From positions 1 through 28,487 of the IMG/VR virus record IMGVR_UViG_3300010354_000453: a stretch of 28,487 bases of DNA. The stretch is one strand, 5' to 3'. This document shows, piece by piece, positions 1 through 28,487 of this stretch. Made by a program: the position numbers and the translations under genes. Each line of letters starts with the position of its first letter. Within the stretch, counting starts at the first letter, position 1. The stretch comes from a virus. The notes under the pieces were generated by a model that saw only the letters and a list, made by a program, of their open reading frames with translations, made no database searches and was not told where the DNA came from.

Positions 1-2942
1 CTCATATCTTTGAGTTCGTTTTCATCAATCTGTCCTGTTCTGTACAAATACTCAGGAACAACCATTACGCCTTTATCTCCGATTACTTGAACTGCATCTG
101 CAATTGTTTGAGACATACCCAAACGACCTAAAGTATTCATTACTCTACCTTTAGCCATTTCGGTCTGACGTTCTCTATAGTTTTCTATTAGAGCAGAACT
201 ACCACCTAAAACAGCGACAGATGGAAGTACGTCTAAAGAAGTATTTAATCCGTTTTGACTAACCCAGGTTGAGAAATTTACAGGATTATCTGTAGTAAAT
301 TTATAGTTCAAATAATTCTGCGCAATTTCAACTCCTGTTTCTTCTGTCATTTCCAAAGCTGTACCAAAGGCAAACTTCTTTCCGAATCCTGTAACGCCTG
401 TTCCCGGAGTCACCTTACTCAAAAATCCTTTTGTAAATGGCAACATTTGTATTGTGTACAAAGGCGATATGAGCACCTGAGTTCTAAAAGTTTCCGCAGC
501 AGCATCTTCTGCCCTTGCTATTGAACCAAACTTTTCATATGATTCTTTATAGTTCTGTCCAGCTTGATCGGTTGTTTCCCAGGCAAACATTATACCGCCA
601 GCAACAAAAGGATTACTCGAAAGAGCACCTGCTGCAATACCCACAGCCAAGTTAGGTGCTTGCTGTACAGTATTTTGTACTAAACTTTTAAAACCTTCAG
701 CACTGAATAAACCCTCTTCATCTAAAACTTTGCTGAAAGGTTTAATGCTTACTTTACTTTTTGCTTGTACAGCATCTAAATACTTCAGCAAATCAGTAAG
801 AGGATTATCTTCATAACCAACAGCAGCACTTAATGATTCGATTGCGTTTCCAAAAATTCTTGCTGAAGTTGATTGAAGTATATCAGTAAGACGATATCCT
901 AAAGCATCGCTATTCTTTTGTTCTTCAAGTTTAATATCATCATATGCTTTTTTATAAGCATCTCTATATTTTCTGTACATGGCAGTTGTCATCTGACCTT
1001 TTTCATCTTTGTCAGAAATTACACCATACTTCTTTTTAATTTTATCTAAATCAGCTTTAGCACTATTCTCAATCTGCAACTTGTAATTGATAAAATCTTG
1101 TTCTGCTACTTTTTTCAGCGCATTTGTTTTCTCCTCATACGCTGTAGCATTTTGATTTACAAAATCAAGATATTTTTGATATTCAGCATTTCTTTGCTCC
1201 AATGTCAAAGGAGTAGTTGTAACTATTTGTTTATATTGAGCAAAAGCGTTTTCATTAGCAGCCACCGCTGTTGCTGCCAATGCTTCAGAATCAGATTTTA
1301 CTTTATCAGCTAATTTAATATTAAAATCATTAACTAATTTCTGAGTATTCTTAGTTAAATTTTGTATATCTGCATTTAAATCTAAATTTGTTCTTACTAC
1401 ATCTTCTTTGAGCACATTCATGTTCATCAATCTGCGATCAACTAAATCGGTATCTAATTTCTGCTGAGCTGCAACTTTAGCCATACGCAGAAAACGAGGT
1501 TTGAATATTTCAACTACTTCTTCTCTAGTATAGGCATCTAGACCAGCCATCTTTCTTTTTTCATTAAAAGATTTTATTACTTTATCTGTTATAGGCCCGG
1601 TTGGAGAATTTAATAATTTTTCAACTTCATTCTCTAAATAGACAGGATTAACTATAAAATTATTAGCATCATCAAGAGCATATATACCATTTTCATTTTG
1701 CAGTCTTCTTTTGCTATTCTGGGTTGTCTCTGTTTTTTGTACAAACTTTTTTAAATCTGCATCCCATACGCTTGATGTTTGCGTTACCAATCCAGCAGCA
1801 TCAAAAGCATCTGGAGATACATTAGAACGTAAATTTTTTACGAAGTTATTTACATCGCCTTCGATTGTTTTATCTACTTTGGTTTCCTGTTCTGTTACAA
1901 GCGATCTCAAGTATTCTGAATCATCAAAAGCCTGACCTTGCATATTAGGATCTGTTAGGCTAGCAAATTGATATTTCCAAGGATTAGCATAACGATCATA
2001 AGCATCTAGATAATCTATTATTCCCTTTTCTTTTTCTGTAGGAGGAGTAGGATTATTTTGTTCTGCTTTTATTTCTTCTACAGTTTTTTGTTTGAATACA
2101 CCTGGGGATACTTGTTTCCAAGATATATTTTTCTCAGGCTCTATAAAAGATTTTGCCTGAGGGGCTGCTGGTTTAAAAATATCAGATACAGGTTTTTTTT
2201 CTATCTTTACTCCATCAGCAGTTACAACAGCATTGAGATTTTTACTGCTTTTTATTACTCCAATAAGAACATCAAAATCCGCTTTTGTATCAGCAGTCGG
2301 TTCTATTTGTTTATATAAATCTACATACTGCTTAACTTTCTTATCAAGTACAAAAGTAGATGTGTTAGGATTCCTTGCTAAAGTAGTAATTTCATTATAT
2401 AATGGAGTCATTTGCTGATTCCATATAACACCGCCTTCTTTATTCCACTTTAACTTACCGGTACTCTTTAATACATCAGATGGATTATTTCCGGGAGGTT
2501 TAGTTGTCTGAGGCCCAACGCCTGTTCCTTTACCATAGCCTAATGGCTCAGGAGCAGCAAATAGATTCTCCTGCCCAGGAACATTTGTTCCTACGGTAAA
2601 TAAATCCTGCTGTGTGCCCTCTACAGTTCCCAGGTTTTGCTCACCACTCGCTGGGGGCTGCGCCACCACTCCTTCAGCTGTTTCAGTTGAGGTAGTTTTA
2701 GTCGGTCCAACCGAAAGAGATGGAGAAGAAGAACTTTCTTTTCCGAGGTTTTGGATGAGGGGCTGGTCTTTTTTTTTTAAATACTCAGATGCAGACTGCA
2801 CCCCGAATATATTTTCCATTTTCATATTGGCAGTTGGTTCGTTTGCCAAATATTGTTCAAATTCTGCTTGAGATTCAAACATACTTTTAAACCTCGGATC
2901 AGAGGTCAGTTCGCTGTAGAGATCATCTATGTTTTCAGCCAT
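1..2942 (-). CDS. Large virion/ejection-type protein, C-terminus cut by window edge
   Basis: An open frame begins at an ATG at 2942 (start MAENIDDLYSEL) and stays open for 980 codons to the left edge, so the C-terminus is missing. The first ~180 residues are low-complexity and rich in Gly, Pro, Thr and Ser. The middle (~residues 250-700) is polar, highly charged and predicted helical. Around residues 755-790 is a hydrophobic Ala/Gly-rich stretch (NLAVGIAAGALSSNPFVAGG) that could insert into a membrane. Position after the tail gene and two Ala/Gln-rich proteins matches the place of proteins that are packaged and ejected (T7 gp15/gp16-like, crAss-like cargo). That role is inference from context. 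A run of ten A on the coding strand (~2769-2778) encodes Lys-Lys-Lys in frame. The start is 19 nt after the upstream gene's stop. Confidence 0.8.
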   Translation of the reverse strand, partial: MAENIDDLYSELTSDPRFKSMFESQAEFEQYLANEPTANMKMENIFGVQSASEYLKKKDQPLIQNLGKESSSSPSLSVGPTKTTSTETAEGVVAQPPASGEQNLGTVEGTQQDLFTVGTNVPGQENLFAAPEPLGYGKGTGVGPQTTKPPGNNPSDVLKSTGKLKWNKEGGVIWNQQMTPLYNEITTLARNPNTSTFVLDKKVKQYVDLYKQIEPTADTKADFDVLIGVIKSSKNLNAVVTADGVKIEKKPVSDIFKPAAPQAKSFIEPEKNISWKQVSPGVFKQKTVEEIKAEQNNPTPPTEKEKGIIDYLDAYDRYANPWKYQFASLTDPNMQGQAFDDSEYLRSLVTEQETKVDKTIEGDVNNFVKNLRSNVSPDAFDAAGLVTQTSSVWDADLKKFVQKTETTQNSKRRLQNENGIYALDDANNFIVNPVYLENEVEKLLNSPTGPITDKVIKSFNEKRKMAGLDAYTREEVVEIFKPRFLRMAKVAAQQKLDTDLVDRRLMNMNVLKEDVVRTNLDLNADIQNLTKNTQKLVNDFNIKLADKVKSDSEALAATAVAANENAFAQYKQIVTTTPLTLEQRNAEYQKYLDFVNQNATAYEEKTNALKKVAEQDFINYKLQIENSAKADLDKIKKKYGVISDKDEKGQMTTAMYRKYRDAYKKAYDDIKLEEQKNSDALGYRLTDILQSTSARIFGNAIESLSAAVGYEDNPLTDLLKYLDAVQAKSKVSIKPFSKVLDEEGLFSAEGFKSLVQNTVQQAPNLAVGIAAGALSSNPFVAGGIMFAWETTDQAGQNYKESYEKFGSIARAEDAAAETFRTQVLISPLYTIQMLPFTKGFLSKVTPGTGVTGFGKKFAFGTALEMTEETGVEIAQNYLNYKFTTDNPVNFSTWVSQNGLNTSLDVLPSVAVLGGSSALIENYRERQTEMAKGRVMNTLGRLGMSQTIADAVQVIGDKGVMVVPEYLYRTGQIDENELKDM

Positions 2943-2961
2943 TTTTTATTTTTTTGTTTTT

Positions 2962-4512
2962 TTATTTAAGTAAAGGTTTAACTATATTATCAAATTCAGC
3001 TTGATTTCTCCAAGTTTTTCCTTTGAGTCCTTTATTTACTGTTGCTTCTAAATCCCAAAAATTAGCAAATATTGGAGTCCATGAACTTGCGTCATATTTG
3101 CTTCCTGCAAATGCATTTTTATCGCTAAAATTATCAAGTGGTGTATAAAAATCTTTTCCGGTAATTCCTAATTGCACAAAAGGAGTAACACCTTTAATTT
3201 TACCTGCTTCACCTGCCCTAGCAACTACTTTTACGTCTTGACCATTGGTTCCCTTAACAATTTTGTAAGGCATCAATCTAATAGAAATAATATTTGCATC
3301 CGGATAACTACCAGACAATTTATTTCCAAACTTATCACGAACTTCATCAGATGCCTGAACATATGTGTTGGGTACACCTACGCCTATCTTTGCAAAAGAA
3401 GAAGCAAACTGAGGAACCTTCCTTTGTGCTTCAGTAGTTACAACATCGTCCATTTTTTCTCCGGGCTGCTGCAAGTTAACATTTTCAAATGACTTTGTCA
3501 ACTCACCAGGCATACTTTTTTCGCCACCACCCATAGAAATATTGAAACCGCCTCTTTCTTGAACGATTTTTCCTTTGAGTTCGGGGTTAGCATAAGGAGC
3601 CATGAACATAATCAAAGCATCTTTTACTTTTTCTTTGTCTGCTTGTGTATAACCCTCAGGACCTCTTACAATACCCAAATTCATCCTACTGTTCATCTGT
3701 CTTATCAAATCGTCTCCTCTCATATCCATGTAGGCAATTGCCTGGTCTTCCAACGAAAGAGGACGAGTCTTATACAGATTAGGATTATCTTTCATTGCCT
3801 GTTCCGCATCTTTGATTCTAAGCGGTCTACCCCACATATCCTGCATTTCTTTTGCATTCTTAAATCCGGGGATACTAACCATGCTTCTATACTGCACGAC
3901 ATCAGGTAAACTCTTAGCAAGCTGAGGCAATTCTGTCATATATGGTACTGCTTCTTCTTCTACTAATTGAGGAATACCATTAGGATCAATTTGAAAATTA
4001 AAATCTGAAGCATTTGGATTTTCTTGAGCAAATTTTCTCAAATCATCCAAACTTCCTGCGGTTCTATACCTTTCTAAGAATGGAGCTACCGCATCTCCAT
4101 AATATTTTCTCCTGGTGTCTAAGAATTTAATTTGATTATCAAAAGCATCCAATTTATTCGAATAACTTCTTAAATCAATCATTCGACCTCTCAAATCTCT
4201 TTCGATACGAGCATATTTATTCTGATCAAAAGGATTGTCAGAACTTTTTACGTTTTCCAATTCAGTTATAGTCTGATCGAAAATCTTATCTACTTCAGGA
4301 AGAACTAAAGGATGTATTCTACCTCTTTCTTTAAATAAATCCCTAATCTGATCTTCTTGTTTTTGCTGTTGTTGCTTACCTTGAAGAGCTAATTTTTGAG
4401 CAGCAGCAGCTTCTCTTTGTGCTGCTTGAAATTTCATTCTACCGAGTTGCTCGGCTATCGTATTTCGACCTTGTAGAGCAATCGCTCCTCCCAATGATGG
4501 TTGTTCTGCCAT
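2962..4512 (-). CDS. Candidate internal virion / cargo protein (516 aa)
   Basis: No enzyme motif is recognisable. The N-terminal ~60 residues are Ala/Gln-rich and helical (contains KLALQGKQQQQKQEDQ). A charged, coiled-coil-like part follows to ~residue 170, then a more globular C-terminal half with many Gly and aromatic residues. The gene sits 3 nt downstream of the 360-residue gene and 19 nt upstream of the giant left-edge gene. The three therefore form a tight cassette following the tail protein. In T7-like and crAss-like phages this place holds proteins that leave the particle with the DNA. I infer such a role here but do not recognise the family. Confidence 0.85.
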   Translation of the reverse strand: MAEQPSLGGAIALQGRNTIAEQLGRMKFQAAQREAAAAQKLALQGKQQQQKQEDQIRDLFKERGRIHPLVLPEVDKIFDQTITELENVKSSDNPFDQNKYARIERDLRGRMIDLRSYSNKLDAFDNQIKFLDTRRKYYGDAVAPFLERYRTAGSLDDLRKFAQENPNASDFNFQIDPNGIPQLVEEEAVPYMTELPQLAKSLPDVVQYRSMVSIPGFKNAKEMQDMWGRPLRIKDAEQAMKDNPNLYKTRPLSLEDQAIAYMDMRGDDLIRQMNSRMNLGIVRGPEGYTQADKEKVKDALIMFMAPYANPELKGKIVQERGGFNISMGGGEKSMPGELTKSFENVNLQQPGEKMDDVVTTEAQRKVPQFASSFAKIGVGVPNTYVQASDEVRDKFGNKLSGSYPDANIISIRLMPYKIVKGTNGQDVKVVARAGEAGKIKGVTPFVQLGITGKDFYTPLDNFSDKNAFAGSKYDASSWTPIFANFWDLEATVNKGLKGKTWRNQAEFDNIVKPLLK

Positions 4513-4515
4513 ATT

Positions 4516-5598
4516 TTATCTGAATGTTGTTCTAGGGGTAGAGTATCTTGTTCTCAAAGGAGGAAGTCCTAAATCATATCTATAATCTTCTCCAGGATAT
4601 CGACCTATCATGCTCATCAAATTGTTAGAAGGAGCAGAACTAAGAGAAGGAAAACTTCTATTTGGAATTGTCGGAGCTCCCGGAATACTTAACTCTGAAC
4701 TACCCATTTGATACATACCTGGCGTTCTTCCCATTATACTTTCAAAATCACTTGGTAATCCCATAGATTCAACAGAAGGAACACTACTACTTGGTGTTCC
4801 CCAACCAAGCCCAGCAGGCAATGAAGTTGTAGGAACAAACTCTGGTCCTGGTGCATTCATAGCATCAGTTCCAGAATTAAATATAGGTTGATTAATATTA
4901 ACACCAATTGACCCTCTTGGAGTAAGAGCGTTTGGCTGAGATACGTTTGAAGATCTAATCGATTGTCCTTTAAGAGGAAGAAATCCAGCATTAGTTGTAC
5001 TAGGTGCTACTTTTTGACCACCATAAATATCCCTCATCAATTGTCTTTGTTTTTCTGCTTCACTAGCCTGCATTTTTCCCATAGCAAATCCACCTACTGC
5101 TCCCAAAACATCCTGGAAGCCTTGTTGCATAGCTTGACCATAAGCCTGTTCCATCTGCTGACGCTGTGCTAAACGCTGAGCAGCATCCGCTCTTTGTAAT
5201 CCTGATATAGCCTGATTTGCACCTATTAAACCAGCCATACCTGCTCTTTGAGCTGCTTCGTTCTGAGCCGCTAAACCAAGGGCAAACTGACCTGTATTAG
5301 CAGCGTTCATACGAGACAAAGCAGAAGACATCTGTCCACCACTTAAATCCATAGCTGCTCTTTGCTGAGCTAATTGAGAACCGGCAAATTGCTGTTGGGC
5401 CATTGTTCTTGTTGCTGGAGTAAGACCCTGTCGAAATTGTTGTTCGTACAATCTACGATTTTCTTGCAAAGGGCCAGCAGATTCCATTAGACTAGGCATT
5501 CTCTGCTTTTGCAGTGCTCTCATACCCTGTTGTGCTTTGATGCCTCTGTACAAACCGTAACCGGCTTGTGCTAGCATAGCAATAGTCATTGGATCCAT
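4516..5598 (-). CDS. Ala/Gln-rich candidate ejection protein (360 aa)
   Basis: Starts MDPMTIAMLAQAGYGLYRGI. Residues ~20-190 are an unusually Ala/Gln/Met-rich helical region that could form a long helix bundle, including a short Gly/Ala hydrophobic stretch near residues 165-180. The C-terminal ~150 residues are Ser/Pro/Gly-rich and probably disordered. Composition, size and place resemble the small first member of podoviral ejection sets (T7 gp14-like); this is inference, with no sequence match claimed. A Bacteroidetes-type promoter lies directly upstream (5603-5634), inside the end of the tail gene, so this cassette can be transcribed apart from the tail gene. Confidence 0.85.
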   Translation of the reverse strand: MDPMTIAMLAQAGYGLYRGIKAQQGMRALQKQRMPSLMESAGPLQENRRLYEQQFRQGLTPATRTMAQQQFAGSQLAQQRAAMDLSGGQMSSALSRMNAANTGQFALGLAAQNEAAQRAGMAGLIGANQAISGLQRADAAQRLAQRQQMEQAYGQAMQQGFQDVLGAVGGFAMGKMQASEAEKQRQLMRDIYGGQKVAPSTTNAGFLPLKGQSIRSSNVSQPNALTPRGSIGVNINQPIFNSGTDAMNAPGPEFVPTTSLPAGLGWGTPSSSVPSVESMGLPSDFESIMGRTPGMYQMGSSELSIPGAPTIPNRSFPSLSSAPSNNLMSMIGRYPGEDYRYDLGLPPLRTRYSTPRTTFR

Positions 5599-5602
5599 AT
5601 TA

Positions 5603-5634
5603 CAAATTTACTTATTTTTTATTGATTATACAAA
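5603..5634 (-). promoter_or_regulatory. Bacteroidetes-type promoter for the 360-aa gene
   Basis: On the minus strand TTTG (5634-5631) is followed after exactly 20 nt by TAAATTTG (5610-5603), matching the -33/-7 consensus TTTG...TAnnTTTG. Only 4 nt separate the -7 box from the ATG at 5598, so the transcript would be leaderless or nearly so. Confidence 0.65.
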
Positions 5635-8600
5635 CGTGGACTTGGACGGAATTTAATTATGAAGTTTTTAATCTTCTGATTTCCGCCCACAGATTCAAGA
5701 CTCATTTTAACTTTCAACCAATAACCCCACAGACGACTTGTATCTGCATTATTGACTAAAGCTACAGTCATATCATTTTTTATAGGACTATACCACAAAT
5801 CTTCTCTCAATTCAAACTCGGTCTCATCCAGTGTAGTATAGTGATTTTTTGTGGTAAATACGGTATTGTATGGTCTCTTATCTGAGTTAACTAGGACTGC
5901 CTCATAATGCTTAATTAAATCCGCATCATAATTCATTACTGCTGTGATATCCGGAGCAGTATAAACACCGTAGTAATCGGACTCAGGACCAACATCGTGC
6001 AACCACAGATACTTTTCATCGGTAGGTTTAGGCGAGTAGTAGATATTATTATATCTCAAATATATATTGGGCCAGTACGAATGGAAAGATACAAACCCAT
6101 TTTTCTGTTCATCATATGCAATGGTAAAACAAGTATGTGTATATGGATCCTCTCCTGGTACAATCTTTTCCCAAAAAGTAGTCCATGATGCTCCGCTCTC
6201 AGGTCTGTTTGTATTATTACCTGTATGCGCTAGCTTACACTTGTATGCAAATGGCAATCCGGAAGCGTGGAAGATTAATGGGGAACTGTAAACATAATCG
6301 CCTTCGTCAAAAGTTGTTGGTTCCCAGTTTGGGATATTGTTGTTGTAACCTTTGAATGTAAAGATGGCTTCGGAATACTTATCGTTCCATATGCCGTGTA
6401 TGCCTTGACCTGTAAGAGGATGATATTTTTCTGAGACCCAAGTAGTATTATTATTCAAAAATGAAACAAGGCCTCTATCACTTATCACTCGAACACCATC
6501 CTGTCCAAATCGCATCATTTTCTTAAACTGCTCATTGAACCAATACACAGTATCTTTGCCGGTATTTGTTTTACCCTTAACCAATTGCCATTTTCCAAAC
6601 AGACCAATAGAACTTATCTGCTGACCACGATAGCCCAATATACTACCGCTACCTACAACAACATCACTACCGGAAGAGGCATTAGAATAAGTAGCATCCC
6701 GGAAGTATTGTCTTTGGAATGAGAATGGCTGCCAGGTGTAGAAATTATTATCTATTATATCATGGTGAGTGATCGGTCCTAAGGTTAGGTCTAAATCGGC
6801 ATAGTCTAACGGTTGAAAAACTCTATAGTTATCTTTCTGAGACCCAATCACTTTTTTAGCTGACCAAACAATTCTATTGGGCATACTTCCATCGTAAGTA
6901 GAATTTATATTATAACCTAATTCAATTATTGTCCCATCTTTGGGAGTATAGCCATCGTTATAATTATTTTGCTTGCTTACTTCGGGCCATTGTTCTGTCC
7001 AATATAAAACACCAGAACCCCAAGTTCCAGCAGCAAATGTACCACCTTTATCCTTTTCTATTTGTTGAGGATAAACATTTCCTGGTCCATTAAAATCTCC
7101 CGATGTTTCGTTAACATCAAACATTTGAGTATTTAATCTATTTTGACTATAAAAACTAAATCCTACTCCAGCACCATGAAGTTTTGCTGAGTCGGTCCAA
7201 GTATTATTTCTTAGTAACATATGAGATTTTTGGGTAAATATATCTCCTCCAAAAATTCTTACGTTATTAACTACACCATTTTGCCCGACTGTTAAATATT
7301 TAATATGACCTGTAGAATGATAAACAGTTTGTTCTTTGTTTACAGGATACTTTTTATTTGCACCTAAATCTCTAAATATTTGTCCATAATAATTTCCAAT
7401 TTCGTTTGTGCTATATGGAGCACCTAATGCTGCAACAGGTGTAGTCAATTTAAAAACTTCACAACTTGTATAAGTCAACCAATCTGCATATGTAGGAATA
7501 TTACCCAAAGCAAAAGTTTCTCCATCCATTACTCCTTTATTCCCAGTATCAATATGTATAGAAGAAATTAAAGAATAATCTACATAGTCATATGGAAAAT
7601 TTATTTGATCTCCAAAATAACCAGATGTGTCACTATATGAACTAACAGCTAAACCAGATGCTACTCCTCTAAATCTTGTTTCATCAGAAATATTAAAAGG
7701 CAATAAAATTTTTAATTTATCAGTAGAACCAAATGAATAACTTTCTCCAAAATATAAATCAGGCGAATAGAAAAATAATCTTCTTTGATTTTGAAAACCA
7801 CCTGGAAGTGGTACTCTAGGACTTTCCCATAAATTTAAAATACCGTAAGGATGCCATTGTCCTCCGGAAGATAAACTAGTAAAAAAATAACCAGTAGCAA
7901 GTACTTCAGGAATTCTTTCTGCACGAACAAAACGATAACCAGAAATTAAATCACGAAGAGGTGTATCTCCAAGTCCGCTTCCATCAGTATCAACAAGATA
8001 ATCTAAATTGAGATTGTGAAATTTAAGATAATATACTTTTGTTAATGTAGCTGCACTATTTGTCAAATTTGGATCTATTTTTGCCAATCTAAAACTACCT
8101 GTACCATTAGTAATTAAATTCTCAATGAATCTTGTTCCGTAATAATCTAAAGTCAGCTGAAATGTATTCTGAGTTGCGTTAACAATAGTATAAACAACAT
8201 TGTTAAATAAACCAGCTAGTCCGCTTGTTATAGTAATTCTAACTTCATCGCCATTTTCATAACCATGATTATTAATAGTAAAAGTATTTGTTCCAGCATT
8301 CGTTGAACCAATAACTCTATTTCTTATATCTCTTCTTGAACTTGCTAAATCAATATTGTAATCTAAACTATCAATTCTAATATCATCAACCCAAAAAGGA
8401 GCACTCCATTTTCCTGTGTTTTTCCATTGAACTTGAATACCAAAACGATAAGTATCGTTAATCATATAACCAGTATTGTTCAATACATTTTGAGGATCTT
8501 GATATTCTCCGTATTGATACGAAGGATTTGATGATGTAGGTGCACCAGGTTTTGCTATGCCTGTAATATATTTTTGAGTAACGCTATGGGTAATCTGCGA

Positions 8601-10082
8601 GGCCCAATCAGAAAGATTATAATCAATCTGCTCTGTTAAATTACTCATAGTCATTCTGTTGTCAAATATCTTTACGGTTTTAACTGTTAGATATTTAGAT
8701 GTGATAGCGACTAATTCGTTATTTGATAATGGTATATTTTCTTGACCTTGGTTATTATGAACAAGCTCTATTTCTGTTTGATCATTCTTTAGTGTAAAAC
8801 GCTGAACTACTTTAGTAGAAAAAATATCTCCTTCATATTCTATTGCAACAAGTTCAAAGAATTTATAAATACCGGCAGGAAAATTTTTCAGTTTCATTTT
8901 AACTGATTTATTAGTAATTGTACCAACTTCATCACCAGCTATTCTATAAGGAATTGTTGATAATACTTCATATAAATTAACTATTCCTGTAGGATAAAGA
9001 AAATCTGTCGCAACTAAATCATCAGTTAAGAATCGACCTGTATATCTTTTGTTTCCGGCAGTTACAGCACCTTCTCCTTCTATTACTTGCAATTCATCTA
9101 TATATGCAGATGGATTACGATAAAAGAAAGCTGTTTCTTCATCAATGGTTTCATATTCGTATCTACCGCCTGTGGTAAATAAGAAGCCATCAACTGTCGT
9201 AACATTGGCTGTTTTTAAATACATGGCCCTTGGCTTATTGTTGCCATCGGTCCAATAGAAATTTATCTGATTACCTATCTCTTCGATTTCAGCCTCAATT
9301 CTTCTATTAGGCGAAAAACCTAATTGTTTGCTTCGGATTAATCTACGATAAACATATTTTCCCTCGTTTGTACCAGTGCCTTTGAAGAGTACTCCAATTT
9401 CACTAACTTCAGAAAAATTACCAATTGTATTAGATCCTGCTAACCACAAGAAAACATAATCATCTAGTTGCTGAGACCCAACCACTTTGAATGTTCCAGG
9501 TGTACCAATATACTCTCTATCTGCTTTGAAACTACAGAGAGTAGATATTGTACTTTGTACCTGTAATAAAAAGTCATTATCGTGAGGAGTAGTAACCTGG
9601 AAAAAGTAACTATTTGCTGTAGGACCAACAGCCACAGGACCATATATAAAAGGCGCAGCCGGATAACCAGCAGCTAAACCTAAAGTTGTTAAAACAGCCT
9701 GTAAAGAAGTAGCGTAGTTAGCCGGTACTGTAGAGCTTATAGAAACACCATTCGAAGAAAAAGCATTACCTGCCGATGTAGTAAGAGTAATATTACCAAC
9801 ATTGGCAGCAACTGAGTTATTTAACAAAGGAGTTAAATCAAAGTAAACACGATACGATTTTGTCTTTGTTGTATAGTCTGGAATATAATCAACCGGAAGT
9901 CCTAAATCATTTATCGCTGTAATTACATTCTTATTACCCAATACCGACATAATCCCACCAAAGTTTTGGTCTCCGGTATGACGATGGCGTATATCGTTTG
10001 CATCAACGTAATTACCCTGGTTTACATATACCAGTTCTGTATCTTTATCTAAATTGCCCGAAGGTGTTACTCTTACCTGCAT
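5619..10082 (-). CDS. Giant tail muzzle/stabilization protein (P22 gp10-like role)
   Basis: This is the largest complete gene in the window (1487 aa). Its N-terminus (MQVRVTPSGNLDKDTELVYV...) contains the 'RVTPSGNLDKDT' pattern I associate with the crAss-like tail stabilization or muzzle protein, which closes the short tail below the ring proteins. Most of the protein is beta-rich, with many Asn, Tyr, Gly and Thr and no signal peptide or membrane segment. Around residues 595-650 is a module of the 'NHGYENGDEVRITI...YTIVNATQNTFQL' type seen in many phage tail proteins. The gene abuts the upstream ring-type gene (start and upstream stop coincide at 10082). The name rests on the N-terminal motif, size and gene order. 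A tail-needle or fibre-bearing baseplate protein is the main alternative. Confidence 0.8.
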   Translation of the reverse strand: MQVRVTPSGNLDKDTELVYVNQGNYVDANDIRHRHTGDQNFGGIMSVLGNKNVITAINDLGLPVDYIPDYTTKTKSYRVYFDLTPLLNNSVAANVGNITLTTSAGNAFSSNGVSISSTVPANYATSLQAVLTTLGLAAGYPAAPFIYGPVAVGPTANSYFFQVTTPHDNDFLLQVQSTISTLCSFKADREYIGTPGTFKVVGSQQLDDYVFLWLAGSNTIGNFSEVSEIGVLFKGTGTNEGKYVYRRLIRSKQLGFSPNRRIEAEIEEIGNQINFYWTDGNNKPRAMYLKTANVTTVDGFLFTTGGRYEYETIDEETAFFYRNPSAYIDELQVIEGEGAVTAGNKRYTGRFLTDDLVATDFLYPTGIVNLYEVLSTIPYRIAGDEVGTITNKSVKMKLKNFPAGIYKFFELVAIEYEGDIFSTKVVQRFTLKNDQTEIELVHNNQGQENIPLSNNELVAITSKYLTVKTVKIFDNRMTMSNLTEQIDYNLSDWASQITHSVTQKYITGIAKPGAPTSSNPSYQYGEYQDPQNVLNNTGYMINDTYRFGIQVQWKNTGKWSAPFWVDDIRIDSLDYNIDLASSRRDIRNRVIGSTNAGTNTFTINNHGYENGDEVRITITSGLAGLFNNVVYTIVNATQNTFQLTLDYYGTRFIENLITNGTGSFRLAKIDPNLTNSAATLTKVYYLKFHNLNLDYLVDTDGSGLGDTPLRDLISGYRFVRAERIPEVLATGYFFTSLSSGGQWHPYGILNLWESPRVPLPGGFQNQRRLFFYSPDLYFGESYSFGSTDKLKILLPFNISDETRFRGVASGLAVSSYSDTSGYFGDQINFPYDYVDYSLISSIHIDTGNKGVMDGETFALGNIPTYADWLTYTSCEVFKLTTPVAALGAPYSTNEIGNYYGQIFRDLGANKKYPVNKEQTVYHSTGHIKYLTVGQNGVVNNVRIFGGDIFTQKSHMLLRNNTWTDSAKLHGAGVGFSFYSQNRLNTQMFDVNETSGDFNGPGNVYPQQIEKDKGGTFAAGTWGSGVLYWTEQWPEVSKQNNYNDGYTPKDGTIIELGYNINSTYDGSMPNRIVWSAKKVIGSQKDNYRVFQPLDYADLDLTLGPITHHDIIDNNFYTWQPFSFQRQYFRDATYSNASSGSDVVVGSGSILGYRGQQISSIGLFGKWQLVKGKTNTGKDTVYWFNEQFKKMMRFGQDGVRVISDRGLVSFLNNNTTWVSEKYHPLTGQGIHGIWNDKYSEAIFTFKGYNNNIPNWEPTTFDEGDYVYSSPLIFHASGLPFAYKCKLAHTGNNTNRPESGASWTTFWEKIVPGEDPYTHTCFTIAYDEQKNGFVSFHSYWPNIYLRYNNIYYSPKPTDEKYLWLHDVGPESDYYGVYTAPDITAVMNYDADLIKHYEAVLVNSDKRPYNTVFTTKNHYTTLDETEFELREDLWYSPIKNDMTVALVNNADTSRLWGYWLKVKMSLESVGGNQKIKNFIIKFRPSPRLYNQ

Positions 10083-10579
10083 TATACGTTAGCGAGTTTT
10101 TGTGTTTGATATTCTCTTTGAAAGTTCTGCATTACTCCTGCACCAAAGTCAGCAATATATCTGCGTGTATACTTCCATCCTATGTAAGCAACCAACATTC
10201 TTTCCCAATCATCAGGAATAATTATATTGTCATCGCTATCAGTATTGAGACCATAATAACTAACTACAATCTGTGTACCATCCTTCATTCCAATCTCACT
10301 TCTGAAAATAAGCGTATCTCCTTGAATAGTATAATCAATATCAGGACAATAACGCTCTTCTGTTTTGCACAATCTAACCTCTGTTATTTTGAACCAATTT
10401 ACAGGTAATGTAAGTTTAGAATCATAAACCTTTATTGTCTTGCTGTGTTCTACATACTTATGCATTGTTTTGTGAGACCGAATGGCTTGGTTAACAAGCA
10501 CTTCAAACCACAAAGCATTATTCTCATAAGAACAATTCAATTCTTCGCAAGCTGCTGATATAACGTCTTCTAATCTCAT
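10082..10579 (-). CDS. Head-tail ring / adaptor-like protein (165 aa)
   Basis: A small globular protein with no signal peptide. An N-terminal helical part (residues 1-45) is followed by a beta-rich middle with LPVNWFKITEVRL (about 58-70). A helical C-terminal part (PDDWERMLVAYIGWKYTRRY) follows. The layout of helices, a beta insertion and C-terminal helices is that of podoviral ring/adaptor proteins (P22 gp4-like), which stack under the portal and connect it to the tail. It starts and ends within 1-base overlaps with its neighbours, so translation is probably coupled. The assignment is from fold-like pattern and gene order. Confidence 0.7.
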   Translation of the reverse strand: MRLEDVISAACEELNCSYENNALWFEVLVNQAIRSHKTMHKYVEHSKTIKVYDSKLTLPVNWFKITEVRLCKTEERYCPDIDYTIQGDTLIFRSEIGMKDGTQIVVSYYGLNTDSDDNIIIPDDWERMLVAYIGWKYTRRYIADFGAGVMQNFQREYQTQKLANV

Positions 10580-11208
10580 TATTTAGGAATATTTGTAATA
10601 CCAGGCTCTGCTGGACGAGTAGTTTTTCTAAACAGATCCTGAGTTACCATCTGAATAATATCGTGCTTCAAGTTCTCATCCACTGGATAGTGGTCAGTAT
10701 CTTTATTGAAATTTGGAATGGTGGTAGGATTGTTGAACATTGCACGAACCATAATATGCTCTAATTTAGAGTTATTGTAGAACTGCAACACCAATCTATT
10801 TTGATCCAAATGTTTGAAATCCCACAAGATATCTTTCTTTTTCGAAAAGATTGAGTGTCGAGTAAGGGTTGTAAAGCCTTTGCGAATCCTTACGAATGGC
10901 TTCAGACCATTGGCATGACCAACGTATACAAAGCCATCATTCATACCATCTGTGCTAATTACGTTAGGACACTCAAAAGTAACATACTCGCAATTCTTAT
11001 CCCTGTCTCCAAAACTAACATCAAGTGTTTGTACCCAAGCATCGTTAATAAACTTGCCAAACTTCTTTAAATATGCAGATATAAGATGCGCTCTAGCAGC
11101 ATGAATTTTAACCTCAATATATTCATCGTCAAAACGAGTCTCATTGTAGGTCATACCGCTGAGCAAATCACTTTTTATTTCATCTACTATTTCGCCTAGG
11201 TAAATCAT
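10579..11208 (-). CDS. Head-tail ring / adaptor-like protein (209 aa)
   Basis: No enzyme motifs are visible. Residues 1-50 are helical (EIVDEIKSDLLSGMT; DDEYIEVKIHAARAHLISAY), followed by a beta-rich centre and a helical C-terminus ending in PAEPGITNIPK. The gene overlaps its upstream neighbour by 4 nt (ATGA) and its downstream neighbour by 1 nt. It is one of three consecutive small proteins between the capsid genes and the giant tail protein, which is where crAss-like and P22-like phages encode several ring proteins. The exact ring it forms cannot be told from sequence alone. Confidence 0.65.
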   Translation of the reverse strand: MIYLGEIVDEIKSDLLSGMTYNETRFDDEYIEVKIHAARAHLISAYLKKFGKFINDAWVQTLDVSFGDRDKNCEYVTFECPNVISTDGMNDGFVYVGHANGLKPFVRIRKGFTTLTRHSIFSKKKDILWDFKHLDQNRLVLQFYNNSKLEHIMVRAMFNNPTTIPNFNKDTDHYPVDENLKHDIIQMVTQDLFRKTTRPAEPGITNIPK

Positions 11209-12029
11209 GGATTGTTAATAATATCTTGTGCAGCCGACTGCTTAGCCTGGTAATCACGAATAGACGCTGCAAAAGAAAGAGCGCATTCGTCAATCAAATA
11301 ATAAAGAAACTTTTGAGAATAAAAGTCTGTCAAAAGAGTAGTAGTATTCGCAACGTCAATAGTATGCGGAGGGGTTCGAATATAATCTACTGTGATTGAA
11401 GCAGCATTCGGAGTAAGTTTTAACATCCTGTTCTGACCGGTTCCGTTATTGAGAAACTCGTAACGAGGAGTAACTGCATTAGCTCTGTGGAAAGATCCAC
11501 CTTTACGAGTAGAAGACATCTGCCTAATTTCTCTATCATAGAAATAAACATAGGTTCCAGCAGAGGTAGCAAAGTTACCTAAAGAATCCTTAGCCTGGAA
11601 AATATCTCCATCTACTTTGGTAACAGTAAATGTGGTCACACCAAATCTAACAGTAGACCCTTTTCTCAAAGGATGGTTCACACTTGTCAGAGTATTACCA
11701 CTTGCTGTTACTGTTAAGTTCTGCTCAAATCTTGCTAGCACACGCATCATGTGCATATAGAACGGAATCTCGTTAGCAGGAGGAGTAGGTGTAGTAGCAT
11801 TAGCATTCAAGATGTAAACACCACCAACAGGAGTAAATGTTTTCTCCTTTACTTGAAATCCAACAAGCTCATCGGCCTCAATCTCAAACGAGAGATTGTG
11901 CCAATATCTATCAACAAGGCGAGTCATGGCCTCTTTGATTAAGGCATTGGCTTTGGCATTATCCAAGTAAGCCGTATATACCTTATCTATTTTCTGCTGA
12001 AGATATGACCAAAATTGTGCACCAGTCAT
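11205..12029 (-). CDS. Head-tail ring protein, first of three (274 aa)
   Basis: The N-terminus (residues 1-60) is helical (AQFWSYLQQKIDKVYTAY; ALIKEAMTRLVDRYW). A beta-rich insert holds 'VNHPLRKGSTVRFGVTTFTVTKVDGDIFQ', similar in pattern to a module in the giant tail protein. The C-terminal ~45 residues are helical (DFYSQKFLYYLIDECALSFA). This helix-beta-helix arrangement is typical of portal-proximal adaptor proteins in short-tailed phages. A terminator lies upstream (12066-12085) together with a -7 box (TATCTTTG, 12043-12036), so this gene probably begins a new transcript for the connector and tail set. Confidence 0.65.
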   Translation of the reverse strand: MTGAQFWSYLQQKIDKVYTAYLDNAKANALIKEAMTRLVDRYWHNLSFEIEADELVGFQVKEKTFTPVGGVYILNANATTPTPPANEIPFYMHMMRVLARFEQNLTVTASGNTLTSVNHPLRKGSTVRFGVTTFTVTKVDGDIFQAKDSLGNFATSAGTYVYFYDREIRQMSSTRKGGSFHRANAVTPRYEFLNNGTGQNRMLKLTPNAASITVDYIRTPPHTIDVANTTTLLTDFYSQKFLYYLIDECALSFAASIRDYQAKQSAAQDIINNP

Positions 12030-12035
12030 TTAATT

Positions 12036-12043
12036 CAAAGATA
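12036..12043 (-). promoter_or_regulatory. -7 box upstream of the first ring gene
   Basis: TATCTTTG on the minus strand fits TAnnTTTG and ends 6 nt before the ATG at 12029. No TTTG is found at the right distance for a -33 box. The preceding terminator hairpin occupies that space. Confidence 0.45.
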
Positions 12044-12061
12044 CAAAAAAAACAATAAAGA

Positions 12062-12085
12062 AAAAAGTGGGGTTTTATCCCCACC
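12062..12085 (-). terminator. Rho-independent terminator after the 282-aa gene
   Basis: On the minus strand GTGGGG (12084-12079), a 6-nt loop and CCCCAC (12072-12067) form a perfect 6-bp G/C stem followed by a run of T. The A-rich other side may let it also work in the opposite direction. Confidence 0.75.
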
Positions 12086-12108
12086 TTTTAAATTACAAAA
12101 TAATCAGA

Positions 12109-12957
12109 TTAGTTACTTGCTTTTGGAACTTTTTTCTTCTCGTTGGCAGTTATAGCCGGAATCAAGTTTTCCAATTCCTTGGGAATCTCTAACTCTCCAA
12201 CTGTTTCCATCTGAGCCAATTCGTCTTTTTCAACACGATCAACTTCGGGTTTGATATAGTTTTCAAACAATTCGTTGTCAGCAAGGATGGCAGAGATAAC
12301 AGCATCAACAGAAGTACCAAGGTTTCGGCCTCCGACTTTGTATATTACGCCTTCCTGTTTAACAATACCGAGTCGTACAGCTTTGTTTGCGTAGATAGTA
12401 GCGATACGCTCAGCACCACGAACTTGATTGAAAACAAATACGCTATCTCTTTTTGCGATACCTATACCATTTAAGGTAAGACCTATCAGATGAAGATATA
12501 CTTCTTTAGGACTCATGCTACGAGGATCTGAGCCCAAAGCAAAAGTCAAATCCCTTCTCTCCCTGTCGGTCATTATTGACATGATATGCACGGCCTTTAG
12601 TTTAGACATAAGTGCCTCATGTTCAACACGAACTTTTTCTTCTTTAATTTCAAATACAAATTGTTCTGCTACAAAGTTTGGATTATCATATCCTTCAGTT
12701 TTAATCAGAGGATGGTTTTTCCAAAATTCAATAACAGCAGCATCCTGGAAATCACTTTCGTCAAAATTAAAGGTAAGAGGATAACCACTTTCAAAGGTGT
12801 GTTGAAAAACACGATCCTTCTCTTCAAGGGCTGTTACAACTTTTTTACCATTTGACAAAAGAAACTTTTCTTTGTCTGTCTTTCTGTCACGATACGAACC
12901 TACGATGGTAATACTACCACGAGTACGCTGTGGAATGATGTGGGCTTTTATTCTCAT
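12109..12957 (-). CDS. Virion-region protein of unknown function (282 aa)
   Basis: I do not recognise the family. The N-terminal ~85 residues are beta-rich and basic (start MRIKAHIIPQRTRGSITIVG). Residues ~110-230 look helical and may hold a winged-helix-like part (AERIATIYANKAVRLGIVKQ then a GVIYKVGG hairpin). The last ~40 residues are acidic, then Lys-rich. It is bracketed by terminators on both sides and has its own strong promoter (12970-13001), so it is transcribed as a single-gene unit between capsid and connector genes. This suggests a separately dosed product, such as an accessory head protein or a DNA-binding late factor. Both ideas are inference. Confidence 0.85.
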   Translation of the reverse strand: MRIKAHIIPQRTRGSITIVGSYRDRKTDKEKFLLSNGKKVVTALEEKDRVFQHTFESGYPLTFNFDESDFQDAAVIEFWKNHPLIKTEGYDNPNFVAEQFVFEIKEEKVRVEHEALMSKLKAVHIMSIMTDRERRDLTFALGSDPRSMSPKEVYLHLIGLTLNGIGIAKRDSVFVFNQVRGAERIATIYANKAVRLGIVKQEGVIYKVGGRNLGTSVDAVISAILADNELFENYIKPEVDRVEKDELAQMETVGELEIPKELENLIPAITANEKKKVPKASN

Positions 12958-12969
12958 AATATCTTTTTA

Positions 12970-13001
12970 CAAATATAAATTATTTTATTGAGTAAAACAA
13001 A
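12970..13001 (-). promoter_or_regulatory. Strong Bacteroidetes-type promoter for the 282-aa gene
   Basis: On the minus strand TTTG (13001-12998), a 20-nt spacer and TATATTTG (12977-12970) match the -33/-7 consensus fully. The ATG at 12957 is 12 nt beyond the box. Confidence 0.7.
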
Positions 13002-13005
13002 AAAA

Positions 13006-13031
13006 AGAGGGAGATTTTTGTTTCCCCCTCT
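13006..13031 (-). terminator. Terminator after the capsid accessory gene
   Basis: On the minus strand AGAGGGGG (13031-13024), a 10-nt loop and CTCCCTCT (13013-13006) form an 8-position stem with one mismatch, followed by eight T. Confidence 0.75.
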
Positions 13032-13050
13032 CTTTTTAAGAAATGATTAA

Positions 13051-13818
13051 TTACTTAACCAGCAGAGCTGACAAGCCAGTAATCAAGTTGGCATTGTTAC
13101 CACCGTCTACGATGTAGATGATGCTCTTCTCAGTATCTCCAGTTCCGCTTCCTACAGCTTCAGTTCCGCTGTAAGTTTCGAAAATCAGAGCACTGTAGTT
13201 GGTTCCAGCAACAGGCAGACCAGTGGTTGCGTTGAAGTTACCAGAAGCAAGCAGCTGAGCACCAGTAGCACCAATCTGGGGTGAACCAGCGGTAGTTACA
13301 GAAGCACTCAGGTTAGCACCTACGCCCAAAGCGAAGATAGGGAATCCAGCTTTAGCAGTAACGGTCAGGGTTTCAGTACCAGCACCACCGGTTTGAGTGG
13401 CAACTACACGAGTGCTCCAGAAAGGATGAGCATTGATAGCAGCTACGAAAGCGTTAACAATAGCCAAACGAGTAGCAGTAGCAGTAGAAGTGTACTGGAA
13501 TACAGCCTGGATTTCCTGAGGCAGGTTGTTATCGAAAGCCTGTCCTTTTTCTGCGCTCAATACGATACGATAATCAGTATTGTTAGCAGCGGTAGGAGTA
13601 ACAACAACAACACGCAGAACTTCAGCAGCATAAGCACGGTAAGTACCATTTTTAACACCGAGCAGGTAGATAGGGAAGTTTCTCAGAGCAGCAGGGGTAA
13701 TAGCAAGAGTATTAGCACCGCTAAAGTTCAGATAACCACCTTTGTTTACAGCGTCAGTGGTAGCAGTAGCACCAGCAGCAACTGAAGGGAAACAGTAATA
13801 TTCAAAAGTTTGTGACAT
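13051..13818 (-). CDS. Capsid accessory / decoration-type protein (255 aa)
   Basis: The protein is rich in Ala, Thr, Gly and Val and low in charge, with a beta-rich pattern (TDYRIVLSAEKG; GTETLTVTAKAG) typical of capsid-exposed proteins. It has no signal peptide. It lies 21 nt downstream of the major capsid gene with a strong Shine-Dalgarno sequence (AAGGAG) 9 nt before its ATG, unusual in this window. It is followed by a terminator, so the capsid gene and this one form the end of a transcript. Codon choice matches the capsid gene and differs from the tail genes (see findings), which suggests high expression. Decoration or vertex protein is the best guess; a tail tube role is less likely in a short-tailed phage. 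Confidence 0.75.
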   Translation of the reverse strand: MSQTFEYYCFPSVAAGATATTDAVNKGGYLNFSGANTLAITPAALRNFPIYLLGVKNGTYRAYAAEVLRVVVVTPTAANNTDYRIVLSAEKGQAFDNNLPQEIQAVFQYTSTATATRLAIVNAFVAAINAHPFWSTRVVATQTGGAGTETLTVTAKAGFPIFALGVGANLSASVTTAGSPQIGATGAQLLASGNFNATTGLPVAGTNYSALIFETYSGTEAVGSGTGDTEKSIIYIVDGGNNANLITGLSALLVK

Positions 13819-13839
13819 GATTTATTTCTCCTTATTAAA

Positions 13840-15186
13840 TTAGATAGCGAATTCAATCAGACCCATTCTGTCTGCAACACAATAAAGACCACAATCAGAA
13901 AGAATGTGGAAGTCAACACCGTCAACATCGCTAGTACCCAGAGATACCATCTGTCCACCGCTCAGAGCAGCTTTAATAGTGCTAGGATCACTGCTTTCCA
14001 GACCAATCATACCAGGAACGTAGTTAGCGATAAGCTCGTCATTGTTGAAGTGGTATTTCTGAAGGGCAGCGATAGTTCCAGAACCATCAGCAGCAGGGAT
14101 AGGAGTCATGTCGATGAAGTAGATAGAGTTGCTCATCTTAGGTTTGCCGTTGATAGCAGAAAGTTCACCACGGAACATTTCGTCATCCAGCAGAGCCCAA
14201 CGAACGAATTCAATCTCGATGCCAGCGTAAGCATACTTCATTACATTCAGACCAGTAACTGAAGTTCCACCGAAAGTGTTGGTGTTGCCAGCAAATTTGA
14301 TGTAGTCACCGAGAATGGTTTGAAGGCGAGCAAGAGCAGCAGAACCCATAAGAGCTACGAGTTTACGTCCACCTTCAGCAGATACACGAACCATCTGCTC
14401 CAGGAAGTCGTTGAACACGCTCTGAGTCAGTTCAGCAGTCAGAGACAGGTAAGAACCACCATTGTTAATGATAGACCAACGCAGACCACCAGTAGTGTAG
14501 TATTCACCCTGAGGACCAACTTTGATAGCACGCTCAGAGAAGGCATATTTGTATTCCAACTGCTTAGCGAAAGCTTTCAAGGTCAAATCATCATAGCTTC
14601 TCCACCAGAAATCGCCATTCCACTTCACGAATGAAGCGATACGATCTCTACGGCTTTGGTGGCTGCTTTCACGAGTTACAGCAGTCAGAGCAAAGTCGGT
14701 GTCAGGAGTGTAGTTCAGAGTGCTCTTACCTACGCTAGAACGGTTAGCAGAAGCGTCAAAGAAACGCTTAGCATTCTGTCCGGCAAGGAAGTGAGTACCA
14801 GCTACAAAAGAAGATACGCTGTGAGGAGCAACAACGATAGAACCCAAAGAAAGGTCTACGTTAGTTACGATACCTTGTACCATGTTACCGTCAGCAACGA
14901 TGTCACCGATACGGAATTTGGTAGCGTCTACAACAGGTACGTTCAAAGCACCGCTACCTACAGCAGTACCATTAGCAACGATTTTAGAAAAAACACCCAG
15001 GTTACCAAGTGAGCTGATTTCTACTTTAGCTTGAGGAGTAGAAATAGAAGACGCAAGTTTAGAGGTAAGCTGAGTCAATACGTTATACCCATAGTCCTGG
15101 GCATAAACCATCGCCATCTTGTTAGGCAATGACAGGCCTTTGAGCAGAAGTGACTGACTCAATGGCAGGTTAGTAATAGTTGACAT
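13840..15186 (-). CDS. Major capsid protein, HK97-type
   Basis: At 448 residues this lies directly after the portal and candidate scaffold genes, the standard place for the major capsid protein. An N-terminal helical arm (residues 1-50) and a beta insertion rich in Gly/Val (about 75-130) precede the core. A segment with SHQSRRDRIASFVKWNGDFWW (about 180-200) comes before a P-domain-like long helix region (about 250-300). The C-terminal part is an A-domain-like beta region ending ADRMGLIEFAI. Length is near that of crAss-like capsid proteins (about 450-500 as I recall). Codons are strongly biased, as expected for the most abundant virion protein. Confidence 0.82.
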   Translation of the reverse strand: MSTITNLPLSQSLLLKGLSLPNKMAMVYAQDYGYNVLTQLTSKLASSISTPQAKVEISSLGNLGVFSKIVANGTAVGSGALNVPVVDATKFRIGDIVADGNMVQGIVTNVDLSLGSIVVAPHSVSSFVAGTHFLAGQNAKRFFDASANRSSVGKSTLNYTPDTDFALTAVTRESSHQSRRDRIASFVKWNGDFWWRSYDDLTLKAFAKQLEYKYAFSERAIKVGPQGEYYTTGGLRWSIINNGGSYLSLTAELTQSVFNDFLEQMVRVSAEGGRKLVALMGSAALARLQTILGDYIKFAGNTNTFGGTSVTGLNVMKYAYAGIEIEFVRWALLDDEMFRGELSAINGKPKMSNSIYFIDMTPIPAADGSGTIAALQKYHFNNDELIANYVPGMIGLESSDPSTIKAALSGGQMVSLGTSDVDGVDFHILSDCGLYCVADRMGLIEFAI

Positions 15187-15215
15187 TTAGATTTAAAAAT
15201 TTTTTTGTTTTCCAA

Positions 15216-16166
15216 TTAACTCTGGAACAAAGTGTTAAAGGCTTCTTGTGCAGCCTCAAGTCCCGAACCAACAGAGCGACCATTGCCAGTCATGTTTTTG
15301 CTAGGATTGGTAACTTCTTTGATAATCTGTTCCCGACCTTCATTCTTGGCTTTGGTGATATTGGCTTTCATAAGATCCTTTCCATATTTGAGCCAAAGCC
15401 CAATGGAATACATCTTTTCAATGTCGAATGAGCCGTCTGGCCTTTGCAGGGTAAATTCTTTGTCGATAAAGTTTTTCAAATCCTTGGACATTTCGTCTGT
15501 GATTTTCATACCGTATAACTCTTGACCTACCACTTGCTGAGAAAACGACTCAAGTTCAGCATTGTATGTTTTAGCAACAGCCTCTTCATATTCAGCTCTC
15601 TGCGCATTAGAACTAGTCAACTGTTTCAGTTTCTCTTCGTTCTTAGTTGCATATTGCTGTTTAAATGATTCAGCCCATTGTTTCTTTTGGAATATAGACG
15701 CATTATCGAACTCATAAATTGCCTGCTCTAATTCATCTCCTTCAAGGCCCATGAATTCTTTAATGCCGTTCTTTACAAATTGCTCATCGCTCCAATTGCT
15801 TGTATCTTCTACTTTGTATTCACTAATAAAGTCTTTAAGCGTTTTACCTGACTTTTTGTACTCCATAAGAAGTTTCAAATCATCATCAAGTTCAATCTGA
15901 GGCTCAGTCGGAACTTCTTTTTTGGACTCAGATGTAGTAACAGGAGCAGGTTCATCTTTTTCCCACCATTGTTTTTCATCGGCAGGTGTTTCGGATGTTT
16001 CTGCTTTAGGAGCTTCTGCCACAGGAGCTTCTGCAACTGGTGCTACAGGTTCTGCTACCTGGGTAGTTTGTGGTTCTGCTGAAGCAGGTTCCACCGGAGT
16101 TTTCTCCGCAGGAGGATTCTGATTTCTTAACTCATCAGCAATCTCACTTAAATAGTTTTCACTCAT
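15216..16166 (-). CDS. Candidate scaffold / capsid assembly protein (316 aa)
   Basis: It lies between portal and major capsid genes, where tailed phages encode scaffolds. Residues ~15-80 are a low-complexity Pro/Ala/Glu tract with imperfect VAEAP repeats. Residues ~95-280 are acidic, charged and strongly helical (for example DDDLKLLMEYKKSGKTLKDF). The C-terminus (GLEAAQEAFNTLFQS) resembles short capsid-binding tails of scaffolds. Disorder, helical core, acidic charge and position all agree, but no family match is claimed. It has its own promoter (16174-16205). An internal head protein is the alternative. Confidence 0.72.
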   Translation of the reverse strand: MSENYLSEIADELRNQNPPAEKTPVEPASAEPQTTQVAEPVAPVAEAPVAEAPKAETSETPADEKQWWEKDEPAPVTTSESKKEVPTEPQIELDDDLKLLMEYKKSGKTLKDFISEYKVEDTSNWSDEQFVKNGIKEFMGLEGDELEQAIYEFDNASIFQKKQWAESFKQQYATKNEEKLKQLTSSNAQRAEYEEAVAKTYNAELESFSQQVVGQELYGMKITDEMSKDLKNFIDKEFTLQRPDGSFDIEKMYSIGLWLKYGKDLMKANITKAKNEGREQIIKEVTNPSKNMTGNGRSVGSGLEAAQEAFNTLFQS

Positions 16167-16173
16167 ATGTTTT

Positions 16174-16205
16174 CAAATTTAGCGATTTATATACAAATTT
16201 ACAAA
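16174..16205 (-). promoter_or_regulatory. Bacteroidetes-type promoter for the scaffold/capsid genes
   Basis: On the minus strand TTTG (16205-16202), 20 nt and TAAATTTG (16181-16174) match the consensus. The ATG at 16166 starts 8 nt after the box, predicting a very short leader. A second TAAATTTG (16201-16194) overlaps it without a matching -33 box. Confidence 0.65.
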
Positions 16206-16211
16206 TATTTT

Positions 16212-18467
16212 TTATTGAACAGGCATTTCACCACCCATACCACCTTGCATCATAGCATTTTGCATTTCTGCCTGTTGCATTTCTTGTTCTGTAAGCATAC
16301 CATCTTCAGGACTTTCTCCTTCTTCTATAGCAGATTTAAATGCTTGTTCTGCCATTTTTCCTTGAATTCCAAGTTCGGTACGATAGTTAGCACCATCTTC
16401 TTTCATTCCTGCAATAGCCTGTTCTTGAGCCATTTGCTGTTCCATTTGAGCTTGTTGCATCATCTGCATCATAGCTTGTTGTTTTTCAGCATCACGCTTT
16501 TTCTTGCTCATTGAGTATTTAAGATCTCCAAGCAATTCTGTGTAACTGCGTGCCTGCTCTATTTTGATATAATCGGTCATATCAATTAGACCATTCTGCA
16601 TAGCAGCTTGAGCAAGTGACAGAAGTCTCTCTCTAGCCTGGTCATCCATAAAGTCTTTGACCTTGATATAAACGCCAAGTTCTTCCATTTGGAAATCTTT
16701 GGTAATTTTCAACCACTCTTTACCACGAGTACCTATTACCGGAATTTCTTGTTCGGACTCAGACATTAAAGAAACTTTATACTGATTCAAAGCAAAGGCC
16801 AATTCCTTCTGGAAGAACTCAATAAATCCTTGATACAGATATGAAGTACCCAAGTTAGACTGAGCAATAGTTCCTGCCTGTGTTTTAGCACCAACATAAC
16901 CAGCTTGTTGACCAAGAGCAACTTTTGGAATGTTAACTATCTCTTCCATCAGTCTTTCTTCCTCTCTACGCAAGTTTACTAATTGTTGCACGTTCGGGTC
17001 GAGAGTCATATCTACAACTTCAACAAGTCGTGCTTCCTGTCCGCTTACATAATCTTCTCCTGTAGCACTACCATCTGTAATGTGAATACCCATGCGCTCG
17101 AAATCGCTGATTACATCCTTAGGAGTTGCAGTACCGAGTTTCTGTCGGTTAATCAGATATACCTTACCTTTTGCCCTGTTGAGCATTTTGGTCATTTCAT
17201 TGGTAAGATAATCAATTCTATCCTGGTGCTGATGCAAACGAGCAACTATTGATCTGTTCTCGCCCATCACCATATTTGGAATAAATACTTTCAAAGGCAA
17301 TTCAACGTCTCCGGGGTTATCGTGTTTACGAACCTGGTTAGTTACTTCCTCCCATTCAACAACATACTTATTTCCAATCAGAGTTCCTTTGTAAACGGTC
17401 TTGGTCCAATATTTGGATTTGCGTCCATTGCGAATCTTAGAGATGTGTACGTTTCCAAATTTGTCTTTGGACTCCTCGTATCCTAAATCTTTCATACCAA
17501 TCCAATAGCCGGTTACACAGGCTAAGGTTGGCAAGTTATTATAATTGAACGCCCAGTTGGTAGCATAAGGATGAGTTGTGAGGTCAAGCAATTGATACAA
17601 ATTGTTCATTGTAATATTCTTGATTTCCTCCTGCTCTTCGGGACTCAGCCATTGCTGATATCTCTCCATTACGTCAGTAGTATTCAGCCAATCTACTTTA
17701 CCTACGAATCGGGCTTCCTGATTGAAATCATCGTCCTTAGCCCTGTCAACAATTAGATTGTGAGGGAGAACTACGTCAAAGTATTGTTTTCCGTTTTCAA
17801 TTCTATTCTCGATACCAACAAGACCGCCAAGTAGTGTGTAAAGAAAAGCTTGTTTTAACTTGTTCTTATAATCATTACGATTGAGGATATCTTCACACAT
17901 ACGGATAGCAAGTAATTCTGAGTACTGACGATAATCATACTCCATGTAACGATATACGTCCTCAGGTATCTCCATCTGTTGAGTTGCATTACCCAAAGGT
18001 TGGTAATCAAATCCAAACTCGGAAAAAGTTTTAAATATCTCCGGGGCTTCAAACATAAGAAGTGCTCTTTCAAGCAACTTGGTTCTTTTGTTAACAGCAC
18101 TCTTGCTCTGAGCCCGAACGGTTGGCTCTATGTTCTCAATCATCTTGATGGCATTACCCACCATGAAATCAACTAAAGAAGTAATTTTTTGACCATTCAC
18201 CCATACAGTTGGAAGATCACAGTTATTCTGATCCTGGGTTGTGTAGTAATAATCTTTATTCCATTGTCTCCCAAGGTAGTAAGTGTACATTCGTACTATC
18301 TCATCAACTGGGTTGGCTAAATCTCTTTTTTGTAAAACTCTTGAAATCCTATCATTTCTTTTGTTGAAATGACTCATGATAAATTGGAGATTCTCCTTGT
18401 ACCAAATTTTAGTTTTCTCACTTTCTGGCAAAAACTGTTTTGGTTGATTGGTAATTGTAAACGCCAT
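16212..18467 (-). CDS. Portal protein
   Basis: A 751-residue protein with the features of a large podoviral/crAss-like portal. It has an N-terminal mixed region (residues 1-110, with a YYLGRQWNKDYY-like stretch) and an alpha/beta wing (110-400). A long helical stem/crown region follows (430-640; NLRREEERLMEEIVNIPKVA about 510-530). The C-terminal tail (~residues 650-751) is Gln/Met/Glu-rich. The portal forms the dodecameric DNA gate at one capsid vertex and docks both terminase and the ring proteins. Here it is the first gene of the virion block, followed by candidate scaffold and capsid genes. No terminase gene lies upstream, where many crAss-like genomes have it; RusA is there instead. Confidence 0.82.
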   Translation of the reverse strand: MAFTITNQPKQFLPESEKTKIWYKENLQFIMSHFNKRNDRISRVLQKRDLANPVDEIVRMYTYYLGRQWNKDYYYTTQDQNNCDLPTVWVNGQKITSLVDFMVGNAIKMIENIEPTVRAQSKSAVNKRTKLLERALLMFEAPEIFKTFSEFGFDYQPLGNATQQMEIPEDVYRYMEYDYRQYSELLAIRMCEDILNRNDYKNKLKQAFLYTLLGGLVGIENRIENGKQYFDVVLPHNLIVDRAKDDDFNQEARFVGKVDWLNTTDVMERYQQWLSPEEQEEIKNITMNNLYQLLDLTTHPYATNWAFNYNNLPTLACVTGYWIGMKDLGYEESKDKFGNVHISKIRNGRKSKYWTKTVYKGTLIGNKYVVEWEEVTNQVRKHDNPGDVELPLKVFIPNMVMGENRSIVARLHQHQDRIDYLTNEMTKMLNRAKGKVYLINRQKLGTATPKDVISDFERMGIHITDGSATGEDYVSGQEARLVEVVDMTLDPNVQQLVNLRREEERLMEEIVNIPKVALGQQAGYVGAKTQAGTIAQSNLGTSYLYQGFIEFFQKELAFALNQYKVSLMSESEQEIPVIGTRGKEWLKITKDFQMEELGVYIKVKDFMDDQARERLLSLAQAAMQNGLIDMTDYIKIEQARSYTELLGDLKYSMSKKKRDAEKQQAMMQMMQQAQMEQQMAQEQAIAGMKEDGANYRTELGIQGKMAEQAFKSAIEEGESPEDGMLTEQEMQQAEMQNAMMQGGMGGEMPVQ

Positions 18468-18473
18468 TTATTA

Positions 18474-18481
18474 CAAAATTA
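18474..18481 (-). promoter_or_regulatory. Possible -7 box next to the portal start
   Basis: TAATTTTG on the minus strand fits TAnnTTTG, 6 nt before the ATG at 18467. No correctly spaced -33 TTTG is visible, so it is a weak call. Confidence 0.35.
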
Positions 18482-18498
18482 TGCAAAAAAACTAAAAA

Positions 18499-18518
18499 AA
18501 AGAAATTTGTATTTCTTT
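18499..18518 (-). terminator. A/T hairpin with T tail before the portal gene
   Basis: AAAGAAAT and ATTTCTTT pair perfectly over 8 bp with a 4-nt loop. On the minus strand the hairpin runs into T-rich sequence. An A/T-only stem is a weak terminator. It could separate the RusA transcript from the portal transcript. Confidence 0.35.
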
Positions 18519-18655
18519 AATGTATTTATTCTTTGCTTTAGTGAATGCTTATGCAACACATATTTCCTTGTGGAGCCTGAGATAAACCATACCCCCCTTT
18601 CCCCCCTTTCCTAAAAAAACGTGTGCTTTTTGAAAATTGGGTCCGGTGGTTAGGT

Positions 18656-18715
18656 CTAGCTCCACAAGTATACTTCCTCGTCTTCGCCAGGCAGTTCCGC
18701 AACAAATACCCCCAT
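18656..18715 (-). CDS. Possible 19-residue leader peptide
   Basis: A short frame from ATG at 18715 to TAG at 18658-18656 reads MGVFVAELPGEDEEVYLWS. It overlaps one arm of the 10-bp inverted repeat and lies in the leader-like gap before the portal gene. Nothing but its sensible amino acid make-up and location supports it; it may be chance. Confidence 0.2.
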   Translation of the reverse strand: MGVFVAELPGEDEEVYLWS

Positions 18716-18754
18716 TACAAATCGGACTGCGGTACAATATTACAACAGAAAAAA

Positions 18755-19147
18755 CTACTTGTCAAGTAAAAAATGTCTTGGTTCGCATTTTTTTATGTAA
18801 AACTCAATGAATTCGGCCCCTTTGACCACCAAATTTTTTTCAACGATGAGCCGGAAGACGTATTTATCATTGAAGTTATACTTCTTCTGGAGAATGTCTA
18901 GGAATGGTTTTACGACATTATCTACGTCAGATGCCATATTGCTGAGACCGACAATCAAGGAGATCTCTAATGGTTCTTTTGACTTTTCAAAGTCATATGG
19001 TGCCAGACGCAACAAAAGTTCTTTTTCGTAGCTTGTGTACGTTTTAGTTTTAAATCTTTTGCCCTGCCAGCACTCGTTGACTGAAAGGGGTTTAATTTCT
19101 ACTCTGTCTGAAAAGAGCAGGATAGAGCTGTTTGAATGTTTCCGCAT
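18755..19147 (-). CDS. rusA: RusA-type Holliday junction resolvase
   Basis: RusA enzymes are dimeric nucleases that cut four-way DNA junctions, resolving recombination and replication intermediates before packaging. The 130-residue length fits (E. coli RusA is about 120). Visible family features are the N-terminal SVNECWQGKR segment (about 22-31) and the acidic active-site motif D74-x-D76-N-x-x-K80 with D84. A further Asp (D94) lies in NFNDKYV. The start overlaps the preceding gene by 56 nt. No other ATG, GTG or TTG lies before residue 71, so I kept this start. It is the last gene of a minus-strand trio behind the two HTH-like genes. A late DNA-processing role next to the virion block makes sense. 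Confidence 0.8.
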   Translation of the reverse strand: MRKHSNSSILLFSDRVEIKPLSVNECWQGKRFKTKTYTSYEKELLLRLAPYDFEKSKEPLEISLIVGLSNMASDVDNVVKPFLDILQKKYNFNDKYVFRLIVEKNLVVKGAEFIEFYIKKCEPRHFLLDK

Positions 19148-19505
19148 TTGCTTCTAAATCTTGAAATAATAGGATATCTACCGGAACTCCATAGAACTCA
19201 GCAATGGTGATGGCTGTTTTCAAAGAGTGGAGTGTATATTCTCCGTAGAGAATTTTGTTGAGATTATTGTCTACCTGAAGCCCCATAAACTCTTTTATTT
19301 TGCTTGAGGAGACAAACTCGTTATGCAGACCACCCAAGAAACGTATATTGTTTCTCAACTGATTTGTAATCGAGTCTAATTTTTTATCGATAAATGTATT
19401 GTAGTACTGACTTCTTAAATCAGCAATCAGTTCATTTTCAATTAGAATATTGAGACCTCTTTTTTTGAGTTCAATGATTCTATGATCTAATTCATCAAGC
19501 GTCAC
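19092..19505 (-). CDS. Helix-turn-helix-like regulator (137 aa)
   Basis: The N-terminal half (residues 1-65) is helical and charged, possibly a dimerising coiled coil. Residues ~67-115 read like a Cro/CI-type helix-turn-helix (SSKIKEFMGLQVDNNLNKIL, then HSLKTAITIAEFYGVPVDIL). The last segment is the 'which step in the list of helices' pattern common in XRE-family regulators. It overlaps the upstream 83-residue gene by 11 nt and RusA by 56 nt, so the three are one transcript. Placed next to a divergent promoter pair, it is a plausible control protein for the early/late choice. DNA binding is inferred, not shown. Confidence 0.65.
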   Translation of the reverse strand: MTLDELDHRIIELKKRGLNILIENELIADLRSQYYNTFIDKKLDSITNQLRNNIRFLGGLHNEFVSSSKIKEFMGLQVDNNLNKILYGEYTLHSLKTAITIAEFYGVPVDILLFQDLEANAETFKQLYPALFRQSRN

Positions 19506-19746
19506 CTTCGGCTATCTTCATTTCGAATTCATGCATATAGCGTTCGTTCTCATCAATACAACGCTTCACTTCTTTCATCACTAGAATAAGTTTTTGTGTG
19601 TCAACAAGACTTTTTCCATTCAAGATGTTGTAAACGTCATACTTTTGGATACCGAATACCGATACACGTTCTACGATGCGTGCCATATCGCCACGCTTAA
19701 GCTTGTTCTTAAGTTCAAGCACTCTGTCTTTCAGTTCGTTGTTCAT
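19495..19746 (-). CDS. Small HTH-like protein next to the divergent promoters (83 aa)
   Basis: A short, charged, all-helical protein. Residues ~20-55 (GDMARIVERVSVFGIQKYDV then YNILNGKSLVDTQKLILVMK) have the spacing of a small helix-turn-helix of the XRE type. The C-terminal helix is rich in Glu and Lys. It is the first gene transcribed leftwards from the 19747-19829 control region and faces the SSB gene. By position it is a good candidate for the protein that acts on the overlapping promoters. Confidence 0.65.
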   Translation of the reverse strand: MNNELKDRVLELKNKLKRGDMARIVERVSVFGIQKYDVYNILNGKSLVDTQKLILVMKEVKRCIDENERYMHEFEMKIAEGDA

Positions 19747-19755
19747 AATCTTTTA

Positions 19756-19787
19756 CAATTTTACGAAAAAAATTTGGAATTACCAAA
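19756..19787 (-). promoter_or_regulatory. Leftward promoter of the HTH/RusA operon
   Basis: On the minus strand TTTG (19787-19784), 20 nt and TAAAATTG (19763-19756) fit the consensus with one mismatch in the -7 box. It interleaves with the rightward promoter at 19773-19803. Confidence 0.5.
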
Positions 19788-19803
19788 ACTTATATTATCT
19801 TCG
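19773..19803 (+). promoter_or_regulatory. Rightward promoter of the SSB/exonuclease operon
   Basis: TTTG (19773-19776), 19 nt and TATCTTCG (19796-19803) fit the consensus with one mismatch. The -33 boxes of the two divergent promoters are 7 nt apart, so one bound protein could control both. Confidence 0.5.
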
Positions 19804-19829
19804 CACTACATTTTTAAAAATAAATAGAT

Positions 19830-20465
19830 ATGGGACTTAACAAAGGAATGGGTAGTAGAACCTACCTCAACATTAGAGAAGGCAAGATTGCCAAGAGTTT
19901 AGGTGACAAGAAGTATGAATTGTTTGATTCTATCGAAGGTTACATTGTTGGATTGTCAACCAGGGATGGTTTGTACGGAACGGATCTGTGCATCGACATT
20001 ATGGATGACGAATTGTATCAGTTGCAGATACGCATCAAAGGCGAGGAGAAACCTGGACAACCGGCTAAGCAGACTTCTTACTTTATTGCTTTTGCACACT
20101 GCTCTCCTAACATTGACCCGACTAAGAAAGTTACTTTTATTCCTTCCTTGAAAGAGGTTGATGGAAAGAAAAGGTCGGCTCTGTTTTTGAAGCAATCCGG
20201 TGAGGTGATTAAATGGGCATTCAAAAGAGGCGAAGGGATGCCTGATCCTGAAGAAGTATTCAACAAAAAAGGAGACCTTATCTCAATTGATTGGTCCGAA
20301 GTTGAAACCTTCCGCTTAAACAAAGTAAATGAGTTCAATGCTCGTGTTCAGGAAGTAGCACACGCTAACAAGTTTCTTGGCTCTGATAATAGAGTAACTG
20401 AGGTTGAGGCCGAAGTTGTGCCTGCATCAGAGGGAGCAAGCGAAGATTCTGATTTACCCTTTTAA
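19830..20465 (+). CDS. ssb: Single-stranded DNA-binding protein
   Basis: Phage SSBs coat single-stranded DNA during replication and recombination and recruit partners through an acidic tail. This 211-residue protein has a beta-rich N-terminal two thirds (YLNIREGKIAKSLG..., GLYGTDLCIDIMDDELYQLQ) consistent with an OB fold. It ends in an acidic, flexible tail closing in DSDLPF, like the DDDIPF tips of SSBs. It is the first gene of the rightward operon and is followed 2 nt later by an 81-residue gene and then the exonuclease. A T7 gp2.5-like or other SSB family cannot be told apart by eye. Confidence 0.78.
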   Translation: MGLNKGMGSRTYLNIREGKIAKSLGDKKYELFDSIEGYIVGLSTRDGLYGTDLCIDIMDDELYQLQIRIKGEEKPGQPAKQTSYFIAFAHCSPNIDPTKKVTFIPSLKEVDGKKRSALFLKQSGEVIKWAFKRGEGMPDPEEVFNKKGDLISIDWSEVETFRLNKVNEFNARVQEVAHANKFLGSDNRVTEVEAEVVPASEGASEDSDLPF

Positions 20466-20467
20466 TC

Positions 20468-20713
20468 ATGAGCCGAGGAGTAAGTAATCCCGAACTTACG
20501 GCTAGGATTGGAAAGAAAGTTGAACCTGTCCATATGAAACACTATGGACAGGAACAACTGTCTATAATCAGACAGTCTTCCATCAAAAGTGCCGTTGAAT
20601 TAATGGGCAATTGGATTATCAAAGAAGATAAAAAGTATAATCCACAGCAATTAGTAGAACTTACGCTACTTGCTGCTGAGGAATTTGAAAAGTGGGTAAC
20701 ACGAGAAAAATGA
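20468..20713 (+). CDS. Small protein between SSB and exonuclease (81 aa)
   Basis: Family not recognised. The first ~30 residues are basic, and the rest is helical (KSAVELMGNWIIKEDKKYNP; LVELTLLAAEEFEKWVT). The C-terminal helix pattern resembles small phage proteins encoded beside recombination genes. Its stop overlaps the ATG of the exonuclease by 4 nt (ATGA), so it is translated with it. A helper of the SSB/exonuclease pair is a guess from position. Confidence 0.75.
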   Translation: MSRGVSNPELTARIGKKVEPVHMKHYGQEQLSIIRQSSIKSAVELMGNWIIKEDKKYNPQQLVELTLLAAEEFEKWVTREK

Positions 20714-21699
20714 GTTTAGAGATAATACAGATTAATAAAGACAGGGCCTACGATGAATGGTTGCAGTTTCGTACCTCTGGTCTTGGGGCCTCAGAGATTG
20801 GAACTCTGATGGGTGTGAATAGCTGGAAGAGTCCGGCTGAATTGTACTACCAAAAAATCGGTATCATCCCCCAAAAAGCTGTGCAGAATATGCCCATGTT
20901 TATGGGAACCATATTAGAAAACACTATATCGGATATTTTCGAGTATTGGGACAAGGACGAAGAGACCATGATGAAGAATCATGAGCAGGGAAATAAGGTT
21001 CGGAATCTGTATCAGCCCGAAGGCTATATAATAAACTCTACTTTTCCTCATTTGTTCTTCTCTCCTGATCGCCTGGTTATCACCAAGGATATCAGAATCC
21101 GTAATAGTAAAATTAATATCGACAATGTAGAAGCAATTGTTGAGATTAAGACCATAAGTGGGTGGAGCAGCAAGCAATGGGAAGGTGGAATACCGCCATC
21201 TTACTACTTACAATTGCAGACTTATATGATGGGCCTGGGTGTGAGCAAGGGATATTTGGTTGTTTTGGAGGACGGAAGAAATTTCAAGGTGCATGAGTAT
21301 GATGCTGACGAAGAAATTATCAGTTCGATTATCAATGTAACCGAGGATTTTTGGAAAAGAGTAGAATTAGGTCGAGAAGCATTGGCTAATGGGGCTGATT
21401 ATGAGCAGTACGCACCACCGGCAGATGGAACTGAGGCATATTCTGAGTTCTTAAACGAGAGATTTGCCAATCCGGAGGAGAAAACTATTGTATCTGATTC
21501 ACTGATTGATGAGCATATTGTTCAGTACTTGGAACTTGGGTCTCAGATTTCTCAGTTAGAGGATCAGAAGAGAGAACACACCAATATGATAAAGACATAT
21601 ATGGGCAATAATACTATAATCGATAGTAAGATTGCTAAGGTGACTTGGAGACCCAATCAAAAAGGTACTAGAATATTCCGTGTAAATGAAAGGGGATAA
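20710..21699 (+). CDS. YqaJ-type (lambda exonuclease-like) PD-(D/E)xK nuclease
   Basis: The 329-residue protein has the motif set of the YqaJ/lambda exonuclease family: R21-x4-GAS (26-28), a Glu in GTILEN (E70), Asp in SPDR (D120) and E145-x-K147 in EAIVEIKTIS. These enzymes digest one strand of duplex DNA from an end, making single strands for annealing-based recombination. A helical C-terminal part (~residues 240-329) carries HIVQYLELGSQISQLEDQKR, common in phage versions. I chose the ATG at 20710 because it overlaps the preceding stop (ATGA). An in-frame ATG 18 nt upstream gives six extra residues. No annealing partner (RecT, Erf, Red-beta) is seen in the window. Confidence 0.85.
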   Translation: MSLEIIQINKDRAYDEWLQFRTSGLGASEIGTLMGVNSWKSPAELYYQKIGIIPQKAVQNMPMFMGTILENTISDIFEYWDKDEETMMKNHEQGNKVRNLYQPEGYIINSTFPHLFFSPDRLVITKDIRIRNSKINIDNVEAIVEIKTISGWSSKQWEGGIPPSYYLQLQTYMMGLGVSKGYLVVLEDGRNFKVHEYDADEEIISSIINVTEDFWKRVELGREALANGADYEQYAPPADGTEAYSEFLNERFANPEEKTIVSDSLIDEHIVQYLELGSQISQLEDQKREHTNMIKTYMGNNTIIDSKIAKVTWRPNQKGTRIFRVNERG

Positions 21700-21976
21700 G
21701 GAATGGTACAAAAATATGTGGTCGACACGACAGAATCACCAATGCGAAGAATGTGGTATTCGTCTTCCACACTTTCATCCAATGTTCATATCGCATATCA
21801 TTACAAAGGGAAGTTATCCGAGCTTGAGGCAACATCCCGAAAATTGGATGCTCTATTGTATGGATTGTCATCAGCGTTGGGAGTTCTCTGGGAAGAGAGA
21901 GACGATGAAGACATATCAAAAGGCGATGGAGATAGCTGAGCGGTTGAAGCGAGAGTACCACGAAAGCAAAAAATAA
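21686..21976 (+). CDS. Small HNH-fold protein
   Basis: The 96-residue protein has the zinc ribbon and HNH pattern of small phage nucleases: C20-x2-C23, then H37, N53 in HPENW, C58-x2-C61 and H62. The spacing CEEC...SHI...ENWMLYCMDCH is typical. HNH proteins of this size nick DNA or work with terminase at packaging ends; either is possible. It overlaps the exonuclease by 14 nt. The last ~25 residues form a basic helix. The HNH histidine at position 37 is in 'SHI' rather than 'DHI', as in many phage members. Confidence 0.75.
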   Translation: MKGDKEWYKNMWSTRQNHQCEECGIRLPHFHPMFISHIITKGSYPSLRQHPENWMLYCMDCHQRWEFSGKRETMKTYQKAMEIAERLKREYHESKK

Positions 21977-21982
21977 AAAATA

Positions 21983-22014
21983 TTTGGTAATTGTAAAGTT
22001 TTGTATTTAATTTG
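21983..22014 (+). promoter_or_regulatory. Promoter for the methyltransferase operon
   Basis: TTTG (21983-21986), 20 nt and TTAATTTG (22007-22014) fit the consensus with one mismatch. The ATG at 22020 follows after 5 nt, predicting a leaderless mRNA. Confidence 0.55.
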
Positions 22015-22019
22015 CAGGT

Positions 22020-22241
22020 ATGGAACAGAAACAAACCGCAGTCGAGTGGCTATTTCATCAACTTTGGGAAGAACCTAAAGATAAGTTTACTTGGTATGCT
22101 ATACTTAAGCAGGCTAAGGAGATGGAAAAGCAAGAAATCATAAATGCCTGGGTACACGGATCGTTAGAAGTTATGCATCCATACAAAACAGCAGAAGAAT
22201 ATTACAGTAGTATGTTTACTGTAAACACAGAAGAAAAATGA
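22020..22241 (+). CDS. Small phage protein of unknown function (73 aa)
   Basis: All-helical, with 'QTAVEWLFHQLWEEPKDKF' followed by 'AKEMEKQEIINAWVHG'. This pattern is familiar from many small proteins of Bacteroidetes phages and prophages, but I know of no function. It is first after a promoter and overlaps the methyltransferase start by 4 nt (ATGA), so its translation is probably coupled to the enzyme's. Confidence 0.8.
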   Translation: MEQKQTAVEWLFHQLWEEPKDKFTWYAILKQAKEMEKQEIINAWVHGSLEVMHPYKTAEEYYSSMFTVNTEEK

Positions 22242-23284
22242 ATCACGGTAGTTTGTTTAGTGGGATAGGGGGTTTTGACCTGGCAGCCGAGTGGATGGGT
22301 TGGGAAAATAAGTTCCATTGCGATATAAATCCTTTTAGCAGAAAAATTTGTAAATACTATTGGCCTGAGGCCGTATCATATGACAACATCAAGACAACTG
22401 ACTTTACCCTTTGGAGAGGAAAAATTGACGTGCTCTCCGGTGGTTTCCCATGCCAGCCGTTTAGTACCGCTGGAAAAAGAATGGGAAAAGAAGATGAACG
22501 CCATCTTTGGCCCGAAATGCTCCGGGCAATCCGAGAAATCCAACCCCGATATGTCGTGGGGGAGAATGTTCGTGGAATCGCTAGTTGGTCGGACGGATTG
22601 GTTTTCGAAGAGGTCTGTTCTGACTTGGAAAATCAAGGATACGAAGTCCAAGCGTTTCTTCTTCCAGCTGTCGCCATCAATGCTCCGCACAAGCGAGACA
22701 GATTTTACTTTGTTGCTAAAAACACCAACCAAGATGGATGGGGAAGTAACGAGCGGAAAGAAGAATCCCAAGAGTGGGGACAGCGGAACCCTAGCACAGG
22801 AACTGATGAGTGGATACGAGCCGACTATGAAGAAGTTAGGAATATTGCCGACACCAACAGCGATGGTAGGAGATGCTTATGCGGACAAAAGTCCAAACAG
22901 CCATTTGAGGCATACTCTAAATATTGCGACACTTGCGGACAGAGGAATGCTTCCGACTCCCAACGCCCAGGATTGGAATTCAGCCAAGATGCCGGGAACG
23001 TATCTAGCATCGGTGGAACGCCACAGGTTGAAAGGAGTAAATCAGCAGTTGACTCTCAGACAGATGACCATGTTTGTACCGAACAAGGTGGACCATCCGA
23101 AACTTGGGAGTACTTCCCAATTAAACCCCCACTTTGTAGCGGAGATGATGGGCTTCCCATACAATTGGACGGACCTGCCTTTCGTAAATGGAGAAAAGAA
23201 TCCTTGATGGGATATGGCAATGCCATTGTACCTCAGATTGCTTACCGTATATTTGCAACCATAAATGAAATCGAAAATAGATAA
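22238..23284 (+). CDS. dcm: C5 DNA (cytosine) methyltransferase
   Basis: The enzyme moves a methyl group from S-adenosylmethionine to C5 of cytosine. Motif I is FSGIGGFDLA (7-16). Motif IV is GGFPCQPFS with catalytic C72. ENV is at 109-111 (motif VI), PHKRDRFYFVA is at ~150-160 (motif VIII) and GYGNAIVP is near 325-332 (IX/X). Length (348) is normal. Between motif VIII and GYGN lie ~160 residues that are polar, low-complexity and Cys/Ser/Gly-rich, unlike a compact target-recognition domain. That stretch overlaps a second open frame at 22380-23207. Likely role: protecting phage DNA from host restriction. Whether the odd recognition region gives specificity is unclear. Confidence 0.9.
   Translation: MNHGSLFSGIGGFDLAAEWMGWENKFHCDINPFSRKICKYYWPEAVSYDNIKTTDFTLWRGKIDVLSGGFPCQPFSTAGKRMGKEDERHLWPEMLRAIREIQPRYVVGENVRGIASWSDGLVFEEVCSDLENQGYEVQAFLLPAVAINAPHKRDRFYFVAKNTNQDGWGSNERKEESQEWGQRNPSTGTDEWIRADYEEVRNIADTNSDGRRCLCGQKSKQPFEAYSKYCDTCGQRNASDSQRPGLEFSQDAGNVSSIGGTPQVERSKSAVDSQTDDHVCTEQGGPSETWEYFPIKPPLCSGDDGLPIQLDGPAFRKWRKESLMGYGNAIVPQIAYRIFATINEIENR
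22380..23207 (+). CDS. Overprinted protein in the +1 frame of the methyltransferase (275 aa)
   Basis: A 275-codon frame runs wholly inside the methyltransferase gene in the +1 frame, from ATG (MTTSRQLTLPFGEEKLTC) to TGA. The product is protein-like. It has two copies of a LPTPxAxxx motif (GILPTPTAM, MLPTPNAQDW), a hydrophobic/Trp segment (LTWKIKDTKSKRFFFQL), and a C-terminus LNPHFVAEMMGFPYNWTDLPF. I recall closely patterned proteins in databases beside or labelled as phage cytosine methyltransferases, with the same 'MGFP-W-LPF' ending. I do not know a characterised function. The LPTPxA motifs fall where the enzyme frame is least constrained. I infer a real, conserved overlapping gene, perhaps a partner or specificity part of the enzyme. 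Confidence 0.6.
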   Translation: MTTSRQLTLPFGEEKLTCSPVVSHASRLVPLEKEWEKKMNAIFGPKCSGQSEKSNPDMSWGRMFVESLVGRTDWFSKRSVLTWKIKDTKSKRFFFQLSPSMLRTSETDFTLLLKTPTKMDGEVTSGKKNPKSGDSGTLAQELMSGYEPTMKKLGILPTPTAMVGDAYADKSPNSHLRHTLNIATLADRGMLPTPNAQDWNSAKMPGTYLASVERHRLKGVNQQLTLRQMTMFVPNKVDHPKLGSTSQLNPHFVAEMMGFPYNWTDLPFVNGEKNP

Positions 23285-23537
23285 AAAACAATATCTGCGA
23301 TACATGAAGACCTTCGTTTGGGCCTCAAAGAAGAGTATCGAAGAATTAGCCGACTTGAATCGCAAGGGTAGGATGGAAAACTATCCTGTTGACGCAACCA
23401 CAGTAGAGGATGCAATCAACTTTGTCGAGACAGGGGATTGCTTGAGGGAAACCAATATAAGCATGACAGATTTATACGCCATCATGGAAGTGATGAAACA
23501 TAAAACCGAAGAAGTAAATTCAGAAAAAAATATATAA
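23265..23537 (+). CDS. Small protein of unknown function (90 aa)
   Basis: A charged protein starting MKSKIDKKQYLRYMKTFVWA, helical at the N-terminus, with a mixed middle and an acidic-basic C-terminus. It overlaps the end of the methyltransferase by 20 nt and shares its transcript. No motif recognised. Confidence 0.75.
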   Translation: MKSKIDKKQYLRYMKTFVWASKKSIEELADLNRKGRMENYPVDATTVEDAINFVETGDCLRETNISMTDLYAIMEVMKHKTEEVNSEKNI

Positions 23538-23546
23538 GTTTATACA

Positions 23547-23771
23547 ATGAAAGCAAAATTAGAGTTTAACTTACCAGAAGAGCAGTATGAATTTGATACT
23601 GCCATCAATGGTGGAAAATGGAAACAGGTTGTATGGGAAATACAGCAGTTTCTCAGAAAAGAAATCAAGTATAACGATAAAATAACCGAGGAGCAGTATC
23701 AGGCATATCGCATTGTACAGGACGAATTATACAATAAGATAGCTGAGTATGGGCTGATTGAAGAAGAATAA
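23547..23771 (+). CDS. Small phage protein, 'EFNLPEE' type (74 aa)
   Basis: Begins MKAKLEFNLPEEQYEFDTAI, then two amphipathic helices (WEIQQFLRKEIKYND; YQAYRIVQDELYNKIAEYGL). I recall this arrangement as a very common uncharacterised small protein of phages across several host phyla. Its function is unknown. It is 9 nt after the preceding gene, in the same transcript. Confidence 0.8.
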   Translation: MKAKLEFNLPEEQYEFDTAINGGKWKQVVWEIQQFLRKEIKYNDKITEEQYQAYRIVQDELYNKIAEYGLIEEE

Positions 23772-23817
23772 AAGAGACATTAAGTATTTGTAAAAGGATA
23801 AATAAATTTAAAAAGCA

Positions 23818-23825
23818 TATATTTG
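23818..23825 (+). promoter_or_regulatory. -7 box upstream of the Acb2-like gene
   Basis: TATATTTG matches TAnnTTTG perfectly, 14 nt before the ATG at 23840. The nearest TTTG upstream (23787-23790) is 27 nt away, longer than usual, so the -33 part is uncertain. Confidence 0.5.
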
Positions 23826-23839
23826 CACAATAAAAAAAT

Positions 23840-24172
23840 ATGAGACACGTAGAAAAAGCATTATTGAAGTTTAACGAACAGTGTAAGTTAACTCACTTCA
23901 TTCAAATCGAAAACTTGAAAGACGAAAAAGGGATTGCCCCAATTGTCAAGTTCACTATTCAATCCGATCCTATCGGAGAAGTAGGCGTTAACGGAGTACA
24001 GGCATTAGATATGCTTGAGTATGTTAAATTCTTATTCGAGAGTTTGAACGAGGCATTTCCTTGCAGAGAAAACGCTTTGACAATAACAAAGATTGAAGAG
24101 GCTATTCATTGGCAAGAAGCAAGAACAAAAGACAGGCTCAGAAGAGGAGTTGAAGGTAAAAATACCAAGTAA
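23840..24172 (+). CDS. Acb2/Tad1-hairpin-like protein, candidate anti-CBASS/anti-Thoeris sponge
   Basis: Acb2 and Tad1 are small phage proteins that bind cyclic nucleotide signals and so blind CBASS or Thoeris defence. This 110-residue protein has the helical hairpin signature of that family. A helix (LDMLEYVKFLFESLNEAF) is followed by the conserved turn and second helix PCRENALTITKIEEAIHWQE, then a basic end RTKDRLRRGVEGKNTK. The 'CREN-L-ITK-EEA--W' and 'RGVEGT'-like end are what I remember of the family. The N-terminal ~45 residues are a beta-rich extension, partly with 'GVNGVQ'. It has a -7 box of its own and is the last gene before the structured RNA locus. Ligand and target are inference. 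Confidence 0.7.
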   Translation: MRHVEKALLKFNEQCKLTHFIQIENLKDEKGIAPIVKFTIQSDPIGEVGVNGVQALDMLEYVKFLFESLNEAFPCRENALTITKIEEAIHWQEARTKDRLRRGVEGKNTK

Positions 24173-24182
24173 AAGATAAAAT

Positions 24183-24271
24183 AGTCAGGTGGCGTTATAT
24201 CCGCATGGGCAACCCCCAATATGTGAAATTCATAGACTTAGGAAATGTAGATTCGAATTCTACCCTGACTA
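24183..24271 (+). ncRNA. tRNA-like element 1 (class II-like, aberrant)
   Basis: A perfect 7-bp acceptor-like stem, AGTCAGG (24183-24189) with CCTGACT (24264-24270), is followed by ACA. TGGCG after the first strand matches tRNA-Leu D-arm entry. The GCG/CGC D-like stem has only a 7-nt loop without GG. A perfect T-arm (GTAGA-TTCGAAT-TCTAC) sits directly before the acceptor. Between them are two small hairpins (TGGG/CCCA and TATG/CATA), but no 5-bp/7-nt anticodon arm with U33. A Leu-like CTTAGGA sequence is present but unpaired. It could be a decayed tRNA-Leu or a tRNA mimic. Confidence 0.55.
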
Positions 24272-24275
24272 CAAA

Positions 24276-24417
24276 GTGTTGTTCCCTTGAGAAAGGAAGA
24301 TAAGACTGTTGAATACAGCAACACAGAGGACTTCTCATCCTCAAACTTACCTATCCGAAGGTTATGAGGAAGCATCTGGTACCGTATGTTCATAAAGTAG
24401 ATAGGAACGGTACAACA
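24276..24417 (+). ncRNA. Structured RNA element 2
   Basis: TGTTGTTCC (24277-24285) and GGTACAACA (24409-24417) can pair at 8 of 9 positions, enclosing ~120 nt. Inside lie TTCC/GGAA and CTGT/ACAG hairpins. There is a perfect GAGGA-CTTCTCA-TCCTC hairpin (24326-24342) that resembles an anticodon arm with UCU. A perfect 7-bp inverted repeat, GTACCGT (24379-24385) and ACGGTAC (24407-24413), is also present. CCTATC (24350-24355) can pair with GATAGG (24400-24405) in the loop of that hairpin, giving a possible pseudoknot. No coding potential is seen. Confidence 0.5.
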
Positions 24418-24418
24418 T

Positions 24419-24557
24419 AGTCAGGTGGCGGAATGAAGGCACAAAGAGTAATAGTATGTGCTGGATATGATAGACGCAACGAAAGTGAAGCAAGATGGCC
24501 CAAACCTTTAAGGTGCGAATAAGCTACTTCATACCAGTTCAAATCTGGTCCTGACTA
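24419..24557 (+). ncRNA. tRNA-like element 3 (139 nt, enlarged)
   Basis: It has the same acceptor-like stem as element 1 (AGTCAGG at 24419-24425, CCTGACT at 24550-24556, then ACA). TGGCGGAAT and GATAGACGC match the two sides of a tRNA-Leu D-arm but are separated by an extra ~30 nt that contains a GCACA/TGTGC hairpin. The T-arm ACCAG-TTCAAAT-CTGGT is perfect. The middle has an AAGT..AGC / GCT-ACTT stem and no normal anticodon arm. At 139 nt it is far longer than a class II tRNA, so it is either a tRNA with inserted segments or part of a larger RNA. Confidence 0.55.
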
Positions 24558-24559
24558 CA

Positions 24560-24694
24560 AACAGCCCCTAGGCCAGGGGATCGTAAAACACGGAATGCCT
24601 CTTAGTAATGCACACTGTCCGTTCTCATCGTATAGGAGATAGGGGTACATTCCCGATGTCATTTGACCGAATAGCTAAGAATTACCTGGCTGTT
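24560..24694 (+). ncRNA. Structured RNA element 4
   Basis: AACAGCC (24560-24566) and GGCTGTT (24688-24694) pair perfectly and enclose several nested stems: CCCCT/AGGGG (24565-24580 area), ACGGA/TCCGT, TCTC/GAGA and GGG/CCC. No T-arm is present, so it is not tRNA-like at its 3' end. It follows element 3 with 2 nt between them and reads toward the terminator. Confidence 0.45.
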
Positions 24695-24700
24695 CAACAT

Positions 24701-24783
24701 GGCGGAAAAACCGCCTATTTATCGGTTGTGATGCACCCCTACACTTGTTCACCGAGAGTTTAGTGGGGTGCTTCTTTTTTTTT
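24701..24783 (+). terminator. Double hairpin and strong terminator of the RNA locus
   Basis: A perfect GGCGG-AAAAA-CCGCC hairpin (24701-24715) is followed by a larger hairpin. In the latter, GCACCCC (24733-24739) pairs with GGGGTGC (24765-24771), extended by AC/GT across a T bulge. A run of T to 24783 follows. It closes the rightward transcript. Confidence 0.8.
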
Positions 24784-24784
24784 A

Positions 24785-24981
24785 AGAAACCTGCTGCTTC
24801 TATTCTTTTTATTATCTTATATGTATATAAATATATAAAAAAAACATATATACATATATCATGTGATATAAGAATACCAACAGTTACCTTTTCTGCTGAC
24901 ATTTAGCCCTCTAGGGGCCACTAGCCGATTTGAACCCGGAGGTTCCAGCTAGCACGATTCAATATCTTGCAGCAGGTTTCT
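24785..24981 (-). ncRNA. Candidate minus-strand RNA closed by a 13-bp stem
   Basis: AGAAACCTGCTGC (24785-24797) and its exact reverse complement (24969-24981) form a 13-bp stem enclosing 171 nt. On the minus strand the interior has a hairpin GAACC-TCCG-GGTTC (24945-24932), a UNCG-type tetraloop with its C-G closing pair. This is nested in a CTAGC/GCTAG stem. An A/T-rich dyad follows (TCTTATAT 24815-24822 with ATATAAGA 24866-24873; ATGTATATA with TATATACAT). A -7-like box (24995-24988) is placed so that transcription would start within a few nt of the stem. No coding frame is convincing. Confidence 0.45.
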
Positions 24982-24987
24982 ATGATA

Positions 24988-24995
24988 CAAATTAA
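24988..24995 (-). promoter_or_regulatory. -7-like box for the minus-strand RNA
   Basis: TTAATTTG on the minus strand is identical to the box before the 73-residue gene at 22020. Expected initiation lies about 4-5 nt downstream, close to the end of the 13-bp stem at 24981. No -33 TTTG is visible. Confidence 0.35.
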
Positions 24996-25044
24996 ATACG
25001 GTACTGTGCGGTTTTGGTGCACACTTGTCACGTTTTTTCAAATA

Positions 25045-25097
25045 TTTGTTACAGAGTTAGGGTAGATTTGAAAGAAATTTGTAACAGAGTTAGGGTT
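25045..25097. repeat. Pair of 20-bp direct repeats after the lysin gene
   Basis: TTTGTTACAGAGTTAGGGTA (25045-25064) and TTTGTAACAGAGTTAGGGTT (25078-25097) differ at two positions and are 33 nt apart (about three helical turns). They begin just beyond the lysin stop codon. They could be protein-binding sites or a short duplication. Confidence 0.6.
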
Positions 25098-25099
25098 AC

Positions 25100-25723
25100 T
25101 TATACTTCTATTAGAGTAAAGTCGATAACCTGTCCGTTTACAAAGTTGTTAGTTATCGGAAACCAATGGGTATCGGGTATAACCTGACAACCGGCAGACC
25201 AACTTCCGATGGAAAGCCCTGTACCAGCACGATGGAAGTTAATTCCAAAGAGGCCGAATTGCTTGTTCACCCTATCCAATTTCCTATCCCTGGTTCCATC
25301 TCGCCATATCGTTATGGGGAGAATCTGCTGGAAGTATGGGGCTCCGAGCCATAAAGACTTCCAATTACGATTAGTCACAAACCGATGAGATCCAATAACC
25401 TGCTGCTCAGCTGCAATAGCGGTTCCGGTGATGCCCATATGAGTAATAGGGCTAAATATGTATTTATCTCCGGCAGTAGTAGAACATGGTACTGCTGCAA
25501 TACATACTCCACCTTTATACACAGCAGCAAAATCGTCAAAGGTATTGGACAATACCTGGTCAGTTCTGAGGAAGACAAGACCATCTTTGGGTTTAATCCA
25601 CTTCTTATTGTTTATGGTATTAGTGATAAACCAATCTAGTGCGGTCAAAGTTTTAGGTCCAATAATTCCATCGGGTTCGAGCTGAGCTCCTTTCTCATTA
25701 AGTATCTGCTGTAATCTTATCAT
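25100..25723 (-). CDS. Lysin: peptidoglycan-binding helices plus L,D-transpeptidase-like catalytic region
   Basis: A cell wall-degrading or remodelling enzyme is likely. Residues 3-30 (LQQILNEKG...PDGIIGPKTLTAL) match a short peptidoglycan-binding repeat of the PG_binding_1 type. The C-terminal region has FGINFHRAG (H164) and SWSAGCQVI (S176-C179). This is the His...Ser-x-Gly-Cys arrangement of YkuD-like folds, though with 'AGCQ' instead of 'HGCR'. No signal peptide is seen, so release would need a holin or membrane damage. It is a one-gene minus-strand unit with its own promoter (25733-25763), opposite a small membrane protein gene. An amidase-like alternative cannot be excluded. Confidence 0.75.
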   Translation of the reverse strand: MIRLQQILNEKGAQLEPDGIIGPKTLTALDWFITNTINNKKWIKPKDGLVFLRTDQVLSNTFDDFAAVYKGGVCIAAVPCSTTAGDKYIFSPITHMGITGTAIAAEQQVIGSHRFVTNRNWKSLWLGAPYFQQILPITIWRDGTRDRKLDRVNKQFGLFGINFHRAGTGLSIGSWSAGCQVIPDTHWFPITNNFVNGQVIDFTLIEV

Positions 25724-25732
25724 AAGTACTAC

Positions 25733-25763
25733 AAAAATAATTTACAGGTGGTGATAAACCAAA
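25733..25763 (-). promoter_or_regulatory. Promoter of the lysin gene
   Basis: On the minus strand TTTG (25763-25760), 19 nt and TATTTTTG (25740-25733) match the consensus, 9 nt before the ATG at 25723. Confidence 0.6.
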
Positions 25764-25774
25764 AGAAAATATGT

Positions 25775-25782
25775 TATATTTG
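25775..25782 (+). promoter_or_regulatory. -7 box for the small-gene operon
   Basis: TATATTTG lies 9 nt before the ATG at 25792. The sequence running on from it, TTTGCATCACA, is repeated exactly at the box near 27877. No -33 TTTG is visible. Confidence 0.5.
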
Positions 25783-25791
25783 CATCACATT

Positions 25792-25884
25792 ATGGAACAA
25801 TTTTCAATAGTTATGGATTGGCTTGCGGTTTTCGCAGCAGCAATCGCTCTATTTGTTTTATGGGTGAAAGGCATTGATAAATGA
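25792..25884 (+). CDS. 30-residue single-pass membrane protein
   Basis: The frame reads MEQFSIVMDWLAVFAAAIAL followed by FVLWVKGIDK, one membrane helix with a short basic C-terminus. It starts 9 nt after a perfect -7 box and its stop overlaps the next start (ATGA). Opposite the lysin gene, it could be a tiny holin-like or spanin-like helper; size and location are the only support. Confidence 0.6.
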   Translation: MEQFSIVMDWLAVFAAAIALFVLWVKGIDK

Positions 25885-26039
25885 CACCTAGTAGAAATAG
25901 AAAAAAGAAGATGAGGAAAGCGTATAATCCGGAGTTGAACCCGGTTCTCCGTTTTACTTATCTGAGAATTCATTCTGCAAGGTTAAATAAGTTGTACAAA
26001 GAAATGAAGGAGCTATGTTTAGATTGCCGGTTGTATTAG
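25881..26039 (+). CDS. Small basic protein (52 aa)
   Basis: Starts MTPSRNRKKKMRKAYNPELN and continues with a basic helix (LRIHSARLNKLYKEMKELCL) to a TAG stop. It overlaps the previous gene by 4 nt and the next by 25 nt. A basic N-terminus suggests nucleic acid binding, nothing firmer. Confidence 0.55.
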   Translation: MTPSRNRKKKMRKAYNPELNPVLRFTYLRIHSARLNKLYKEMKELCLDCRLY

Positions 26040-26281
26040 ACGTTATCGGCCTAGAAGGCGATGAAGAGGATAAAGAGTATCTAGAATCTTTGGGTCTCAG
26101 CTCTATTTATGACGAACCAACCTTTCCAGTTCTCTTCTACCATATAGACCATATACACGAAGACGAAAGAAGTACTCCAACAGAACCACTATCTGTAATA
26201 TTCAGCGGAGGACAATCTTACTTGGTCAAACACAGTCTAGTAGAACTAGCAAGAATAATAAGCAGCAATAACTTAATTTAA
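26015..26281 (+). CDS. Small acidic phage protein (88 aa)
   Basis: Starts MFRLPVVLDVIGLEGDEEDK. The first half is acidic, followed by a beta-hairpin-like segment (PLSVIFSGGQSYLVKHSL) and a C-terminal helix. I recall similar small uncharacterised proteins in Bacteroidetes phages. It overlaps the preceding gene by 25 nt. Confidence 0.75.
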   Translation: MFRLPVVLDVIGLEGDEEDKEYLESLGLSSIYDEPTFPVLFYHIDHIHEDERSTPTEPLSVIFSGGQSYLVKHSLVELARIISSNNLI

Positions 26282-26289
26282 ATTTATAT

Positions 26290-26502
26290 ATGACACAGAA
26301 CGAAAAAGTAGGTGCTATGGTAACAGCCCTGGCAATGCAACAGATCAACGTAAATGAGGTAGTGGCAGATGCCATTATCCAGACCTATGAAAAGATTAAC
26401 GAGATTGGCGGAGAGTTCTCCCTGAATCACATTCGTGAAATCCAATCAGGTCTCATGGAAAAATACAACATAGGCGTGCCTATGGCTCCGCCTACAGAAT
26501 AG
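26290..26502 (+). CDS. Small helical protein (70 aa)
   Basis: Helical throughout, with AMVTALAMQQINVNEVVADA and YEKINEIGGEFSLNHIREIQ and a Pro-rich end. It ends in TAG and is followed by a terminator. No family recognised. Confidence 0.75.
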   Translation: MTQNEKVGAMVTALAMQQINVNEVVADAIIQTYEKINEIGGEFSLNHIREIQSGLMEKYNIGVPMAPPTE

Positions 26503-26526
26503 ATTAAAGTCTACTGATTAAATGTG

Positions 26527-26562
26527 AGCCCCGAACCTAATACGTTTGGGGTTCTTTTTTTT
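26527..26562 (+). terminator. Terminator of the small-gene operon
   Basis: CCCCGAAC (26529-26536), a 7-nt loop and GTTTGGGG (26544-26551) pair over 8 bp with one G-T pair, followed by TTC and eight T. The converging minus-strand gene ends inside its T tract. Confidence 0.8.
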
Positions 26563-27028
26563 ACTTATTATGACGCTGCCAGTAAAACTTAGGCATCTCG
26601 CTGCAATACTCTCCAATGTAATCACATTCGAAGAGACTATCGTCATGCTGAAATAAGGACACAGTTATTATGTCATCGTTCTCGTATCCAAGGTCAAGTA
26701 GAACCTCCTTTACCCATTTGAAATTCCTACCTGTCAAAACCAAAGACTGACACAGTATAACCTTATCATAAAGAATAGGCAGAGCATCGTTCATCTCTTT
26801 AAAACTAACTTCATACCTATGACTACTTTCCCCATGATGCGGTACGTCCACACTAAAGATGTCAAGTACCCTGCGACCATGAGATAAATAATGTGCCACC
26901 TGCATCGATACCATGCTGGAATACTCAGGAGCAATATTCAATACGGCAGTTGACCACGGATCTACTACTGGAAGCTTACGAAGCAAACGCTGCATTAACT
27001 GATACTCTTTTATGTGGTCGATATTCAT
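26561..27028 (-). CDS. Phosphoribosyltransferase-like protein (155 aa)
   Basis: The pattern DALPILYDKVILCQSLVLTGRN (about 81-102) resembles the acidic beta strand and PRPP loop of type I phosphoribosyltransferases, which usually have a pair of acidic residues; here they are not clear. The following helix (FKWVKEVLLDLGY) and strand (DDIITVSLFQHDDS) fit a Rossmann-like half. The C-terminus ends KFYWQRHNK. I recall such proteins as uncharacterised in Bacteroidetes phages. The missing acidic pair suggests binding rather than catalysis, or a different Rossmann protein. It is a single-gene minus-strand unit with a -7 box (27042-27035) 6 nt before its ATG. Confidence 0.55.
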   Translation of the reverse strand: MNIDHIKEYQLMQRLLRKLPVVDPWSTAVLNIAPEYSSMVSMQVAHYLSHGRRVLDIFSVDVPHHGESSHRYEVSFKEMNDALPILYDKVILCQSLVLTGRNFKWVKEVLLDLGYENDDIITVSLFQHDDSLFECDYIGEYCSEMPKFYWQRHNK

Positions 27029-27034
27029 ACACTA

Positions 27035-27042
27035 CAAAGATA
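27035..27042 (-). promoter_or_regulatory. -7 box of the phosphoribosyltransferase-like gene
   Basis: TATCTTTG on the minus strand, identical to the box at 12043-12036 and again 6 nt before the ATG. The place of a -33 box is taken by the start of a G-rich tract (minus strand). Confidence 0.5.
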
Positions 27043-27876
27043 GTATAAAAAAATATATATACCCCCCATATTATACCCCATAGTACTATACCCCCGGGTA
27101 AAAATTAGACCCCCCCCTACTGCATGAATTTTTCTAGATTTTGCAGGCATCGAATTCGAGGATATGAAGTTTGTGCGAGCGTTGGAGGTAATACGTTACG
27201 ATCAGACCGGCTCCGCCCCGAAAAAAAACATCCCCCCCATGCCTGTCGAATTTCCGCTACAAAAAGGCTTCAAAACCCTGCTCCATCTACATTTGAAACG
27301 AATCGAAAATAAAAAACGAATCCCATGCCGTACACCATCGTCCGAATGTGTACACATGGATTGCACCCACGCACGCACGCACGCACACATAAGGAATCCA
27401 TTCAATCCCTTGCCATCATTGGCACAGAAAGATTTCGCCATGCTGATATGCCTATAAACATTGGGGATCATGCGTATGCATCTGCCTCAATCCCTTGCCA
27501 GGCTTACATCTCATCGGGATCATAATCCTGAAACCCTTACTGCCATTGATTTCCAGGACATCGACTGCCCTGAAACTCAACGTACACCGGCTTTTCAGCG
27601 ATTCCGGGTGGCTCAAATGCCCAGTACTATTGGGTTTCAGCGATTCGTATGCACTGTAATGCAATGCTCGTGCGATTCTTTCCCTTTTTACGACAAAGGT
27701 TACATCCCCACCATGATATTTCCATCGTATTTTATCGACATTCTGTGGTGCGCCAAAAAAACTTTACAAATTTTTCATCTGCTGAAATGCCCATGCCTAT
27801 TGACATTTTTACCAAATTGTAGATTTGTTCGATAATTATTTTAAAATTTTTCTTGCATGACTGAATTCCATGTACA
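27043..27876. other. Long non-coding region with C-tracts and short repeats
   Basis: I see no credible gene in these ~830 nt. The left end (27060-27118) has four C runs of 4-8 bases (G runs on the minus strand). Further right is (ACGC)4 at 27369-27384. Dispersed direct repeats are TCAATCCCTTGCCA (27402-27415 and 27487-27500), TTTCAGCGATTC (27593-27604 and 27635-27646) and AAATGCCCA (27615-27623 and 27785-27793). The open frames in it have poor protein character. It may be a replication origin, a packaging site or recently acquired DNA. Confidence 0.5.
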
Positions 27877-27884
27877 TATCTTTG
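27877..27884 (+). promoter_or_regulatory. -7 box for the right-edge genes
   Basis: TATCTTTG fits the consensus. A CTTG about 21 nt upstream could be a poor -33 box. The leader to the ATG at 27916 is A/C-rich (CAACAACAAAACAAC), about 27 nt, unlike the very short leaders elsewhere in the window. Confidence 0.5.
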
Positions 27885-27915
27885 CATCACAAAACAACAA
27901 CAAAACAACAATATC

Positions 27916-28074
27916 ATGAGAACACTAACACTATTAATCGCCATCGTTACCGCATCTATGCTGTACCTTTGTCTGTCTCTCAACATTCCACAGCATGGCT
28001 CAGCAATTGCCTTAGCCATCATCAATGGAATCCTTTGCCTTGTATCACTTATCGCATTCGCAACAAATAAATAA
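27916..28074 (+). CDS. 52-residue two-pass membrane protein
   Basis: Two hydrophobic helices are visible: MRTLTLLIAIVTASMLYLCL and, after a short polar turn (NIPQHGS), AIALAIINGILCLVSLIAFA. The end is TNK. It follows a -7 box and an A/C-rich leader. Function is unknown. Two-helix small membrane proteins in phages include holins and superinfection exclusion proteins. Confidence 0.65.
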   Translation: MRTLTLLIAIVTASMLYLCLSLNIPQHGSAIALAIINGILCLVSLIAFATNK

Positions 28075-28080
28075 TATATC

Positions 28081-28383
28081 ATGAATACCATTCAGCAAAA
28101 CACATGGAGAGTTAGAGCATCGCATCACATTGCCTATGCATCGCAGATGGGACTGACAGCAGTCGATTCATCATATGGCAATGACGAATGCCCATCCATT
28201 AAGTTCTATTTATCCGATTCTGTAGTGCAGGTTTTTCTGCCCTATGGAGAGTACAAAGATTACTTTGTAGTCATAAAGGATAAAGACGATAACTACATGG
28301 ATGAATTTCTAGAAGACTCGTATCTTTCCGTTCTACACTACATAGAGCATGGCACACGTTACTCAGTAAAATCTAAAGCATAA
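28081..28383 (+). CDS. Hypothetical protein (100 aa)
   Basis: Starts MNTIQQNTWRVRASHHIAYA. Mixed alpha/beta with an acidic C-terminal half (VIKDKDDNYMDEFLEDSYLS). It is 6 nt after the membrane protein gene and in the same transcript. Codons favour GCAT/CATC words like the surrounding DNA. No family recognised. Confidence 0.7.
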   Translation: MNTIQQNTWRVRASHHIAYASQMGLTAVDSSYGNDECPSIKFYLSDSVVQVFLPYGEYKDYFVVIKDKDDNYMDEFLEDSYLSVLHYIEHGTRYSVKSKA

Positions 28384-28390
28384 CACACAT

Positions 28391-28486
28391 ATGGAATTCG
28401 TTATCACATTCGGCATCGCATCATTTACAGTTTTATTCCTTCTATCTGTAGTAGGCATAGTAATAGAGAAAATCATCAATAAATAA
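28391..28486 (+). CDS. 31-residue single-pass membrane protein at the right edge
   Basis: The frame reads MEFVITFGIASFTVLFLLSV and VGIVIEKIINK to a TAA one base before the window ends. It has one membrane helix and a basic C-terminus. It is 7 nt after the preceding gene. Its size and type match the 30-residue protein at 25792. Confidence 0.6.
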   Translation: MEFVITFGIASFTVLFLLSVVGIVIEKIINK

Positions 28487-28487
28487 A

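Follow-up and report, generated by a model that had tools for sequence, protein, structure and literature searches.

A virus gene for a C5 cytosine DNA methyltransferase and the ORF in its +1 frame most likely encode two chains of one enzyme

INTRODUCTION

The small (β) chain of the C5 cytosine DNA methyltransferase M.EcoHK31I is encoded in an alternate frame inside the gene of the large (α) chain. In M.AquI, the small chain, which carries motifs IX and X, comes after the large one. Both enzymes consist of two chains with motif IX on the smaller one; the large chain of M.EcoHK31I (YGGCCR) has motifs I to VIII, motif X, and a predicted TRD (PMC3404938). Overlapping ORFs in C5 methyltransferase genes have been remarked on in the 5093 group of Streptococcus thermophilus phages, in pneumococcal phage MM1, and in Tn5252 (PMC5601072), and the ShiLan domain HNH endonuclease is an out-of-frame protein inside an actinophage methylase gene (PMC11855218). 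The statement in the original prediction that no functional description was known for such an arrangement was thus too strong, since M.EcoHK31I has been characterized and the streptococcal phage overlaps had been noticed. A general description of a family of overprinted methyltransferases was not found in the literature searched. Here, we describe a methyltransferase gene overprinted in its +1 frame in a window of viral DNA (the whole stretch analyzed, 28,487 nt) and compare it with its relatives in phages and bacteria.

RESULTS

Motif IX is missing from the methyltransferase frame and lies in the +1 frame

The methyltransferase frame, here called α, matched PF00145 with an E value of 1.2e-39, but the match was confined to residues 2 to 206, and an alignment to M.HhaI likewise covered motifs I to VIII only. 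In PHROGs, α matched phrog_363 (E = 2.5e-70). Motifs I, IV (PCQ), VI (ENV), and VIII of C5 methyltransferases are all on this one chain (Table 1). Motif IX (R-LT-RE-ARLQGFPD), which is expected on the same chain in the C5 family, is absent from frame 0; the sequence that would be motif IX, LNPHFVAEMMGFPYNW, is found at the end of β and not in α. The original prediction had α return to a normal "motif IX/X" behind its low-complexity stretch, but only motif X is there, and motif IX is in ORF2. It had been right, however, in saying that the low-complexity residues of α coincide with the motifs of the second frame.

The second frame, ORF2 or β, had been predicted exactly in its start, stop, length, and register, and both the LPTP units and the AEMMGFPYNWTDLPF ending named for it are present. 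Its N-terminal half (N-half) has the near-invariant residues W74, C79, L81, W83, and K84 in the alignment of relatives. No model in Pfam or NCBIfam matched β; both recognized α. By its profile match to phrog_1008 (E = 7.8e-23), which extends over most of its length (residues 14 to 266, profile positions 36 to 281 of 329), β is a member of PHROG 1008, whose name, "DNA methyltransferase," is silent on the overprinting and on the motif IX part. In Paenibacillus phage records β is annotated as "internal gene" or as a second methyltransferase, and in an Escherichia phage record as "Mte8-like."

Table 1. Features of the overprinted methyltransferase gene (positions in the window)
Feature	Position	Strand	Remarks
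α, C5 cytosine DNA methyltransferase, 348 aa	22238..23284	+	Motifs I to VIII and X, without motif IX
α motif IV, GFPCQPFS, catalytic Cys	22442..22465	+	P71-C72-Q73 invariant (alignment of relatives)
α motif VI, ENV	22562..22570	+	E109-N110-V111 invariant (alignment)
α motif VIII, APHKRDR	22682..22702	+	Sequence; A149, H151, R153, R155 invariant (alignment)
α variable stretch, α ~161 to 311	22718..23170	+	Residues neutral, frame open; DNA shared with constrained half of β
α motif X, GYGNAIVPQIA	23210..23242	+	G327-N328-A329, P332 invariant (alignment)
β (ORF2), 275 aa, LPTP repeats and predicted motif IX	22380..23207	+	+1 frame of α, own conserved ATG
β N-half, residues 1 to 110	22380..22709	+	Overlies α motifs IV to VIII; constraint in both frames
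β repeat unit 1, KTPTKMDG	22719..22742	+	Alignment
β repeat unit 2, LPTPTAMVGD	22845..22874	+	Alignment
β repeat unit 3, LPTPNAQDW	22950..22976	+	Alignment
Predicted motif IX on β, LNPHFVAEMMGFPYNWTDLP	23121..23180	+	hhalign to conventional motif IX and single-chain relatives; 68-nt spacing to motif X

Single-chain relatives connect β to motif IX

Mycobacterium phage Quico gp77, Gordonia phage Gudmit gp58, and their relatives carry, all in one frame, motifs I to VIII followed by LPTP repeats, EWMMGWPAGW or EWMMMLPAGW, and motif X. The β profile matched this single-chain family with a probability of 96.6% (E = 6e-10), and the family itself aligned with conventional enzymes over motifs IX and X (P = 1.5e-4). 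When β was compared with conventional enzymes directly (hhalign), the best match fell precisely on motif IX (38% identity, P = 0.0018); it was short, however, and its probability was only 14.7%. Since this direct match is weak, the case for motif IX on β rests on the bridge provided by the single-chain family. In the five single-chain forms for which the spacing was determined, M(GxP) and the GN of motif X are 69 nt apart. In the window, 68 nt separate the M(GFP) of β from the GN of α, as they do in 194 of 208 distinct overprinted pairs; the remaining 14 and more distant members have other spacings. A model of the single-chain relative L370 reached a pTM of 0.74 and had M.HhaI as its top PDB match. 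β modeled alone with AlphaFold gave a low-confidence model (pLDDT of 54.7), as might be expected for a piece of a domain, and neither a profile search of the PDB (E ≤ 10) nor a fold search with this model, which is too uncertain for the search to be informative, yielded a match.

The presence of motif IX in ORF2 and its absence from α explain why the overlap would exist. Because motif IX is in ORF2, is fused to the other motifs in the single-chain relatives, and is spaced 68 versus 69 nt from motif X, ORF2 is most likely the target-recognition and motif IX part of the enzyme, translated from a start of its own into a chain of its own. The earlier suggestion that ORF2 is a specificity or partner subunit is upheld as the most likely one. 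If β were instead an unrelated protein housed in the methyltransferase gene, such as a regulator or an anti-restriction factor, the lack of a PDB or Pfam match and an N-half to which no role is assigned would be easily understood. We consider this very improbable, since motif IX is missing from α and correctly placed in β, single-chain relatives join the same parts in frame, and no β was seen away from an α in the scans.

Programmed frameshifting could also produce a complete enzyme, as a single chain, if ribosomes left frame 0 for +1 downstream of motif VIII and returned to frame 0 ahead of motif X. The order and spacing of the motifs equal those of a single-chain enzyme, and actinophage relatives repeatedly switch between in-frame and split forms, as this would have it. 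However, two shifts would be required per enzyme, and α is stop-free across the whole C-terminal half (C-half) of β, which would be needless if ribosomes left the frame. Moreover, β has a retained ATG, a selected N-half upstream of any shift and, in some Bacillota, SD-like sites, and frameshifting is thus very improbable.

Comparison with described two-chain and overlapping systems

By analogy, the nearest precedent is the two-polypeptide enzyme M.EcoHK31I. Here, too, the large chain has motifs I to VIII and X and the small chain is predicted to have motif IX, as in M.EcoHK31I. In both cases, the small chain is nested in another frame of the large one. They differ in that the TRD of M.EcoHK31I is predicted on the large chain, whereas here the variable LPTP region is on β and the matching α residues are neutral. 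The comparison is one of described motif layouts. The present family is large and occurs in phages and several phyla. The arrangement is not of the M.AquI type, in which the small chain has both IX and X and follows the large one, since here motif X is on α and β is nested. An AquI-like layout was found in phage Kyee (locus L343), where gp79 has motifs I to VIII and gp78, in the +1 frame, has LPTP repeats and motifs IX and X. The ShiLan protein is a mobile HNH endonuclease insertion; here, the out-of-frame protein would be a part of the enzyme itself. MM1 (L349) keeps motif IX in frame 0, and its internal ORF has another motif (RYFLS); this overlap is therefore other than that of α and β.

A second type of +1 overlap was observed in conventional C5 methyltransferases with motif IX in frame 0, namely, in L322 and in MM1 ORF14 (L349 1652-2077), with a motif resembling EKYFLSQNAATGILRR or ERYFLSAEMVQRLL. 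In addition, on the Paenibacillus polymyxa plasmid pAP1 (L350 1296-2786), β ends with a motif IX segment, LNPTWVECLMGFPLDWT, of which a second copy, LNPAWVECLMGFPLGWT, lies beyond stops in the same frame; the segment is duplicated there.

Both frames are under selection

Overlap-aware rates were determined by an OLGenie-like pairwise count with Jukes-Cantor correction and bootstrapping over codons, with dNN/dNS for β and dNN/dSN for α. In the part without overlap, the ratios were 1.03 for β and 0.08 for α in a first clade (0.74 and 0.09 in a second). In the N-half, β had a ratio of 0.53 (interval, 0.30 to 0.90) and α one of 0.17, with 0.54 (0.36 to 0.83) and 0.14, respectively, in the second clade. 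In the C-half, the ratio was 0.23 (0.17 to 0.30) for β and 1.26 for α in the first clade (0.33 and 1.04 in the second). The overlap is real and selected in both frames, and the overlapping-gene analysis proposed as a check gave intervals below 1 for β in the N-half of both clades. In simulations with selection on α only, the mean β ratios were 0.99 and 0.90, with a spread of 0.49 to 1.76 for the N-half in small samples, and because of this wide spread the result for the N-half is the weaker one. The constraint on the β N-half is only moderate, and part of its similarity across phyla may be a shadow of the conserved α; a broken +1 frame in one Bacteroidota genome (L414) still weakly matches.

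Over most of α 1 to 160 and after 312, the most variable codon position was the third of α, and over most of α 161 to 311 it was the first of α, which is the third of β. When the protein of the β C-half was held fixed and codons were drawn with the codon usage of the window, 16.5 stops were expected in the α frame and none was seen (P < 0.0005). The same was found in the 19 other loci tested, where P was at most 0.003 with codon usage as the null and at most 0.06 with a milder null by permutation. Over the β C-half, the residues of α are therefore free and its openness is not, and α is evidently kept stop-free there in order to reach motif X. In its strict sense, the claim of two selected proteins on one segment applies only to α codons ~62 to 159, where both are under purifying selection; over α ~161 to 311, the residues are neutral and only openness is kept.

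With α as the fixed protein, a stop-free +1 frame in this one sequence had a chance of P ~0.0055 for the first half and 0.03 for the second (codon usage of the window). These values are only modestly improbable and would, taken alone, fit an open +1 frame that is a functionless by-product of the conservation and composition of α. This explanation has next to no chance and is refuted by the β ratios of 0.23 to 0.54, whose intervals lie below 1 in both clades, by the C-half, where β and not α is constrained, by the conservation of β over phyla, and by conventional relatives, whose +1 frame is mostly full of stops.

β is found with α in phages and several bacterial phyla

A scan of IMG/VR with β gave 43 loci, over which α was open in the expected register by both a frame check and a profile check. 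The converse scan with α, unselected for β, gave 64 distinct genes, and the β ending was in the +1 frame in all full-length ones, a count that leaves aside four incomplete genes (L078, L074, L075, and L088). With the β profile, at least 589 confirmed stretches were found in IMG/VR and 111 in bacterial genomes, mostly of Bacteroidota, of which 80 were kept as loci. β frames overlapped an α at offset +1 in 279 of 280 cases, the exception (L148) containing a run of N, and the supposition that ORF2 homologues always lie in this register within a methyltransferase was borne out to that extent. We also looked for standalone β genes and found none in scans seeded on the motif of β itself, which distant ones could escape. 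The layout does equal that of a single-chain enzyme whose frame changes twice, as it would if two indels had split a methyltransferase through decay or sequencing error, but both frames are open in hundreds of independent contigs and genomes and both are selected; conservation refutes this explanation, to which we assign practically no probability.

The close family was sparse in genomes of Bacteroidota, with matches in 3 of 198: the intact center genome, a decayed pair (L413), and a weak partial match. Two candidate counterexamples from this phylum were rejected. In L413, β has two stops but α is frameshifted as well, and this closest case of a relative with a broken second frame, which had been named as a possible refutation, thus sits on a broken α. 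In L414, the α match covers motifs I to VIII only, and β is matched only weakly and in part, in a frame that is broken.

Among 60 C5 methyltransferases of Bacillota and Pseudomonadota collected with the α profile, 11 (L283, L284, L313 to L320, and L331) had a long +1 ORF with a motif IX-like ending and a frame 0 without motif IX. The remaining enzymes were conventional, with motif IX in frame 0 in nearly all complete ones; the +1 frame of conventional enzymes usually had 10 to 45 stops, the most open being L322 with 180 open codons. In a tree of motifs I to VIII, the conventional enzymes fell to one side of a branch with an SH-aLRT of 98, and the 58 overprinted enzymes formed one group (SH-aLRT of 91) that spans Bacteroidota, Bacillota, and Pseudomonadota. 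Tree labels rested partly on pattern matching; three overprinted genes and four split ones were assigned by hand, and seven unclear rows were omitted. The in-frame and split forms of actinophages were interleaved in this tree.

The actinophage loci (L351 to L405) have near-identical parts for motifs I to VIII, followed by LPTP repeats and motifs IX and X either in frame or in +1, with repeated switching among close relatives.

The start of β

In the two commonest layouts, the ATG of β is built on the last two bases of an α Tyr codon, which is necessarily TAT. This codon was TAT in 51 of 51 cases, compared with 101 TAT to 125 TAC for the other Tyr codons among α codons 1 to 159 of the same genes, the sequences being related and the cases thus not independent events. 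SD-like purine runs precede the β start in some members from Bacillota (L350, AAAGGAGG; L347, GGGAGG; L284, GGAGGG).

DISCUSSION

On the basis of these sequence comparisons, we consider it highly probable that one C5 cytosine DNA methyltransferase is encoded as two polypeptides by one segment, with β as the small domain. In this enzyme, α would supply the catalytic/AdoMet domain with motifs I to VIII and X, and β would supply the small domain, which combines motif IX with a variable target-recognition region of LPTP repeats. Both would be translated from one message, β presumably by internal initiation. β may then fold on α and contribute the LPTP recognition region together with motif IX, and the pair would methylate cytosine at a site set by the repeats of β.

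A more far-reaching reading is tentative, and we put its chances slightly short of even: an ancient, cross-phylum clade could be obligately two-subunit from one segment, with β as a modular specificity subunit whose LPTPxAxD units, variable in number, set the target and with part of α as a neutral, stop-free linker. If this is true, specificity evolves in one frame, and the sole limit is that the other frame stays open. 

For an enzyme of two such chains, annotation of many bacterial and phage genes as one C5 methyltransferase would be only half complete, with the specificity half in a frame that is often omitted, and cloning of α by itself should yield an inactive enzyme. What was a curiosity in 1995 (M.EcoHK31I) would become a wide class open to testing, and there would be a reason for the peculiar polar stretches of these enzymes. 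The family would also be a natural system for measuring overprinting, in which one frame is constrained for function and the other only for openness.

The neighbors of the methyltransferase gene include a YqaJ/RecE-like exonuclease and an HNH protein. Among the genes tested nearby, neither a restriction enzyme of a known family nor a cognate restriction gene was recognized, and an orphan, protective methyltransferase is therefore the likeliest; judged from the sequence, the enzyme probably shields the phage DNA from host restriction. A 110-aa ORF (window positions 23840-24172) matched the Acb2/Tad1 hairpin domain PF24729 with an E value of 0.0017, below the cutoff, and a small HNH endonuclease-like ORF (PF01844, E = 9.4e-5) lies just upstream of the methyltransferase gene at window positions 21686-21976.
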